A stretch of 64,000 bases of DNA from Selenomonadaceae bacterium (GTDB taxonomy: Bacteria; Bacillota; Negativicutes; Selenomonadales; Selenomonadaceae): positions 434,001 through 498,000 of the forward strand of contig JAUNIB010000001.1 in NCBI GenBank assembly GCA_030523645.1. Reading direction: 5' to 3'. This document shows positions 1 through 64,000 of the stretch, piece after piece; position 1 is the stretch's first letter; each line of letters opens with the position of its first letter. The notes under the pieces are model-generated. The model was given only the letters and a program-made list of their open reading frames with translations. It was not told where the DNA came from and did not search any database. Both the position numbers and the translations under genes were made by a program.

Positions 1-601
1 GAATAAGGTCGGCAAGGGTATCAACTGTCTGTTCACTCAGCGGGTAAGTATCCGAGGTGATGGTGAACTCACCGAAACCGAGGCGGGGAAAGGCTGAAGC
101 CGTCAGCTGAAGCCCGTCCTTTGTGACGATGGGATTATCCGCGGGGAGAAAATTTTCCGCCTCGTAGAGAGTCTCCGGCTCAATATCGTAGAAGCCGATA
201 ATCTGCATGTGAGGGTGTCTGATAGTTCCCCCGGAGAGGGGCCCGTGATTCTTGAAAAAAATTACCGATTTGTAGTCCGGGTTATTCAGCATCCGATGGA
301 AATGACGGAGTGCCAGACGGAAAAGACGATGAAGCTTTTCCGGACTGTACTGTTCGATGCCGTCATCACAGCGGCTGCTCTCTACCAGGACGAACTGTTC
401 CGCATCGGTGAGAACATTGTATTTGTTTTTTAGAAATATGATGTCTCCGTCAGTCTCTATAATGTCCGTCAGCGATTCAGGATGACAAAAGGGACACTCA
501 CTGCGGCCGGTGACAAGGGTCTCCGGTTTGTTTTTTCCGATGGCGGTGGAGAAGCGGACTGCCTTCGGAGAAGTCAGAGCTGATTTAGACGGTGTATTCA
601 T
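1..601 (-). CDS. DUF4931 / GalT-like (HIT superfamily) protein, 3' end outside window
   Basis: The reading frame starts with ATG at 601 after an AAAGGA ribosome site and runs off the left edge, so about 200 N-terminal residues are seen. Near residue 33 there is a CPFC pair, which in galactose-1-phosphate uridylyltransferase relatives binds zinc. Near residue 110 there is NHGPLSGGTIRHPHMQ, whose His-Pro-His-x-Gln resembles the nucleotidylyl-transferring active site of that family. I therefore place it in the DUF4931/GalT-related group. The true substrate is unknown, and a role in Leloir galactose metabolism is not implied because no other galactose gene is present. It lies 18 nt downstream of the aminotransferase gene on the same strand and is probably co-transcribed with it. 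Family placement is fairly secure and function is not. Confidence 0.7.
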   Translation of the reverse strand, partial: MNTPSKSALTSPKAVRFSTAIGKNKPETLVTGRSECPFCHPESLTDIIETDGDIIFLKNKYNVLTDAEQFVLVESSRCDDGIEQYSPEKLHRLFRLALRHFHRMLNNPDYKSVIFFKNHGPLSGGTIRHPHMQIIGFYDIEPETLYEAENFLPADNPIVTKDGLQLTASAFPRLGFGEFTITSDTYPLSEQTVDTLADLI

Positions 602-619
602 CACAAGATTTCCTTTGAG

Positions 620-1546
620 TTAGTTTTTGAAGTTTGTATTAGCGAGGACTGCCTCGGAAATTTCAGTTTCCTTCGGACCGAAATGGAGCTTGGACAGCTC
701 TGCATCAACATATTCCTGGAAAGCAGTCAGAATTTTCCTGGTGATGGGGCCGGGAGTGCCGTCGCCAATCTTGTGATTATTCAGGCGGATTACAGGCTGA
801 ACTTCAATATCGGTAGCGGTGATGAAGGCTTCCTCAGCACCGTAGGCAAATTCCGGGGTGACACCTTTCTCTACTGCGGTGATGCCAAGCTTCGGCAGCA
901 GCTCCTTGAGGATAATCTCACGGGTGATACCGGGGAGAATAAGGTTGTTGGCAGGGTGAGTCCAGAGGATGCCCTCGCGGTAGATGAAGAAGTTTGCGTT
1001 GGCTGCTTCGGTGATCTGATTGGTATCCTTGCGGAAGAGAACTGCATTCTGACAATGCTTGTTGAAGGCTGCCTCCATAGCGATGGCGTTGCCCATCCTG
1101 TTAAGGGTGGGAAGGTCGCAGCGAAGTCCGCGGATATCCTCCTCCAGACTGCAGGCAATGCCCTGCTCCTGAGCATCGAGGTCAATAAGGTTTTCTCTGA
1201 TGGTCATTGCAATGTGGGGGAAGCACTGAAGAGGATAATTAAGCTGCCGCTGCCACTGACCGCGGGAAATCTGAATGTAAATCTGACCAAACTCGATGCC
1301 GGAACGGTTGATAAGCTCCTGGCAGACATTAATCATATCTTCATCCGGGTCAACAATGGGGATTACCAGGTCACGCATTGATTTCGTATATCTGGCGACA
1401 TGCTGCGGCATTGCGAAAACCTTGCCGTCATAAACCGGCAGTACCTCGAAAATACCGTCGCCCATTTGGAAGGCACGATCCTCGATGTGAACGAGACCGT
1501 CTCCTTTTTCATAAAATTCGCCGTCGTAGTAAAAGAGTTCCTGCAT
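620..1546 (-). CDS. Class IV (D-alanine/branched-chain type) aminotransferase homologue lacking the catalytic lysine
   Basis: This 308-residue protein has the length and layout of fold-type IV PLP enzymes such as D-amino-acid aminotransferase (Dat): FQMGDGIFEV at 26-35, an EDIRGLRCD segment at 136-144, ITEAANANFF, and ILPGITREI as the phosphate-binding turn. In characterised Dat proteins the Schiff-base lysine lies in RCDIKSLN. Here the segment reads RCDLPTLN, with proline 146 in the lysine position. The Dat tyrosine in GDGVYE is Phe33. The cofactor-ring glutamate (ITE) is kept. Start: ATG at 1546 with GGAGG seven bases upstream. It may be a real enzyme using another lysine, a different reaction, or a non-catalytic PLP-binding protein. 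Family assignment is certain and activity is doubtful. Confidence 0.85.
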   Translation of the reverse strand: MQELFYYDGEFYEKGDGLVHIEDRAFQMGDGIFEVLPVYDGKVFAMPQHVARYTKSMRDLVIPIVDPDEDMINVCQELINRSGIEFGQIYIQISRGQWQRQLNYPLQCFPHIAMTIRENLIDLDAQEQGIACSLEEDIRGLRCDLPTLNRMGNAIAMEAAFNKHCQNAVLFRKDTNQITEAANANFFIYREGILWTHPANNLILPGITREIILKELLPKLGITAVEKGVTPEFAYGAEEAFITATDIEVQPVIRLNNHKIGDGTPGPITRKILTAFQEYVDAELSKLHFGPKETEISEAVLANTNFKN

Positions 1547-1650
1547 ATTTAAGCCTCCAAATTAAGTCATAATCTTGCTGAATCATTATATTAGATTTTA
1601 CCATGAAAATACAGAGCCGCACAGAATTTTTTACTCTGACCCGATGAATA

Positions 1651-1693
1651 TAAAATAAAAAACTGCTGCTGTGCCGTAAGGACACAACAGCAG
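1651..1693 (-). terminator. Rho-independent terminator after the LytTR-PAS gene
   Basis: Read on the minus strand, a GC-rich stem (1680-1693 pairing with 1663-1675, loop of four) is followed by a run of six T and further T/A. It ends the transcript of the regulator at 1713-2462 and separates it from the aminotransferase gene. Confidence 0.85.
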
Positions 1694-1712
1694 ACAGACA
1701 GCGGAAAACGAA

Positions 1713-2462
1713 TCAGCGGGTACTTTCCGTGACCGGATGGGGCCAGATAGTAAGGATTGGCAGACGGCCTTTGTCGGAGACGGTAAACATGCCGGCGACA
1801 AATCCCTTGGCAGGACTGTAGCAGTAGAGCATGGCGGTGTTGTCGGAATTCTTAATCGTTACCTCAAGAACCTGTATAGTTCCGTTATTGGCAACATCGG
1901 AGAAGACTGTAAGCTGCTTCTGGTCGGTGCGGCGGAAAATGTCATAGAAGCTCTTGCCGCTTGTGGAGCTGATAGGCAGACCTTCCATCTGCTCGAAGGC
2001 AGCGTTGCAGTAGCGGAATATCAAATCTACAGGTACACCGTGCAGGTTCTTCTTGATTTCCACTACGAAGAATGGGAAAGGCAGCTTGTCAAGGACAGAG
2101 CAATAGGTTATAAGCTTGGTAGGACTCAAATCCAAAGAAGCTTTGTGCTGATAGAAGGAATTTCTTATCTGTGTATGCTCACCGGGAGTTCGCAGACGGC
2201 CGTTGAATTTTTCGCCATTTATCATGTGATACACATTTTTATCAATGGTGGACACATATTGAAGATTGATTACTATGCCCTTATTTATATTGAGAAATGA
2301 TTCTGTAGGCTGTCCGGTGAGGAGGTTCTTGGTGGCAATGTAAGTGTCAATGACAGTGCCGTTCAGCATATTGATATGACTATGGCCGTTGCTGTGTCGT
2401 ATGTATAGAATATTGTGGACATCAATGCCGTGCCGGTGAAAGAATTTGGCTATATTTGTCAT
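1713..2462 (-). CDS. LytTR DNA-binding domain fused to a C-terminal PAS domain
   Basis: Residues 1-95 form a LytTR DNA-binding domain. Visible hallmarks are ILYIRHSNGHSHI, a basic middle part, NINKGIVINLQYVSTID and a closing GRLRTPGEHTQIRNSF. Residues 105-235 look like a PAS sensor (FVVEIKKN, FRYCNAAFEQMEGLP, GKSFYDIFRR). There is no receiver or membrane segment, so this is probably a one-component cytoplasmic regulator. Most LytTR proteins carry the sensing domain before the DNA-binding domain, so this order is uncommon. I chose the ATG at 2462 because AAAGGAGGT lies directly upstream. A longer frame from 2486 would place that site inside the gene. It stands alone, with its own terminator downstream and the divergent mltG operon upstream. 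The signal is unknown. Confidence 0.8.
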   Translation of the reverse strand: MTNIAKFFHRHGIDVHNILYIRHSNGHSHINMLNGTVIDTYIATKNLLTGQPTESFLNINKGIVINLQYVSTIDKNVYHMINGEKFNGRLRTPGEHTQIRNSFYQHKASLDLSPTKLITYCSVLDKLPFPFFVVEIKKNLHGVPVDLIFRYCNAAFEQMEGLPISSTSGKSFYDIFRRTDQKQLTVFSDVANNGTIQVLEVTIKNSDNTAMLYCYSPAKGFVAGMFTVSDKGRLPILTIWPHPVTESTR

Positions 2463-2614
2463 GACATTACCTCCTTTATTTTTCAATTACGATAACATAC
2501 AAAGGGCCATCTTTGCAAGACAAAAGTATAATTATTTGAATACTATAGTTAAATCCTGTAATGTAATATAGAAAAGATTTATCGTTGAAGCAGGTAGTTG
2601 TTATTATGAGACAG

Positions 2615-2643
2615 TTGCAGAAACCATGTTTTTTTTATATAAT
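2615..2643 (+). promoter_or_regulatory. Sigma-A type promoter of the mltG operon
   Basis: TTGCAG at 2615-2620, a 17-base spacer and a perfect TATAAT at 2638-2643 predict transcription from about 2650, some 29 bases before the mltG start. Confidence 0.75.
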
Positions 2644-2678
2644 GTTAGCCGGATTGTTTGCCAACTGGAGGTGAGGTA

Positions 2679-4073
2679 TTGGCTAATGATAATAAGTCAG
2701 CGGAAACGCGTGAAGAAGTAGTTTCTTTTTTTCGGCGGGCATTGGGGGAAGTAGTGGACTTCACCGAGGAGTCCGGGAACACTCAGAAGAATAGTGAAAA
2801 GCAGTCATTGCCAAAGCCTTCAGCAGAGGTAAAGCCAAAAGAGGTCAAGATGCCGGAGCCTGAGACGGAGCCTAAAACAGAACCGGAATCGGCTAAAGAA
2901 ACGGCTAAGGAACCGGTGCCGCCGAAGCGTCCCGAGAGGCAGTTTGTTTCCCGTCGGGAACGCAAGGAGGCTGAGTCTGCCAAGACAGCTGAGCCGGCTC
3001 CGAGAGAGCTGGAGCGTCCGGCTGTGAGAAGACCGGAGCCAGTCAGACAAATCAGGAGGGACAAAGGCGATAATTCCTTTAAGAAAAAGCTGATAGCTAT
3101 AGCGGCTGTAGTCTGTATATCAGTAGTCACAGCCTGCTCTTTCTTCGGCGGTGATGAACCGGCCCCAAAGGTAGTAGACGATACCCCCATTTATATACGT
3201 ATTCCTTTGGGAATGGGAGTTGCCGGTATCGGTGAAATGCTGGAGGAAAAGCAGATAATATCCAGTCAGAAGTACTTCCTGAAGAGGCTGCGGCAGACCG
3301 GTCGGGACGGAGATGTTCAGAGCGGTACCTATAAGGTGCATAAAGGCATGAAGAGTGACGAGGTCATTGACATTCTGGTAAATGGCCGTGTGGCAGCTCT
3401 GAGATTTACGATTCCTGAGGGATACAATATCAGCGAGATGGCCAAGAGTCTTGAAAAGGAAGGAATCTGCAAGAGTGCTGACTTCATCAAGGCAACCAAA
3501 GAATATAAGGGCCTTTCCTATGTAAAGAGGTCTGCGGATATAGAAAATCCCATGGAGGGCTATCTTTTCCCGGATACCTACGAGGTACCGCCTGATGCGA
3601 CGGCCGAGGACATAGTAAAGCTGATGGCTGAGACCTTTGATGAGCAGCTCAGCGATGATATGAGAGCAGCCGCAAAGAAATACGGCCTGTCTGTTCACGA
3701 ATTTGTCACTCTTGCTTCCCTTATAGAAAAGGAAGTAATGGACGATGAAGATCGGCCAAAGGTAGCTCAGGTTTTCCTGAAAAGGCTGGAGATAGAAATG
3801 CCTATTCAGTCCTGTGCCACTATTCAGTATCTGCTGAAGGAGCCGAAGGAGGATCTTACCTTCGAGGATTTGAAGATAGATTCTCCCTACAATACCTATG
3901 AGAATCCCGGCCTTCCGCCGGGCCCTATAGCCAGCCCCGGAGAGAAGGCTCTCGAGGCGGCAGCCCATCCAAGTGCTACAAAGTATCTCTATTTTGTAGC
4001 TGACAGGAAGGGCAAGACATATTATTCGGAAACCTTTGACGAACACATGGAAAAGGTAGAAAAATACAGGTAA
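2679..4073 (+). CDS. mltG: Endolytic murein transglycosylase MltG (YceG-like)
   Basis: MltG cleaves nascent peptidoglycan glycan strands at the outer face of the membrane and sets strand length. The 464-residue protein begins with about 130 low-complexity, charged, Pro/Glu-rich cytoplasmic residues. A single membrane segment follows (AIAAVVCISVVTACSF), then a LysM-like region (PEGYNISEMAKSLEKEGI) and the YceG domain with LFPDTYEVP, the catalytic glutamate in LASLIEKEV and the signature SPYNTYENPGLPPGPI. The long acidic N-terminus is unusual but other low-GC species have similar extensions. The start is TTG at 2679, set by GGAGGT six bases upstream. The frame also runs open upstream to 2658. 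The stop codon overlaps the trmR start by one base, as in the Bacillus yrrL-yrrM pair. Confidence 0.92.
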   Translation: MANDNKSAETREEVVSFFRRALGEVVDFTEESGNTQKNSEKQSLPKPSAEVKPKEVKMPEPETEPKTEPESAKETAKEPVPPKRPERQFVSRRERKEAESAKTAEPAPRELERPAVRRPEPVRQIRRDKGDNSFKKKLIAIAAVVCISVVTACSFFGGDEPAPKVVDDTPIYIRIPLGMGVAGIGEMLEEKQIISSQKYFLKRLRQTGRDGDVQSGTYKVHKGMKSDEVIDILVNGRVAALRFTIPEGYNISEMAKSLEKEGICKSADFIKATKEYKGLSYVKRSADIENPMEGYLFPDTYEVPPDATAEDIVKLMAETFDEQLSDDMRAAAKKYGLSVHEFVTLASLIEKEVMDDEDRPKVAQVFLKRLEIEMPIQSCATIQYLLKEPKEDLTFEDLKIDSPYNTYENPGLPPGPIASPGEKALEAAAHPSATKYLYFVADRKGKTYYSETFDEHMEKVEKYR

Positions 4074-4681
4074 TGGAAGTAAACAAGGTTTTAGAGCTGC
4101 AAATTGCCTATGCTGCGGCCGCGGCCGTGCCGATTATTCGAGCTCGGGAAGCGGCCGCTTTTTCTCGCGTTATTCAGGAGAGAAATCCCAAGGTCGTACT
4201 GGAGCTGGGAACGGCTATCGGCTATTCAGCCCTTTTTATTGCTTCAGTGGCTCCTGAGGCGGAGATATACACTGTAGAGCTGAGCCATGATATGGCCGAG
4301 AAAGCAAGGGAATACTTTGCTATGGCTGACCCTGAGTACCGGGACAGGATTCACCTGCTGGAAGGAGATGCCGGTGAGATACTGGGAGACTGGAGCCGTG
4401 ACAAGCTCATAGATGTCGCTTTTCTGGATGCTGCGAAGGGGCAGTATCCGGACTACTGGCGGAAGCTGCAGCCGGTTTTGTCGGATAAGGCTGTGGTGCT
4501 GGCTGATGATGTGCTTTATCACGGCTATGTTGACGGTCCCTACAAGGACAAGGTTCCCCGCCGGCAAAGAACAATCGCTAAGCGGCTTCGCGAATATATT
4601 CAAATGATAACGGCAGACCCGGCCTACGAGACAGAGATTTTCCGGGAAGGAGACGGCCTGGCTGTCAGCAGAAAACTGTAA
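4073..4681 (+). CDS. trmR: tRNA 5-hydroxyuridine methyltransferase TrmR (class I SAM O-methyltransferase)
   Basis: A 202-residue caffeoyl-CoA-O-methyltransferase-like enzyme. The SAM-binding loop is VLELGTAIGYSALFIA (about residues 40-55), the acidic ribose-binding strand follows at IYTVELS, and the metal/catalytic strand is DVAFLDAAKGQYPDYW. By fold alone it could methylate many substrates. The neighbours decide: it lies between mltG and a U32-family trhP gene, the same order as Bacillus subtilis yrrL-yrrM-yrrN/O, where TrmR methylates 5-hydroxyuridine at the tRNA wobble position to give mo5U. ATG at 4073 overlaps the mltG stop codon, indicating translational coupling. Confidence 0.85.
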   Translation: MEVNKVLELQIAYAAAAAVPIIRAREAAAFSRVIQERNPKVVLELGTAIGYSALFIASVAPEAEIYTVELSHDMAEKAREYFAMADPEYRDRIHLLEGDAGEILGDWSRDKLIDVAFLDAAKGQYPDYWRKLQPVLSDKAVVLADDVLYHGYVDGPYKDKVPRRQRTIAKRLREYIQMITADPAYETEIFREGDGLAVSRKL

Positions 4682-4689
4682 GGAATACT

Positions 4690-5973
4690 ATGATGAAAAA
4701 ACCTGAAATACTGGCTCCGGCCGGTTCAATGGAAAAATTGAAATTCGCTCTGCGATTTGGAGCAGATGCGGTTTATCTCGGCGGTTCGGATTTCAGCCTG
4801 AGAGCGCAGGGAAAGAATTTTGGCCCCGAGGAACTGACGGAAGCGGTAAACTATGTCCATGCACAGGGCAAAAAAGTGTATGTGACGGTGAATATTTATC
4901 CCCATGAGGATGACTTAACAGGCTTAGCGGATTATCTGCGGTTTCTGGAGTCAGTGGGAGCGGATGCCGCTCTTGTTTCCGACTTGGGAATATTTACTTT
5001 GGCCCGGCAGGTGGCACCGAAGCTGTCCCTGCATGTAAGCACTCAGGCCAATACGCTGAACAGTGCTGCCGTAAATGCCTGGGCAGCTATGGGAGCGGAA
5101 AGAGTGGTGCTTGGCCGGGAAGTAAGCCTTCAGGAGCTGAAGAAAATCAGAGCGGCGACAAATGTAGAGCTGGAGATGTTTGTTCACGGTGCTATGTGTG
5201 TCTCCTATTCAGGACGATGTCTGCTGTCCAACTTCCTAACGGGAAGGGATGCAAATAGGGGCAGCTGTACCCAGCCCTGCCGCTGGAAATATGCACTTGT
5301 GGAAGAGAAGCGCCCCGGTCAGTACTTCCCAGTGGAGGAAGATGAGCGGGGAACATATATATTCAATTCCAAGGACTTGGCACTGCTCTCTTATGTCGGG
5401 CAGCTGTCGGAGCTTGGCATAGACAGTCTGAAGATTGAAGGCCGCATGAAGAGTGTTCATTATGCGGCTACTGTAGCCAATACATATCGCAGGGCAGTGG
5501 ATGACTACTTCGCCTGGCGTGACAAGACGGGAGCAGCTGAGAACGCACCGGCTGAAAATGTTATGGATTGGCAGCCTGACAGTGCCTTGTTCGATGAGCT
5601 GGAAAAGATTTCCCATCGCAGATATTCTGTCGGATTCCTGGAGGGCAGGCCGGATATGAACGGTCAGGTCTACAATACATCCGTTTATGAGCAGAGTACC
5701 GAGTTTATCGGAGTTGTTCTCTCCTGTGATGAGGCAGGCAATGCCGTAATCGAGCAGCGCAATAATTTCCGGGTGGGTGAGAACATCGAATTCTTCCCGC
5801 CGGAGGGCGAGTCGTTTACCTTTGTTCCGTCTGATATGAAGGACGAGGAGAACAATGATATTCAGGTTGCGCCTCATGCCCGGCAGATTGTAAAGATGAA
5901 GCTGCCTAAGCAGGTGTCGGGTTATACGATTCTTCGGCGTTTGCTGGTAAAGAATAAGGAAGACCACAAGTAA
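4690..5973 (+). CDS. trhP: Peptidase U32 family tRNA 5-hydroxyuridine synthase TrhP
   Basis: A 427-residue U32-family protein. Despite the family name, characterised members of this type (E. coli YegQ/TrhP, B. subtilis YrrN/YrrO) hydroxylate U34 of tRNA using prephenate. Visible signatures are EILAPAGSMEKLKFALRFGA at the N-terminus, then the Cys-rich block EMFVHGAMCVSYSGRC followed by GSCTQPCRW (four cysteines, likely an iron-sulfur site), and DSLKIEGRMKSVHYAA. It follows trmR by eight bases. The two would act in sequence, hydroxylation then methylation. Bacillus has two paralogues here. This window has one, of the YrrO-like full length. Two adjacent ATGs occur at 4690 and 4693 and the true start could be either. 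Confidence 0.87.
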   Translation: MMKKPEILAPAGSMEKLKFALRFGADAVYLGGSDFSLRAQGKNFGPEELTEAVNYVHAQGKKVYVTVNIYPHEDDLTGLADYLRFLESVGADAALVSDLGIFTLARQVAPKLSLHVSTQANTLNSAAVNAWAAMGAERVVLGREVSLQELKKIRAATNVELEMFVHGAMCVSYSGRCLLSNFLTGRDANRGSCTQPCRWKYALVEEKRPGQYFPVEEDERGTYIFNSKDLALLSYVGQLSELGIDSLKIEGRMKSVHYAATVANTYRRAVDDYFAWRDKTGAAENAPAENVMDWQPDSALFDELEKISHRRYSVGFLEGRPDMNGQVYNTSVYEQSTEFIGVVLSCDEAGNAVIEQRNNFRVGENIEFFPPEGESFTFVPSDMKDEENNDIQVAPHARQIVKMKLPKQVSGYTILRRLLVKNKEDHK

Positions 5974-5984
5974 GAGGTTTTATC

Positions 5985-7904
5985 ATGTCTTATGTAGCTC
6001 TTTATCGTCGCTTTCGGCCTCAGGGTTTTTCTGAGCTGGTTGGTCAGGAAGCGGTAAGGCGTACTCTGGAACAGGCGATTGCCGATGGCAGGGTGGCCCA
6101 TGCCTATCTGTTTGCAGGCCCCCGTGGTACAGGTAAGACAAGTACCGCTAAGATAATGGCCCGGCTGCTGAACTGTGAGCATCCTGTGAACGGAGAGCCA
6201 TGCGGTGAATGTGCGAATTGCCGACAGATTGCCGACGGTACATCTATGGATGTATACGAAATAGACGCAGCCTCTAACCGCGGTATTGATGAAATCAGAG
6301 AGCTGAGAGATACCGTTAAGTTTGCTGCGGCCGGCGGTCACTATAAGGTGTACATAATAGACGAAGTTCACATGCTTACGACAGAAGCCTTCAACGCATT
6401 GCTGAAGACTCTGGAGGAGCCGCCGGAAAGAGTTGTCTTCATTTTGGCAACCACTGAGGCCCATAAGGTACCTACAACTATAAAATCCCGCTGTCAGAGA
6501 TATGATTTTAAGCGTATTCCTACTTCAGTAATCGAGGCAAGACTGCAGGAGGTCGCGGAGCGTTCCGGGATATCTGTGACGCCTGAGGCGTTGGCCATCA
6601 TTGCCAGAGAGGCAGACGGCGGAATGCGCGATGCTCTTTCGCTGCTTGATCAGTGTGTGACCCTGTGCTCCGATACGGTCGTTTCGGCTGAGTCGGTGAA
6701 CAGCTCCCTTGGCATTGTCGGCAGGGAAGCTGTGGAAGGAATACTGACTGCCGTAGCCCAGAAAAATCCGATAGCGGCAATTACGGCTGTTGATAGTCTG
6801 CTGGCAGAAGGAAAGGACTTAAAGCAGCTGGTAATAATGCTTCAGACCACTTTGCGGCGGACGATGATTTTTCAGGCGGTGGGGAATAATGGCCTGCAGG
6901 ATGCCGGTGAAGAAGAGGCAGCCGGTTTGGCAAGGCTGGCGAAGCTTTTCCGTCCGGATGAGTTCATACCGCTGATTGGCAAGCTGCATGAAACTCTGGG
7001 AGAATTGAAGTGGACAGAGGAGCCGAGACTGGCAGTGGAATCAACCCTGCTTACTCTGTCATCCAGTGTGCCGGTACAGCCCGGTACTCAGGTGGTGTTC
7101 CAGCCTGTGCCTCAGGCGGTGGTGCAGTCGCCTGTGCAGGTGATCGGAGCTGAGCTGTCGGATGCAGCCAATACGGCTGTGACTATGCCGAGAGAATCGG
7201 ATAACACAGCTGTACAGGTGCCGCCGCCGGTCATAGTCAGAAGCACGAAGGCTGAGGTGCGGAGCAGCACTCCGGCAGGAATGACCCTGGCTGAATCTGT
7301 CAAGGCAGCAATGGCCAGCCAGGCAAAGACTGAGAAAGCAGCAATTCCGGCTGCTCCTAAAACAAAAAAATCCTCAAGTACGGCAGCCGGTGAACAGAAA
7401 ACAGAGACCGGCGATGACCCGACTACGATGCCGCTGAATAATGTTCAGGAAGCTCAGCAGCTTTGGGGCAGTCTCATAAATGCATTGAGAGCCGAGAACA
7501 ACAGTTCTCTTGTCAGCTGTCTGAGTCAGGGCGAGCCGGATGGCATGACCGATTCATTTATCCGGGTCAGGTTTGCAAGCAATTTTGTTAAGGGACGGAC
7601 AGAAAGACCGGATTTCCGCCGTAAGATCGAAGGCTTGCTGAAGGAAATAAGCGGCAAGGGAATCAGCTTTGTGCCGACAGCGGCTGGGGCCGGTGGAGAT
7701 GCTGCCAAGAGAACTGCAAAAAGAGCTGCTAAGCCGGCAGCTCCTGCCGTAACAGCCCCAGCTATGGTGGACGCCATGAAAATATTTGGCGAGGGAAGCA
7801 GGGTAGAGGTGGTAGCCGATGCTCCGGCTTCTGAGGCACCGATAGATGACGGGTCATTCCCGGATGACAGCGATATGCCGCCGGATTTAGAAAGTGATTT
7901 TTGA
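5985..7904 (+). CDS. dnaX: DNA polymerase III subunits gamma/tau
   Basis: The 639-residue clamp-loader ATPase carries a Walker A motif GPRGTGKT at 45-52, a zinc-binding cysteine set around residues 64-80, Walker B IIDEVHML, sensor 1 (ILATTEAHKVP) and the SRC arginine-finger motif near residue 168. The oligomerisation domain extends to about residue 365. A Pro/Ala/Val-rich linker (365-480) precedes the tau-specific C-terminal region that binds the polymerase. Within the linker is the heptamer A AAA AAA in the zero-frame phase needed for -1 slippage, listed separately. A shifted ribosome would end after seven more codons and give a 469-residue gamma-like product. The gene follows trhP by 11 bases. 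No terminator separates it from the exonuclease gene. Confidence 0.96.
   Translation: MSYVALYRRFRPQGFSELVGQEAVRRTLEQAIADGRVAHAYLFAGPRGTGKTSTAKIMARLLNCEHPVNGEPCGECANCRQIADGTSMDVYEIDAASNRGIDEIRELRDTVKFAAAGGHYKVYIIDEVHMLTTEAFNALLKTLEEPPERVVFILATTEAHKVPTTIKSRCQRYDFKRIPTSVIEARLQEVAERSGISVTPEALAIIAREADGGMRDALSLLDQCVTLCSDTVVSAESVNSSLGIVGREAVEGILTAVAQKNPIAAITAVDSLLAEGKDLKQLVIMLQTTLRRTMIFQAVGNNGLQDAGEEEAAGLARLAKLFRPDEFIPLIGKLHETLGELKWTEEPRLAVESTLLTLSSSVPVQPGTQVVFQPVPQAVVQSPVQVIGAELSDAANTAVTMPRESDNTAVQVPPPVIVRSTKAEVRSSTPAGMTLAESVKAAMASQAKTEKAAIPAAPKTKKSSSTAAGEQKTETGDDPTTMPLNNVQEAQQLWGSLINALRAENNSSLVSCLSQGEPDGMTDSFIRVRFASNFVKGRTERPDFRRKIEGLLKEISGKGISFVPTAAGAGGDAAKRTAKRAAKPAAPAVTAPAMVDAMKIFGEGSRVEVVADAPASEAPIDDGSFPDDSDMPPDLESDF
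7364..7412 (+). promoter_or_regulatory. Probable programmed -1 frameshift (or transcript slippage) site in dnaX
   Basis: Seven A at 7364-7370 are read ACA AAA AAA, so they form an in-phase X XXY YYZ slippery heptamer. The -1 frame hits TGA at 7391-7393. A short inverted repeat (GCCGGT 7386-7391 with ACCGGC 7407-7412) lies 15 bases downstream. That spacing is longer than usual for a stimulatory stem, so slippage by RNA polymerase, as in Thermus dnaX, is an alternative. Confidence 0.5.
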
Positions 7905-7906
7905 TG

Positions 7907-7936
7907 TTGATAGAATAACAAAGAAAATGATATAAT
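7907..7936 (+). promoter_or_regulatory. Promoter of the exonuclease gene, predicted start at its ATG
   Basis: TTGATA at 7907-7912, an 18-base spacer and a perfect TATAAT at 7931-7936. Initiation six to eight bases after the -10 box falls at 7942-7945, on or next to the start codon at 7945, so the message would be leaderless or nearly so. Confidence 0.6.
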
Positions 7937-7944
7937 AACTAATC

Positions 7945-8640
7945 ATGGATTATACAGCGATTGACTTTGAAACTGCTTCCGGTGAGCCGACTTCTGCCTG
8001 CAGTATAGCGGCTGTTGTGGTGAAGGATGATGTAGTTACGGAGAAATTTTATACTCTTATTAAACCTCCGCAGGAAACGCAGTTTTTGAAATTTTGTACT
8101 AAGGTAAACGGAATAACAAAGGAAATGACTGCAACTGCACCGGAATTTCCGGCAGTATGGGAGCAGCTTGCCCCCTATCTGGTCGGCAGACTGGTTGTTG
8201 CTCACAATGCTTCCTTTGATATGCGAGTCCTTGAGGCTATGCTGAAGTATTACAATATCCCCATTCCCGATTTTCGTTATGCCTGTACCGTTAAATTGTC
8301 ACGCATGGCGTGGCCGCTGCTTCCCAGTCACAAGCTGGATGCCATGGGAGAGTTTCTGAATGTGAAATTCAACCATCATCATGCACTGGAGGATTCCGTA
8401 GCATGTGCGGCAATTCCGGTGGCGGCAGGGAGGGCAACCGGGAACTCCGACTTTGATAAAATGGCCGAGAAGCTGGGAGTGACTATCAGGAACTTCCCGC
8501 CTGAGCCTAAAGAGCCGAAAGAGGTCCGGGAGGCCAGAAAGAAAGAGGCCTGGCTGAAACGCCGGGCTGAGAAATCGGCAAAGAGGCTCAGCGAAAACAG
8601 AGAGAAAGATGGCAGTATCGCGGCACTGTCAAATAATTAA
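7945..8640 (+). CDS. DnaQ-like DEDDh 3'-5' exonuclease
   Basis: The 231-residue protein has the exonuclease domain of the DnaQ/epsilon superfamily. The Asp/Glu pair is in TAIDFET (residues 4-10), the second acidic motif in VVAHNASFDMRVLE, and the His/Asp motif in HHHALEDSVACA near residue 150. All DEDDh residues appear present. After about residue 170 it ends in a charged, Lys/Glu/Arg-rich tail with no recognised domain, so it is a stand-alone nuclease and not part of a PolC chain. No Shine-Dalgarno sequence precedes the ATG, and no later start is possible because the first catalytic motif begins at residue 4. It follows dnaX by 40 bases, and a role in repair or replication is only inferred. 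Confidence 0.85.
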   Translation: MDYTAIDFETASGEPTSACSIAAVVVKDDVVTEKFYTLIKPPQETQFLKFCTKVNGITKEMTATAPEFPAVWEQLAPYLVGRLVVAHNASFDMRVLEAMLKYYNIPIPDFRYACTVKLSRMAWPLLPSHKLDAMGEFLNVKFNHHHALEDSVACAAIPVAAGRATGNSDFDKMAEKLGVTIRNFPPEPKEPKEVREARKKEAWLKRRAEKSAKRLSENREKDGSIAALSNN

Positions 8641-8682
8641 GTAGGATTGGATGCAGTCTTACGGATAAAGTGAGTGAAGTGT

Positions 8683-9171
8683 ATGATTTTTGTCTGCTCG
8701 TGTCTGTTGGGAGATAAAACGAAATATAATGGCAGTTCCAACGCGAATGATTTGCTGATGGACTATAATTTCTACGGATGCTTTCTTTCCGGCTGTCCGG
8801 AATGCTCCGGCAGACTTCCCATACCCCGTCCCCGTATGGAGATACAGGGCGGTACGGCAGAGGATGTGCTGGACGGCAAAGCCAAAGTGATGAATGTGGA
8901 CGGACAGGATGTAACGAAAAATGTAGTGTCCGGCTGTCAGACGCTTCTCAACATGCTGAAGACTTACAGCGTAAAGTATGCCTTCTTAAAGGATGGCAGC
9001 CCTACCTGCGGTGTCAGAGAGGTTCATGACGGTACCTTTAGCAAGACGAAAATTCCCGGCTGCGGTGTATTTGCTGAAATGCTGAAGCAGAACGGCATTA
9101 AGCTGTATTCGGAAAAGGATGTATCGGTGAGACTGTTGGAACAGCTTATTGCTGATGACCAGAAAAGATAA
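8683..9171 (+). CDS. DUF523 family protein
   Basis: A 162-residue DUF523 protein, beginning MIFVCSCLLGDKTKYNG, the typical N-terminus of the family. Other visible family marks are the conserved CPEC and SPTCG segments and a GCGVFAEML motif near the C-terminus. The several conserved cysteines suggest metal or cluster binding, but the molecular function of the family is not established to my knowledge. I prefer ATG 8683 to the in-frame GTG at 8674 because it matches the family N-terminus. The ribosome site is weak (GTGAG). The terminator at 9190 follows. Confidence 0.75.
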   Translation: MIFVCSCLLGDKTKYNGSSNANDLLMDYNFYGCFLSGCPECSGRLPIPRPRMEIQGGTAEDVLDGKAKVMNVDGQDVTKNVVSGCQTLLNMLKTYSVKYAFLKDGSPTCGVREVHDGTFSKTKIPGCGVFAEMLKQNGIKLYSEKDVSVRLLEQLIADDQKR

Positions 9172-9189
9172 TAAAGGATGAACAAGAAA

Positions 9190-9222
9190 AGACCCGGTGG
9201 CATAGTCACCGAGTCTTTTTTT
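9190..9222 (+). terminator. Rho-independent terminator after the DUF523 gene
   Basis: Stem 9191-9199 with 9207-9215 (eight of nine pairs) followed by seven T. The opposite strand also has a T-rich flank, so it may serve the convergent rubrerythrin gene as well. Confidence 0.75.
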
Positions 9223-9256
9223 GCTGTTTGAGCTGGCATGATTTGAACTTGTATAA

Positions 9257-9808
9257 TCAGAACTGATAATCAGGCTGAACCTCAAAGTATGCTTTTGGGC
9301 TGAGGCATACAGGGCAAACCTCAGGAGCCTTGGTGCCAACAATGATATGACCGCAGGCACGGCATTCCCAGATTTTTAATTCGCTGCGAGCGAATACTTC
9401 CTGCATTTCGACATTTTCCAGCAGAGCACGGTAGCGTTCCTCATGACGCTTCTCGACAGCGCCGACGGCACGGAATTTGGCAGCCAGAGCAGTGAAGCCT
9501 TCCTCTTCAGCTTCCTTGGCCATTCTCTCGTACATATCGGTCCATTCAAAGTTTTCGCCGGCAGCGGCGGCAGCCAGGTTTTCAGCGGTAGTACCGATAT
9601 CACCGGAATCCTGCAGCTCCTTCAGCCACAGCTTGGCATGAACCTTTTCGTTATCGGCAGTCTTCAGGAACATTTCTGCAATCTGCTCCATGCCCTCAGC
9701 AACAGCCTTCTGAGCAAAGTAGGTGTATTTGTTTCTGGCTTGTGATTCACCTGCAAAGGCTTCCATCAGATTTTTCTCAGTTTTAGTACCGGCGTATTTA
9801 TTGGCCAT
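9257..9808 (-). CDS. rbr: Rubrerythrin
   Basis: The 183-residue protein combines an N-terminal ferritin-like diiron four-helix domain ([17 protein letters not shown]-type helix, [23 protein letters not shown]) with a C-terminal rubredoxin-like domain. That domain carries Cys pairs in ECRACGH and [12 protein letters not shown]. Rubrerythrins reduce hydrogen peroxide in the cytoplasm of anaerobes using reducing equivalents from rubredoxin. A strong AAGGAGGG ribosome site precedes the ATG. The gene is monocistronic and convergent with the DUF523 gene. A palindrome and AT-rich element upstream could be a peroxide-responsive operator. The domain order is the common one. Confidence 0.93.
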
Positions 9809-9836
9809 AGTAATACCCTCCTTAATTGATATGAAA

Positions 9837-9873
9837 ATGCTATAGTATAATAATATAAAAGCTATTATAGCAT
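9837..9873. promoter_or_regulatory. Palindromic upstream element of rubrerythrin
   Basis: ATGCTATA (9837-9844) and TATAGCAT (9866-9873) form a perfect inverted repeat around an AT-rich core, TATAATAATATAA, which partly resembles a PerR box. It lies 29-65 bases before the rbr start. No clear -35/-10 pair was found, so promoter and operator cannot be separated. Confidence 0.4.
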
Positions 9874-10002
9874 ACTTTTTATCAAATGTTTATCTCTTTT
9901 CTCATTTTATCGATAATTAATGCTCTATTCATACAGTACGGGATACTGCGATTGATTGTGCCGAGGGGAAATGGGGACAGGGGATAAAATGTATCAAAAT
10001 AC

Positions 10003-10031
10003 TTGAAGCCCTTGGCAGTCTGTGGTAGAAT
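10003..10031 (+). promoter_or_regulatory. Promoter of tRNA-Ser
   Basis: TTGAAG (10003-10008), 17-base spacer, TAGAAT (10026-10031). Predicted start is near 10038, about 13 bases before the mature tRNA. Confidence 0.65.
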
Positions 10032-10050
10032 ACTCTTCGTGACAGATTGC

Positions 10051-10138
10051 GGAGAGGTGTCCGAGTGGTCGAAGGTGCTTGACTCGAAATCAAGTGTGCA
10101 GAAATGCACCGAGGGTTCGAATCCCTCTCTCTCCGCCA
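10051..10138 (+). tRNA. tRNA-Ser (anticodon CGA)
   Basis: The 88-base cloverleaf has a seven-pair acceptor stem (GGAGAGG with TCTCTCC), anticodon stem CTTGA/TCAAG around the loop CTCGAAA, a long class-II variable arm (TGTGCAGAAATGCACC), the T loop GGTTCGAATCC and an encoded CCA. The anticodon CGA reads UCG serine codons. It has its own promoter and terminator. Confidence 0.97.
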
Positions 10139-10155
10139 TATAAATAACAGAAATT

Positions 10156-10185
10156 GACGGCTCGCTTCGGCGGGTCTTTTCTTTT
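10156..10185 (+). terminator. Terminator after tRNA-Ser
   Basis: Hairpin 10156-10176 with a TTCG tetraloop and a CTCGC/GCGGG stem, followed by TTTTCTTTT. Confidence 0.65.
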
Positions 10186-10224
10186 GTATACAATGAAAAA
10201 AATCTATGTTTTTCTATGACCTTT

Positions 10225-10233
10225 TGATATAAT
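10225..10233 (+). promoter_or_regulatory. Extended -10 promoter of carB
   Basis: TGATATAAT combines a TG extension with a perfect -10 box. The -35 region is poor. The predicted start near 10240 leaves a 66-base leader without a visible attenuator. Confidence 0.55.
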
Positions 10234-10305
10234 GTTACGAAGGAAATTTGTGACATCTTAAAATGTAATAAATCTGCTCTGCAGAGAAAGAGGCGTAATA
10301 CTATT

Positions 10306-13300
10306 ATGAAAAAGCGTGAAGATATTCACAAGATTCTTATCATCGGCTCCGGCCCGATTATTATCGGTCAGGCCTGTGAGTTCGACTACTCCGGTACTCA
10401 GGCCTGTAAGGCACTGCGTAAGCTGGGCTACGAGATTGTACTGGTAAACTCCAATCCGGCTACAATCATGACAGACCCGGGCATGGCAGATGTAACCTAC
10501 ATTGAGCCTCTTACCAAGGAGCGTTTGGAAATGATTATCGCCAAGGAGCGTCCGGACGGACTGCTGCCGAATCTTGGCGGTCAGACCGGTCTTAATCTTG
10601 CATCCGAGCTTTCTCAGGCAGGCATCCTTGACAAGTACGGCGTTAAGGTAATCGGCGTTCAGATTGATGCCATTGAACGCGGCGAGGACCGCATTGAGTT
10701 CAAGAAGACTATGGACTCTCTGGGCATTGGCATGGCTCGCTCCGAGGTTGCATATTCTGTTGATGATGCTCTGAAGATTGCCGATGAGCTGGGTTATCCG
10801 GTAGTTCTTCGTCCGGCTTATACCATGGGCGGTGCCGGCGGCGGTCTCGTATACAATGTTGAAGAGCTGAAGGTTGTCTGTGAGCGTGGCCTTCAGGCAT
10901 CTCTCGTAGGTCAGGTACTGGTAGAGGAATCTGTCCTCGGATGGGAAGAGCTGGAACTGGAAGTTGTTCGTGACTCCAAGGGTCAGATGATTACCGTCTG
11001 CTTCATTGAGAATATTGACCCGTTGGGCGTTCATACCGGTGACTCCTTCTGCTCTGCACCGATGCTTACCATCCCCGAGGATGTTCAGCAGGAGCTGCAG
11101 CGTCAGGCATATAAGATTGTTGATGCCATTCAGGTTATCGGCGGCACCAATGTTCAGTTTGCCCGCAACACTGAGACCGGCCGTATTATCGTAATTGAAA
11201 TCAATCCCCGTACCTCCCGCTCTTCCGCTTTGGCCTCCAAGGCAACCGGTTTCCCCATTGCGCTGGTTTCCGCTATGCTGGCTGCCGGTCTTGACCTTGA
11301 TGATATTGAGTGCGGCAAGTACGGTACGCTCGATAAGTATGTACCTTCCGGCGAATATGTTGTTATTAAGTTCGCCCGCTGGGCCTTTGAGAAATTCAAA
11401 GATGCTCAGGATAAGCTCGGAACCCAGATGCGTGCCGTAGGCGAGGTAATGAGCATCGGCAAGACCTATAAGGAAGCTTTCCAGAAGGCTATCCGTTCTC
11501 TGGAGACCGGCCGCTATGGCCTTGGCGGGGCCAAGAACTTCGGCGAGCTGACCAAGGAAGAGCTGCTGGCCAAGCTGGTTGTTCCTACCTCTGAGCGTCA
11601 GTTCATCATGTATGAGGCTATTCGCAAGGGTGCTACTGTTGATGAGCTTTACAAGCTTACCTGGATTAAGCCTTACTTCCTTGAGCAGATGAAGGAACTT
11701 GTAGAGGAAGAGGAAGCTCTGAAGAAGTGTGCCGGTGCTGTTCCTGCAGCTGATGTTCTTCGTCAGGCAAAGCAGGACGGCTTCTCCGACCGCTATCTTG
11801 CAGGTCTGCTGAAGGTGAGCGAGGATGATATCCGCAAGGCCCGCCTGGCTGCCGGCATTGAGGAATGCTGGGAAGGCGTTCATGTAAGCGGAACAAAGGA
11901 TAGTGCTTACTACTATTCCTCTTATAATATTCCTAAGGAAAAAGATGCCAAGGCCAGCACCAATCCCAAGAAGATTATGATTCTTGGCGGCGGTCCGAAC
12001 CGTATCGGTCAGGGCATTGAGTTTGATTATTGCTGCGTACATGCTGCAATGGCCCTGAAGAAGCTGGGCTTTGAGACCATTATTATCAACTGCAATCCGG
12101 AGACTGTATCCACCGACTACGATACCTCCGACAAGCTGTATTTTGAGCCGCTTACTCTTGAGGACGTTCTCTCCATCCACGAGAAGGAGAAGCCGATGGG
12201 CGTTATCGCTCAGTTCGGCGGTCAGACTCCGCTGAACCTTGCCGCTTCTCTGAAGGCAAACGGCGTCAACATTCTCGGTACTTCTCCGGAAACCATTGAC
12301 ATGGCTGAGGATCGTGACCTCTTCCGTGCAATGATGGACAAGCTGGGCATCCCCATGCCTGAGTCCGGTATGGCTGTTACCGTTGATGAAGCCATTGAAA
12401 TTGCAAATAAGATTGGCTATCCGGTCATGGTTCGTCCTTCTTATGTACTGGGTGGCCGCGGCATGGAGGTCGTACATGATGATGACCAGATGCGTGTATA
12501 CATGGCAGCCGCTGTCGGTGTAACTCCGGATCGTCCTATTCTCATCGACCGATTCCTGATGAATGCTCTTGAGTGCGAAGCTGATGCTATCTCAGACGGT
12601 GAGAATGTATTTGTTCCGGCTGTCATGGAGCATATTGAGCTTGCCGGTATCCACAGCGGTGACTCCGCCTGTGTTCTTCCGTCCAAGAACATATCTAAGA
12701 AGAATGTTGCTCTCATCAAGGATTACACAAAGCGCATCGCCAAAGAGATGAATGTCGTCGGTCTTATGAACATGCAGTACGCAATCGAGAACGATGTACT
12801 GTATGTATTGGAGGCTAATCCCCGTGCCAGCCGTACTGTTCCTCTCGTTTCCAAGGTCTGCGGTATCGGCATGGTGCCCATCGCTACCGAGATTATGACT
12901 GCAGCCATTACCGGCAAGGAATCTCCGGTGCCGGCCTTGAAGGATAAGACCTTCAAGCACTGCGGCGTCAAAGAGGCTGTTTTCCCCTTCAATATGTTCC
13001 AGGAGGTTGACCCGGTTCTCGGACCTGAGATGCGTTCCACCGGTGAGGTCCTCGGCATGGCTTCCAACTTCGGTGAGGCCTTCTACAAAGCTCAGGAAGC
13101 TACCAAGACCAAGCTGCCTCTTTCCGGAACGGTTCTTATTTCTGTTAACGACAGAGACAAGAAGGAGCTGCCGGAGGTCGCCAAGGGATTCGTTGAATGC
13201 GGCTTCGATATCGTGGCTACTGCAAATACCTGCAAGCTCCTTAACGATGCAGGTATCCCGGCTAAGAAGGTTCATAAGCTGAATGAAGGCAGACCTAACT

Positions 13301-13527
13301 GCGTCGATATCATCATGAACAAGGAAGTTTCTCTTGTTCTGAATACTCCAAGTGATAAGAACGGCAGCAGTGACGGTGCGGCTATCCGCAAGACTGCCAT
13401 CAAGGTAGGCGTAAACTACATTACGACTATTGCTGCAGCCAAGGCTTCCGTCGAGGGCATCAAGGCTATGCAGGCCGGTGCTGCTACCATCAAATCTCTC
13501 CAGCAGTTCCATGCTGAGATTGAGTAA
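10306..13527 (+). CDS. carB: Carbamoyl-phosphate synthase large subunit
   Basis: The 1,073-residue subunit makes carbamoyl phosphate from bicarbonate, ammonia and two ATP for arginine and pyrimidine synthesis. Both homologous ATP-grasp halves are intact. The first opens with ILIIGSGPIIIGQACEFDYS, the second with IMILGGGPNRIGQGIEFDYC near residue 563, and each has a glycine-rich loop (TMGGAGGGL and VLGGRGMEV). An MGS-like allosteric domain closes the protein (LISVNDRDKKELPEVAKGF onward). The length is normal. The glutaminase subunit carA and other pyrimidine genes are not adjacent, so carB is transcribed alone between its promoter and terminator. The gene is rich in C/T-ending codons, which suggests strong expression. 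Confidence 0.97.
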   Translation: MKKREDIHKILIIGSGPIIIGQACEFDYSGTQACKALRKLGYEIVLVNSNPATIMTDPGMADVTYIEPLTKERLEMIIAKERPDGLLPNLGGQTGLNLASELSQAGILDKYGVKVIGVQIDAIERGEDRIEFKKTMDSLGIGMARSEVAYSVDDALKIADELGYPVVLRPAYTMGGAGGGLVYNVEELKVVCERGLQASLVGQVLVEESVLGWEELELEVVRDSKGQMITVCFIENIDPLGVHTGDSFCSAPMLTIPEDVQQELQRQAYKIVDAIQVIGGTNVQFARNTETGRIIVIEINPRTSRSSALASKATGFPIALVSAMLAAGLDLDDIECGKYGTLDKYVPSGEYVVIKFARWAFEKFKDAQDKLGTQMRAVGEVMSIGKTYKEAFQKAIRSLETGRYGLGGAKNFGELTKEELLAKLVVPTSERQFIMYEAIRKGATVDELYKLTWIKPYFLEQMKELVEEEEALKKCAGAVPAADVLRQAKQDGFSDRYLAGLLKVSEDDIRKARLAAGIEECWEGVHVSGTKDSAYYYSSYNIPKEKDAKASTNPKKIMILGGGPNRIGQGIEFDYCCVHAAMALKKLGFETIIINCNPETVSTDYDTSDKLYFEPLTLEDVLSIHEKEKPMGVIAQFGGQTPLNLAASLKANGVNILGTSPETIDMAEDRDLFRAMMDKLGIPMPESGMAVTVDEAIEIANKIGYPVMVRPSYVLGGRGMEVVHDDDQMRVYMAAAVGVTPDRPILIDRFLMNALECEADAISDGENVFVPAVMEHIELAGIHSGDSACVLPSKNISKKNVALIKDYTKRIAKEMNVVGLMNMQYAIENDVLYVLEANPRASRTVPLVSKVCGIGMVPIATEIMTAAITGKESPVPALKDKTFKHCGVKEAVFPFNMFQEVDPVLGPEMRSTGEVLGMASNFGEAFYKAQEATKTKLPLSGTVLISVNDRDKKELPEVAKGFVECGFDIVATANTCKLLNDAGIPAKKVHKLNEGRPNCVDIIMNKEVSLVLNTPSDKNGSSDGAAIRKTAIKVGVNYITTIAAAKASVEGIKAMQAGAATIKSLQQFHAEIE

Positions 13528-13542
13528 TTAGCAAATAGAATA

Positions 13543-13590
13543 AGCCTCAGCCAAGCGGTGTCGATAGCCGCAGGGCTGAGGCTTTTTATT
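13543..13590 (+). terminator. Terminator after carB
   Basis: Perfect ten-pair stem (AGCCTCAGCC 13543-13552 with GGCTGAGGCT 13574-13583) followed by T5ATTTT. It may also end the convergent thioesterase gene. Confidence 0.92.
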
Positions 13591-13630
13591 TTGCGGGATT
13601 TAAGCGGTAGGGGATAGCTGGGTCTGTTGA

Positions 13631-14068
13631 TTACCACTGACGGGGGATTTCGTCAAAGTGCTTGATGATGTACATGGTGTCGGATATAGTGCAGACAGTC
13701 TTGTCGTCTTCATCGTACATCCGGGAGTCAATTATCATGGTAGTCCGGCCGTGATGGGTAATACGGCTCTTTACATAGTATCTTCCTTCCTTTGATACAG
13801 GACGGATGAAATTCATGCTCACACACATTGTGGCAACGACTTCACCTACACTTGCACCGGTGACGCCGAGAACGGTATCAGCCAGAGCAGTGAGGACACC
13901 GCCGTGGCATACGCCGCGATGATTGAAGTGTTTTTCCTTTACTATATCGAGGCTGACTACAGCACTTCCGCAATGTATCTCCTCAATGTTAATGCCAAAT
14001 TCATTCATGAAGTAGTTTCCTTCATACATCTTACGGATATAGGAAGGTACATCCTTTACCAATTCCAT
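13631..14068 (-). CDS. PaaI-type hotdog-fold thioesterase
   Basis: A 145-residue single-domain hotdog protein. The central helix motif HRGVCHGGVLTALADTVLG matches the active-site segment of the PaaI/YdiI acyl-CoA thioesterase group, and the following strands (VATMCVSMNFIRPV, YYVKSRITHHGRTTMIID) complete the fold. The catalytic acidic residue is probably the aspartate in TALADTVLG. It would hydrolyse a CoA thioester in the cytoplasm, with unknown substrate. AAAGGAC upstream is a modest ribosome site. It is divergent from the nuo operon and convergent with carB, so it is likely a single-gene unit. Confidence 0.82.
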   Translation of the reverse strand: MELVKDVPSYIRKMYEGNYFMNEFGINIEEIHCGSAVVSLDIVKEKHFNHRGVCHGGVLTALADTVLGVTGASVGEVVATMCVSMNFIRPVSKEGRYYVKSRITHHGRTTMIIDSRMYDEDDKTVCTISDTMYIIKHFDEIPRQW

Positions 14069-14219
14069 GTGTATCAGTCCTTTTGTGTAGAGATTATAGG
14101 AAGGATTATACTCTTATTGGTCATAGTATTCAATAATGCGAAGTAAAAGGATGAAAAACAAATAAAATGCAGGTATACATAATTCTTTTTTATTGTGGGT
14201 GATTTATCAGCTATAATCA

Positions 14220-14248
14220 TTGACAATGTTGAAATTGTCAACTAAACT
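14220..14248 (+). promoter_or_regulatory. nuo promoter with overlapping palindrome
   Basis: TTGACA at 14220-14225, a 17-base spacer and TAAACT at 14243-14248. The perfect inverted repeat TTGACAAT-N6-ATTGTCAA (14220-14241) covers the -35 box and most of the spacer, the position expected of a repressor operator. It does not match the Rex consensus. Confidence 0.6.
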
Positions 14249-14257
14249 ATAAATCGA

Positions 14258-14277
14258 GGGCGTGTTTACGCCTTTTT
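14258..14277 (+). terminator. Terminator-like hairpin in the nuo leader
   Basis: GGCGT (14259-14263), loop GTTT, ACGCC (14268-14272), then five T, all between the promoter and nuoA. With only five pairs it would be a weak terminator and may act as an attenuator. Confidence 0.45.
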
Positions 14278-14306
14278 CTGATTATTATTTGCGGAAGGGG
14301 TTTATC

Positions 14307-14660
14307 ATGGGCGAATATGGTGCACTTGGTATATTTTTTCTGGTAACGCTGGTTTTCCCGGTATCGGCGTTGATTCCGGCTTTTATTCTGCAGCCGAGAC
14401 AGCCGACCGAAGAAAAGAGAATACCTTATGAGTGCGGTGTTGATACTATCGGAAAGACTCATGTCAGGTATAGGGTCGGCTATTTTCTCTATGCTTTGAT
14501 GTTCCTGGTTTTTGACATTGAAACTGTATTTCTCTATCCGTGGGCAGTGAGATTCGGTCATCTGGGTCTTTTCGCTCTTGTAGAGATGTTCATATTTGTC
14601 GGCATTCTGGCCATCGGTCTGGGATACGCTTGGAAGAAAGGAGCATTGGCGTGGAAATAG
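14307..14660 (+). CDS. nuoA: NADH-quinone oxidoreductase subunit A
   Basis: The 117-residue membrane subunit has three hydrophobic segments and the conserved loop [20 protein letters not shown], followed by [14 protein letters not shown]. These mark NuoA at the hinge between the membrane arm and the peripheral arm of complex I. ATG at 14307 is preceded by GGAAGGGG. An upstream in-frame extension to 14262 would pass through the leader hairpin and is rejected. It is the first gene of nuoABCDHIJKLMN and overlaps nuoB by ten bases. Confidence 0.95.
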
Positions 14661-15214
14661 TAGATATCGTCCCTCCTATGCTGAAAAATAATGTAATTGT
14701 TACCACAGTTGACTCGCTGTTCAAATGGGCTCACGGTAACTCAATCTGGCCGTTGTCCTCCGGTCTTGCCTGCTGTGCTATTGAAATGATGAGCGCAGCC
14801 GGCGGCAGATTTGATATTGCCCGTTTCGGCTATGAGGTTTTCCGGCCTTGTCCGAGACAGGCAGACCTGCTTATTGTGGCCGGTACTCTCACCTGGAAAA
14901 TGACGCCGCCGCTTATCCGCCTTTACGAGGAAATGGCAGAGCCGAAGTATGTTATTGCCATGGGCAACTGCACTATTGCCGGAGGTCCCTTTGCGGATTC
15001 TTATTCCGTTGTTCCCGGTATTGACGAGATAATTCCGGTGGATGTGTATATCCCCGGCTGTCCGCCGCGGCCGGAGGCTCTTATCAACGGTATGCTGAAG
15101 CTCAAGGAAAAGATAATGCACCCCAATCATGTGGAGAAGGCAAAAGAGGAGCTGCTGCAGCAGAAGCTGGCTAAGATGGAAAAGCTGAAGCAGATGGGAG
15201 GAGCAGGGAAATGA
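14651..15214 (+). CDS. nuoB: NADH-quinone oxidoreductase subunit B
   Basis: The 187-residue subunit holds cluster N2, the last iron-sulfur centre before quinone. Ligand cysteines are visible in [27 protein letters not shown] and [11 protein letters not shown]. The start is GTG at 14651 with AAAGGAGC upstream. The open frame extends further 5' but lies inside nuoA. The last 35 residues form a charged Lys/Glu-rich helix beyond the usual core. Its stop overlaps the nuoC start by four bases (ATGA). Confidence 0.95.
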
Positions 15215-15693
15215 AAAACTATGCGTCTTCCGAAAAGCTTGCAATCATAAAGGAAGCTTTTCCCGATGTTGAATACGATGAAGCAGAGCGTCAGCCGGCA
15301 GTATTTGTCTCCGGTGATAATCTGAACAATCTGCTTACCTTTCTCCGGGATAATGACGGGTTGATGTTCGGCCGTTTGGAGAATGTTACTTCCGTTGATT
15401 GGAAAACCCACTTTGAAATGGTTTACAGTCTTTTCTCCTGGGAGAATTACGAAGCTGTCACCGTAAAGGTCAAGCTCGACCATGACAAGCCGGTAGTTCC
15501 TTCTGTTACTTCGGTTTTCCCCGGAGTAGAGTTTGAGGAGCGGGAAGTATTTGATTTGATGGGTATTGAATTTACGAATCACCCGGATCTGCGCCGCATA
15601 TTGCTGGCTGATGATTTCGAGGGTCATCCGCTTCGCAAGGATTACAAGCAGACAATGCCGCCCAGAGTGCGTCATCTGGTAAAGGGGGAGTAA
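15211..15693 (+). CDS. nuoC: NADH-quinone oxidoreductase subunit C
   Basis: The 160-residue 30-kDa-type subunit of the peripheral arm. The family signature is near the C-terminus: [19 protein letters not shown] followed by [22 protein letters not shown]. It is a separate polypeptide here, not fused to NuoD as in E. coli. It couples the quinone-site subunits to the connecting arm. It starts inside the nuoB stop and ends two bases before nuoD. Confidence 0.95.
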
Positions 15694-15694
15694 C

Positions 15695-16792
15695 ATGCTG
15701 AAGACAGAAACATATACTCTCAACATGGGTCCTCAGCATCCCAGTACCCATGGCGTTCTCCGTGTAGAGCTGGAACTTGACGGTGAGAGCATTGTTAAGG
15801 TAAAGCCCATCATCGGCTATCTCCATCGCGGTATAGAAAAGCTGATGGAATCCCGTACCTATATCCAGTGTGTTCCTTATACTGATCGGTTGGATTATGT
15901 TTCCTCCATGAATAATAACTTCGGTTTTTGTCATGCTGTGGAGGAGCTGGCTCAGATAGAGGTTCCTCGGCGAGCCGAGTATATCAGGGTTATGATGGCA
16001 GAGCTGAACAGAATTGCCAGTCACCTTGTTTTCATGGGCACGCTGTCCATTGACCTTGGCGCCAGTACCGGACATCTTTATGCTTTCCGTGACCGCGAAG
16101 ATGTCCTTGATTTGTTTGACCTTGTCTGCGGTGCCCGCATGACATTCCACTATATTCGCATTGGCGGTGTAATTCGTGATTTGCCCGCCGGCTTCATTGA
16201 GAAGGCTAAGGCTTTCATTGATAAGCTGCCGGAGCGGATGGCAGAATATGATGAACTGCTCACCGGAAACGAAATTTTCGTTCGCCGCCTGAAAGGCCGC
16301 TCGGTAATGACCAAGGAAATGGTGCTGAGTCATAACATGACCGGTCCAAATGTCCGTGCATCCGGAATACCCTTTGATATTCGCCGGGTAGACGGCTACA
16401 GCATTTATCCCGAGCTGGAGTTTAAGGTCATCACCGGTCGGGAAGGGGATAACTGGGATCGTTACCGTGTCCGCTTCGAAGAAATTCTGGAAAGCGCCAA
16501 AATTGTACGCCAGTGCATCGAGGGGCTTCCGGAAGGCCCGGTTATGGCGAAGCTCCCGGCTGTATTCAAGCCGCCTAAGGGGGAGATTTACAGCCGTACC
16601 GAAGGTACCCGCGGTGAGCTCGGTTTCTACATCGTCAGCGATGGAACTCCCAAGCCGTATCGTGTACATATCCGTCGCCCCTCTTTCGTAAATATGCAGG
16701 GGCTGAATGATATGTGCGCCGGCTATTACATCGGTGACTCCGTAGCTGCTTTCTCTACCATTGACCCGCTTATGGGCGAAGTAGATTGCTGA
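15695..16792 (+). CDS. nuoD: NADH-quinone oxidoreductase subunit D
   Basis: The 365-residue 49-kDa subunit is related to the large subunit of NiFe hydrogenases and lines the quinone pocket. The quinone-site histidine is in NMGPQHPSTHGVLR at the N-terminus. GYLHRGIEKLMESRTYIQ and GAPKPYRVHIRRPSF-like segments (here DGTPKPYRVHIRRPSF) are typical. The hydrogenase-type nickel ligands are absent, as expected of a complex I subunit. At 365 residues it is slightly shorter than many homologues. GGGGGAG precedes the start. Confidence 0.95.
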   Translation: MLKTETYTLNMGPQHPSTHGVLRVELELDGESIVKVKPIIGYLHRGIEKLMESRTYIQCVPYTDRLDYVSSMNNNFGFCHAVEELAQIEVPRRAEYIRVMMAELNRIASHLVFMGTLSIDLGASTGHLYAFRDREDVLDLFDLVCGARMTFHYIRIGGVIRDLPAGFIEKAKAFIDKLPERMAEYDELLTGNEIFVRRLKGRSVMTKEMVLSHNMTGPNVRASGIPFDIRRVDGYSIYPELEFKVITGREGDNWDRYRVRFEEILESAKIVRQCIEGLPEGPVMAKLPAVFKPPKGEIYSRTEGTRGELGFYIVSDGTPKPYRVHIRRPSFVNMQGLNDMCAGYYIGDSVAAFSTIDPLMGEVDC

Positions 16793-16813
16793 AAAGGACG
16801 GTGAAAACGATTT

Positions 16814-17887
16814 ATGCCTCAGATATTTCCTAAATTTTATCCTCAGAACCTTGTGACGATGGCAGTCGATTTCATCGAGCAGATACTGCTCTATATATTC
16901 GGCAATCAGTTTGTGGTTGACTGCATTTTCAAGTTCATGGGTATAGGTGCTATTCTTGGCGTCATTTCTCTTGCTGCCATGCTGTTCACCTACGAGGAAC
17001 GAAAAGTCTGCGCCTTCATGCAGAAGCGCATAGGTCCGAATCGTGTCGGTCCTTACGGTCTGCTGCAGTCGATGGCAGATACTCTGAAGCTCATGACCAA
17101 AGAGGATATCATCCCTCTCGGCTGTGACAGAGTAGTCTGGGCATTGGCCCCGATGCTGCTGTTCGCTCCTTCGGCTTTGATTTATGCTTTTTATACTTTT
17201 GATGACGGCGTGGTACTGGCTGATGTAAATATCGGTCTTTTCCTGCTGCTGGCTATTTCTTCTCAGGCTGTTCTCCCATTTCTTATGGGCGGCTATGCCT
17301 CCAACAGTAAATATGCCCTCATCGGCGGTATGCGTACCGTAGCCCAGATGATAAGCTATGAGGCTCCTATGGCTTTCTCGCTTTTGGGCGTTGTAATGAT
17401 TACCGGCTCGATGAACATTGGTGATATCGTAAAGATGCAGGGCGAGCTGCCCTGGTTTGTTTTCCTGCAGCCCATTGCATTCATCATCTATATCATCTGT
17501 GCTACTGCCGAGACGAACCGTACCCCCTTTGACTTAGTAGAGGATGAGTCGGAAATCGTTGCCGGTCCGTTTACCGAGTACAGCGGTATGCGCTGGGCCC
17601 TGTTCTTCATGGCTGAGTATGCAAACCTGCTGTCAGTTTCCATAATTGCTACGACCCTGTTTCTGGGCGGCTGGCAGGGACCGATTCTTCCGGCTCCTGT
17701 ATGGTTCTGGGGCAAGGTTTTGGTTATGGTATTCCTGTTTATGTGGTTCCGCTGGACATTCCCGCGAACCCGTGTTGACCAGTTGCTTGAATTTTCCTGG
17801 AAGGTACTGCTGCCGCTGGCTTTGGTAAATCTTTTACTGACCGGTATCGGTATGTACAGTGTCAAGGAATTTTTCGCATCATTCTAA
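16814..17887 (+). CDS. nuoH: NADH-quinone oxidoreductase subunit H
   Basis: The 357-residue membrane subunit forms the quinone-access channel with NuoB and NuoD. It has about eight to nine hydrophobic segments. The signature loops are [20 protein letters not shown], which holds conserved acidic and basic residues of the E-channel, and [19 protein letters not shown] further on. The placement of nuoH directly after nuoD, with no nuoE, nuoF or nuoG between them, is the notable feature of this operon. The 21-base gap holds the GGACGG ribosome site. Confidence 0.96.
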
Positions 17888-17899
17888 AGGAGGCAGAAG

Positions 17900-18394
17900 A
17901 TGTTTGGTAAAGGTCTTATTACCGGCATGTCGGTAACCATCAAGCATTTCTTTGGTGAGAAGCAAACTCTCTGCTATCCCGAGGAAAAGCTGCCGATGAC
18001 CGAATATTTCCGCGGCGGTCATCTCCAATTAAATGTAAAAAAATGTATTGGCTGCCAGCTCTGTGCTTTGTCCTGTCCCAATAAGGCGCTGACCTTGAAG
18101 GTGACAACCGACGAAAACAAGAAGAAGCACATGGCTGAGTATATTCATAATCTCGGGCGCTGCATGATGTGCGATCTCTGCGTTGAGCGCTGCCCGGCCA
18201 AGGCTCTGTCCTGGGATAAAAAATACGAGCGGGCATATTTCTTCAAGGATTATATGATTTACGACGCGGTAGAAGAATATGTACCGGAACCGGTGGAGGA
18301 TACTCCAAAGCCGGAGCCGGCAGCAGCCGCCGCCCCCAAACCGGCTCCGGCAGCAGCACCGGCTGCTGAAACAAAAGGAGGGGATCAGGCTTGA
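17900..18394 (+). CDS. nuoI: NADH-quinone oxidoreductase subunit I, with Ala/Pro tail
   Basis: The 164-residue ferredoxin-like subunit has two 4Fe-4S motifs, CIGCQLCALSCP (N6a-type) and CMMCDLCVERCP (N6b-type), which carry electrons to NuoB. After the core it has about 35 residues rich in Ala, Pro and Glu (EPVEDTPKPEP, then alternating Ala/Pro), resembling a flexible linker. Homologues usually end shortly after the second cluster. In an enzyme lacking NuoEFG, NuoI is the exposed electron entry point, so the tail might affect docking of a soluble donor. That idea is inference only. Confidence 0.94.
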   Translation: MFGKGLITGMSVTIKHFFGEKQTLCYPEEKLPMTEYFRGGHLQLNVKKCIGCQLCALSCPNKALTLKVTTDENKKKHMAEYIHNLGRCMMCDLCVERCPAKALSWDKKYERAYFFKDYMIYDAVEEYVPEPVEDTPKPEPAAAAAPKPAPAAAPAAETKGGDQA

Positions 18395-18999
18395 GTGAAA
18401 TGATTTCTTTCGCCAATGAAGCCACAAAGCTCCTTCACTGGATTATTGATTTTGTTTTGAACCTGGCAGTAAACTTTGGCGTGCCTCAGCTTATCAATGC
18501 AGGTGTTTTCTATGGAATCGCCGGCGTTGTAATAATGATGGCTTACGGAGTAGTCCTGTTCAGGAACATTGTCCACAGTGCGTTGTGTCTGACAGCCAGC
18601 TTTATCGCTCTTGGCTGTATGTACATTTTCCTGTCGGCAGATTTCCTCGGTGCGGTTGAGATAATGGTTTACGGCGGTGCTGTAGCCATAATCATCGTTA
18701 TGGGTATCATGCTCATAAGAAGGGAAGATATGTCTCACTCAAATCCCGGCCGCGGAGTGGTTGCTCATATAGCCGCCGGTGTTGTATCAGCACTCTTCTT
18801 CATATCCATGGCAGCTGCTGTCATCATGTCCCCCTTCGGAGCACCGGCAGAATACAAGCTTTCCGATTCTGTCACCGGTTTGGCGGATTTGATGCTGACG
18901 AAGTACATCGTGCCCTTCGAGGTTGCGGCAATTCTTTTGCTGATGGCCATGGTCGGTGCGATTATCGTTGCTAAGGGAAGGGAGGCTGATGAAGCATGA
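18391..18999 (+). CDS. nuoJ: NADH-quinone oxidoreductase subunit J
   Basis: The 202-residue membrane subunit has five hydrophobic segments. The NuoJ signature VMVYGGAVAII-like stretch is visible (EIMVYGGAVAIIIVMGIML), where the pi-bulge helix involved in coupling lies. The start is TTG at 18391, overlapping the nuoI stop, with GGAGGGG eight bases upstream. An ATG three codons later is possible. The stop overlaps nuoK by four bases. Confidence 0.94.
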   Translation: MSEMISFANEATKLLHWIIDFVLNLAVNFGVPQLINAGVFYGIAGVVIMMAYGVVLFRNIVHSALCLTASFIALGCMYIFLSADFLGAVEIMVYGGAVAIIIVMGIMLIRREDMSHSNPGRGVVAHIAAGVVSALFFISMAAAVIMSPFGAPAEYKLSDSVTGLADLMLTKYIVPFEVAAILLLMAMVGAIIVAKGREADEA

Positions 19000-19340
19000 T
19001 TGATTTGCAAAAAGCATTTGAGCTGATTGTAAATATCGGCCTGCCTCACTGTCTGCTGCTTTCTGCGGTGCTGTTTTCCATCGGTCTCTTTGGATTACTT
19101 ACACGGCGCAGCGTCATAGCCGTTCTCATGTGCATTGAGCTTATGCTCAATGCAGTGAATCTCAATCTGGTCGCATTCAACCGCTTTGGGTCGATGCCGG
19201 ACCATGCCGGTCAGCTCATGGCAATATTCGGCATAGTTGTTGCCGCAGCTGAGGTTGCTATCGGAATGGCACTTGCTATTAAGCTGTACCGGGAACGCAA
19301 TACCGTAAATGTCGACGAGCTCAACGAGCTGAAGGGATAA
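18996..19340 (+). CDS. nuoK: NADH-quinone oxidoreductase subunit K
   Basis: The 114-residue subunit has three membrane segments, and the two family glutamates are visible in IELMLNAVNLN (helix 2 region) and AAAEVAIGMAL. These belong to the proton path between the E-channel and the antiporter-like subunits. Length and placement are standard. Translation is probably coupled to nuoJ. Confidence 0.95.
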   Translation: MIDLQKAFELIVNIGLPHCLLLSAVLFSIGLFGLLTRRSVIAVLMCIELMLNAVNLNLVAFNRFGSMPDHAGQLMAIFGIVVAAAEVAIGMALAIKLYRERNTVNVDELNELKG

Positions 19341-19353
19341 GGGGGGAGCGTAG

Positions 19354-21252
19354 ATGTTTGACTTTGCACTGCAAAGCGCATGGCTGATACCGCTCCTGCC
19401 GGCTATCGCCTTTGCTGTTATCGGTCTTGGCACACGACAGAATAAGCACCTGTCGGCAAAGATTGCCATTGCCGCCATTTCGGTCAGCTTTGTACTGGCA
19501 TGGAGTGTGCTTGGTGCAGTTTTGACCAATAATATTACTGTTGAGGCTCCTTTTATCGCCAAGACGGTATGGACTACAATCGGGAAAATAGAGCTCGCTA
19601 TGGGTATGCTCATTGACCCGCTGACAGTCGTAATGCTGACAGTAGTTACTACTGTCGCTCTGCTGGTAGAGATATACTCTCTCGGCTACATGGCACACGA
19701 TCCCGGTATGGGTCGGTTCTATGCTTATGTTTCTCTGTTCGTTGCATCTATGCTGGGGCTTGTACTGGCAGTCAGCTTCTTCCAGATGTATGTATTCTGG
19801 GAGCTGGTCGGTCTTTGCTCCTATCTGCTGATCGGCTTTTACTATTACAAGGTATCTGCCCGTGAGGCGGCAAAGAAGGCCTTTATCACCACCCGTATCG
19901 GTGACTTCGGTCTCCTGCTCGGCATAATAATGCTGCAGATTTATGTAGGTACGACGGACTTTGCTGAGCTTCAGCTTCAGCTTCCGCATTATATTGATGT
20001 GTCCGGTACTGGACTGCTTACGGTAATAGCCTTCCTGCTGTTCATCGGACCTATCGGTAAATCCGGTCAGTTCCCGCTTCATGTGTGGCTGCCCAACGCT
20101 ATGGAAGGTCCGACACCTGTCTCAGCACTTATTCATGCGGCGACAATGGTTGTTGCCGGTGTTTATCTTATCGCCAGAGCATTTTTCCTCTTCAATCAAA
20201 TTCCTATTGTTCTGGAATTTATTGCCTGGCTGGGAGCCTTCACCGCAATATTCGCGGCATCCATTGCCATTACTCAGCGGCCCATGAAACGCATTCTGGC
20301 TTATTCAACAATCAGTCAGCTTGGCTACATGATGCTGGCTCTCGGTGTTGGGTCTGTGACTGCTTCCATGTTCCATCTGATGACCCATGCTTTCTTTAAG
20401 GCGCTGTTGTTCCTTGGTGCAGGTGCAGTCATTGAAGCAATGCACGAGGAAGCGGATATTTTCAAAATGGGCGGTCTGAAGGAAAGGATGCCCGTTACCT
20501 GCAAGGCCATGACCGTCGGTGTTTTGGCTATTGCTGGTATACCGCCTCTTGCCGGTTTCTTCTCAAAGGATGAGATTTTGGCGGCGGCTTTGGAGCATAA
20601 TTTCTTCCTGTTCCTTCTCGGTTCCATAACAGCCTTCATGACTTCCTTCTACATGGCCCGTCTCCTTTTCGTAGCGTTCTATGGAGAATTGAAGGATGAC
20701 TGCCCGGCTGAGGAAACGAATGATTTTATGCGTTATCCTCTTGTTATTCTTGCCGGTCTGTCTGTTGTTTCCGGTATTTGGGGTCATTTCTTCGGCTTCG
20801 GCGAGTGGGTACGCTTCGGTGCACCGGTGCATGAGGGTATCAACTTCTTTGTAGCAAGCTCCTCGGTAATTCTTGCTGCAGCAGCTATCTGGCTTGCCTA
20901 TGCAATCTATGTAGAGAAGCGCTGGTCGGCTCATGGTCTGGCTGCGAAGTGGGGAATATTCTACAACCTAAGCTACAACAAGTATTATGTTGATGAATTC
21001 TATGCTCTCGTCCGCTATTACGGCTGCTTCATGGTGGCAAGAATCCTTTACTGGATTGATCTGAACATCGTTGATGGGGCCATTAATATGCTGGCAAAGC
21101 TAACGGGAAAAGCAGGCGGAACACTGAACAAGGTTCACTGCGGCAGTGTTCAGCTCTATGTTATCTGCTTCTACGGGGGAGCCATTATTGTAATGGGTTA
21201 TGCTTTAATCTATGCCTATAAGGTCCTCACTATGGCAGGAGGTGCATTCTGA
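19354..21252 (+). CDS. nuoL: NADH-quinone oxidoreductase subunit L
   Basis: The 632-residue antiporter-like proton-translocating subunit is at the far end of the membrane arm. The conserved core is visible: FWELVGLCSYLLIGFYY, GDFGLLLGI, KSGQFPLHVWLPNAMEGPTPVSALIHAATM, AYSTISQLGYM and HAFFKALLFLGAGAVIEAM. The C-terminal part, including the long lateral helix and final membrane segment (YALIYAYKV), is complete. GGGGGGAG precedes the ATG. Its stop overlaps the nuoM start by one base. Confidence 0.96.
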   Translation: MFDFALQSAWLIPLLPAIAFAVIGLGTRQNKHLSAKIAIAAISVSFVLAWSVLGAVLTNNITVEAPFIAKTVWTTIGKIELAMGMLIDPLTVVMLTVVTTVALLVEIYSLGYMAHDPGMGRFYAYVSLFVASMLGLVLAVSFFQMYVFWELVGLCSYLLIGFYYYKVSAREAAKKAFITTRIGDFGLLLGIIMLQIYVGTTDFAELQLQLPHYIDVSGTGLLTVIAFLLFIGPIGKSGQFPLHVWLPNAMEGPTPVSALIHAATMVVAGVYLIARAFFLFNQIPIVLEFIAWLGAFTAIFAASIAITQRPMKRILAYSTISQLGYMMLALGVGSVTASMFHLMTHAFFKALLFLGAGAVIEAMHEEADIFKMGGLKERMPVTCKAMTVGVLAIAGIPPLAGFFSKDEILAAALEHNFFLFLLGSITAFMTSFYMARLLFVAFYGELKDDCPAEETNDFMRYPLVILAGLSVVSGIWGHFFGFGEWVRFGAPVHEGINFFVASSSVILAAAAIWLAYAIYVEKRWSAHGLAAKWGIFYNLSYNKYYVDEFYALVRYYGCFMVARILYWIDLNIVDGAINMLAKLTGKAGGTLNKVHCGSVQLYVICFYGGAIIVMGYALIYAYKVLTMAGGAF

Positions 21253-22814
21253 TGGAAAATATGCACGCTCTCAGCCAAATACTTCTTTTCCCGATTCTTG
21301 GCGCTCTAATAATCGCACTGACGCCGAAGGAAAAGACTGACTCCATCAAACAGATTGCTTTGGGGTCGATGGTGTATCCCTTTATCATCACATTGATTGT
21401 CTATTTGAAATATGACACCAATGCCGGTGGTATGCAGTTCAGCGAGTACATTCCATGGGTTACAGATTTGGGAGTTGCTTATTCACTGGGTGTTGACGGT
21501 TTGTCTCTGCCGATGCTTATGCTCACAGAGATTATCGGTATTACTTCTGTATTCAGCTCCTGGTATCAGGACAAGCGGACAAAAGAATTTTTCGTCCTGC
21601 TCCTTGTGCTGATTGCCGGTGTCACCGGTACATTCGTAGCCTGTGACCTGTTTATCTTCCTTCTTTGTTACGAGCTGGTAGTTATCCCCATTTACATCAT
21701 GGTGCTTATTTGGGGTTCTACCAAGCGAGTACCCAAGGAGTATGCCGGTATCAAGCTGACAATCTTCCTGCTCATGGGCTCTGCCTTTATGCTGGTTGGT
21801 ATTGTTGCGATTTACCTCACTGCATATCCGGAGGGAATGCGTACATTTGATTTGGAGAAGCTGGTATTGTCCTCCCGTCTTGGATACCTTAGCAGCGATT
21901 TCCAGATATTTGCCTTCTTCCTGCTGCTTATGGGATTTGGCTCTCTTTTGTCCATGTTCCCGTTCCACAGCTGGTCTCCCGATGGCTACGCCGGTGCTCC
22001 GACGGCTGTATCGATGATTCATGCCGGTGTCCTGAAGAAAATCGGCGGATATGCTCTCATTCGTCTGGGCTTAATGGTATTGCCGCTGGGTGCGAAATTC
22101 TGGGCACCGCTTATCGCTGTGCTGGCCATGATGAATGTTCTGTACGCGGCATATATCGCCCTTGTTCAGAAGGACTTGAAGTACATTATCGGTTATTCAT
22201 CAGTCTCCCACATGGGTTATGTACTTCTTGGTTTTGCGGCGCTGAATCCAGTCAGCCTGTCCGGCGCTGTGGGCAATATGGTAGCTCACGGTATCATGGC
22301 CTCGTTGTTCTTCTCACAGATTGGCTATGTCTATGAGCGGACTCACCTGCGCTCTGTTCCGGAGCTTCGCGGTCTTTCTCATCAGATGCCGAATGTTTCA
22401 CTGGGCTTTATGCTGGCAGGCTTCGCTTCTGTAGGTCTGCCGGGACTCATTGAGTTTGTTCCGGAGTATACCATCTTCGTCGGTTCCTTCGGAGTTTACC
22501 CGGTTGTTTCCGTACTGGCTATTTCCGGTGTTGTCTTCACAGCGCTTTACATTCTTAGAATGCTGGCTAAGGCGATATTTGGTCCGAAGTCGGTGAAGTT
22601 CGATAAATACCATGATGCAAAGGGCTTTGAAACGGCGCCGTTGGTATTCCTGGGCTTCTTCCTGGTAATTTTGGGATTGTTCCCGGAGCTGTTCATGGGT
22701 GTTATCCGTTCCGGTATAGCTCCTATGACTCCCTTGCTGGAGAAGATTGCCGATGCACCGACAATAGTTGATGCGGTTATTCGTTACATCGGAATTGGAG
22801 GTGGTCTGTGGTGA
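21252..22814 (+). CDS. nuoM: NADH-quinone oxidoreductase subunit M
   Basis: The 520-residue antiporter-like subunit. Characteristic segments are VDGLSLPMLMLT, FLLCYELVVIPIYIMV with the key glutamate, SLLSMFPFHSWSPDGYAGAPTAVSMIHAGVLKKIGGYALIR-type core, and GYSSVSHMGYVLLG. About 13 to 14 membrane helices are expected, and the length is typical. It overlaps nuoL by one base and nuoN by a few bases, so the distal membrane-arm genes are tightly coupled. Confidence 0.96.
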   Translation: MENMHALSQILLFPILGALIIALTPKEKTDSIKQIALGSMVYPFIITLIVYLKYDTNAGGMQFSEYIPWVTDLGVAYSLGVDGLSLPMLMLTEIIGITSVFSSWYQDKRTKEFFVLLLVLIAGVTGTFVACDLFIFLLCYELVVIPIYIMVLIWGSTKRVPKEYAGIKLTIFLLMGSAFMLVGIVAIYLTAYPEGMRTFDLEKLVLSSRLGYLSSDFQIFAFFLLLMGFGSLLSMFPFHSWSPDGYAGAPTAVSMIHAGVLKKIGGYALIRLGLMVLPLGAKFWAPLIAVLAMMNVLYAAYIALVQKDLKYIIGYSSVSHMGYVLLGFAALNPVSLSGAVGNMVAHGIMASLFFSQIGYVYERTHLRSVPELRGLSHQMPNVSLGFMLAGFASVGLPGLIEFVPEYTIFVGSFGVYPVVSVLAISGVVFTALYILRMLAKAIFGPKSVKFDKYHDAKGFETAPLVFLGFFLVILGLFPELFMGVIRSGIAPMTPLLEKIADAPTIVDAVIRYIGIGGGLW

Positions 22815-24253
22815 ATTGCCTGGCTATTACAAACGAAATTCTCCTCACCGCTGTACTCCTTTCCGTGATAGCATTTGACTTAATCGTAAAGGATAAACGA
22901 TATCTGCGAGCACTTCCGGCACTGGCCGGCATCGGTATCTCCATCAGTGCTGTTGTTTCTGTTGGAGTGTGCAGCGAATTAGGCCATCAGAGCTTTATGG
23001 GCGGTCTTTTCGTTCTCGATAGTTTTGCGGCTTATTTCAAAAGCCTTTTCTGCTTTGCAGTAGCCGTTACCCTCTGCTTCTCTTCGGATTATATAATGGA
23101 ACAGATTAGTAATCCCGGAGAATTTATCAGCTTGTGCATTTCTGCTTTGCTTGGAATGTGCGTTATGGCCTCGGCCAATGATTTCATCACCGCTTTTGTG
23201 GGCCTTGAGCTTATGACCGTGTCTTTCTACATTCTGGCGGCTCTCGCAAAGGACAAGGGCAGAGCGGGAGAGGCCGCAGTAAAGTATCTGCTGGTAGGTG
23301 CTGCTTCAACGGCTATCATGCTGTACGGTATCAGTCTGGTATACGGTGCCGGCGGAAGTCTGATATTCAGCGAAATCAAGAATAATGTTCACCTGTTCTA
23401 TGGAGTCGGCGTTGCCGGTGTTTCCATGGTTATTATCGGCTTCTTCTTTAAGTTGTCGGTAGTTCCGTTCCACATGTGGGCCCCTGATGTCTATCAGGGG
23501 GCACCGCTGCCGGTAACTTGCCTTCTGGCTATGGGTTCGAAGGCAGCAGCCATTGCCATGTTCATGCGGGTGCTGTACACAGCGTTCCCCATACTGGCAA
23601 ACTACTGGCTGCCAATGCTGGCCTTCTTCTCGGCGGCCTGTATGGTAGCAGGAAACATCATGGCACTGCGTCAAACTGATGTTAAGCGTATGTTGGCGTA
23701 TTCCTCAATTGCTCAGGCCGGCTATATGATGGCCGGTATCGTTGCGGCGGATGCTGCAGGTATGAAGGCTGTCATGTTCTACATTCAGCTTTACATGATT
23801 GCCAATATCGGTGCATTTGCTGTGTTGGCAGCTGTAGAGCCGAAGCGCGGCGGAACAACTCACGCTCATATCGCGGGTCTTGCTCAGTCAGCACCGCTGC
23901 TGGCAGCAGTCATGACGGTATCTCTGCTGTCTATGGCTGGCATTCCGCCTACAGCCGGTTTTGCAGGCAAGATTTACCTTTTCTCGGCTGTAGTGGACAG
24001 AGGATATTTGTGGCTGGCATTTGTTGGATTTGTTATGTCAATGATTTCCGTCTACTACTATCTGATGGTTACGAAAGCTATGTACCGTGACCTGACTGAT
24101 TACGAAGCGGAGATTGCTGCCGAGCCGTTGGCTTATTCGCCGGTGATTAAGCTTGTTGCTGTTTGTGCATTGGTCGGCACCGTTCTTCTCGGCGTCTGGC
24201 CGGAGCCGATAGCTCAGTTGGCCGGCAGGGCAGCTGCTGCTTTTATGATGTAA
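22808..24253 (+). CDS. nuoN: NADH-quinone oxidoreductase subunit N
   Basis: The 481-residue antiporter-like subunit, last gene of the operon. It shows FVGLELMTVSFYILAAL with the conserved glutamate, FKLSVVPFHMWAPDVYQGAPLPVTCLL and RMLAYSSIAQAGYMM, all NuoN marks. Two consecutive GTG codons occur at 22808 and 22811. GGAGGT at 22798 favours the second, which would overlap the nuoM stop by four bases. A strong terminator follows at 24271. Confidence 0.95.
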   Translation: MVNCLAITNEILLTAVLLSVIAFDLIVKDKRYLRALPALAGIGISISAVVSVGVCSELGHQSFMGGLFVLDSFAAYFKSLFCFAVAVTLCFSSDYIMEQISNPGEFISLCISALLGMCVMASANDFITAFVGLELMTVSFYILAALAKDKGRAGEAAVKYLLVGAASTAIMLYGISLVYGAGGSLIFSEIKNNVHLFYGVGVAGVSMVIIGFFFKLSVVPFHMWAPDVYQGAPLPVTCLLAMGSKAAAIAMFMRVLYTAFPILANYWLPMLAFFSAACMVAGNIMALRQTDVKRMLAYSSIAQAGYMMAGIVAADAAGMKAVMFYIQLYMIANIGAFAVLAAVEPKRGGTTHAHIAGLAQSAPLLAAVMTVSLLSMAGIPPTAGFAGKIYLFSAVVDRGYLWLAFVGFVMSMISVYYYLMVTKAMYRDLTDYEAEIAAEPLAYSPVIKLVAVCALVGTVLLGVWPEPIAQLAGRAAAAFMM

Positions 24254-24270
24254 ATACCGTTATTAAGATA

Positions 24271-24314
24271 GGGACTATGAAGAGTGATTTCTCATTTTTC
24301 ATAGTCCCTTTTTA
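24271..24314 (+). terminator. Terminator of the nuo operon
   Basis: Perfect 11-pair stem GGGACTATGAA (24271-24281) with TTCATAGTCCC (24298-24308), then T5A. Confidence 0.93.
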
Positions 24315-24343
24315 TTGACACATTTGACCTTGCGTGTTACAGT
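24315..24343 (+). promoter_or_regulatory. Promoter of valS
   Basis: Consensus TTGACA directly after the nuo terminator, 17-base spacer, TACAGT at 24338-24343. The leader of about 33 bases is too short for a T-box. Confidence 0.7.
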
Positions 24344-24382
24344 AAATAGGTTAAATTGTAACTTCCGGGAGGAATCATAATA

Positions 24383-27043
24383 ATGGCTGAAATTCAGGAA
24401 AACAATATTCCTAAGGTCTATGACCCAAAATCTTTTGAAACAAAATGGTACAGCTATTGGGAGAAGCGCAAACTCTTCCATGCTGAGGTAAATGATAAAC
24501 CGGCATACAGCATTGTAATTCCGCCGCCGAATGTCACCGGCCAGCTTCACATGGGCCATGCTATGGACAATACCCTTCAGGATATTCTTATCCGCTATCA
24601 TCGCATGCGGGGGGATAATACCCTGTGGATGCCGGGCTGTGACCATGCCGGTATTGCTACTCAGGCAAAGGTAGAGGAGTCTCTCCGTGCAGAGGGTCTC
24701 AGCCGCTACGATCTGGGCCGCGAGAAATTCCTTGAGCGTGTCTGGGCGTGGAAAGAGAAGTTCGGCAATCGTATTATGAGCCAGCTTCGTTCTCTCGGTT
24801 CTTCCTGCGATTGGGACAGAGAGCGTTTCACTATGGACGAAGGCTGCTCCCGAGCTGTTCGTGAAGTATTTGTCAGCCTCTATGAGGATGGTCTGATTTA
24901 TCAGGGTACCCGCATTACGAACTGGTGCCCCAGATGCAATACTGCTCTCAGTGATATTGAAGTTGAGCATGAGAATGAGGCCGGACATCTTTGGCATATC
25001 CGCTATCAGGTTGAAGGTACCGACCAGTATATAGAGGTTGCTACAACCCGTCCGGAAACTATGCTCGGTGATACCGGTGTCGCTGTTCATCCGGAGGATG
25101 AGCGATACACCGATATGGTTGGCAAGACTCTTATTCTTCCGCTTATCGGCCGCAGGATTCCGCTGTTTGCCGACAGCTATGTCGATCCGGCCTTTGGTAC
25201 CGGTGCTGTAAAGGTAACCCCGGCCCATGACCCCAACGACTTTGACATGGGTGAGCGTCATAATCTCCCGCAGCTCAAGGTAATCAATAATGACGGTACG
25301 ATGGCCGCCGATACCGGTAAGTATGCCGGTATGGACCGCTATGAATGCCGCAAGCAGATTGTAAAGGATTTGGAGGCTGCCGGTGCTCTAGTATCCGTCG
25401 AAGAGCATGAACATGCCGTCGGTCATTGCAGCCGCTGCAATACCACTGTTGAGCCGCTTGTTTCCAAGCAGTGGTTTGTAAAGATGGAAGGACTGGCAAA
25501 GCCGGCTATAGAGGCCGTTCAGTCCGGAAAAATTCAGTTTGTTCCCGAGCGCTTCACGAAGATTTATATCGGCTGGTTGGAGAATATCCGTGACTGGTGC
25601 ATTTCCCGCCAGCTTTGGTGGGGTCATCGCATCCCCGCCTGGTACTGCGATGAGTGCGGAGAGACCAGCGTATCTCGTACCGACCTTTGCAAGTGTCCTA
25701 AGTGCGGCAGTGAGAAGATTAATCAGGATCCGGATGTTCTCGATACATGGTTCAGCTCAGGCCTCTGGCCTTTTGAAACTATGGGCTGGCCTGATGAAAC
25801 TGCTGAGCTGAAGAAGTTCTATCCCACTTCTACCCTTGTTACAGGCTATGACATCATTTTCTTCTGGGTTGCCAGAATGGTAATGATGGGTCTGCGTTTC
25901 GGTAAAGATATTCCTTTCCGTCATGTATTCATTCATGGTCTCGTTCGCGACGAGCAGGGCCGCAAGATGAGTAAATCCCTCGGCAACGGCATTGATCCGG
26001 TTGAGGTTATTGATGAGTACGGTGCTGATACTCTGCGTTTCACTCTTGTAACAGGAAATACTCCGGGCAACGATACTCGTTTCTCAAAAAATCGTGTTGA
26101 AAGCGCCCGTAACTTTGCAAACAAGCTTTGGAATGCTTCTCGCTTCATGCTGATGAACCTTGATGGCTACGATGCAGACTTTGTTCCTGCACCGGAAGAC
26201 TACTCTCTGTCCGACCGCTGGATTCTCAGCCGTTACGCCCGTACTGCGGCAAGCGTTACTGGAGGTCTTGATAACTTTGAGCTTGGTGAGGCTGCCCGCA
26301 CTATTTATGAATTTATCTGGGGAGAGCTTTGCGACTGGTACATTGAGCTGTCCAAGGGTACTCTCTATAACAAAGATAATGAGCGGGCAAGAAAAACTGT
26401 TCAGTATGTCCTTGCCTATATTCTTGAGCATACTCTTCGTCTGCTTCATCCCTTCATGCCATTCATTACTGAAGAAATCTGGCAGAAGGTTCCTCATGCT
26501 GGTGAGAGCATCATGATTTCCCAGTGGCCTGCCGGTGAGGATAACAAGATTGATGAGGCTGCAGAAGCTGGTATGACCGCTATCATGGAGACTATCAAAT
26601 CAATCCGTAATATGCGGGCAGAGGTAAATGTTTCCCCGGCTAAGAAGAGTGCCGTTCTTCTGCATTTCACCGATGAGAAGCTCCGTGATATATTTGATGC
26701 AAATCAGCGATATCTCTTCGCTCTCGCCAATGCAGAGCCGCTGACCATTCTGCCGGCTGAGGCAGAGAAGCCGGAAAATGCCATGGCAGCAGTTGTTAAT
26801 GGCGTTGAGGTTTATCTGCCCCTTAAGGGTATGATTGATGTAGAGAAGGAAACGGCCCGTCTCCAGAAGGAAATGGCTTCTCTCAATCAAGAAATCGAGC
26901 GTACTCAGAAGAAGCTGGGCAACGAAGGCTTTGTTGCAAAGGCACCGGTCGCAGTTGTAGAAAAAGAGAAGGCAAAGCTGTCCGAAAATGAGGAAAAGCG
27001 CAAGTCTATTGCCGAGCGTCTTGAATATTTGGCATCACTTTAA
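24383..27043 (+). CDS. valS: Valine-tRNA ligase
   Basis: The 886-residue class I synthetase attaches valine to tRNA-Val and edits mischarged threonine. The HIGH-type motif is [14 protein letters not shown] near residue 52 and the KMSKS loop is [14 protein letters not shown] near residue 530. The CP1 editing domain ([19 protein letters not shown]) is complete, and paired CxxC groups (WCPRCN, CSRCN, CDECG, CKCPKCG) probably bind zinc. A C-terminal coiled coil ([24 protein letters not shown]) is the tRNA-binding arm typical of ValRS and distinguishes it from IleRS. GGGAGGAA precedes the ATG. Unlike many Firmicutes, folC is not next to it but lies downstream of leuS. Confidence 0.97.
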
Positions 27044-27071
27044 TCTTCAGCTGAATTAGGTTTAAGAACTG

Positions 27072-27100
27072 AATGGGACGGATTATTCCGTCCCATTTTT
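27072..27100 (+). terminator. Terminator after valS
   Basis: Perfect ten-pair stem ATGGGACGGA (27073-27082) with TCCGTCCCAT (27087-27096), loop TTAT, T5. Confidence 0.93.
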
Positions 27101-27227
27101 CTGTTAGGAAGACTAAATTGTGACATTCTCAAAAAGTCTTTTAATCGTCATAAGGTGAAAAAATAAGTCGTAAAATACAGAGAAAAGTAAAAGTTGATAA
27201 CTTTTTGTCAAAGATGAGAAAAAATAG

Positions 27228-27256
27228 TTTACATTACTTTTGAATGACTATATAAT
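27228..27256 (+). promoter_or_regulatory. Promoter of the HD-GYP gene
   Basis: TTTACA at 27228-27233, 17-base spacer, perfect TATAAT at 27251-27256. The preceding 27101-27227 is AT-rich with no other signal seen. Confidence 0.75.
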
Positions 27257-27308
27257 TGTCGTGTGTTGTTTAAGCGTATAGTTCGATTCAACTTGAGGTG
27301 ATTAAAGA

Positions 27309-28409
27309 GTGCTGAAGCATTATGCAATTTATGAGTTGCAGCCAGGCATGAAACTGGGAAAAGATGTCCATAATGATCAGGGAGCCCGTTTGGCAGAAAC
27401 CGGTACGGTTCTTACTGATGCCATGATTGATGGCTTTGATAATTGGGGCATTTTTTCTGTAATTATTGACGAACCGGAGAAGGAAGCAGAGGGAGCGGCT
27501 GCAGCAAAGGTTGATCCGTCGGCTGAACATCTCTCTAATCCCAATTATATTCTCAACTATCGAATTAAGTTAACAGAGCTTCATGTTATCTACGACAAGA
27601 TGGCAACCACCTTTGAGATAGATAAAGATGCGGTTCTTCGTCTTGTTAATGATGACCGTTTTTGGGCACTTTGCCATGATAACAATGCGATAACCCAGCT
27701 TCACAGTCTGGACAGAAGTGATGAATATATTATTCACCACAGTCTGAATATGGGAATTCTGGCAGGTCTCATGGGAATATGGCTCAAAATGAACGAGGCC
27801 AGAAGAACACAGCTGGTAATAGCGGCTTTGCTTTGCGATTCCGGTATGCTGCAGATTCCTCTGTCCATCAGAGCGAAGAAAGGTAAGCTTGAAACAGATG
27901 AGATGAATCTCATTCGTCGCCATACAGTCCTCGGTCGCTCCATGATATTGGAGAGTGATCTGACAGCCGCAGAGGAAATTGCTGAAGGTGTTATCCAGCA
28001 TCATGAGCGAAATGACGGTTCCGGTTATCCGAAGGCGCTTCGTAAGGAACAGATTGGTGACTTCGGTCGTATCCTTGCACTGGTTGACATTTATGATGCC
28101 ATGGCATCCAATAGAAACTATGCTAAGCGTACTTCTCCTTTCGATATTTTCCAGGTGTTGTTCGATGATATCATGAACAATAAAATGGATACTGAGTATG
28201 GCGTCTGCTTCGTAAAGAATGTATGCCATTCCCTGAACGGTGCCTGGGGCATGTTGAGTAACGGTGAGAGGGCAAAGATTGTCTTCATAGATGAAACCAG
28301 AGTGAATGCTATGCCTATGGTGCAGACTGAGAGCGGAAAGTTTATTGATTTGAACACCAGCTCCGATGTAAAGCTGGAATACCTGCTCACCAGCGAAGAG
28401 ACAAACTGA
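27309..28409 (+). CDS. HD-GYP domain protein with altered metal site
   Basis: The 366-residue soluble protein. Residues 1-60 resemble the small beta domain often placed before HD-GYP (YELQPGMKLGKDVHNDQGARLAETGTVLT). Residues about 140-330 are an HD-GYP domain, normally a cyclic-di-GMP phosphodiesterase. HSLNMGILAGLMG, IRRHTVLG, IQHHERNDGSGYPKAL and ALVDIYDAMASNRNY are all kept, including the GYP motif. The metal-binding HD pair is changed: where active members have LLHDIGK, this one has LLCDSGM (Cys176-Asp177), so both the histidine and the motif lysine are lost. It may still bind c-di-GMP as a sensor or use a different metal set. GTG start with GAGGTG upstream. Single-gene unit. Confidence 0.85.
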   Translation: MLKHYAIYELQPGMKLGKDVHNDQGARLAETGTVLTDAMIDGFDNWGIFSVIIDEPEKEAEGAAAAKVDPSAEHLSNPNYILNYRIKLTELHVIYDKMATTFEIDKDAVLRLVNDDRFWALCHDNNAITQLHSLDRSDEYIIHHSLNMGILAGLMGIWLKMNEARRTQLVIAALLCDSGMLQIPLSIRAKKGKLETDEMNLIRRHTVLGRSMILESDLTAAEEIAEGVIQHHERNDGSGYPKALRKEQIGDFGRILALVDIYDAMASNRNYAKRTSPFDIFQVLFDDIMNNKMDTEYGVCFVKNVCHSLNGAWGMLSNGERAKIVFIDETRVNAMPMVQTESGKFIDLNTSSDVKLEYLLTSEETN

Positions 28410-28430
28410 TTATTCAGCCACATAATAAGT

Positions 28431-28456
28431 TAGCCGCCGAAACCGGCGGCTTTTTT
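28431..28456 (+). terminator. Terminator after the HD-GYP gene
   Basis: Stem AGCCGCCG (28432-28439) with CGGCGGCT (28444-28451), loop of four, T6. Confidence 0.92.
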
Positions 28457-28465
28457 CATGCTGAT

Positions 28466-28494
28466 TTGAAATCTCTTTTTGTTTGATGTATTAT
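28466..28494 (+). promoter_or_regulatory. Promoter of uvrB
   Basis: TTGAAA (28466-28471), 17-base spacer, TATTAT (28489-28494). No clear LexA box was seen around it. Confidence 0.7.
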
Positions 28495-28514
28495 CAAACA
28501 CGGAGGAAAAGAAA

Positions 28515-30569
28515 ATGGCTGTTAAATTTGAAAAAATCGAGACTGTAGCGGACAGACCTTTTAAGGTTTCAGCTCCGTTTATGCCGACAGGCGACCAGCC
28601 GGAGGCAATAGAAAATCTTGCAAAGGGTATTGAAAACGGACAGGAGGCTCAGGTTTTGCTTGGTGCCACCGGTACCGGAAAGACATTCACTATAGCGAAG
28701 CTGATAGAAAAGGTTCAAAAGCCGACTCTTGTGATAGCCCATAATAAGACGTTGGCGGCACAGCTGGCCAGTGAGTTTAAGGCATTCTTCCCGGATAATT
28801 ATGTGGGTTATTTTGTGTCCTACTACGATTATTATCAGCCGGAGGCGTATATTGCGCAGACTGATACCTACATTGAAAAGGATGCCTCAATAAATGATGA
28901 AATTGATGAGCTGCGTCATTCAGCAACCTGCTCATTGTTTGAGCGGCGTGATGTTATCGTTGTAGCCAGTGTTTCCTGTATATACGGACTGGGTTCGCCG
29001 GAAAGCTACCACGAGATGGTGCTTTCTCTTCATAAAGGTCAGGAAATATCTAGGGATGACATTCTTCGCAAACTTGTCTCCATACACTACGAGCGCAATG
29101 ACATTGCATTTGAACGAGATAAATTCAGAGTGCGGGGCGATGTCATAGAGGTTTTTCCGGCCTCCTACAATAATCGGGGAGTAAGAATAGAGCTGTTTGG
29201 GGATGAGGTAGACAGAATCCTGGAGTTTGATGTAACAACCGGAAATGTTTATGGGGAAAGACTTCATTCAATGATTTTTCCCGCATCCCATTATGTTACA
29301 GCAGACGAAGACCTTAAGCTTGCGGTGGCCTCCATTCAGGATGAGCTGGGAGAACGACTGCAGCAGCTTGAGGCTGAGAACAAGCTGCTGGAAGCTCAGC
29401 GGCTGAAGCAGCGGACAAATTACGACCTGGAGATGATAGAGGAGATGGGTTACTGCTCCGGCATAGAGAACTATTCACGCCATCTCACTCATAGGAAACC
29501 GGGGGAGGCACCCTATACACTGCTGGATTATTTCCCGGATGATTTTCTGATTGTTATGGATGAGTCCCATGTCACAATGCCGCAGCTTAGGGCAATGTAT
29601 GCCGGCGACCGCTCAAGGAAAATTTCTCTTGTTGACAACGGATTTCGTCTCCCGTCGGCTTTTGACAACCGGCCTTTGACCTTTGAGGAGTTTGAAGAGC
29701 GGATTAATCAGATAGTTTATGTTTCGGCTACCCCGGCAGAATACGAGCTGGGAAAAGCCCAGCAGGTAGTTGAGCAGATTATACGCCCCACAGGTATCGT
29801 TGACCCGGAAATAGAAATCAGGCCGTTGGAAGGTCAGATTGATGACCTGATGAGCGAGATAAAGCTTCGTTCAGCCAAAAATGAACGGGTTCTTGTCACT
29901 ACGCTCACCAAGAAAATGGCGGAAAATCTTACGGACTATCTGAAAGAAGCAGGGATAAAGGTAAAATACCTTCATTCTGATATTGCCACTTTTGAAAGAG
30001 CGGAGATAATCCGCGACCTGAGAGCCGGCGTATTTGATGTACTGGTGGGAATAAATCTTCTCCGTGAGGGCCTGGACATGCCGGAGGTTTCTCTTGTTGC
30101 CATCCTTGATGCTGACAAAGAGGGTTTCCTTAGGTCAGAGACATCACTGATTCAGACGGTAGGACGAGCGGCAAGAAACGCCGATGGTCATGTCATTATG
30201 TATGCTGACGAGGTAACCGGCTCTATGAAACGGGCCATTGATGAAACCAATCGCAGAAGGAGTGTCCAGCAGCAATACAACCGTAAGAATAATATCACCC
30301 CGATCACGGTAATGAAGCCTGTTAAGGATCTGATAGGAACAACAATCGTGTCGGAGACAGGCGTCTCAGTTGCCGCCGAAAGCAAGGCTGGCTATGAAGC
30401 AAAGCCGAAAGAAAAGCGGAAGCTGACAAAGAAGGATAAAGAGGCTTTGATTAAAACACTTACCAAGCAGATGCAGGATGCGTCGAGGTCGCTTGACTTT
30501 GAGAGGGCTGCGGAGCTGAGGGATATTATATTTGAACTGCAGGGAACAAGAGAGGTAAAGAAAAAATAG
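28515..30569 (+). CDS. uvrB: Excinuclease ABC subunit B
   Basis: The 684-residue UvrB verifies DNA damage and recruits UvrC in nucleotide excision repair. Walker A is [10 protein letters not shown] near residue 53. The damage-probing beta-hairpin region contains [13 protein letters not shown], and helicase motifs include [17 protein letters not shown] and [11 protein letters not shown]-terminal UVR motif ([23 protein letters not shown]) contacts UvrA/UvrC. The start is ATG 28515 with GGAGG nine bases upstream. The in-frame extension from 28479 overlaps the promoter and is rejected. uvrA, which often follows uvrB, is not here. Confidence 0.97.
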
Positions 30570-30574
30570 GCAAA

Positions 30575-30609
30575 AAACATCTCCTGTGTCATTGACGCAG
30601 GAGATGTTT
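30575..30609. terminator. Bidirectional terminator between uvrB and the SGNH gene
   Basis: A 16-pair inverted repeat (30575-30590 with 30594-30609, loop ATT) with T-rich flanks on both strands, including T6 on the minus side. The stop codon of the minus-strand SGNH gene lies inside the hairpin. Confidence 0.88.
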
Positions 30610-32223
30610 ATGTTTATTTACAATATTTGCCATGAGCATCTTGCCGGATACATCAGGATGAAGACCGTCTATTGCCAACTCGCCGGCCAGCAGTTTATTA
30701 TCCTGGTCATAGAAGTAAGGTTCAAGCTCGATGTAGTACGGCATCGTGCGGATATGATCGTTTACGATTTTGAGCTTCTGATTCCATTCGCTGTTGGTAG
30801 CAGAGTTAAAGGCCCGCATGATTTTCGGTGGATTCAGGGGCATTATTGTCATAAAGATTGGTCGGATATCATTCTTCTCGCAAACAGATCGGATGTCGTC
30901 AATATATCTGCACATATCGGCAGCGGTCATGTCGTTGCGAAGATTGTTCGTTCCTTCCATTATGAGAAGATTGTATGGATGCAGCGGCAGGACATCATTC
31001 TCAAATCGGGCAAGAGCAGCATCCAGTGTATCGCCGCTTTTACCAAGATTAATTGTAGGGAAGTCCAGATAACTGGTGTAGCTGTATTCAAGATTTGCAG
31101 GAGAGTAGGAGATTGCTCCGCCGCCGTGGGTGATGCTGTCACCAAAAGCAGCTGCGAAGGGCCGGCCTTCATACAGGGGGATGGAGAAAGCAGCCACATC
31201 GGAATAATGACCAACCTGATTGCCTTCACGGTCAAGCGCTCTCACACGCCAATAGTAGGTCGTTCCCGGCTCACCCCGAGGCAAATCGTCATAAAGGCAA
31301 ATCTTCTCATTGGCTGATTTGCGCCAAAGGGGATTATCAATAGGTTTGTTTTTATGCTCCTTATCGTATGGCCTGGTTGACAGCTCTACCTCGTAGTCGA
31401 GGCTTCTGTCTGCCAACGGTATCCAGTTATATACCGGATAAAGAGGCATACGGCCGGTTATCATCTTGTCATTTTCGTTAAGCATCGGACGGTCGGGATA
31501 AGGTAAAGAACTGTCAGCAAACAACTCGCTGGCTGGAGAGAATTCGCCCAAGGGCTCTCTGTCGAGATTAAGGGCAAGAACCCGCCAATAGAATTTTTTT
31601 ATTTCTTTTCCTTTGCCTTTCATGAAGTCTGTAAGGTCAACCTGACAACCGTTGGTATATATTCTTTCGGTAATATACAGGCTGTTGTCGGAGTCCTTGG
31701 CAGTGCCGCCTTCTGTTGAAGGCTTATCGGATAAAAGCTCCAGACGGTAGCAGGCAGCAGTCGGCACCGTGTGCCAAAGAAGAAACGGCTTGGCAGAGGC
31801 GGGAGTGTCCTTGGTGAAGCTGCTGATTAGGACAGGAACATTCTTTGCTTCATAGCGGGGGTTTACTACAGGGTCGAATGACCGTTCAAATGTGCCGAAC
31901 ATTCCGTAGGGTGTAATGATATACTCGGTGGGGACTGCGGAGGACTCCAGCTTGCAGGAAGGAGTCATTGAAAACTCGCTCTTTTCAATTCGACGCTCGG
32001 TTTGATTATTGCCTCGTCCCTTTGAGATTGATATCGTATCTATCCTGTAATAGCAAGGATAAGGAAGCTTGTCCCAGCTTAACACCTGTCCATTGGGAGT
32101 TTCGGTAAAAACTGCGTTTGCAGTAGTTCTTCCAAGGAAAAGCATACCGGATTTTTCTATTGCATAAGTGAAAGCAAGAAAAAACACAGTAATAACAAAG
32201 ACGAAAGAGAGAAACTTTTTCAT
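30589..32223 (-). CDS. Exported SGNH/GDSL-type esterase with Fn3-like modules
   Basis: The 544-residue protein starts with a short basic segment and a hydrophobic stretch (FLSFVFVITVFFLAFTYAI), a signal peptide or membrane anchor. Residues about 45-330 contain two or three repeats resembling fibronectin-type-III modules, each with a tryptophan-arginine strand (FYWRVLALN, YYWRVRALDREGN). The C-terminal 200 residues form an SGNH hydrolase: block I FGDSITHGGG, block III GTNNLRND and block V DGLHPDVSG with the catalytic Asp and His. It probably removes acyl groups from a surface polymer or lipid, substrate unknown. I chose the ATG at 32223 because it directly precedes the signal sequence. The ribosome site AGGTAT is weak. 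Confidence 0.82.
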   Translation of the reverse strand: MKKFLSFVFVITVFFLAFTYAIEKSGMLFLGRTTANAVFTETPNGQVLSWDKLPYPCYYRIDTISISKGRGNNQTERRIEKSEFSMTPSCKLESSAVPTEYIITPYGMFGTFERSFDPVVNPRYEAKNVPVLISSFTKDTPASAKPFLLWHTVPTAACYRLELLSDKPSTEGGTAKDSDNSLYITERIYTNGCQVDLTDFMKGKGKEIKKFYWRVLALNLDREPLGEFSPASELFADSSLPYPDRPMLNENDKMITGRMPLYPVYNWIPLADRSLDYEVELSTRPYDKEHKNKPIDNPLWRKSANEKICLYDDLPRGEPGTTYYWRVRALDREGNQVGHYSDVAAFSIPLYEGRPFAAAFGDSITHGGGAISYSPANLEYSYTSYLDFPTINLGKSGDTLDAALARFENDVLPLHPYNLLIMEGTNNLRNDMTAADMCRYIDDIRSVCEKNDIRPIFMTIMPLNPPKIMRAFNSATNSEWNQKLKIVNDHIRTMPYYIELEPYFYDQDNKLLAGELAIDGLHPDVSGKMLMANIVNKHKHLLRQ

Positions 32224-32248
32224 CAATATACCTGTTTTCACATAAATT

Positions 32249-32272
32249 ATATATGGCATTGATACCATATAT
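32249..32272. promoter_or_regulatory. Palindrome in the divergent SGNH/cobA intergenic region
   Basis: ATATATGG (32249-32256) and CCATATAT (32265-32272) form a perfect inverted repeat. Its left arm overlaps a minus-strand TATAAT (32251-32246) that could serve the SGNH gene, so an operator is plausible. No regulator is identified. Confidence 0.4.
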
Positions 32273-32292
32273 TAGAAATTTTTATCAAGTCA

Positions 32293-32301
32293 TGGTATAA
32301 T
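32293..32301 (+). promoter_or_regulatory. Extended -10 promoter of the cobalamin adenosyltransferase gene
   Basis: TGGTATAAT combines the TG extension and a perfect -10 box. No good -35. The leader would be about 80 bases, too short for a cobalamin riboswitch, and no B12-box was seen. Confidence 0.5.
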
Positions 32302-32389
32302 AAACGGTAAACCTGCATTAGTATATCATTTTTCAGACATTTATAAAGCTTTTGAGTGAAAATTTTTCATATTGTTTGAGGTGACTTTG

Positions 32390-32941
32390 ATGGAGAAGGA
32401 AACGGTTCAGGAGAAAAAAGGACTGGTGCTGATTCATACCGGAAACGGCAAGGGCAAAACCACGGCTGCTTTGGGCTTGGCAGCGAGAGCCTGGGGTGAC
32501 GGACTCCGTATACTCATCATGCAGTTCATTAAGGGCGGCTGGAAATATGGAGAGCTAAAAACAATCAAAACGCTGGGGGATATTGACGGCAGAATAGAAG
32601 TGCGACAGTGCGGCAAGGGATTTACTCAGCGGTGTGAGGATAAAACAGAGCATTGCAAAGCTGCCTGCGAGGCACTGAAAGAAGCCCGTGAAGAAATGCT
32701 CAGCGGAAAATGGGATATGATAATACTTGATGAGCTTAACTACGCGGTGAAATTTGAGCTTATCGAGGAGCATTGTGTACTTGATTTAATAAAGGAAAAA
32801 CCGGAGAATATTCATCTGGTTATCACCGGCCGGGATGTACGGCCGGCTATTGCCGATGCAGCAGACCTCGTTACAGAGATGCATCTTGTGAAGCATCCTT
32901 TCCAGAAGGGAATCAAGGCGCAGCAGGGAATCGAATTTTAA
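32390..32941 (+). CDS. cobO: Cob(I)yrinic acid a,c-diamide adenosyltransferase (CobA/BtuR type)
   Basis: The 183-residue P-loop enzyme transfers the adenosyl group of ATP to Co(I) corrinoids. Walker A is TGNGKGKTTAALGLAARA near residue 20. The family strands ILIMQFIKGGWKYGE and MIILDELNYAV, and the closing DLVTEMHLVKHPFQKGIKAQ[Q]GIE segment, are typical. The E. coli name for this family is btuR/cobA. The start is ATG 32390 with GAGGTG upstream. It stands alone in this window, but its product, adenosylcobalamin, is the cofactor of the methylmalonyl-CoA mutase encoded at 53070-55126. It can serve salvage or de novo synthesis, and no other cobalamin gene is near. Confidence 0.92.
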   Translation: MEKETVQEKKGLVLIHTGNGKGKTTAALGLAARAWGDGLRILIMQFIKGGWKYGELKTIKTLGDIDGRIEVRQCGKGFTQRCEDKTEHCKAACEALKEAREEMLSGKWDMIILDELNYAVKFELIEEHCVLDLIKEKPENIHLVITGRDVRPAIADAADLVTEMHLVKHPFQKGIKAQQGIEF

Positions 32942-32948
32942 TTATGAC

Positions 32949-32977
32949 TTGCAATAGCTGGTTAAAAGCGTTATTAT
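32949..32977 (+). promoter_or_regulatory. Promoter of ilvD
   Basis: TTGCAA (32949-32954), 17-base spacer, TATTAT (32972-32977). The leader is short (about 37 bases), so no T-box or leucine attenuator is present. Confidence 0.7.
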
Positions 32978-33020
32978 TAAGTTTACAGTTTTACATTATT
33001 TTTGAGAGGTAGGGTTTATT

Positions 33021-34679
33021 TTGAAAAGTGATGTTGTAAAAAAAGGTGCCACCCGCTGTGCGCATCGTTCTCTTTTCCATGCTATGGGCTACGGTCCGGA
33101 GGATTTGAAAAAGCCCCTTATCGGTATCTGCAATGCTTTCAATGAAGTTATTCCGGGTCATCTTCACCTGCGTGAGATTGCCGATGCAGCCAAGCTGGGT
33201 GTAGCAGCTGCCGGCGGTACTCCTTTTGAATTCCCTGCTATTGGTGTTTGCGACGGAATAGCAATGGGTCACACCGGCATGAAGTTCTCTTTGGCCAGCC
33301 GTGAGCTTATTGCCGACTCTATCGAGGCGGTTGCTACTGCAAGCGGCTTCGATGGCCTTATCCTCATTCCGAACTGCGACAAGATTGTTCCGGGTATGCT
33401 GATGGCAGCAGCCCGCCTTAATATTCCTTCTGTTGTTGTTTCCGGCGGTGCAATGCTTGCCGGTCGTTTCCAGGGCCGCGATATCAGCGTAAGTCAGGCA
33501 TTTGAAGCTGCCGGAAAATTTGCCGCTGGTCAGATGTCTGCCGAAGAAATGGAAGAACTGGAAGCCAATGCCTGCCCGAGCTGCGGAAGCTGTGCCGGCC
33601 TCTTCACGGCAAACTCCATGAATTGCCTTACCGAGGCTCTCGGTATGGGTCTCCCCGGAAACGGTACCATTCCGGCCGCTTACGCCGGACAGCGTCGTCT
33701 CCTGGCAAAGCGGGCCGGTGCTGTAGTAATGGATTTGATTGCCAAGGACATTAAGCCTCGTGATATAATGACTCGTGAGGCCTTTGAGAATGCAATTACC
33801 GTAGACAATGCAATCGGCGGCAGTTCCAATACCGTTCTCCATATTCCGGCTATTGCCCATGAAGCAGGCATCACTATTGAGCCGCCTCTCTTTGACGAAA
33901 TCAGCCAGAAGACTCCGTATATCACTAAGCTCAGTCCTGCAGGCAAGCATCACATGCAGGACCTCAACGAAGCCGGCGGCATTAATGCTGTAATGGCTGA
34001 GCTTGCAAAGAAAAACCTTCTCCATCTTGATGCCATGACCGTAACCGGTACTATGGGTGAGCGTATCAAGAACGCTAAAGTATTGAACTATGATGTAATT
34101 CATTCCGTAGATGCACCATATCGTGCGACCGGCGGTATCGCTATTCTGAAGGGTAACCTCTGCCCGAAGTATGCTGTTGTCAAAGCATCCGCTGTCAGCG
34201 AGGATATGCTGGTATACAGCGGTGTGGCTAAGTGCTACAACTCTGAGGAAGATGCCGTTAATGCCATCATGGATGGAAAGATTGTTGATGGTGATGTAGT
34301 TGTAATTCGTTATGAAGGCCCCAAGGGTGGTCCGGGCATGCAGGAGATGCTTAACCCGACTGCAGTAATAACCGGCCGCGGCCTGAAGGTCGGCCTTATC
34401 ACCGATGGTCGTTTCTCCGGTGCCAGCCAGGGTGCCTGCATTGGTCATATTTCTCCGGAGGCTATGGAGGGCGGTCTCATCGCTTTGATTGAGGACGGAG
34501 ATAAGATTTCAATCGATATCCCGAACCGCAAGCTGGAGCTGGAAGTTCCCGATGATGTTATTGAGAAGCGCCGGGCAGCCTGGGTAAAGCCTGAGCCGAA
34601 GATTAAGACCGGATATCTTGCCCGCTATGCGAAGCTCACCACATCGGCAAATACCGGTGCGGTAGTTACTGCAGACTGA
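33021..34679 (+). CDS. ilvD: Dihydroxy-acid dehydratase
   Basis: The 552-residue iron-sulfur dehydratase of valine and isoleucine synthesis converts 2,3-dihydroxy acids to 2-keto acids. Cluster-ligand cysteines are visible in [13 protein letters not shown] and in the [18 protein letters not shown] region. [21 protein letters not shown] near the C-terminus is the family signature. The start is TTG 33021 with an AGGTAGGG ribosome site, and no ATG fits before the conserved N-terminus. The gene is monocistronic here, without ilvB, ilvC or leu genes beside it. Confidence 0.96.
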
Positions 34680-34701
34680 TTGTCCGTCATTTGTTGCTAT
34701 T

Positions 34702-34752
34702 AAATCAAAAAGTGGTTGATGACTTATCGTTCATCAACCACTTTTTTGATTT
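34702..34752 (+). terminator. Terminator after ilvD
   Basis: Very long stem of about 20 pairs ending AAAGTGGTTGATGA/TCATCAACCACTTTTTT, with T6 in the descending arm and flanks that also pair. Confidence 0.92.
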
Positions 34753-34923
34753 AATTTATATCCATATAGGGAAAGAGACCACTAATTTGCATGAATATAG
34801 GTATATTGTCCTGCTGGAATTTAATGATTAGTTGAAATAATTAACTGAAAAAAGCGATGATGAGAAAACGGTCAAAAAAATCTAGGAAAAAAGGCGTGAA
34901 ATATAAATAGCGTTTATTTTAAC
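34753..34923. other. AT-rich intergenic stretch upstream of cheA
   Basis: Between the ilvD terminator and the cheA promoter. Very AT-rich, no open frame with a ribosome site, and no hairpin or repeat of note. Confidence 0.6.
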
Positions 34924-34952
34924 TTGAAAGAACACAGAAAGGCTGATAAAAT
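34924..34952 (+). promoter_or_regulatory. Promoter of the che operon
   Basis: TTGAAA (34924-34929), 17-base spacer, TAAAAT (34947-34952), a sigma-A type site. No sigma-28 (flagellar) consensus was recognised. Confidence 0.65.
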
Positions 34953-35031
34953 TATTATAGTTGTGTCTAATGGATTTGTGTACCCTTTTTGCTGGTAAAA
35001 TATAATTTTTACACAAAAGGAAGTGGGATAT

Positions 35032-37155
35032 GTGGCTGAGCATGAGCCGATGCTAGACATGTTCATCTTTGAGACGCGTCAGTTTTTAGAGCAGCTTGAA
35101 CAGTTGGCTCTGAAAAGTGAACAGACTCAAAGCTTTGACCCGGACGATGTAAATGAATTTTTCCGCGGACTCCATACAATAAAAGGGTCTGCGGCAATGA
35201 TGATGGTAAACAATGTTTCTACGGTGGCCCATTCGGTAGAAGACATATTCTTCTATATAAGGGAACGAAAGCCGCAGAACATTGACTGTTCATCTATTAC
35301 TGATTTAGTACTGGCAGCCGTAGACTTTATGAGCGGAGAAATCGAGAAGATTGACGCTGGTGAAAAGGCCGATGCCAGTAGTGATGAGTTCTGTGAGACA
35401 ACCAGATTCTTTCTTAGAGCTTTCAAAGAAGCTAACGGTGATGACCCTGATGTAGATTTACGCAAGGTCAATGCTCAAAAGAAGCCGGGAGCAGAAAGCA
35501 GCGGTGTTGCTGCTGCTGCAGAACCACCAAAACCCCAGCAGTACTTTATCCCCGCGGCTACTAAGCCAGCCGCGTCGAGTGCAGAAAATGTATTTTTTGC
35601 TCATCTGCGCTTTGAGCCGGATTGCGGAATGGAAGAGGTCAGAGCCTTTGGCGTGATTAATTCCATAAAGGATAAAGTAATAGAAATACATCATCTCCCC
35701 GACAAGATTTTGGAAGATGATTCTGCCGCCGAAAAAATCCAGCAGGATGGTTTCAAGATGTGGTTTACCACGAAGCTGGATGAAGCGGAAGTAAAAAAGC
35801 ACCTTGATACAACCTTATTTATGGAATCTCTGGTGCTGAAGAAATTAAAGGATGTTTCCGAGTGTGAATACTGGCCTTCATTAATTCAGCAGGCGATTCA
35901 GGCAGCAGAGGCACCGGCAGAGCCGATTACCCCGGTAAAACCTGAGCCGATGCCCAGGCCGAAGCCGCTTAAGCATGAACAGCAGCAGCTTATCAGCGTT
36001 GCGGTAGATAAGCTTGACCGGCTGATGGATCTGGTGGGAGAGCTGGTAATTGCGGAGGCGATGGTAACTCATAATCCTGATGTAGAAGGTCAGGAGCTGG
36101 AGAATTTCCAGAAGGCCTCCCGTCAGCTTCATAAGGTTGCCAGTGAGCTTCAGGACAGTGTTATGGAGCTTCGTATGGTTCCGCTTGAAGCTACATTTAT
36201 GAAGATGAACCGTATCGTGCGCGATATGACCAAGAAGCTGAACAAGAAAGCTAAGCTGGTGCTTGTTGGTGAAGATACGGAAGTAGATAAGAATATAATT
36301 GAGCATATCGGCGATCCGCTGATGCACATTATCAGAAACAGTATAGACCATGGTATCGAGATGCCGGATGTGCGTGTGGATAATGGTAAGGATGAATCCG
36401 GTACTGTTACTCTGTCGGCGGAAAATGCCAGCGGTGAAGTCGTTATCAAGATTGCTGATGATGGAGCAGGTCTTGATCGTGAAAAGATTCTCAGCAAAGC
36501 CAGAGCAAATAAATTGTTCAGCAAGCCTGAGGAAGAGCTCACTGACAAAGAAATATACTCTTTCATTTTCCATCCAGGATTCTCAACGAATGAAAAAGTT
36601 ACCGAGTTCTCAGGCCGAGGGGTTGGCATGGATGTAGTCCTTTCCAATATCAAGGCTATGGGTGGTACGGTTCTTGTTGACAGCACACCGGGACAGGGAA
36701 GTGTAACCACTCTGAAAATTCCTCTTACCCTGGCTATCATTGAGTGTATGTCGATAGTGGTCGGCAGTGCCAGATACACCGTGCCGATCAGTTCTATCCG
36801 GCAGTCGTTCCGCCCTGGCAGGGATCAGATTATTCATGATCCTGACCATGGTGAAATGATAATGGTCAGAGGCGATATTTTCCCGATTGTCCGTCTGGGG
36901 CAACTGTATAAGGTTCCTGATGCTGAAGCTGAGCTGGAAAATGGTATCCTGCTGCTGGTCGAAGCGGATGGTCGAATAATCGGTCTTTTTGCCGACAGAC
37001 TGCTGGGAGTTCAAGATATTGTAGTTAAACCGGTACCCAAGTACATACAGCGAATGTCAAATTCCTGCGGCATAGCCGGATGTACTATTCTCGGAGATGG
37101 AAGCATCAGTCTTATTATTGATGCCGGCGATATAGCTAAGTCTCTTTTATCGTAA
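35032..37155 (+). CDS. cheA: Chemotaxis histidine kinase CheA
   Basis: The 707-residue kinase has the CheA domain order. P1 carries phospho-accepting His48 in RGLHTIKGSAAMM. A long P2-like region (about 130-300) includes a Pro/Ala linker. P3 dimerisation begins at ISVAVDKLDRLMDLVGELVI, P4 ATPase has HIIRNSIDHGIE, DDGAGLD and GRGVGMDVV, and P5 is CheW-like with KIPLTLAIIECMSI. All catalytic boxes are intact. I chose the GTG at 35032. The upstream GTG at 35023 lies within the AAGGAAG ribosome site. It is the first gene of a six-gene unit ending at the 42941 terminator. No flagellar genes are present. Confidence 0.95.
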   Translation: MAEHEPMLDMFIFETRQFLEQLEQLALKSEQTQSFDPDDVNEFFRGLHTIKGSAAMMMVNNVSTVAHSVEDIFFYIRERKPQNIDCSSITDLVLAAVDFMSGEIEKIDAGEKADASSDEFCETTRFFLRAFKEANGDDPDVDLRKVNAQKKPGAESSGVAAAAEPPKPQQYFIPAATKPAASSAENVFFAHLRFEPDCGMEEVRAFGVINSIKDKVIEIHHLPDKILEDDSAAEKIQQDGFKMWFTTKLDEAEVKKHLDTTLFMESLVLKKLKDVSECEYWPSLIQQAIQAAEAPAEPITPVKPEPMPRPKPLKHEQQQLISVAVDKLDRLMDLVGELVIAEAMVTHNPDVEGQELENFQKASRQLHKVASELQDSVMELRMVPLEATFMKMNRIVRDMTKKLNKKAKLVLVGEDTEVDKNIIEHIGDPLMHIIRNSIDHGIEMPDVRVDNGKDESGTVTLSAENASGEVVIKIADDGAGLDREKILSKARANKLFSKPEEELTDKEIYSFIFHPGFSTNEKVTEFSGRGVGMDVVLSNIKAMGGTVLVDSTPGQGSVTTLKIPLTLAIIECMSIVVGSARYTVPISSIRQSFRPGRDQIIHDPDHGEMIMVRGDIFPIVRLGQLYKVPDAEAELENGILLLVEADGRIIGLFADRLLGVQDIVVKPVPKYIQRMSNSCGIAGCTILGDGSISLIIDAGDIAKSLLS

Positions 37156-37173
37156 AGAGAAGGGGGAGCTTTT

Positions 37174-37683
37174 ATGACCGAAGAAGAAAGAACAATGTCA
37201 GCAATAAATGAAGATACTCAAAAAGACAAATATCTCACTTTTGCGGTAGGCGACGAAATGTACGGCATTGACATAAAGGCTGTAATTGAAATCATAGGGA
37301 TTCAGCCGATTACCAGCGTACCGGAAACGCCGGAGTATCTCCGAGGTATAATAAATCTCCGCGGTAAGATAATTCCTATCGTTGATATGCGGCTCAGATT
37401 CCAAAAGGAATTCCTGCCGTACCATGACAGAACCTGCGTGATAGTTATTGACATGATAGATGTTATGGTAGGCATAATCGTTGACAGTGTGGCAGAGGTT
37501 CTGACGATACCTGAGGATGCGGTGGTGCTTCCGCCGAAGCTGAAGGCTGCGCAGAACCGGTGCATACGGGGCATCGGTAAATCTGGTGAAAACGGAGAAA
37601 AGGCAACATTGCTGCTTGATTGGCAGAAGCTGTTCTCCGAGGAAGATACTGAGATAATGTCCGATATGTCGGCGGATAATTAA
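37174..37683 (+). CDS. cheW: Chemotaxis adaptor CheW
   Basis: The 169-residue CheW links receptors to CheA. Typical segments are KYLTFAVGDEMYGIDIKAVIEIIG, RGIINLRGKIIPIVDMRLRF and VGIIVDSVAEVLTIPEDAV. The last 30 residues include a short Gly/Glu insert and an acidic tail. A strong AGAAGGGGGAG ribosome site precedes the ATG. It lies 18 bases after cheA and is co-transcribed with it. Confidence 0.95.
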   Translation: MTEEERTMSAINEDTQKDKYLTFAVGDEMYGIDIKAVIEIIGIQPITSVPETPEYLRGIINLRGKIIPIVDMRLRFQKEFLPYHDRTCVIVIDMIDVMVGIIVDSVAEVLTIPEDAVVLPPKLKAAQNRCIRGIGKSGENGEKATLLLDWQKLFSEEDTEIMSDMSADN

Positions 37684-37701
37684 AGATTGAGGTGCAAAAC
37701 A

Positions 37702-39327
37702 ATGGCAAGAGCTAAAAAGTCTGCAATGACGATAAAGAATAAGCTGCTGGCTACAATAGTCAGTATGGGTATCCTGATTGTTCTATCGGTTGTCTTCAGT
37801 GTTTATCAGCAGCACTATACAGGAGACAAGTATAACGAGGTCATTGAAAATGACATTAAGGCCAGTGTAGATGGCTATGCAGCCGGCCGCTTCTTCAATG
37901 CTGCTCACTGCGAAATGCTGAGGGCTCTTCTTCAGACAGATCTCGATGCCCGCAATAAGTGCCTGGCAAAGATGGAGTACTTCGACGGTAAGACCGATGA
38001 GCACATGAAGGGTATGTTTGCCAAGGCTAAAAGTGAGGCTGCTCTCGCTGCTGTAAAGGTTATCCAGAATGATATTGACCAGTATCGCAAGATTCGTAAG
38101 ACGGCCATCATTCCTCTCAAAGACGGCAATGTAAATATGAAGGCACTCGGTGAGGCTGAACTACATGTTATCGCTTTCCGTGACCACTGCGGTGATGTAT
38201 TTAAGAAGGCTGATGCTGCCGCAGAACAGGGATTGAATGACCTTAACAGCCGCAATAATACTACAATAACAGTTCTTATCATCATTTCTGCCGTTGTTGT
38301 TGCCGGCGCTCTCTTTGTCGGTATCGGTCTTGCCAATGGCATTGCTTCCCGCATTAATAATTTCAAGGACGGCGCTATTCGCATTGCCGGTGGTGATTTG
38401 TCTGTTCCATTTGACGACAATGGCGGAGACGAGCTTTCTGCTGCTGCTGAAGCCTTTGAAAAAATGCGGTCAAATGTTAAATCCACTATTTCTGAAATTC
38501 GTACTGCTGCCGATCAGGTTGCAACCGGGGCAAAGAATATTTCCGATGCCAGCATCTCTCTTTCTCAGGGTGCTACTGAGCAGGCTGCTTCTATTGAAGA
38601 ACTTTCTACCTCTATTTCTGAGATTTCCGCTCAGACTATCAGCAATGCCGAGGCTGCAGACCGTGCTTCCGGTCTGAGTATGAAAGCAAAGGCAGCCGCT
38701 GATGAAGGCGATCAGTCCATGCATCAGATGCTGAATGCAATGGAGGCTATTAATGAGTCCTCTACCAGCATCTCCAAGATTATTAAGGTAATCGATGAAA
38801 TTGCATTCCAGACCAACATTCTTGCACTGAACGCTGCCGTAGAAGCTGCCCGTGCCGGACAGCACGGCAAGGGATTTGCAGTTGTTGCCGAAGAGGTACG
38901 CAACCTTGCTGCCCGCAGTGCAAAAGCCGCCAAGGAAACTACGGATATGATAGAGGATTCTATTACCCGTGTTGCCGAGGGCCGCAGTATTGCACAGAAG
39001 ACTGCGGAGTCCCTGGTTGCTATTGTTGATAATGTAACTGAGACAGCTAATATTGTAGATTCCATTGCTACTGCTTCCAACGAGCAGCGCAATGCCATCG
39101 AGCAGGTCAATGAGGGCGTTCTTCAGGTTTCCAAGGTTGTCGAAGCGAATTCTGCTTCTTCCGAGGAATCCGCTGCCGCCAGTGAGGAACTCAGCCGTGA
39201 GGCGTTCAACCTCAATAAGCTTGCAGGACGGTTCAAGATTGGGGCTGATGAAGTGCAGACTGCCGATAATGACAGATTTGCGGATATGCCGGCCAAGATT
39301 GTTCTGACTGACGATGAGCGTCTTTGA
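37702..39327 (+). CDS. Methyl-accepting chemotaxis protein
   Basis: The 541-residue receptor has a first membrane helix at about residues 14-36 ([20 protein letters not shown]) and a helical extracytoplasmic ligand domain of about 150 residues. A second membrane helix ([20 protein letters not shown], about 191-212) is followed by HAMP and a signalling hairpin. The hairpin tip is the conserved [20 protein letters not shown]. The ligand domain resembles a four-helix-bundle type and contains two His/Cys-bearing helices ([13 protein letters not shown] and [12 protein letters not shown]) that might bind a metal or haem. That is inference. The start is ATG 37702 with GAGGTG upstream. Being inside the che operon makes it the probable dedicated receptor. 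Confidence 0.93.
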
Positions 39328-39369
39328 AAATATTGAATCACTTAACCCAATAAAGGATATATTCAAAAT

Positions 39370-40722
39370 ATGAACAAAGGTCTAAGAGTGCTTATAGTGG
39401 ATGACTCAATGGTCTTTCGCGAGACACTCTTTAATGAGCTGGAGCGATTTCTTCCGGCAGGGAGTATTCTGGACAAAGCGGATGATCCCTTCTCGGCTCG
39501 GGACAAAATTCTTGAGTTTAAGCCGGATGTTATGCTGCTGGATGTGGAAATGCCGAAGATGGACGGTATTGAGTTCCTTCGGCGTCTCCTTGCTCAATAT
39601 CCATTGCCGACCGTTGTGATGAGTGCTGATTCAGATTATTGTACTGAGGCACTCATGGCCGGAGCCTGTGATTTTGTCACAAAACCCGGTTCCTGCAGGA
39701 CTCTGGATGATGCATTTCTAAGTGATGTTGCACTCAGACTCAAAATAGCTTCACTGCGTAAGGTTTCTTTGAGACCTTATGACTGGCACAGCGGTAAGGA
39801 GAGACAATCTGAAGATGTACCGTCACAGGGCTTGGCATCAATTCGCCGTCAGTTTGTAAATCCCAAAACGGCTGCGGATGTTACAGCAATGTACCTTTCA
39901 AAAATTGCTGCTACAGCCGAGACTACTCATGTTATAACAAGCGGTATTAAAGTTAGTCCGGGCAGCGTCTTTACGGCAACAAACCGGCTGACGGATATGC
40001 TGCAGAAAAAAGAAGAATCTTCCGAAAAGAAGAATTCGGGCGTTAATGTTTTTGACCGTCAGGCTGAGGAGATTCAGGCTGCATTGTCAAAGGTAGAGAC
40101 GATGGCTCAGGCAGCGCCGGTTGCACCTTTGGCAAAAGGAAATAAAAAAATATCGGTTATAGCTATCGGCGCTTCAACCGGAGGGACGGTAGCACTGACT
40201 AAGGTTATTACCGCCTTAAGACCGCCGCTTCCGCCAATTGTTGTTGTACAGCATATACCGGCAAATTTTTCGCGGCTATTTGCAGAGCGGCTGAATGAAG
40301 AGTCTGCTTTGGAAGTAAAGGAAGCAAAAGACGGTGAACGGATAGAAAAGAATCATGTGTATATAGCTCCTGGTGGCTTACACATGAAACTGAACAGTAC
40401 CATTACCGGCATGAAGCTGGAATGTGCGCCGGGTAAACCGGTGAATAGCGTTTGTCCGGCGGTAGATGTTCTGTTCGAAACGGTAGCTGAGTTTGTCGGC
40501 GATGAGGCCTTGGGTGTTATTCTCACCGGAATGGGTAGAGACGGAGCGGACGGACTTCTGAAAATGCGTAAAGCTGGTGCTGTTACAATCGGACAGGATG
40601 AAAGAACCTGTGTTGTCTACGGTATGCCAAAGGCGGCCTGGGATGCAGGAGCAGTTCAAAGACAGATGCCGATCGATGCAATAGCCGGCTCTATTATGGC
40701 CATTGCGTCCGGTGATAAGTAA
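39370..40722 (+). CDS. cheB: Chemotaxis protein-glutamate methylesterase CheB, long linker
   Basis: The 450-residue protein has a receiver domain (residues 1-125, phosphorylatable Asp58 in VMLLDVEMPKMDG, Lys in FVTKPG) and a C-terminal methylesterase domain (about 258-450). The catalytic triad is visible as Ser in AIGASTGGT, His in VVQHIPANFS and Asp in GMGRDGADG. The connecting region of about 130 residues is roughly 100 longer than in E. coli CheB (349 residues in total) and is not similar to a known domain. It removes methyl groups from receptor glutamates. The partner methyltransferase cheR is absent from this operon. Confidence 0.94.
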   Translation: MNKGLRVLIVDDSMVFRETLFNELERFLPAGSILDKADDPFSARDKILEFKPDVMLLDVEMPKMDGIEFLRRLLAQYPLPTVVMSADSDYCTEALMAGACDFVTKPGSCRTLDDAFLSDVALRLKIASLRKVSLRPYDWHSGKERQSEDVPSQGLASIRRQFVNPKTAADVTAMYLSKIAATAETTHVITSGIKVSPGSVFTATNRLTDMLQKKEESSEKKNSGVNVFDRQAEEIQAALSKVETMAQAAPVAPLAKGNKKISVIAIGASTGGTVALTKVITALRPPLPPIVVVQHIPANFSRLFAERLNEESALEVKEAKDGERIEKNHVYIAPGGLHMKLNSTITGMKLECAPGKPVNSVCPAVDVLFETVAEFVGDEALGVILTGMGRDGADGLLKMRKAGAVTIGQDERTCVVYGMPKAAWDAGAVQRQMPIDAIAGSIMAIASGDK

Positions 40723-40791
40723 TCTTGTAAGATAGATGGTCTGGTAAATTTTTCGACTTCTTCAAGTTTTTATTGAGGAAGGGGGGAGAAG

Positions 40792-42471
40792 ATGCAGGAC
40801 ATTTTAGCGGAAAGCGATGCCAGAATGCTGACAGAGCTTCTGGGTGATGTTCGTGATGGTATCTTAATAACCGATGAAGTAGGCCGCATTAGATATGTAA
40901 ATGGTGCAGCTATACACATTCTGGGGTTAACCGGGAATATTCGCGGTAGATTTTTTGATGATGTATGCGCTATTTATGATTTTGATACGAATGAAAAGAT
41001 CGACAGTCCGATAAAGCAGGCTCTCGAAGAAAAGATATCGGTTGGATTGAGGATTAATTCCGGAATCAGATGGCCTGACGGAAGTTTTACATATCTTTCT
41101 GCCACCAGCACACCGATTGTTGGCAAGGATGGTAAAGTCCGGGGTACTTCTTCGCTGTTCAGGGATATAACCAGATTAAGACGATTAGAGTTGAAGCTGG
41201 AAGAGAATCAGCAGTATCTGAGAACAATCTTCTCTGCCGTTGCGGTGGGATTGCTTATAGTTGATTCCTCCTGCAATGTTGTTGACCTGAACAGGTCAGC
41301 AGAACAAATATTGGAAACCGCTGCACACTCAGCGATCGGGCGGCGTTTCGGCGATATTTTCAAATGTCAGAATAGTATTGAAGCTGGCTGCGGAAACGGA
41401 AAGTACTGCCAAAAGTGTCCAATGAACTATCACCTGTTGCAGGCAGCAGCTTCAACCGGCTCTTATAATGACAGATTTGATGTCGCTTTGCATCGGGTTG
41501 ATGATAACAGGGTAATATGGCTGAGAGTAGATATTGCTACAGTGGCGGCCAATGATGACAAGCATATAATAGTTTCGCTTATTGATATATCAGAGCGCAA
41601 GATATACGAATATGAGCTTGAACAGGCAAAGGCTGTTGCGGAGGCTGCGAATACTGCTAAAGGTCAGTTCCTGGCAAATATGAGCCACGAACTGAGAACG
41701 CCGATAACCGGTATGGTAGGCATGATTGACCATACACTTAGAACGAAACTGACTGATTACCAGCGGGATAATCTCAATTCGGCAAAGGAATGCTCAGAAT
41801 ATCTGCTGAATATCATAAATGACATTTTGGACTTCTCCAAGCTGGAAAGCGGATCGCTGAAGCTGGAAAACCTTAGATTTGATTTAATGAAGAATCTACA
41901 TCAGGTTCTTTCCTCGCATACTAAAGCTGCGATGGAGAAGGGACTGTATATCAAGGCGCAGTTTGCAGATAATCTGCCGCGGTATATTAGCGGTGATGCC
42001 TTGAGGATACGGCAAATACTTCACAATCTTATCAGCAATGCAATCAAGTTTACCAATTCAGGCGGTGTCACGGTAAAGGTTGTCCGAGGAGAAAGGCTTG
42101 GTTCGCCTACGTTGGAATTCTCTATCAGAGATACAGGAATAGGCATGGTGAAGGCTGACCTGTCAAAGCTTTTCAAACCATTTAGTCAAGTTGATGGTTC
42201 CAGCACAAGGAGATTTGGAGGAACAGGTCTTGGCTTGCGGATAACAAAAGAGCTTGTTGATTTGATGTCGGGCGGAGTGGGAGTGTCCTCTAAAGCAGGA
42301 GAGGGAAGTATATTCTCCTTCTGGATACCCTGTCACGAGGTCAACGAAGCCGACGATGTGGTTCGTTATCGCAGCGTTTATGTAAATCCGACACCGCGTC
42401 GAAATACCAATGATACAGATGATGATATAGCTGATCTCATGAAGTATTGCATGGATGAGCTTTCTAAATAA
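40792..42471 (+). CDS. PAS-PAS sensor histidine kinase with a Cys cluster in the second PAS
   Basis: The 559-residue soluble kinase has a first PAS at about 14-125 (GILITDEVGRIRYVNGAA) and a second at about 145-268 (GLLIVDSSCNVVDLNRSA). A HisKA domain with H299 in FLANMSHELRTPITGM and a HATPase domain follow (NLISNAIKFTNSGG, DTGIGM, GGTGLGL). The second PAS carries Cys192, 200, 206 and 209 in a C-x7-C-x5-C-x2-C pattern (FKCQN, AGCGNGKYCQKCP), suggestive of a redox, zinc or iron-sulfur site. There is no membrane helix and no C-terminal receiver. The next gene is a lone receiver, its likely partner. It is encoded downstream of cheB in the same transcription unit, so it may link chemosensing and redox state. 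Confidence 0.9.
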   Translation: MQDILAESDARMLTELLGDVRDGILITDEVGRIRYVNGAAIHILGLTGNIRGRFFDDVCAIYDFDTNEKIDSPIKQALEEKISVGLRINSGIRWPDGSFTYLSATSTPIVGKDGKVRGTSSLFRDITRLRRLELKLEENQQYLRTIFSAVAVGLLIVDSSCNVVDLNRSAEQILETAAHSAIGRRFGDIFKCQNSIEAGCGNGKYCQKCPMNYHLLQAAASTGSYNDRFDVALHRVDDNRVIWLRVDIATVAANDDKHIIVSLIDISERKIYEYELEQAKAVAEAANTAKGQFLANMSHELRTPITGMVGMIDHTLRTKLTDYQRDNLNSAKECSEYLLNIINDILDFSKLESGSLKLENLRFDLMKNLHQVLSSHTKAAMEKGLYIKAQFADNLPRYISGDALRIRQILHNLISNAIKFTNSGGVTVKVVRGERLGSPTLEFSIRDTGIGMVKADLSKLFKPFSQVDGSSTRRFGGTGLGLRITKELVDLMSGGVGVSSKAGEGSIFSFWIPCHEVNEADDVVRYRSVYVNPTPRRNTNDTDDDIADLMKYCMDELSK

Positions 42472-42508
42472 AGATTAGTGATTTATTTATATAAAGGGGA
42501 GTATGAAT

Positions 42509-42922
42509 ATGAAAATCTTAATTGCGGAAGATGACCGCACCAACAGGGCTTTTTTGAAGGAGTTCATGTCTGATTACGGTGAATGTGATGTGGCGGTTGA
42601 TGGCGTAGAGGCTTTGGACTATTGTATGGCAGGCTGGAAAAACAATGAGCCGTATGATCTTCTCTGTCTTGATGTAATGATGCCGAAGGCAGACGGCTTG
42701 AAGGTTTTGAAGGTTATTCGTGCTATAGAGGCACAGCAGCAGATTCCGGTTGAGGACAGACTGCGTATTATTGTTATGACTGCATTGGCCGATGTAAGCT
42801 ATGTCGATGAGGCTTTTAAGCTTGGTTGTGATGCTTACGCTACGAAGCCTATCGATACAGAGAAGGTAAATGAAGTTATTCAGAATCTTGGTTTCCAACC
42901 TATCCGTACCTCTGAGGTATGA
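42509..42922 (+). CDS. Single-domain response regulator (CheY-like receiver)
   Basis: The 137-residue receiver domain has the acidic pair in LIAEDD, phosphorylatable Asp55 in LLCLDVMMPKADG, the Thr in IVMTALAD and the Lys in YATKPID. It has no output domain. It could be the partner of the upstream kinase or serve as CheY for CheA. The receiver alone does not distinguish these. I chose ATG 42509 because GGGGAG touches the earlier ATG at 42503. A strong terminator follows. Confidence 0.9.
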   Translation: MKILIAEDDRTNRAFLKEFMSDYGECDVAVDGVEALDYCMAGWKNNEPYDLLCLDVMMPKADGLKVLKVIRAIEAQQQIPVEDRLRIIVMTALADVSYVDEAFKLGCDAYATKPIDTEKVNEVIQNLGFQPIRTSEV

Positions 42923-42940
42923 TGTTCTGTTTATGATTAA

Positions 42941-42975
42941 AAGCGAGGTCTGACTCTTTGCAGACCTCGCTTTTT
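42941..42975 (+). terminator. Terminator of the chemosensory operon
   Basis: Stem AGCGAGGTCTG (42942-42952) with CAGACCTCGCT (42961-42971), T5. Confidence 0.93.
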
Positions 42976-42985
42976 CATCTATAAT
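42958..42985 (+). promoter_or_regulatory. Promoter of the HD gene overlapping the terminator
   Basis: TTGCAG (42958-42963) within the terminator hairpin, 16-base spacer, TATAAT (42980-42985). Initiation is expected near 42992. Confidence 0.5.
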
Positions 42986-42997
42986 GGTGCAGTACGA

Positions 42998-43849
42998 ATG
43001 AATACTATTGGAGGGAACCGGCACAGCCGTAGAGAAATGTCACATAATAAAACGGTCACTTCTGTTTCTGAGAATTATACTGTGCAGGAAACAGAGTTTA
43101 TAAAGAGCTGTCAGGCATTTGTTAATGATTATGCCGAGAGCTTTCTGAAGGATTCTGATGACCAGGTAATAGCTGCAGTAAAAATGAAGCTGGAGCATAC
43201 CGGATATGTTCAGTTATATTCAAAGGAGCTTGCAGTTGCACTTGGACTCACCGGGCATGATGTTTTTTTATCGGAGCTTTTGGGTCTGCTCCATGATGTT
43301 GGACGCTTCAGACAGTTTCAGGTTTATAAAACTTTTGTTGATGCACAGTCAGAGGACCATGCGCTGCTTGGTTTGAAGGTGATTTCCGAGACCGGACTGC
43401 TTGACGCTTTGTCTGATAATGACAGAGAGTTAGTCTGTTTTGCCATCGCAAATCACAACAAGCGGGCTATTATGCCAACGGATGATAGAACGCTTCTATT
43501 TTCAAAGCTTATCCGTGATGCAGATAAGCTGGATATATTCAGGGTGCTTAGTCCATATCTTGAGCCGTCTGACGGCATGGGTGTCAATGCTGTATTTCTC
43601 GATGAATTTAGCCGGGGAGTTCAGTGTGATTACTCCAAGATTCAAACTCTGGACGACAGAAAGATTGTACGGCTGATATGGGTGTACGATATCAATTTTG
43701 CCTGGACAATGAAAAGGGTTGTGGAAAGAGGCTATATTGACAGGATTATTGAATGTCTGCTGCCTAATGATAGTCTGTTGCCGGGTATCAGGCGACTTCG
43801 TGATCATGTGGAGAAAAAATGTCATGAAAAGGATTTTACACAGTTGTAA
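42998..43849 (+). CDS. HD-domain metal-dependent phosphohydrolase
   Basis: A 283-residue HD-superfamily protein. The metal motif HD is in LLGLLHDVGRF near residue 100, with further ligands in EDHALLG, FAIANHNK and IRDADKLD. All look intact. The overall pattern resembles predicted HD phosphohydrolases of unknown substrate, not SpoT/RelA or GYP types. The start is uncertain. ATG 42998 would lie only about six bases after the predicted transcript start, while ATG 43037 lies 20 bases after GGAGGG. Residues before about 30 are not conserved-looking, so neither is excluded. Single-gene unit. Confidence 0.75.
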   Translation: MNTIGGNRHSRREMSHNKTVTSVSENYTVQETEFIKSCQAFVNDYAESFLKDSDDQVIAAVKMKLEHTGYVQLYSKELAVALGLTGHDVFLSELLGLLHDVGRFRQFQVYKTFVDAQSEDHALLGLKVISETGLLDALSDNDRELVCFAIANHNKRAIMPTDDRTLLFSKLIRDADKLDIFRVLSPYLEPSDGMGVNAVFLDEFSRGVQCDYSKIQTLDDRKIVRLIWVYDINFAWTMKRVVERGYIDRIIECLLPNDSLLPGIRRLRDHVEKKCHEKDFTQL

Positions 43850-43936
43850 TATATAGCGGTATGACCTTTTTTGTGATATACTTAATCGGTTAAATGAAAA
43901 TAAAAGGGCACCGCCCATAAAGGAGTATTGATAAGC

Positions 43937-45610
43937 ATGGCTGAAAAGATTTCGTTGGCACCGAATTTTGTCCAGAACGCCATCGAGGAAGATCAGAGAA
44001 ATGGTAAATATACCGAGGGGATTCATACCCGGTTTCCGCCGGAGCCCAATGGTTATCTTCATATTGGTCATGCAAAGTCCATTTGCCTGAATTTCGGCTT
44101 GGCTGAATTGTTCGGCGGCAAGTGCAACATGCGCTTTGATGATACTAATCCTACAAAAGAGGATGTAGAGTATGTTGATTCAATTCAGGCTGATGTAAGG
44201 TGGCTGGGTTTTACCTGGGAAGATAGAAAATTCTACGCTTCCGATTATTTCCAGAAGCTTTATGAATATGCTGTTCAGCTGATAAAGTTGGGAAAGGCGT
44301 ATGTCTGTGATCTGACAGGCGATGAAATCCGTCAGTACAGAGGAACTTTGACAGAGCCGGGAAAGGATAGTCCTTATCGTAACCGCAGCGTTGAGGAAAA
44401 CCTCGAACTTTTTGAAAAAATGAAGAATGGTGAGTTCGAGAACGGTTCCCATGTGCTTCGGGCAAAGATTGATATGGCATCCCCCAATATCGTAATGCGT
44501 GATCCGGTTATTTATCGAATTGCCCACACTTCTCATCACCGGACCGGTGACGAGTGGTGCATTTATCCGATGTACGACTTTGCCCATCCGCTTTCTGATG
44601 CCATTGAGGGTATTACTCATTCCGTTTGTACGCTGGAATTTGAAGATCATCGCCCTCTGTATGATTGGCTGCTTGAGTCTTTGGGCTTTGATGTTAATAC
44701 TCGTCCACGTCAGATTGAGTTTGCCCGCCTGAACCTTACCAACACGGTAATGAGCAAGCGCAAGCTTCGTCAGCTTGTAGAAGAAGGATATGTCAGCGGT
44801 TGGGATGATCCCCGCATGCCGACTCTTTCCGGTTTGAGACGCCGCGGATACACTGCTGCCGCTATCAGATCTTTCTGTGAGGATATCGGCGTAGCTAAGA
44901 GCAACAGCCTCGTTGATGTGGGTATGCTTGAGCATGCTATCCGTGAAGATTTGAATGTGAAGGCCGACAGAGTAATGGCTGTACTCGACCCGGTCAAGGT
45001 CGTTATTACCAATTACCCGGAGGGTAAGCTGGAATATCTGAAAGCTGACAATAATCCTAATAGTGACAATAATCGTTTTGTGCCATTCGGTCGTGAAATC
45101 TTCATAGAGGCAGAGGATTTTATGGAAGAGCCGCCCAAGAAGTTTTTCCGTTTGAAGCCCGGCGGAGAGGTTCGGCTGAAGTATGCATACATTATTAAGT
45201 GCGAAGAAGTTGTTAAAAATGATGACGGGTCCATAAAGGAGATTCATTGCACTTACGATCCTGACTCTAAAGAGGGCGGAGCCACTGCCGGCCGCAAAGT
45301 AAAGGGAACGCTTCATTGGGTAGAAGCTGGCACTGCTCTCGATGCAGAGGTAAGACTCTACGATTATCTACTGAAGACCGATGAGAAAGGTGAGACTCCG
45401 GCAGACTTCCTGGCTGCTGTTAATCCGGAATCTCTGAAGGTGATTCAGTCCAAGATTGAGCCAAGTGTCAAGTTCGCTGCTGCCGGAACAAAATATCAGT
45501 TCCTGCGTCAGGGATATTTCTGTGTTGATAAAGACTCTACCATTGATAAGCCGGTATTTAACCGTGTTGTAGGCCTGCGTGATTCTTGGGCCAAGGAGCA
45601 GAAGAAATAA
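43937..45610 (+). CDS. glnS: Glutamine-tRNA ligase
   Basis: The 557-residue class Ic synthetase charges tRNA-Gln directly. The HIGH motif is in [16 protein letters not shown] near residue 35, the KMSKS-type motif is VMSKRKL, and RFDDTNP and [18 protein letters not shown] are GlnRS signatures that separate it from bacterial GluRS. Both C-terminal anticodon-binding beta-barrels are present. Most Firmicutes lack GlnRS and use GatCAB amidation, so presence here is notable and suggests ancient transfer. I start at ATG 43937. TTG 43928 is too close to AAAGGAG. It begins a glnS-orf-leuS unit with short gaps. Confidence 0.95.
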
Positions 45611-45620
45611 GGGGTAACAG

Positions 45621-45926
45621 ATGGCAAAAATTCCGAAGAACTTGTCTGACAAGGATATGCTGAAGAATTTCGTCGAAGAGCCCACGCTGGAAGATATGTT
45701 TCTTGCTAAGGAAAAGGCTGACGAAAAAAAGCGCCTTCAGGAAAATCCTGCTTCAAACATAAATATAGCGTACCTTACTCCCGATATCGTTGAGAAACTT
45801 GGAAAACTTCTGCTTGAGCTGAAAGTTAAGCTCTATGACGCCGGGATTGTTGACTACCGTATCGAGCCTCGGCTTGAAGGAAAGCAGATTATCCTTGTAC
45901 CGGTAGAAATCGGTCGTAAGAAATAA
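45621..45926 (+). CDS. Unknown small protein between glnS and leuS
   Basis: A 101-residue acidic-basic protein with no domain I recognise. Residues 1-45 are highly charged and probably helical ([29 protein letters not shown]). Residues 48-80 look like a helix and strand ([28 protein letters not shown]). The C-terminus forms a likely beta hairpin ending in [14 protein letters not shown]. No signal peptide or membrane segment. AAGGGG is the ribosome site, codon use matches the neighbours, and the frame is placed ten bases after glnS and 24 before leuS, so it is very likely a real gene of the aminoacyl-tRNA synthetase operon. Function unknown. Confidence 0.75.
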
Positions 45927-45949
45927 CCATTCGTAGAAGGAGAAGAAAA

Positions 45950-48430
45950 ATGCTGAAGTACAAACCGCATGATATAGAAAAAAAGTGGCAGGCAAAGTGG
46001 TCTGAAAGCAATATTTATAAAACTGAAATGTCCAAGGATAAGGAAAAATACTACGTTCTTGAAATGTTCCCTTATCCTTCCGGAAACCTCCACATGGGCC
46101 ATGTCCGTAATTATTCCATCGGTGATGTTCTGGCCCGCTACAAGACCATGGCCGGGTTTAATGTCATTCACCCAATGGGTTTTGATGCCTTTGGTATGCC
46201 GGCTGAGAATGCTGCGATTAAGAACAAAGTACGTCCTTCTGACTGGACTTTCTCGAACATTGACAATATGAAGCGTCAGCAGCGTGAAATGGGCCTTTCC
46301 TACGATTGGGACAGGGAAGTTGAGACCTGCCGTCCTGACTACTATCGCTGGACTCAGTGGATGTTTGAGACCTTTTACAAGCGTGGTCTCGCATACAAGA
46401 AGGAAGCATCCGTAAACTGGTGCGATACCTGCGGAACCGTTTTGGCTAACGAGCAGGTAATTGACGGCAAGTGCTGGCGCTGTGATAATGATGTTCGTAA
46501 AAAGGCGCTCTCTCAGTGGTTCCTTAAGATTACTGCCTATGCAGATGAGCTGAAGAAAGATCTCGCGCTGCTGAAGGGCTGGCCTGACCGTGTAAAGACC
46601 ATGCAGGACAATTGGATAGGCCGCAGCGAGGGCTTAGAGTTCTCCTTTGATGTTCCTGAATATGGTGAAAAGATTCCAGTTTATACCACCTGTGCTCATA
46701 CGGTGTTCGGTGTAACCTATGTTGTCCTTGCAGCGGAGCATCCTCTCGTTGAGAAATTTATCGCCGGTAAGGAGAATGAGCAGGAGCTTCGTGCTTTTGT
46801 TGAAGAAACTAAGAACAGCAGTGATATTGAGCGCACATCCGCTGATTCTGAAAAGAAAGGTATGTTCACTGGCGTTTATGCTGTAAATCCGGTAAACGGC
46901 AAACAGGTACCTGTTTGGGTAACAAACTATGTCCTTTATGACTACGGTACCGGTGCAGTAATGGGTGTTCCTACCGGTGACCAGCGCGACTTCCAGTTTG
47001 CAAAGAAGTATAACCTTGAGCTGATTCTGACTGTTGATAATCCAGAAGCACCGATTGATGAGAACAATATGACCGAGGCCTATGTTGATCCCGGTATCAT
47101 GGTAAATTCCGCTCAGTTCGACGGGATGAATTCCACCGAAGCCAAGAAGGCTATCATTGACTGGATGGTTGAAAAGAACCTTGGCGGGGCAAAGATAAAG
47201 GTAAACTATCGTCTCCGTGACTGGCTCATCTCCCGTCAGAGATATTGGGGTGCTCCGATTCCCGTAATCTATTGCGAGAAGTGCGGTGAGCAGCTCGTAC
47301 CGGACAATCAGCTTCCGGTTCTGCTGCCTCAGAATGTATCCTTTGAACAGGGTTCTGTATCTCCGTTGGCTCAGTGCGAAGAGTTCGTAAACTGCACCTG
47401 TCCGAAGTGCGGCGGTCCGGCTCGTCGGGAGACTGATACGATGGATACTTTCATCTGCTCTTCCTGGTATTATCTCCGCTATACTGATGCGCTTAACGAT
47501 AAGGAGCCTTTCTCCAGAGAAAAGGTAAACTACTGGGCACCTGTAGATCAGTATATCGGCGGCATTGAGCACGCTATCCTTCATTTGCTGTATTCCCGTT
47601 TCTTCACCAAGGTTCTCCGTGATGAGGGATGGGTTAACTTTGACGAGCCGTTCACCAACCTCCTAACTCAGGGAATGGTCCTCAAGGACGGCGGAAAGAT
47701 GTCAAAGTCCAAGGGCAATGTCGTTTCTCCGGAAGAAATTATCGGAAAATACGGTGCTGATACCGCCCGTCTTTTCATTCTTTTTGCAGCTCCCCCTGAG
47801 CGCGATCTGGATTGGAGCGATGACGGTGTTGAGGGTGCCTTCCGTTTCCTGAACCGTGTGTGGAGAATTATTGACCAGTTTGCTGAAGCGGCGAAGGCTG
47901 GCAGCGATGAATATGATGTAAACGTTCTCACGGAAGAGGAGAAAGAGCTTCGCCGTATTCTTCACGCTACCATTAAGAAAGTAACTGCCGACATTGATGG
48001 CCGGTTCATGTTCAATACTGCCATCAGTTCGATTATGGAGCTGGTAAATGCCTTCTATAAATTCCAGAGTTCCGAGACAGTAAACAAGGACCTCGTAAGA
48101 GAGGTAGTTTTCGGTCTTATTAAGCTGCTGGCACCGTTTGCTCCGCATATCACTGAAGAATTGTGGGAACTCACCGGTCACACGGGAAGCATTCATCTTG
48201 AAAAATGGCCTGCTTTTGAAGAGGCTGCAATGGTTCAGAGCGAGGTAGAGGTTGTTCTTCAGGTTAACGGAAAAGTCCGTGGACGCATTAATGTTCCGGC
48301 TGATCTCAACAGGGAAGCTCTAAGTGAAGCGGCTATGAAGCATCCGCGTGTAATTGAGCTGACTGCTGGAAAAGAAATTGTAAAACTGATTGCAGTACCT
48401 AACAAGCTCGTAAATGTTGTTGCAAAATAA
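45950..48430 (+). CDS. leuS: Leucine-tRNA ligase
   Basis: The 826-residue class I synthetase is the bacterial type. HIGH-type motif [15 protein letters not shown] near residue 40, KMSKS loop [14 protein letters not shown] near residue 580, the CP1 editing domain ([22 protein letters not shown], with [12 protein letters not shown]), and cysteine groups in [14 protein letters not shown] and CEKCG/CTCPKCG. The family insert [17 protein letters not shown] is present. The C-terminal tRNA-binding tail is complete. It attaches leucine to tRNA-Leu and edits isoleucine or norvaline. AAGGAGAAG precedes the ATG. It is the last gene before a long perfect terminator. Confidence 0.97.
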
Positions 48431-48443
48431 AATCTCGTTATAT

Positions 48444-48485
48444 CCCAATAAAAATACGCCGAATTTTCGGCGTATTTTTATTGGG
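48444..48485. terminator. Perfect 20-pair terminator hairpin after leuS
   Basis: CCCAATAAAAATACGCCGAA pairs perfectly with 48466-48485, loop of two. T5 occurs within the descending arm. The hairpin is symmetric and could act in both directions. Confidence 0.85.
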
Positions 48486-48490
48486 AGTAA

Positions 48491-48518
48491 TTGACAAGGA
48501 CATATTTTGATGTATGAT
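48491..48518 (+). promoter_or_regulatory. Promoter of folC
   Basis: Consensus TTGACA (48491-48496), 16-base spacer, TATGAT (48513-48518). Its -10 box covers the first in-frame ATG of folC (48514), which argues that translation starts further downstream. Confidence 0.6.
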
Positions 48519-48558
48519 GAAAAAGTCTAAACCACAATTAATGAAGGGAAGGGTAGCC

Positions 48559-49869
48559 TTGACCTATGCAGAGTCTCTACAGTATTTGAATGAGCTTGCA
48601 AAATTTGGAATAAAACCCGGGTTGGAACGAATACTCAGTCTTCTTAGGAGATTGGGCAACCCTCAGAATAAATATAAGACGATACATATCACTGGAACCA
48701 ATGGCAAAGGGTCCGTCACTGCGATGCTGTCATCAATTTTGTCTGAGTCCGGATGCAGTACCGGAGCGTTTACTTCTCCGCATCTGTTTAGATACACTGA
48801 GCGTATGACTATAGACGGTGAGGAAATAAGCGAAGATGAATTTGCGGCAGCTGCAAATTCTGTGCGGGCTTCTGTCGAGGCCATGCTGGAAGAAAATGAG
48901 GAATGTCCGACTCAGTTCGAGTTCCTTACGGCGATGGCATTCTATTACTTTGCCAAAAAAAATGTTGACTATGCAGTTATCGAGGTAGGCTTGGGAGGTC
49001 TTTTGGATTCAACAAATGTTATTGTACCGGAAGTAGCAGCAATAACGAATGTTACTCTCGAACATGCCGATAAGTGCGGGGGAACTTTGGAAGGTATAGC
49101 TCGTCATAAAGCGGGGATAATAAAAGCCGGTGTACCGGTTGTTACCGGGGCTGAAGGTGCGGCTGTCGATATAATTGCTAAAAGAGCGGACGAATTAGAT
49201 TCACGACTGTACTTAAACAATAGAGAATTCAAGGTTCAAAACTCCGCCGGAACTGAAGCTGATGACGGCCAAACACTATTGTTCTCAGATATGACAGGAT
49301 GCAGGATTGCCTATCATCTGAAGATGATAGCTGAGTATCAGATGAAAAACAGTGCCGTTGCAATAATGACAGCTAAGCTCATCTCTGGAAATGATGGCAG
49401 AGTTACTGATTTATCAATACAGAAGGGATTAGAAAAATCTTTTTGGCCTGGTCGGTTTGAGATTTTTTCCATTGGTAATGATAAGATTGTAATCGACGGT
49501 GCGCATAATCCGGCAGGAATAGCGGCTCTGCGAAAGAGTTTGGATATTACTTTTCCGAGAGCGAAGAGGTTGTTTCTGTTAGGAATACTCAGAGATAAGG
49601 CTGTTTCATCAATGATAAAAATCCTGCTGAGACCGGAAGACAGGGTAGTGGTGACATCACCTGATTCTGACAGAGCAGCCACGCCGGAAGAAATTGTTGA
49701 GAGAATACATGACTCAGAAGTCATTGCTGTTTCCGGTGATAGAAAAAAAGCTTTGGACATTGCTCTCAACGAACAGGGGAGCGGAGAACTGTTAGTCATA
49801 ACCGGTTCATTGTATTTGATTGGGTATATTCGACAGCTGCTTATAGAAAAATTAGGGACAAACAGGTGA
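48559..49869 (+). CDS. folC: Folylpolyglutamate synthase / dihydrofolate synthase
   Basis: The 436-residue Mur-ligase-family enzyme adds glutamates to folates. The P-loop is ITGTNGKGSVTAML, the Mur-type lysine and glutamate sites follow in AIIEVGLGG-like YAVIEVGLGGLLDSTNV, and the C-terminal domain has DGAHNPAG. I chose TTG 48559. It is preceded by GAAGGGAAGG, it places the conserved LTYAESLQYL segment at the N-terminus as in relatives, and the longer frame from ATG 48514 overlaps the predicted -10 box. It lies three bases before the O-antigen-ligase-like gene, with which it is co-transcribed. Confidence 0.92.
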   Translation: MTYAESLQYLNELAKFGIKPGLERILSLLRRLGNPQNKYKTIHITGTNGKGSVTAMLSSILSESGCSTGAFTSPHLFRYTERMTIDGEEISEDEFAAAANSVRASVEAMLEENEECPTQFEFLTAMAFYYFAKKNVDYAVIEVGLGGLLDSTNVIVPEVAAITNVTLEHADKCGGTLEGIARHKAGIIKAGVPVVTGAEGAAVDIIAKRADELDSRLYLNNREFKVQNSAGTEADDGQTLLFSDMTGCRIAYHLKMIAEYQMKNSAVAIMTAKLISGNDGRVTDLSIQKGLEKSFWPGRFEIFSIGNDKIVIDGAHNPAGIAALRKSLDITFPRAKRLFLLGILRDKAVSSMIKILLRPEDRVVVTSPDSDRAATPEEIVERIHDSEVIAVSGDRKKALDIALNEQGSGELLVITGSLYLIGYIRQLLIEKLGTNR

Positions 49870-49872
49870 TTT

Positions 49873-51108
49873 ATGGAACTTGCTAATGAAAATATACAGG
49901 CAGACGAGAAGAGACGACGCCTATGTCTAATGGCCGTTTATGCGGAAGCGTTTTTTATTGCTTTGTCACCATGGGTCGCAGCGGCCGCATTGATTGCAGG
50001 TGTGCTGTTATGGATTTACAGGACTGTCAAAAATCCGGACAGAAGGTTTGTTAGGACTAAAGTTGATAAATTTATATTGGCATTTTTTATTCTTAGCGGT
50101 CTGTCCGTTACCGGGGCAATGGATCCATACTTTAGTTTTTACAACTGGTACAATCTAGTCGGTGCCTATTTGTTGACCTATGAGCTTGTAATCCAGACTG
50201 TGAAAAATAGGGAAGAAGTGATAAGGCTCATTTACATTCTTGGAATAAGTGCCGGTCTTGTAATTTTATACGGCTATTATCAGTTTGTTTTCGGCATAAA
50301 TATCTCTGATGTAGCCTGGGTGGATGCCAATATTTATCCGGAACTCAGAAAGAGAGTCTTTTCTACTTGGGTAAACCCGAATATTCTGGCGGGATACCTT
50401 AATGAAGTAATTTGTGTTCTCGTTGTCTTTCTATCCGGGGCAAAAACGAGAAAAAACAAAATACTGTTGGGATCCTTTATTGCCGCCGCCGCCCTGTGTC
50501 TTGCAATGACCTATGCCCGAGGAGCTATATTCTCGCTGGGTCTTATTTTAATAGTATACGGTACCTTAAAGGACAGGAGAATTCTCTATCTGGCTTTGGT
50601 CGGTGGAGCAGTAGCATTGATATTGAGTCCGTCACTGTTGGAAAGACTGACGACCATCTTTACCAAGATAGACACCTCATCAGAGATGAGACTTGCTATT
50701 TGGGAAGCGACGGTGTGGATGATAATTGAGCAGCCGTTTCTGGGAATCGGTTGGGGTATGTACTGGATGGTGTATCGTTATTATGATTTTTATATCAACG
50801 ATCCCAATGTCACAATCTATCACGCACACAACATGTTCCTGAATTTCCCGGCAGAGATAGGCATTGCAGGTGCTGCTGCATTCTTTTATGTTTTTTTTAA
50901 AGCCATGGGTACCGGATTCAAAGAAGGAAAAGAAAGAAATCAGGAGATAGTGTCAAATTTTTCAAATGGTTTAGCTCTCGCACTGGTATCTGTTGCATTG
51001 GGCGGTTTGACTGATGATGTAGTTTTTAACATTCCGACATCCATGCTTTTATGGTTTACCATAGCTTTGATTATGAAAAATAATGAGCTTGGTGCTTTAC
51101 AGAAATAG
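49873..51108 (+). CDS. O-antigen ligase (Wzy_C) family membrane protein
   Basis: The 411-residue integral membrane protein has about ten to eleven hydrophobic segments. In the second half is the WaaL/Wzy_C core, with a conserved arginine in AMTYARGAIFSLGLIL, an EMRLAIWEA motif and FLGIGWGMYW followed by YHAHNMFLNFPAEIGIAG, the periplasmic loop with the catalytic-type histidine. Family members ligate or polymerise surface glycans. Negativicutes have an outer membrane, so a true LPS O-antigen ligase is plausible, but no other glycan gene is present and the substrate is unknown. No clear ribosome site besides AGGTGATTT upstream of the ATG. No terminator with a T-run follows. Confidence 0.8.
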   Translation: MELANENIQADEKRRRLCLMAVYAEAFFIALSPWVAAAALIAGVLLWIYRTVKNPDRRFVRTKVDKFILAFFILSGLSVTGAMDPYFSFYNWYNLVGAYLLTYELVIQTVKNREEVIRLIYILGISAGLVILYGYYQFVFGINISDVAWVDANIYPELRKRVFSTWVNPNILAGYLNEVICVLVVFLSGAKTRKNKILLGSFIAAAALCLAMTYARGAIFSLGLILIVYGTLKDRRILYLALVGGAVALILSPSLLERLTTIFTKIDTSSEMRLAIWEATVWMIIEQPFLGIGWGMYWMVYRYYDFYINDPNVTIYHAHNMFLNFPAEIGIAGAAAFFYVFFKAMGTGFKEGKERNQEIVSNFSNGLALALVSVALGGLTDDVVFNIPTSMLLWFTIALIMKNNELGALQK

Positions 51109-51358
51109 TGGTGTAATGTGTACATTGTCTACACCTTAAGGACACAAGTCCTTATGTATACCGAAATACAAAATCGCAGTAATTTAGCGTAATTTTCTAT
51201 AATCCCATATATATAGGGGATTCGGCATTCATTAACCACAACATATAGTGTCATTTTTGATAATAATGTATGAAGGTATACAACATAATTAAAGGACGAA
51301 ATCCCTTGATTTTGCTGAAATTTTTGTAATTTTTGACGTAAAACTGACGGTTTTCTCC
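51109..51358. other. Non-coding stretch with three small hairpins
   Basis: Between the O-antigen-ligase gene and the CoA-transferase promoter. It holds GGTGTA/TACACC (51110-51135), TAAGGAC-acaa-GTCCTTA (51137-51154) and AATCCC/GGGATT (51201-51222). None has a clear T-run. The rest is AT-rich with no supported gene. One of the hairpins may end the folC transcript. Confidence 0.5.
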
Positions 51359-51387
51359 TTGACTGTGTTTATTGCCCGTGGTATATT
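51359..51387 (+). promoter_or_regulatory. Promoter of the succinate-to-propionate gene block
   Basis: TTGACT (51359-51364), 17-base spacer, TATATT (51382-51387). Expected start near 51394, giving a leader of about 150 bases. Confidence 0.7.
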
Positions 51388-51433
51388 ATTACCAGATTAA
51401 GTCTGTCGAACATTGGGAGTAAGTGTGTAACTG

Positions 51434-51524
51434 AACAGCAGGCTGATACTGCGGGGTTTCAGCCGAACTGTTTTATGCACGGATCCTTATGTGAGACTGG
51501 CAAATAAAGGGTTATTTATAACCC
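51434..51524 (+). promoter_or_regulatory. Structured 5' leader of the CoA-transferase gene
   Basis: Two hairpins are visible. The larger pairs AACAG/CTGTT and GGCTGA/TCAGCC (51434-51438 and 51441-51446 with 51459-51464 and 51468-51472). The second is GGGTTA-ttta-TAACCC (51509-51524), ending eight bases before the AGGGAGG ribosome site. It does not match a cobalamin riboswitch. Function unknown: stability or translation control. Confidence 0.4.
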
Positions 51525-51545
51525 GAAATGAGGGAGGATTTCTAA

Positions 51546-53051
51546 ATGATTGATATCACTGATCGCGTACTTAACGCTGAACTGCGCGGCAAGATCACCA
51601 CTGCTGAAGAAGCAGCTCTGCACATCGGGCCGAACATGAACGTTGGTACGTCCGGATTCACCCCGTCCGGTTATCCGAAAGCAGTTCCTGTTGCTCTTGC
51701 TGAGCGCATGAAGAAGGAGCCTTTCAAGATTAACCTCTGGACTGGTGCTTCCGTAGGCCCCGAGCTCGACGAAGTTCTGGCCAACGTTGACGGTGTTAAC
51801 TTCCGCATGCCCTATCAGACCAATAGCGCAATGCGTAACGCCATCAATGCAAACAAAGTTCAGTATCAGGATCTCCATCTTAGCGAAGTTGGTCAGCTGA
51901 CCCGTACTGGCATGATCAACGGTGGCACCCTTGATGTTGCTATCGTTGAGGCTTGCATGATCACCAAGGAAGGTTATATCGTTCCGACTACTTCTCTTGG
52001 TAACAGCGCAACTTATGTAAAGCAGGCTAAGAAGGTTATCGTTGAAGTCAACACTTCCCAGCCGGTAGAGTTCTTCGGTATGCATGACGTTATCGTGCCG
52101 GAGGATCCCCCGTATCGTATGCCCTTTAACGTAGTAGCTTCCGATACCCGCATCGGTAAGCCGTACATCGAGTGCCCGCTCGACAAGATTGTTGCTGTTG
52201 TTCCGTGCGATGTTCCGGATAACACTCGTCCTCTCGGCGCAATCGATGATGATTCCAAGGCTATGTCCAAGCACCTGCTCGACTTCCTCGATGCTGAAAT
52301 CGCTGCTGGCCGTATGCCGAAGAATCTCCTTCCGCTCCAGTCCGGTGTTGGCAGCGTAGCTAACGCTGTTATCGGCGGATTTGTTGATTCCGACAAAGAG
52401 CACCTCACTGTTTACACTGAGGTTATCCAGGATGGTATGTTCGACCTTATCGATGCCGGTAAGCTCGACTTCGCTTCCGGTACTGCTCTCAGCCCGTCCC
52501 CGGAAGGACAGAAGAAACTCTATGGCAACTTCAATTTCTATGCTCCGAAGCTCTTGCTCCGTCCGCAGGAAATCTCCAACAGCCCGGAAGTTGTCCGTCG
52601 TATCGGCGTTATTGCCATGAATACGGCAATTGAGTGCGATATCTATGGTAACGTTAACTCCACCCGTATCAACGGTTCTCGCCTGATGAACGGTATCGGC
52701 GGTTCTGGTGACTTCGCTCGCAGCGGTTACCTCTCCGTATTCTTCACCGTCACCAGTGCAAAGAAGGGTGCCGTTTCCTCCATCGTTCCGATGGTTTCCC
52801 ATCAGGATCATGGCGCACAGGATGTCGACCTCATCGTCACCGAGCGCGGCGTCGCGGATCTCCGCGGCAAGTCCGCAAAACAGCGTGCCCAGGCAATCAT
52901 TGCAATTTCCAGCCCGGAATATCAGGCTCAGTTGCAGGATTACTTCGATCGCGCTTGCGCAGCTACCAAAAATGCCGACAAGCCGCATCTCCTCGCAGAA
53001 GCGCTTAGCTGGCATGTTAATGCCCTAGAAAAAGGTACCATGAAAAAATAA
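51546..53051 (+). CDS. Acetyl-CoA hydrolase/transferase family CoA-transferase (probable propionyl-CoA:succinate CoA-transferase)
   Basis: The 501-residue class I CoA-transferase belongs to the group of AarC, Cat1 and ScpC. The active-site glutamate is Glu292 in VYTEVIQDG. The glycine-rich oxyanion/CoA segment is NGIGGSGDFARSGYLSVFFT near residue 385. As the first gene of a cluster that makes propionyl-CoA from succinyl-CoA, it most likely moves CoA from propionyl-CoA to succinate, closing the cycle without ATP. Acetate as CoA acceptor or donor cannot be excluded from sequence. The AGGGAGG site and strong use of C-ending codons point to high expression. It lies 18 bases before the mutase gene. 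Confidence 0.88.
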   Translation: MIDITDRVLNAELRGKITTAEEAALHIGPNMNVGTSGFTPSGYPKAVPVALAERMKKEPFKINLWTGASVGPELDEVLANVDGVNFRMPYQTNSAMRNAINANKVQYQDLHLSEVGQLTRTGMINGGTLDVAIVEACMITKEGYIVPTTSLGNSATYVKQAKKVIVEVNTSQPVEFFGMHDVIVPEDPPYRMPFNVVASDTRIGKPYIECPLDKIVAVVPCDVPDNTRPLGAIDDDSKAMSKHLLDFLDAEIAAGRMPKNLLPLQSGVGSVANAVIGGFVDSDKEHLTVYTEVIQDGMFDLIDAGKLDFASGTALSPSPEGQKKLYGNFNFYAPKLLLRPQEISNSPEVVRRIGVIAMNTAIECDIYGNVNSTRINGSRLMNGIGGSGDFARSGYLSVFFTVTSAKKGAVSSIVPMVSHQDHGAQDVDLIVTERGVADLRGKSAKQRAQAIIAISSPEYQAQLQDYFDRACAATKNADKPHLLAEALSWHVNALEKGTMKK

Positions 53052-53069
53052 TAGGAGGGTACAAAAATT

Positions 53070-54713
53070 ATGAGCAATGAACAAATTAAAGCTGGTTTGG
53101 ATGCCTACACCGCACAGGTAGAGAAGGCCATCGCAAAGTTCCCCGAGCGTGCCAACGTTCCGGCACAGCGTATCTACACCCCGCTGGATTGCGAGGGTGA
53201 CTACTGCGAGAAGAGCGGTTTCCCTGGAAACTACCCCTTCACCCGTGGTGTACAGCCGACCATGTATCGTGGCCGTTTCTGGACCATGCGTATGTACGCT
53301 GGTTTCTCCACCGCTGATGAGTCCAACAAGCGTTATCGCATGCTGATTGAGAACGGTGCTACTGGTCTTTCCTGCGCATTCGATCTCCCGACCCAGATCG
53401 GTTATGACTCTGATGATCCGATTTCCGAAGGTGAAGTTGGTAAAGTCGGTGTTGCTATCGACTCCCTCGCTGATATGGAAATCCTCTTCGATCAGATCGA
53501 CCTCGGCAAGGTTTCCACCTCCATGACTATCAACGCTCCGGCTTCCGTACTGCTCTGCATGTACATCGCCGTTGCTAAGAAGCAGGGTGTTCCTTCCACC
53601 GCTCTGATGGGTACCATTCAGAACGATATCCTCAAAGAGTACGCTGCTCGCGGCACCTACATTTTCCCGCCGCGTCCGTCCATGCGTCTCATCACCAACA
53701 TTTTTGAGTATTGCTCTCAGAATGTTCCGAAATGGAATACCATCTCCATTTCCGGTTACCATATCCGTGAGGCTGGTTCCACCGCTTCTCAGGAAATCGC
53801 ATTCACCATTGCTGATGGTATCGCTTACGTAGATGCAGCTATCAAGGCTGGTCTCGATGTCGATGCTTTCGCTGGCCGTCTTTCCTTCTTCTGGAACGCT
53901 CACAACAACGTTCTCGAGGAAGTTGCAAAGTTCCGTGCTTCCCGTCGCGTATGGTCCAAGGTCATGAAGGAGCGTTTCGGCGCTAAGAAGGACAAGAGCA
54001 TGATGCTCCGCGTTCACACTCAGACCGCTGGTTCCATGCTGACCGCTCAGCAGCCGAACAACAACATCGTTCGCGTTGGTCTCCAGACCGCTGCTGCTGT
54101 AATGGGTGGCACCCAGTCCCTCCACACCAACTCCAAGGATGAGGCTCTCGCTCTGCCGACCACCGAGTCCGTTACCATCGCTCTCCGCACCCAGCAGATC
54201 GTTGCTTACGAGTCCGGTCTCGCTGATGTTATCGATCCGCTCGCTGGCTCCTACTATGTAGAGGCTATGACCGATCGCATCGAGAAGGAAGCTTGGGAGT
54301 ACATCAAGAAGATTGATGAGCTCGGCGGTGCTGTTGCTGCTATCGAGAAGGGCTACATCCAGAAGGAAATCCAGGATTCCGCTTACAAGTGGCAGATGGA
54401 TGTTGAGTCCGGTGCTCGCGTAATCGTTGGTGTTAACAAGTTCCAGATGGAAGAAGAGCCGCCTAAGGGCCTGCTCAAGGTTGATGCTTCCGTTGGTATC
54501 AAGCAGTCCGAGAAGCTCCGCGCTATGAAGGCTAAGCGTGACAACGCTGCTGTTCAGGCTGCCCTTGCTGATCTCGAGAAGGCTTGCGCTGATGAGAATG
54601 TTAACCTCATGCCGGTTATCCTCGCTGCTGTTGAGACCTACGCTACCCTCGGTGAAATCTGCGGCGTAATGCGTAAAGTCTTCGGCGAGTACGAGGCTCA
54701 TGTTAATCTGTAA
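53070..54713 (+). CDS. Methylmalonyl-CoA mutase, substrate-binding (large) subunit
   Basis: The 547-residue TIM-barrel subunit converts succinyl-CoA to (R)-methylmalonyl-CoA together with a separate B12 subunit. Residues that define methylmalonyl- over isobutyryl-CoA mutase are kept: Tyr76 in [16 protein letters not shown] and Arg in [15 protein letters not shown]. The substrate histidine lies in [12 protein letters not shown]. The usual RQYAGF is RMYAGF here, a small change. The C-terminal part (residues about 480-547) lacks the cobalamin domain, which is the next gene. In many bacteria both are one chain of about 700 residues. AGGAGGG precedes the ATG. Strong C-ending codon bias suggests very high expression. 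Confidence 0.95.
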
Positions 54714-54739
54714 TTTGTGAGATTTGGAGGGAATTTCAA

Positions 54740-55126
54740 ATGGCAGTAAGAGTATTGGTTGCAAAACCGGGTTTGGATGGTCATGATCGCGGTGCTAAGG
54801 TTGTTGCCCGTGCACTCCGCGATGCTGGCTTCGAAGTAGTATACACTGGTCTCCGTCAGACCCCGGAGCAGATCGCTGAAGCTGCTCTGCAGGAAGACGT
54901 TCAGGTTGTTGCAATGAGCATCCTCTCCGGTGCTCATCCGCACCTCTTCCCGAAGGTTGTTGAGCTTGTTCGTGGCAAGGGCCTCAAGGATGCTCTCATC
55001 ATCGGCGGCGGCGTTATTCCTGATGGCGATATCCCGGCTCTCAAAGAGGCTGGCATCGCTGCAGTATTCACTCCGGGTACCCCGACTGGTGACATCATTA
55101 AGTTCATCAACGAGAACGTAAAATAA
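54740..55126 (+). CDS. Methylmalonyl-CoA mutase, cobalamin-binding (small) subunit
   Basis: The 128-residue Rossmann-like B12 domain contains the base-off/His-on motif [16 protein letters not shown] (Asp-x-His-x-x-Gly), SILSGAH for the nucleotide loop, and GGGVIPDGD near the C-terminus. It carries adenosylcobalamin for the large subunit encoded 26 bases upstream. GGAGGGAA precedes the ATG. The pair forms a split enzyme, as in archaea and some anaerobes. A hairpin follows before meaB. Confidence 0.95.
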
Positions 55127-55156
55127 TTTACTCTTAAGGTATATGTATTAATGACT

Positions 55157-55196
55157 TTGCCCTCTTTGAATTTAATATTCAGAGAGGGCAAGGTTT
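55157..55196 (+). terminator. Hairpin with short T-run between the mutase and meaB
   Basis: TTGCCCTCT (55157-55165) pairs with AGAGGGCAA (55183-55191), followed by GGTTTTA. A partial terminator or processing site that would lower expression of meaB relative to the mutase. Confidence 0.55.
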
Positions 55197-55222
55197 TATA
55201 CTGCCAAAAGGTGGTGCAAAAC

Positions 55223-56164
55223 ATGGAGGACATTGCGAAAGAGCTTCTTGCTGGTAACCGTCTGGCGCTCTCCCGTACGATTACTGCAATCGAGGAAGAG
55301 TTTGAGAATGCCACTGCGATTATGCAGCAGCTTTATCCGCATACTGGCCATGCATACGTGCTTGGTATCACCGGCCCTCCGGGCGCCGGCAAAAGTACCT
55401 TAACCGATAAGATCGCTAAGACTTTCCGTAACATGGGAAAGACTGTTGGTATTGTCGCTATCGACCCCAGCAGCCCCTTTACTGGCGGTGCGATTCTTGG
55501 TGACCGTATTCGTATGAATAGCCTTACTCTTGATGAAGGTGTATTCATTCGTTCTATGGGTACCCGTGGCAGCCTCGGCGGCTTGTCACATAAGACAGCT
55601 GATGCTGTAAAAGCCCTAGATGCGTTCGGGATTGATGTAATCATTGTCGAGACGGTAGGCGTCGGTCAGTCCGAAGTTGATATCGTTAAGGCAGCTGACA
55701 CGACTGCGGTCGTTCTGATCCCTGGCATGGGTGATGATATTCAGGCTATCAAGGCCGGTATCCTTGAGATTGGTGATATTTTCACCATTAACAAGGCTGA
55801 CCATGATGGTGCTGATAAATTGGCTACTGAGCTTAATATGATGCTTGATCTTGATGGCGTAATGAAGGATTGGCGCCCGCCAATCATGAAGTGCGTTGGC
55901 AATCAGAATATCGGTGTAAAAGAACTTGTTGACAAGTTTGAGGAGCACCGTGCTCATATTGAAGCTAACGGAGAATTGGCCAAGCGGCGTACTGAACGTG
56001 TCAAGAACGAGTTGCTTGATCTGCTCAGCAGCCGTATCGAGTCCTATATCCGTGGCAAAATCGTTGACAATGGTAAGATCGATACCATGGTCGAGGATAT
56101 TAAAGCCCGTACTACGGATCCGTATACTGTTGCAGCAGATATTATGCAAAGTATGCTTAAATAA
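55223..56164 (+). CDS. meaB: MeaB/ArgK-type GTPase, chaperone of methylmalonyl-CoA mutase
   Basis: The 313-residue G3E-family GTPase protects and reloads the mutase cobalamin. Walker A is GITGPPGAGKSTLTDKI, switch regions include DPSSPFTGGAILGDRIRM and IVETVGVGQSEVD, and the G4 motif is NKAD. A C-terminal helical dimerisation arm closes it. The true start is probably ATG 55223, with AAAGGTGG eight bases upstream. The frame extends to ATG 55151 but that region holds the hairpin and would add 24 unconserved residues. It sits between mutase and epimerase, the normal place for it. Confidence 0.93.
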   Translation: MEDIAKELLAGNRLALSRTITAIEEEFENATAIMQQLYPHTGHAYVLGITGPPGAGKSTLTDKIAKTFRNMGKTVGIVAIDPSSPFTGGAILGDRIRMNSLTLDEGVFIRSMGTRGSLGGLSHKTADAVKALDAFGIDVIIVETVGVGQSEVDIVKAADTTAVVLIPGMGDDIQAIKAGILEIGDIFTINKADHDGADKLATELNMMLDLDGVMKDWRPPIMKCVGNQNIGVKELVDKFEEHRAHIEANGELAKRRTERVKNELLDLLSSRIESYIRGKIVDNGKIDTMVEDIKARTTDPYTVAADIMQSMLK

Positions 56165-56193
56165 AACTCATATTATCTGTAGGAGGTTTTATC

Positions 56194-56631
56194 ATGTCCA
56201 AATTCAAAGTTCTCGGTGTAGATCATCTTGGTATCGCTTGCGGCGATCTCGAAACCGGCAGCAAGTTCTGGAGCGAAATGCTCGGCGTTGCTAAAGCTGG
56301 TGAGGAGTCCGTTGCTTCTCAGAAGGTTACCACTGTATTCCACCCGATGTGGAATGGTTCCCAGGCTGAGCTCCTCGTTCCCCTGAACGGCGATCCTGAG
56401 AGCCCGATTGCTAAGTGGATGGCTTCCAACGGCGGCAAAGGCGGCATTCAGCATGTTGCTCTCCGCGTTGACAACCTCGCTGCTGCTATTGAGGAACTCA
56501 TGGCTAAAGGTGTAGCAATGATCGACAAGGCCCCCCGTCGTGGTGCTGGCGGCGCTGACATTGCTTTCATGCACCCGAAATCCACTGGCGGCATCCTCCT
56601 CGAGCTCTGCCAGCTCCGGGATGAGGAATAA
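56194..56631 (+). CDS. mce: Methylmalonyl-CoA epimerase
   Basis: The 145-residue vicinal-oxygen-chelate protein interconverts (R)- and (S)-methylmalonyl-CoA. The paired beta-alpha-beta halves are visible: VDHLGIACGDLETGSKFWSEMLG with the first metal His, and QHVALRVDNLAAAIEELMAKG with the second. The C-terminal glutamate in ILLELCQL completes the metal set. The length is typical. AGGAGG precedes the ATG. It supplies the S-isomer to the decarboxylase encoded next. Confidence 0.94.
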   Translation: MSKFKVLGVDHLGIACGDLETGSKFWSEMLGVAKAGEESVASQKVTTVFHPMWNGSQAELLVPLNGDPESPIAKWMASNGGKGGIQHVALRVDNLAAAIEELMAKGVAMIDKAPRRGAGGADIAFMHPKSTGGILLELCQLRDEE

Positions 56632-56639
56632 TTTTTTTT
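56594..56639 (+). terminator. Possible terminator overlapping the end of mce
   Basis: A composite stem (GAGCT/AGCTC with outer TCCTC/GAGGA) within the last codons is followed by eight T at 56632-56639. A weak promoter-like TTGCAA-N17-CAAAAT follows, so the decarboxylase genes may form their own unit. Confidence 0.4.
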
Positions 56640-56723
56640 CAAAAGTACTTGCAATTTTTTGAGTTTTCATGCAAAATAGTACCGGAGATAATTAATTAAA
56701 TTAATCCTATTAGGAGGCATAAA

Positions 56724-58253
56724 ATGGCTACTGTTCAGGAAAAAATCAAATTGATGAAGGCCAAGAAAGAGCACTTCATGCAGGGTGGCGGTCAGAAACA
56801 GATCGACAAACAGCATCAGAAGGGCAAGCTCACTGCTCGTGAGCGCTTGGATCTCCTCTTCGATGAGGGTACCTTCGTTGAACTCGATCTCCTCGTTAAG
56901 CATCGTTGCGTAAACTTCGGCCAGGACAAGAAAGAGAACCCGGGCGAAGGTGTAACCGTTGGTTACGGTACTGTAGACGGACGTCTCGTTTACGCTTTTG
57001 CTCAGGATTTCACCGTTGAAGGTGGTTCCCTCGGCGAGATGCACGCTAAGAAGATCTGGAAAGTCCAGGATCTCTCCATGAAGATGGGTGCTCCCTGCGT
57101 TGGTCTCAACGACTCCGGCGGTGCTCGTATTCAGGAAGCTTGCGATGCTCTCTGCGGCTATGGCGGAATCTTCTTCCGTAATACTGCTGCTTCCGGCGTT
57201 GTTCCCCAGATTTCTGCAATCATGGGCCCCTCCGCTGGCGGCGCTGTTTACTCCCCGGCTATCACCGACTTCATCTACATGGTCAAGAACACCTCTCAGA
57301 TGTTCATCACTGGCCCGGCTGTAGTTGAGTCTGTTACCGGTGAGAAGATCACTGCTGAGGCTCTCGGCGGTGCTATGACCCATAACTCCAAGTCCGGCTG
57401 CGCTCATTTCGCTGCTGAGAATGATGAAGACTGCATTAAGCAGATTCGTTATCTCCTCAGCTTCCTGCCCAGCAACAACATGGAAGAGACTCCGATTGTT
57501 GACTGCGCTGATGATCCGCTCCGTATGGACGAGGCTCTCAACACCATCATTCCGGATAATCCGAATGCTCCGTATGACATGAAGGAAGTTATCCGCATGA
57601 TTGCTGATAACGGTGAGTTCTATGAAGTTCATCAGTACTTCGCTACCAACATCATTACCGGTTTTGCTCGTTTCGATGGCCGCACTGTAGGTATCATCGC
57701 TAATCAGCCGAAGGTAATGGCTGGCTGCCTTGACTGCGATGCTTCCGATAAGTCCTCCCGCTTCATCCGCTTCTGCGATGCTTTCAACATTCCTTTGCTG
57801 AACATGGTTGACGTTCCGGGCTTCCTCCCCGGCCGTGGCCAGGAGCACATGGGCATCATCCGTCATGGTGCTAAGATGCTCTATGCTTACAGTGAAGCTA
57901 CTGTTCCTAAGATTACCCTCATCATCCGTAAGTCCTACGGTGGTTCCTACATCGCTATGTGCTCCCGCGAAGTCGGCGCTGACCAGGTTATCGCTTGGCC
58001 GTCCTCCGAAATCGCTGTTATGGGACCTGCCGGTGCAGCTAACATCATCTTCCGTAAGGATCCGGATCGTGAGCAGCGCACTGCTGAGTACGTTGAGGAG
58101 TTCGCTACCCCGTACAAGGCTGCAGAGCGCGGCTATGTTGACTATGTCATCGAGCCGAAGGAAACCCGTCCTCGCATTATCCAGTCCCTCAACATGCTTG
58201 CTACCAAGCGTGAAGTCGGCCCGGCTAAGAAGCACGGCAACATTCCTTTGTAA
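56724..58253 (+). CDS. mmdA: Methylmalonyl-CoA decarboxylase alpha subunit (carboxyltransferase)
   Basis: The 509-residue carboxyltransferase subunit moves the carboxyl group of (S)-methylmalonyl-CoA to biotin on MmdC. It has two crotonase-like halves. The first includes GKLTARERLDLLFDEGTFVE and the acyl-CoA site SGGARIQEA with GPSAGGAVYSPA. The second contains NIITGFARFDGRTVGIIANQP, DVPGFLPGRGQEHMGIIRHGAKMLYAY and GGSYIAMCSREVGADQ, where the biotin site lies. AGGAGG precedes the ATG. In sodium-pumping decarboxylases a membrane beta subunit then releases CO2. No such gene follows here. The same fold occurs in propionyl-CoA carboxylase beta, but no biotin carboxylase gene is present. Confidence 0.93.
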   Translation: MATVQEKIKLMKAKKEHFMQGGGQKQIDKQHQKGKLTARERLDLLFDEGTFVELDLLVKHRCVNFGQDKKENPGEGVTVGYGTVDGRLVYAFAQDFTVEGGSLGEMHAKKIWKVQDLSMKMGAPCVGLNDSGGARIQEACDALCGYGGIFFRNTAASGVVPQISAIMGPSAGGAVYSPAITDFIYMVKNTSQMFITGPAVVESVTGEKITAEALGGAMTHNSKSGCAHFAAENDEDCIKQIRYLLSFLPSNNMEETPIVDCADDPLRMDEALNTIIPDNPNAPYDMKEVIRMIADNGEFYEVHQYFATNIITGFARFDGRTVGIIANQPKVMAGCLDCDASDKSSRFIRFCDAFNIPLLNMVDVPGFLPGRGQEHMGIIRHGAKMLYAYSEATVPKITLIIRKSYGGSYIAMCSREVGADQVIAWPSSEIAVMGPAGAANIIFRKDPDREQRTAEYVEEFATPYKAAERGYVDYVIEPKETRPRIIQSLNMLATKREVGPAKKHGNIPL

Positions 58254-58268
58254 TCGGAGGTTCTCAAG

Positions 58269-58406
58269 GTGGGAACGACCAGCGTAACACCTGAAACGGT
58301 TGCTGTTATTACAGCAGCTGTTCAGCAGATGTATGGTAAAAATTACATCGCTGTACGCGTACAGCCCAATAATATGTGGACGATTGCTTCCAGACTCCGC
58401 CTTTAA
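58269..58406 (+). CDS. mmdE: Small MmdE-like (epsilon) subunit, 45 residues
   Basis: A short frame between mmdA and mmdC with GTG start at 58269 and GGAGG eight bases upstream. The product begins VGTTSVTPETVAVITAAVQQ and ends MWTIASRLRL, that is an amphipathic helix, a short strand and a Trp-x-x-x-x-Arg tail. This resembles the small subunits and delta-subunit C-termini of biotin-dependent decarboxylases, and the position matches mmdE (55 residues) in the Veillonella mmdA-mmdE-mmdD-mmdC-mmdB cluster, as I recall it. It probably stabilises the complex. The frame is below the length cut-off of most gene finders. The stop codon is in a hairpin. Confidence 0.7.
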   Translation: MGTTSVTPETVAVITAAVQQMYGKNYIAVRVQPNNMWTIASRLRL

Positions 58407-58422
58407 AAGCGGAGTTCTGGCA
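58390..58422 (+). promoter_or_regulatory. Intercistronic hairpin between mmdE and mmdC
   Basis: CCAGACTCCGC pairs with GCGGAGTTCTGG (one bulged base), loop CTTTAAAA containing the mmdE stop. No T-run, so more likely an RNA processing or stabilising element than a terminator. Confidence 0.5.
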
Positions 58423-58460
58423 GGCGTTCAAATATAAATGATGTTTTGGAGGAATCTCAA

Positions 58461-58820
58461 GTGAAAAAATTTAACATTACCGTAAACGGTCAGGCTTATG
58501 AAGTTGAAGTTGAAGAAGTAGGCGGCGCTGCTGCTGCTCCGCGTGCTGCTGCACCGAAGGCTGCTCCGGCTCCGGCCGCTGCTCCGGCTGCTGCTGCTGC
58601 TGCTGGTGAGACTGCTATCGCAGCTCCGATGCCGGGCAAGGTTCTCAAGGTTAACGTTACTGTTGGCCAGGCTGTTAACGCTGGCGACAATCTCCTCATC
58701 CTCGAGGCTATGAAGATGCAGAACGAGATTCTCGCTGATGTTGGCGGTACTGTAAAGGCTATCAACGCTCAGGTTGGTGCCAATGTACAGGCTGGCGACA
58801 CCCTCGTTATCATCGGCTAA
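58461..58820 (+). CDS. mmdC: Methylmalonyl-CoA decarboxylase gamma subunit (biotin carrier)
   Basis: The 120-residue biotin carrier has a short N-terminal strand region (KKFNITVNGQAYEVEVEEVGG), an Ala/Pro-rich flexible linker (about residues 25-50) and a biotinyl domain with the biotinylated lysine in LEAMKMQNE. GTG start at 58461 with GGAGG eight bases upstream. An in-frame ATG at 58446 overlaps that site and is rejected. It receives the carboxyl group from MmdA and in pumping enzymes hands it to MmdB. The cluster ends with a strong terminator immediately after it. Confidence 0.94.
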   Translation: MKKFNITVNGQAYEVEVEEVGGAAAAPRAAAPKAAPAPAAAPAAAAAAGETAIAAPMPGKVLKVNVTVGQAVNAGDNLLILEAMKMQNEILADVGGTVKAINAQVGANVQAGDTLVIIG

Positions 58821-58848
58821 TTCAGTCGAAGATTCTTGTAGAGGAATC

Positions 58849-58877
58849 AAGGCACTGTCTTCGGACAGTGCCTTTTT
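58849..58877 (+). terminator. Terminator after mmdC
   Basis: Stem AAGGCACTGTC (58849-58859) with GACAGTGCCTT (58864-58874), TTCG loop, T6. Confidence 0.94.
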
Positions 58878-58981
58878 TCGTTGTGCTGAAATAAGAAGAG
58901 CCGGTTGGAGTTTAATCATTTGTATGTTTTGTTAATGAAGTCACAACTTGCAATTTTATCTTTATAATTGTTCATTTATCT

Positions 58982-59010
58982 TTGATTTTTTTATCGTTTG
59001 CCTTTATAAT
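58982..59010 (+). promoter_or_regulatory. Promoter of the M16C peptidase gene
   Basis: TTGATT (58982-58987), 17-base spacer, perfect TATAAT (59005-59010). The stretch 58878-58981 before it is AT-rich without other signals. Confidence 0.7.
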
Positions 59011-59057
59011 ATTGCTGTACTGTAAAGTTTAAGTTTACATAATGAGGAGAAAGATTT

Positions 59058-61982
59058 ATGGAGTTAAATCAGGTTTATTCAGGATTTAAACTTATTAAGA
59101 AAGATATTATTGCCGAGTCTGCTTCCGAGACTTTTGAGTTTGTTCACCTTAAAAGTGGAGCAAGGCTTTTTTATTTGAAAAGAGACGATGATAATAAGGT
59201 TTTCTCGATTTCTTTCAGGACTACTCCCTGTGACGATAAGGGAATCCCACATATTGTTGAGCATTCAACACTGTGTGGCTCAAGAAAGTTTCCTACAAAG
59301 GAGCCATTTGTTGAATTAGCTAAGGGCTCGCTTAATACATTCCTCAATGCAATGACTTTTCCCGATAAGACAATGTATCCTATTGCAAGTTGCAATGATA
59401 AAGACTTCCGCAACCTGATGGATGTTTATCTTGATGCGGTTTTTTACCCTGCCATATACACTGAAAAGGATATCCTTCGTCAAGAAGGATGGCACTATGA
59501 GCTTGAAAGCAAGGACGCACCTCTTGAGTACAGTGGAGTAGTGTACAACGAGATGAAGGGTGCGCTTTCTTCTCCGGAGGACTTGCTTGAAATAGAAACC
59601 ATGAAAGCGCTTTTCCCGGATAATACCTATCGTTTTGAGTCGGGCGGTAATCCTGAAGCAATTCCCGAGTTGACTCAAGAGCAGTTTGAAGGATTTCACA
59701 AGAAGTATTACCATCCCTCCAACAGCTATATTTTTTTCTATGGGAAACTTGATATCGAAGAACAGCTGGAATTTCTAAATGATGAGTATTTATCTGCTTT
59801 TGACAAGATAGAGGTTGATTCTTTCATTCCCAGTCAGACTGTGTTCAGCGAGATGAAGCGCATTGTTGGCCGCTATCCAATCGGTAAAGAAGAATCACCG
59901 GAAGAAAAGACATTTTTAAGCTATAGCTTTGTTGTTAACGGGGAGAATGATAATGTAGATAGATTAGGTCTGGCGGTTCTTGTTCAGGCACTGCTTTCAT
60001 CTGAAGCATCCCCATTCCGTAAGGCTGTTATTGACGCAAAGCTTGGCAAAGATTTTACTGCTTCCTGTGAAGATGCTGTTCTTCAGCCTTATATTTCTTT
60101 GACAGCTCTCAATGGCAGTGAGACTGATGGGGATAGATTCCTGAATGTTATCATGGAAACTGCCAAGGATTTAGTTGACAACGGTATTGACAAGGAGCTT
60201 TTGGAAGCAGCTCTCAACATTTTGGAATTTAAGACAAGAGAAGCAGACTTTAATCAGTATCCTAAGGGAATAATATACAGTATCGGTGTCATGAACAGCT
60301 GGCTTTATGACAGAGATCCGGCTGAATATCTTCATTTTGAAGCTGCTTTTAAGGAACTTAGAGAGAAGATTAACAAAGGATATTTTGAAAATCTCCTAAA
60401 GAAGCTGATGCTTGATAATCAGCACAGTGTTCTTATTACTTTTGCCCCGGACACGGAAATGGGAGAGAAGAATGAGGCGAAGCTTCGAGCAGAGCTGGAA
60501 TCAATAAAGGCTAAGATGACGGATTCGCAGCTTGAAGAGGTCATGGAAATTGATGCTAAGCTGAAAGCCCGGCAGGCTGCGGCTGATACGCCGGAAGCTT
60601 TGGCAACAATTCCGCTGCTTAATATTTCCGATATAGACCCTAAAGCCAAAGAGCGTCCGCTTGAGATATTGTCAGATTCCATGGCTGAGTATCTGTGGAC
60701 CGATGTGCCCACTAACGGCATAACCTATTTGACATTCTATTTTGATGCAGCTGTAATCCCGCAGGCTGATGTTCATTACGCAAACTTGTTAATGGATATT
60801 CTGGGAAGCATTGATACTATTAGCCACAAGTATACGGACTTAATAAACTTAACCGATTTGAACACCGGTGGGATTTATTACAATCTTAGTGCTGTAGGAA
60901 AGCATAATGACATAGAAAAATACACCCCTTTTTTCACAGTGTCGGTCAAATCCCTCAGCTCAAAACTGCCGGAAGCTGTAGGTCTTGTTCAGGAAATAGT
61001 AACCGGTTCCTGTTTTGATAACCAACAGCGTTTGCGTGATCTCCTGGCAGAGATTAAATCATCAGCAGAGCTTTCAATTCTGCGGTCTCCCCATGTGGTA
61101 ATGTCTGCCAGGCTGCAGTCGTATCTGCTGCCTGCAGCAGCCTATAATGACCAAAAAGGCCTGGACTATTACGGGTTTGTTTCTAAGCTTTTGGATGACT
61201 TTGAAAGTATGTTTGAAGTCATTAAAGAGAAGTTATCAGCAGTTTCCAAGCAGTTGTTCAATCGCCATAACCTGAAAATCGGTGTGGTTGCACCGGCAAA
61301 GGAACAAACCACTGTTAAAAATGCAGTTGAAGGTTTGCTTAAAGAATTAGACAACACTTCACTTCCTGCTCAGAAATACGTTTTTGACCTTACTCCTCGC
61401 AATGAGGGACTGATGATTTCCAGTCAGGTTCAGTATGCTGGTAAGGCTGCAAATTTCCGTAAATTGGGAAAAGGCTATAATTTCAGCGGGGCACTGCTTC
61501 TGCTGGAGACGATTATGCGTTACGATTATCTGTGGCTGAAGATAAGAGTCCAGGGCGGAGCTTATGGAGCCTTTGCAAACATAGGGCGAAGTGGTACAGT
61601 AATGTTCGCATCGTATCGTGATCCAAATCTGGCGGCAACCTATAATACTTTTGACGGTATCGCCGAGTATCTTAGAACCTTTGAGGTAAGTGAACGAGAA
61701 ATTACCAAGTATATAATCGGTACAATGAGCGGTATCGATGCACCGAAGACTCCTAAAAATATCGGTCAGGCAGCAAGAGCCTGCTATTTCCAGGGCATAA
61801 CACTTACTGACAGGCAGAAGGCAAGGGAGGAAGTTCTTTCAGCTACGCTTAAAGACATAAGAGATACAGCTGAAATGATAGATGAGTGCATGAAACAGAA
61901 TATTCTTTGCGCTATTGGCAATGAGAATACATTGAAGGAAAATGCAGAACTCTTTAAGTCTCTTAAATCAGTTATAATCTAG
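59058..61982 (+). CDS. Insulinase-family (M16C, presequence-protease-like) metallopeptidase
   Basis: A 974-residue single-chain zinc peptidase of the M16C type, related to mitochondrial PreP and bacterial Hyp-type insulinases. The inverted zinc motif HxxEH is His65-Ile-Val-Glu68-His69 in GIPHIVEHSTLCGS, with the distal ligand glutamate in VVYNEMKGALSSPEDL. Four homologous M16 domains are expected. The peptidasome-closing domain contains LKIRVQGGAYGAF (substrate-binding Arg/Tyr). No signal peptide, so cytoplasmic, where it probably degrades small peptides. AGGAGAAAG precedes the ATG. It lies 22 bases before ahcY, and functional linkage is not obvious. Confidence 0.93.
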   Translation: MELNQVYSGFKLIKKDIIAESASETFEFVHLKSGARLFYLKRDDDNKVFSISFRTTPCDDKGIPHIVEHSTLCGSRKFPTKEPFVELAKGSLNTFLNAMTFPDKTMYPIASCNDKDFRNLMDVYLDAVFYPAIYTEKDILRQEGWHYELESKDAPLEYSGVVYNEMKGALSSPEDLLEIETMKALFPDNTYRFESGGNPEAIPELTQEQFEGFHKKYYHPSNSYIFFYGKLDIEEQLEFLNDEYLSAFDKIEVDSFIPSQTVFSEMKRIVGRYPIGKEESPEEKTFLSYSFVVNGENDNVDRLGLAVLVQALLSSEASPFRKAVIDAKLGKDFTASCEDAVLQPYISLTALNGSETDGDRFLNVIMETAKDLVDNGIDKELLEAALNILEFKTREADFNQYPKGIIYSIGVMNSWLYDRDPAEYLHFEAAFKELREKINKGYFENLLKKLMLDNQHSVLITFAPDTEMGEKNEAKLRAELESIKAKMTDSQLEEVMEIDAKLKARQAAADTPEALATIPLLNISDIDPKAKERPLEILSDSMAEYLWTDVPTNGITYLTFYFDAAVIPQADVHYANLLMDILGSIDTISHKYTDLINLTDLNTGGIYYNLSAVGKHNDIEKYTPFFTVSVKSLSSKLPEAVGLVQEIVTGSCFDNQQRLRDLLAEIKSSAELSILRSPHVVMSARLQSYLLPAAAYNDQKGLDYYGFVSKLLDDFESMFEVIKEKLSAVSKQLFNRHNLKIGVVAPAKEQTTVKNAVEGLLKELDNTSLPAQKYVFDLTPRNEGLMISSQVQYAGKAANFRKLGKGYNFSGALLLLETIMRYDYLWLKIRVQGGAYGAFANIGRSGTVMFASYRDPNLAATYNTFDGIAEYLRTFEVSEREITKYIIGTMSGIDAPKTPKNIGQAARACYFQGITLTDRQKAREEVLSATLKDIRDTAEMIDECMKQNILCAIGNENTLKENAELFKSLKSVII

Positions 61983-62004
61983 GAAGCAACAGGAGGAACA
62001 TAAA

Positions 62005-63243
62005 ATGAATTCTATGATTAAAGATATAAAGCTGGCTCCCTCAGGTCATGATAAAATCAACTGGGTAAAAAACTTTATGCCCGTATTAAATGCCATTGAT
62101 AAGGAGTATTCTGTTATTAAGCCCTTTGCAGGGAAAAAACTTATCATGACCATTCATCTTGAAGCTAAGACTGCGTATCTTGCTTTAGTTATGAGAAATG
62201 CCGGAGCTGAGGTTACAGTTACCGGCAGCAATCCGCTTTCTACTCAGGATGATGTGGCAGCTGCACTGGTTGAAGAGGGAATTAATGTATTCGCATGGCA
62301 TGATTGCACTGATGATGAATACGAAGAATTCCTGAACCGTGCTCTCGATATGAAGCCGGACATGATTATTGATGATGGCGGTGACCTTGTAAATCTCCTG
62401 CATACTACTCGCCGGGAGCTTCTGCCAAACATTATTGGTGGCTCTGAGGAGACAACTACCGGTGTACTTCGCCTGAAAGCGTTGGCTAAGGTCGGTAAAC
62501 TGGAATTCCCGATGATTGCTGCTAATGATGCATACTGCAAATATCTCTTTGATAACCGCTACGGTACCGGTCAGTCCACTTGGGACGGTATCATGCGTAC
62601 TACCAATTTGGTAATCGCCGGAAAGAATGTTGTAATCGCCGGCTATGGATGGTGCGGTAAAGGCGGTGCAATGCGCGCTAAGGGTCTTGGTGCCAATGTA
62701 ATCATTACAGAGGTAGACCCCATCAAAGCTATTGAAGCCGTATTTGATGGTTTCAGAGTTATGACTATGGATGAAGCCGCAAAAATTGGCGATATTTTCC
62801 TAACACTTACCGGTGATAAAGATGTTATTCGTGACCGCCATTTTGCCGTTATGAAGAACGGTGCTATGATGGCAAATGCCGGCCATTTCGATGTAGAAAT
62901 TAACATTCCTGAGCTTGAGGCACAGTCTGTATCCCGCAAGACTGTAAGAAACAATATTGAAGAGTTCCTGCAGCCGGATGGCCGCAAGCTGTATCTGCTG
63001 GCAAAGGGCCGTTTGGTAAATCTTGCTTCCGGTGATGGACACCCGGCAGAAATCATGGACCTTTCTTTTGGCGTACAGTTCTTCTCAGCTATGCATATTC
63101 TTAATGCTCATAAGGAACTTAAGAATGAGGTTTATATGCTGCCGGAAGAGGTTGACACAAAGCTTGCTCAGATTAAGCTGGCATCTCTTGGTGTAACTAT
63201 TGATGAGCTTACCCAGGAGCAGAAAGATTACTTGGGAATCTGA
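62005..63243 (+). CDS. ahcY: Adenosylhomocysteinase family enzyme
   Basis: The 412-residue NAD-dependent hydrolase cleaves S-adenosylhomocysteine (SAH) or the inosyl analogue. Substrate-domain motifs are MTIHLEAKTAYLA and GGSEETTTGVLRL, and catalytic residues lie in DAYCKYLFDNRYGTGQSTWDGI. The NAD fold has VIAGYGWCGKGGAMRAKGLGA, and NAGHFDVEI is near residue 290. It is short, like archaeal and Thermotoga proteins, without the 40-residue insert and the C-terminal Tyr tail of eukaryotic AHCY. Co-location with an MtaD-type deaminase parallels the methanogen route in which SAH is first deaminated. It is 22 bases after the M16C gene, with AGGAGG upstream of the ATG. Confidence 0.93.
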   Translation: MNSMIKDIKLAPSGHDKINWVKNFMPVLNAIDKEYSVIKPFAGKKLIMTIHLEAKTAYLALVMRNAGAEVTVTGSNPLSTQDDVAAALVEEGINVFAWHDCTDDEYEEFLNRALDMKPDMIIDDGGDLVNLLHTTRRELLPNIIGGSEETTTGVLRLKALAKVGKLEFPMIAANDAYCKYLFDNRYGTGQSTWDGIMRTTNLVIAGKNVVIAGYGWCGKGGAMRAKGLGANVIITEVDPIKAIEAVFDGFRVMTMDEAAKIGDIFLTLTGDKDVIRDRHFAVMKNGAMMANAGHFDVEINIPELEAQSVSRKTVRNNIEEFLQPDGRKLYLLAKGRLVNLASGDGHPAEIMDLSFGVQFFSAMHILNAHKELKNEVYMLPEEVDTKLAQIKLASLGVTIDELTQEQKDYLGI

Positions 63244-63263
63244 CGTAGGGGAGTGAATTTCTG

Positions 63264-64000
63264 ATGATTACTCTGATAAAGGATGCAGCTGTTGTTTTAC
63301 CTGACGGAAAAACGCAGGAGAACGATATTGTAATTAATGGCAATAAAATTGCTTCCATAGGAAAAGCTTCGGCCGAGCTGAAAGCTGATAAGGTAATAAA
63401 TGCTAAAGGTAAGCTGGCTGTTCCGGGCTTTGTAAATGCCCATACTCATGCTTCTATGACTCTGCTTCGCAGCTATGCTGATGATATGAATCTCATGGAT
63501 TGGCTGAATAATATGATTTGGCCGATAGAAGCTAAGATGCGTAAGAAAGACATCTATGCCGGTGCAATGCTGGCGGCTGTCGAGATGATAAAGACCGGTA
63601 CAACTACCTTTGCTGATATGTACGGTGACATGGAGCAGGTTGCCCAAATGACGATTGAGTCAGGGCTTCGCGGTGTTCTTACTCGCGGTATTATTGGTGT
63701 GGCGCCAAATGGTGAACAGGCATTCCGGGAAAATAAGGAACTGTTTGACAATTATAATGGTGCGGCTGATGGCAGAATAACTGTAATGTTTGGCCCACAT
63801 GCCCCCTATACCTGTCCGCCGGATTTTCTGCGCAGAGTAGCAGAGGCTGCTAAGGAGCGCAAGGCGGAAGTACATATTCATCTGGCAGAAACTAAAGGTG
63901 AAGTTGATGACTGTCTGAAAAATTACGGCAAGACTCCCATGGAGATCATGGAAGATACCGGTATCTTTGACTGCGGCACATTGGGCGCTCACTGCGTATG
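63264..64000 (+). CDS. mtaD: 5-methylthioadenosine/S-adenosylhomocysteine deaminase, 3' end outside window
   Basis: The first 245 residues of an amidohydrolase of the TRZ/ATZ (SsnA/MtaD) subgroup. The N-terminal beta domain (DAAVVLPDGKTQENDIVINGNKIASIG) leads to the metal motif VNAHTHASMTLLRSYADDM, then FGPHAPYTCPP and VHIHLAETKGEVDD, which carry further metal and substrate residues. It deaminates the adenine ring of 5'-methylthioadenosine and SAH. Other adenosine-deaminase-like substrates are possible. The GGGGAG site precedes ATG 63264, 20 bases after ahcY, so the two are co-transcribed. The remaining part, with the last metal aspartate, is beyond the window. Confidence 0.9.
   Translation, partial: MITLIKDAAVVLPDGKTQENDIVINGNKIASIGKASAELKADKVINAKGKLAVPGFVNAHTHASMTLLRSYADDMNLMDWLNNMIWPIEAKMRKKDIYAGAMLAAVEMIKTGTTTFADMYGDMEQVAQMTIESGLRGVLTRGIIGVAPNGEQAFRENKELFDNYNGAADGRITVMFGPHAPYTCPPDFLRRVAEAAKERKAEVHIHLAETKGEVDDCLKNYGKTPMEIMEDTGIFDCGTLGAHCV

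Follow-up and report, generated by a model that had tools for sequence, protein, structure and literature searches.

Between the carboxyltransferase gene mmdA and the biotin carrier gene mmdC, the window (the whole 64,000-nucleotide stretch of Selenomonadaceae DNA analyzed here) contains a short open reading frame (ORF) that is almost certainly a real gene. Judged from its sequence, the encoded protein is soluble and homologous to the C-terminal domain of MmdD/OadG, without a transmembrane helix or an Ala/Pro linker. It is very likely a subunit of the MmdA/MmdC complex, and the explanation that best covers the data as a whole, namely a soluble structural subunit of a biotin-dependent methylmalonyl-CoA carboxyltransferase core, can be regarded as probable. 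A first-pass annotation had described the ORF as an MmdE-like microprotein of 45 residues with a GTG start and a strong ribosome site; the frame lies exactly so, with the motif GGAGGT 7 nt upstream of the start codon (Table 1).

Table 1. Genes and ribosome binding sites in and around the mmd cluster, with positions counted from the first nucleotide of the window.
Feature	Position	Strand	Remarks
CoA-transferase, acetyl-CoA hydrolase/transferase family	51546-53051	+	PF02550, PF13336
Methylmalonyl-CoA mutase catalytic subunit	53070-54713	+	PF01642
B12-binding subunit, probably of methylmalonyl-CoA mutase	54740-55126	+	PF02310
MeaB-type GTPase of methylmalonyl-CoA mutase	55151-56164	+	PF03308
Glyoxalase-family protein	56194-56631	+	PF13669
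mmdA, carboxyltransferase subunit	56724-58253	+	509 aa; TIGR01117, PF01039
Ribosome binding site GGAGGT of the mmdE-like gene	58256-58261	+	Read directly in the sequence
mmdE-like gene	58269-58406	+	45 aa, GTG start; soluble homolog of the MmdD/OadG C-terminal domain
Ribosome binding site GGAGG of mmdC	58448-58452	+	Read directly in the sequence
mmdC, biotin carrier subunit	58461-58820	+	119 aa

The genes upstream of the mmdE-like ORF and the mmd genes together form a succinate-to-propionate cluster, in which the glyoxalase-family protein is probably the methylmalonyl-CoA epimerase, a name taken from its place in the cluster. MmdA scores 902.1 bits against TIGR01117 (mmdA), under the cut-off of 998.8. 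For mmdC, the GTG at 58461 was used as the start instead of the TTG at 58446 given in the ORF listing; the resulting protein begins with a hairpin (KKFNITVNGQAYEVEVEEV, residues ~2-20), followed by an Ala/Pro linker and a biotinyl domain (AMKM). The coding sequences of mmdA, the mmdE-like gene, and mmdC all lie in one frame and are parted only by single TAA codons. Opposite the genes of the cluster, antisense ORFs of 499, 579, and 522 aa are present (51516-58235, minus strand), which are probably a by-product of codon use. The cluster position claimed for the small ORF was right as far as the slot between mmdA and mmdC is concerned; however, the order here is A-E-C and not the canonical A-D-E-C, and mmdD and mmdB lie together on another contig of the same genome. 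Their products are the sole OAD_gamma and OAD_beta matches at E 0.001 in a search of that genome, and the MmdD (118 aa) comprises, judged by eye, a membrane segment, an Ala/Pro linker, and a C-terminal domain.

When the 207-nt gap between mmdA and mmdC was resampled with a Markov model, 576 of 5000 resamples contained an ORF of this length, which is therefore within reach of chance; thus, the evidence for a gene is its conservation and not its length. GTDB genomes were scanned with MmdA, and the best 80 of 349 relatives (Selenomonadales by their titles) were kept. After ORFs of at least 30 aa had been listed in the gaps, presence was scored by a sequence pattern. This pattern missed the window ORF itself, which was placed directly from the sequence and the ORF list, and the eight pattern-negative loci were inspected in three frames, with L004, L012, and L013 as comparison. 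Conservation of the frame in relatives, which had been singled out as a check on the annotation, was found at 72 of the 80 loci, where a homologous ORF (40-51 aa by the start rule used) lies between mmdA and mmdC; the remaining eight, all close MmdA relatives, lack the gene. A chance ORF, or a spacer serving translational coupling without any protein function, is refuted by the conservation of the protein over these 72 loci, 20 of 30 further genomes, and two loci of another family, and the probability left to such a reading is negligible.

In an alignment of 73 proteins (window included), five residues are invariant, W37 among them, and seven more are conserved in at least 90%. The C-terminal Trp/Arg motif noted in the first pass is borne out for the Trp (73/73), whereas R42 reaches at least 90% in a diverse set of 31 members and stays under 90% in the set of 73, in which Lys is frequent instead. 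When the relatives were compared with the window, pN fell short of pS each time (72/72), with pS mostly close to saturation (median 0.72). The same held for each of 514 moderately diverged pairs, which are not independent of one another (median ratio 0.365). This substitution pattern indicates purifying selection on the mmdE-like ORF. By a simple rule, a ribosome site precedes 65 of the 72 chosen starts, and none was found by that rule in L004, L015, L016, L019, L042, L053, and L073; some of these seven misses are due to the rule itself, which chose an internal start or rejects GGGGG-like sites.

The gene is also found more widely. In a first family census, 129 of 151 genomes gave a match, 117 of them at E 1.4e-9 or better; the other 12 have a weak best hit (E 2.7e-5 to 1.7e-3) that is probably the MmdD tail, leaving 34 of the 151 genomes without a strong match. 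One of the loci that carry the small gene, L077, is titled Quinella sp. A search of the phylum matched 42 genomes outside the family, and two loci of another family (L238 and L239) were read, in which the gene for a soluble tail protein (73-76 aa) stands directly between those for MmdA and a biotin carrier. At both, the last four bases of the tail gene, stop codon included, are also the first four of the carrier gene. Most of the other matched loci outside the family have open frames of >100 aa, which may be MmdD.

At the eight loci without the mmdE-like gene (L005-L011 and L014), ~110 nt of other DNA occupy the slot. A whole-genome search of these eight genomes, for which completeness is not given, found no second copy at E <0.1 (best E 0.155). 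OAD_gamma matches exceed the cut-off in seven of them, and the eighth has weaker pieces in two frames. With the gene absent and MmdD present, the small protein is dispensable in these eight genomes. The eight loci and the window fall into one group of 11 (100/100 in the tree), and the absences require at least two changes on this tree; on our reading of the drawn tree, three separate losses took place if the gene was never regained. In a test for remnants, the gaps of L005, L008, and L009 keep a short stretch similar to the codons at and near the conserved Trp, equaled by 0-7 of 400 shuffles, a weak hint of a Trp-codon remnant, and the other five loci gave mixed or chance-like results.

Such losses, all within the window's own group of 11, raise the question of whether the window copy is a relic, or is decaying and will follow the copies already gone from sister lineages. 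The divergence of the copy points in the same direction: it is 33-53% identical to the other aligned family members and has Gln (Q32) in place of the nearly invariant K32, which is conserved in at least 90% of the 73 proteins. Decay is nevertheless very improbable, as the frame is intact, the ribosome site is present, the invariant residues are kept, and pN/pS is 0.37 and 0.51 against the two nearest relatives, L004 and L012, although pS is near saturation in these comparisons.

The identity of the protein was addressed with profile comparisons. With hhalign, the small-protein profile matched the C-termini of 30 MmdD proteins with a probability of 97.1 and an E-value of 5.7e-11 over 42 columns, with the Trp and the following Arg in register; the alignment to MmdD C-termini that had been recommended as a check is thus positive. 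Like the C-terminal domain of MmdD, OadG, and GcdD (PF04277), the window protein combines a helix, a strand, and Trp-x4-Arg. Unlike these proteins, it has neither the transmembrane helix nor the Ala/Pro linker, and its 45 residues include no long hydrophobic stretch (by eye). Against the PF04277 OAD_gamma profile it scores 16.2 bits, with a cut-off of 27, and covers profile positions 59-74 of 76 only. Family profiles searched against solved structures retrieved no relevant chain.

Against the NCBIfam MmdE model (NF047904), the window protein scores 21.1 bits (E 2.1e-4) over nearly the full length, with a curated cut-off of 65. This model matches 18 of the 73 relatives at E ≤0.1, and the best match is the window's own, as it is among 31 diverse members; because this best score lies far under 65 bits, the window type would not be named by the NCBI model. 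When the whole genome was searched with NF047904, the organism's own MmdD scored 24.6 bits vs. 20.9 for the mmdE-like ORF.

In the Veillonella-type enzyme, the epsilon subunit MmdE stabilizes the sodium pump. Among the papers searched, none names both MmdA and MmdE as whole words. Among 200 genomes of the class searched with NF047904, 28 exceeded the cut-off, all of them from one family (f25), which we take to be Veillonellaceae. The ten canonical loci read from these genomes all have the order A-D-E-C. Nine of their MmdE proteins comprise 55-58 residues, and one has 82 if its longest frame is taken; four of them (L224 and L227-L229) have exactly 55 residues, so the earlier remark that the window protein is even smaller than the 55-residue Veillonella subunit was correct. 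All ten score 50-55 bits against the MmdD profile vs. 9-22 bits against the window-type profile. In a tree of 76 tails built from 50 columns, 32 window-type proteins make up one side of a branch with 97/99 support, and seven canonical MmdE proteins fall together with the seven MmdD proteins of their family on another branch (98/86). An AU test on the 50 columns did not reject canonical MmdE and the window type as one clade (p 0.446). Two separate origins of the canonical and the window type are favored by these comparisons, not proven.

If the window protein were nonetheless an ortholog of Veillonella MmdE, i.e., a stabilizing extra subunit of the Na+-translocating methylmalonyl-CoA decarboxylase, the weak but nearly full-length match to the MmdE model and the presence of MmdB and MmdD elsewhere in the same genome would be explained, and the AU test would allow the single clade. 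This identity is unlikely in view of the score under the 65-bit cut-off, the much closer fit of canonical MmdE to MmdD than to the window type, the two separate branches (though on 50 columns only), the different gene order, and the existence of relatives in seven genomes in which no pump subunit was detected. With canonical MmdE, the window protein shares its small size, its solubility, its location in an mmd cluster, its homology to the MmdD tail, and the Trp/Arg motif; it differs in length, in its sub-cut-off score, in the A-E-C order, and in having a branch of its own. The description as an MmdE-like microprotein therefore holds for a small mmd subunit with a nearly full-length model match, a profile match to the MmdD tail, a conserved slot, and a conserved frame, but it does not clearly extend to identity with MmdE, given the sub-cut-off score, the higher score of the genome's own MmdD, and the tree that parts the two types, the AU result notwithstanding. 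The window protein is a distinct soluble variant, close to what had been claimed.

In another difference from canonical MmdE, relatives of the window type are also present in genomes in which no pump subunit was detected. In 30 further genomes with mmdA, the position immediately downstream of mmdA is occupied by the soluble type in 20, by a membrane-anchored protein in six, and by neither in three, and it is cut off in one (L179), with the anchor judged by eye or by a match to MmdD. Neither type was found at L152 and L173, whose genomes encode OAD_gamma elsewhere, and at L177, whose genome has no OAD_gamma. Ten of 60 genomes have no OAD_beta match at E 0.001. Seven of these ten (G010, G014, G022, G042, G045, G046, and G048; 91-100% complete) are pump-less and have the soluble type after mmdA, together with mmdC; they yield no OAD_gamma match either, save the soluble protein itself in G022. 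The other three are G039, with an anchored variant of 158 aa; G054 (87% complete), with neither type; and G001 (83% complete), whose mmdA was not among the loci examined. On account of the seven pump-less genomes, the window-type subunit probably serves the soluble MmdA-MmdC core as an adaptor and is not just a pump stabilizer.

Several other layouts of MmdD-related proteins were observed. Tail proteins that are soluble but carry an N-terminal extension beginning MGFF... are encoded at L158:3054-3374 (plus strand) and L176:1214-1465 (minus strand), the extension possibly being a peripheral membrane anchor, and the protein at L178:3043-3516 has a different, transmembrane-like start. In addition, microproteins of 45-56 aa that correspond to the transmembrane half of MmdD only, the mirror image of the soluble tail protein, are encoded directly before full-length mmdD, for example at L145:1468-1608 (plus strand) and also at L099, L104, L110, L124, L134, L137, L143, and L165; the genomes concerned include Schwartzia succinivorans.

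In the mechanism proposed here, the small protein would bind the MmdA-MmdC core and hold the biotin carrier near MmdA. Its Ala-rich helix (residues ~8-22) and strand (~27-33) may make up a BT/PT-like domain jointly with the conserved beta hairpin at the N-terminus of MmdC, a complementation that is plausible but falls slightly short of probable. Several published precedents exist. The C-terminal tail of OadG is needed for binding OadA, and a PT-like model has been proposed (PMC7274780). In the two-subunit pyruvate carboxylase, the BT-like domain combines an Ala-rich helix of one subunit with beta sheets of two others, the sheet corresponding to residues 470-512 in the numbering of the paper, which is assumed to match that of 5ks8_C (PMC5059739). 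AccE was proposed to supply a missing BT/PT helix (PMC3199775), and in a model of the glutaconyl-CoA enzyme, the tail of GcdD, a stretch of GcdA, and the N-terminus of GcdC take part in the linker from the head to the membrane part (PMC7145394). On the side of MmdC, the hairpin KKFN[IV][TS]VNG..Y.VEVEE is present in 71 of 73 rows, in which the start could be placed (two starts were not placed), and residues 4-116 align to residues 497-612 of the two-subunit pyruvate carboxylase chain (5ks8_C). From the precedents, the hairpin, and this alignment, we infer that the helix and strand of the small protein pair with the MmdC hairpin. By hypothesis, the result would resemble the BT-like domain of the two-subunit pyruvate carboxylase and the BT domain of propionyl-CoA carboxylase, with an Ala-rich helix and strands from separate chains; MmdC aligns to the linker region, and the small protein has no relevant sequence match to a solved structure. 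When the first 26 residues of MmdC were searched by themselves, no carboxylase and no relevant solved structure came up.

For the small protein, AlphaFold predicts helices at residues 8-22 and 35-43 and a strand at 27-33; for MmdC, it predicts an N-terminal hairpin. The models support the secondary structure only. Complexes were folded as read-through polypeptides, since the genes share one frame and are parted by single TAA codons, a modeling device that implies no read-through in the cell. In the MmdE-MmdC model, the pLDDT of the block was 47-71 for the small protein and 41-54 for the MmdC hairpin, and the MmdA-MmdE-MmdC model was poor, with a mean pLDDT of 54.1 and a pTM of 0.48. In both models, confidence at the interfaces was too low to show a contact of the small protein with MmdC or MmdA. 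The 50 matches listed in a fold search were biotinyl domains or larger biotin enzymes containing one.

AccE (PF13822), which is likewise a small additional component of a biotin carboxylase complex, invites comparison with the window protein, and its proposed role as a helix donor would suit a counterpart by descent of this actinobacterial acyl-CoA carboxylase epsilon subunit (PMC3199775). At E ≤1, a comparison with Pfam ACC_epsilon picked up five of the 73 family members, the best at 0.055. This is not a significant relation, the window protein itself gives no match to PF13822, and a similar role needs no common descent; shared ancestry with AccE is accordingly improbable.

With respect to the pump, MmdD would present this domain attached to MmdB, for use in Na+ pumping, whereas the small protein would offer it untethered, so that the core could be stable or work without the pump. 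The untethered core possibly works with the genome's standalone carboxyltransferase-type protein, a PYC_OADA protein of ~510 aa (contig C13, L216:1417-2946, minus strand). This 5S-like pyruvate/oxaloacetate carboxyltransferase has no biotin domain of its own and would need a shared carrier, e.g., MmdC. The enzyme to compare is methylmalonyl-CoA:pyruvate transcarboxylase: among PDB chains, MmdA finds its 12S subunit and MmdC its 1.3S subunit, and the genome has a gene for a standalone 5S-like protein. That enzyme is, however, not known to have a small MmdE-like subunit. A PYC_OADA domain search of 16 genomes revealed a standalone protein of ~450 aa in G042, G045, G046, and G048 and a pyruvate-carboxylase-sized protein in G010, and it found no such protein in G014 and G022. 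Since two of the seven pump-less genomes thus lack PYC_OADA and one has a protein the size of pyruvate carboxylase, a transcarboxylase cannot be the general answer, and use of the subunit in a transcarboxylase is possible but doubtful. For Quinella, a hybrid enzyme in which the core works with a carboxyltransferase of the oxaloacetate type has been suggested (PMC9585023).

Two lineages may go under the name MmdE, a picture that we put forward tentatively and without confidence that it is right in full. The Veillonella subunit would be a late copy of the MmdD tail, and the window type would be an older, soluble subunit of the MmdA-MmdC core that provides a BT/PT-like domain in trans. The core would plug either into the Na+ pump, via MmdD/MmdB, or into soluble carboxyl transfer, and the older type would persist where the pump is missing. 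That pump-less genomes encode a soluble counterpart points to a more basic role, namely docking the biotin carrier to the carboxyltransferase, and the job of the window type is likely more general than stabilizing a pump. Systems of three soluble proteins offer a small and simple setting in which to test this docking role. The finding also bears on how propionate producers of the rumen and gut may use a single core for both energy-conserving decarboxylation and carboxyl transfer.
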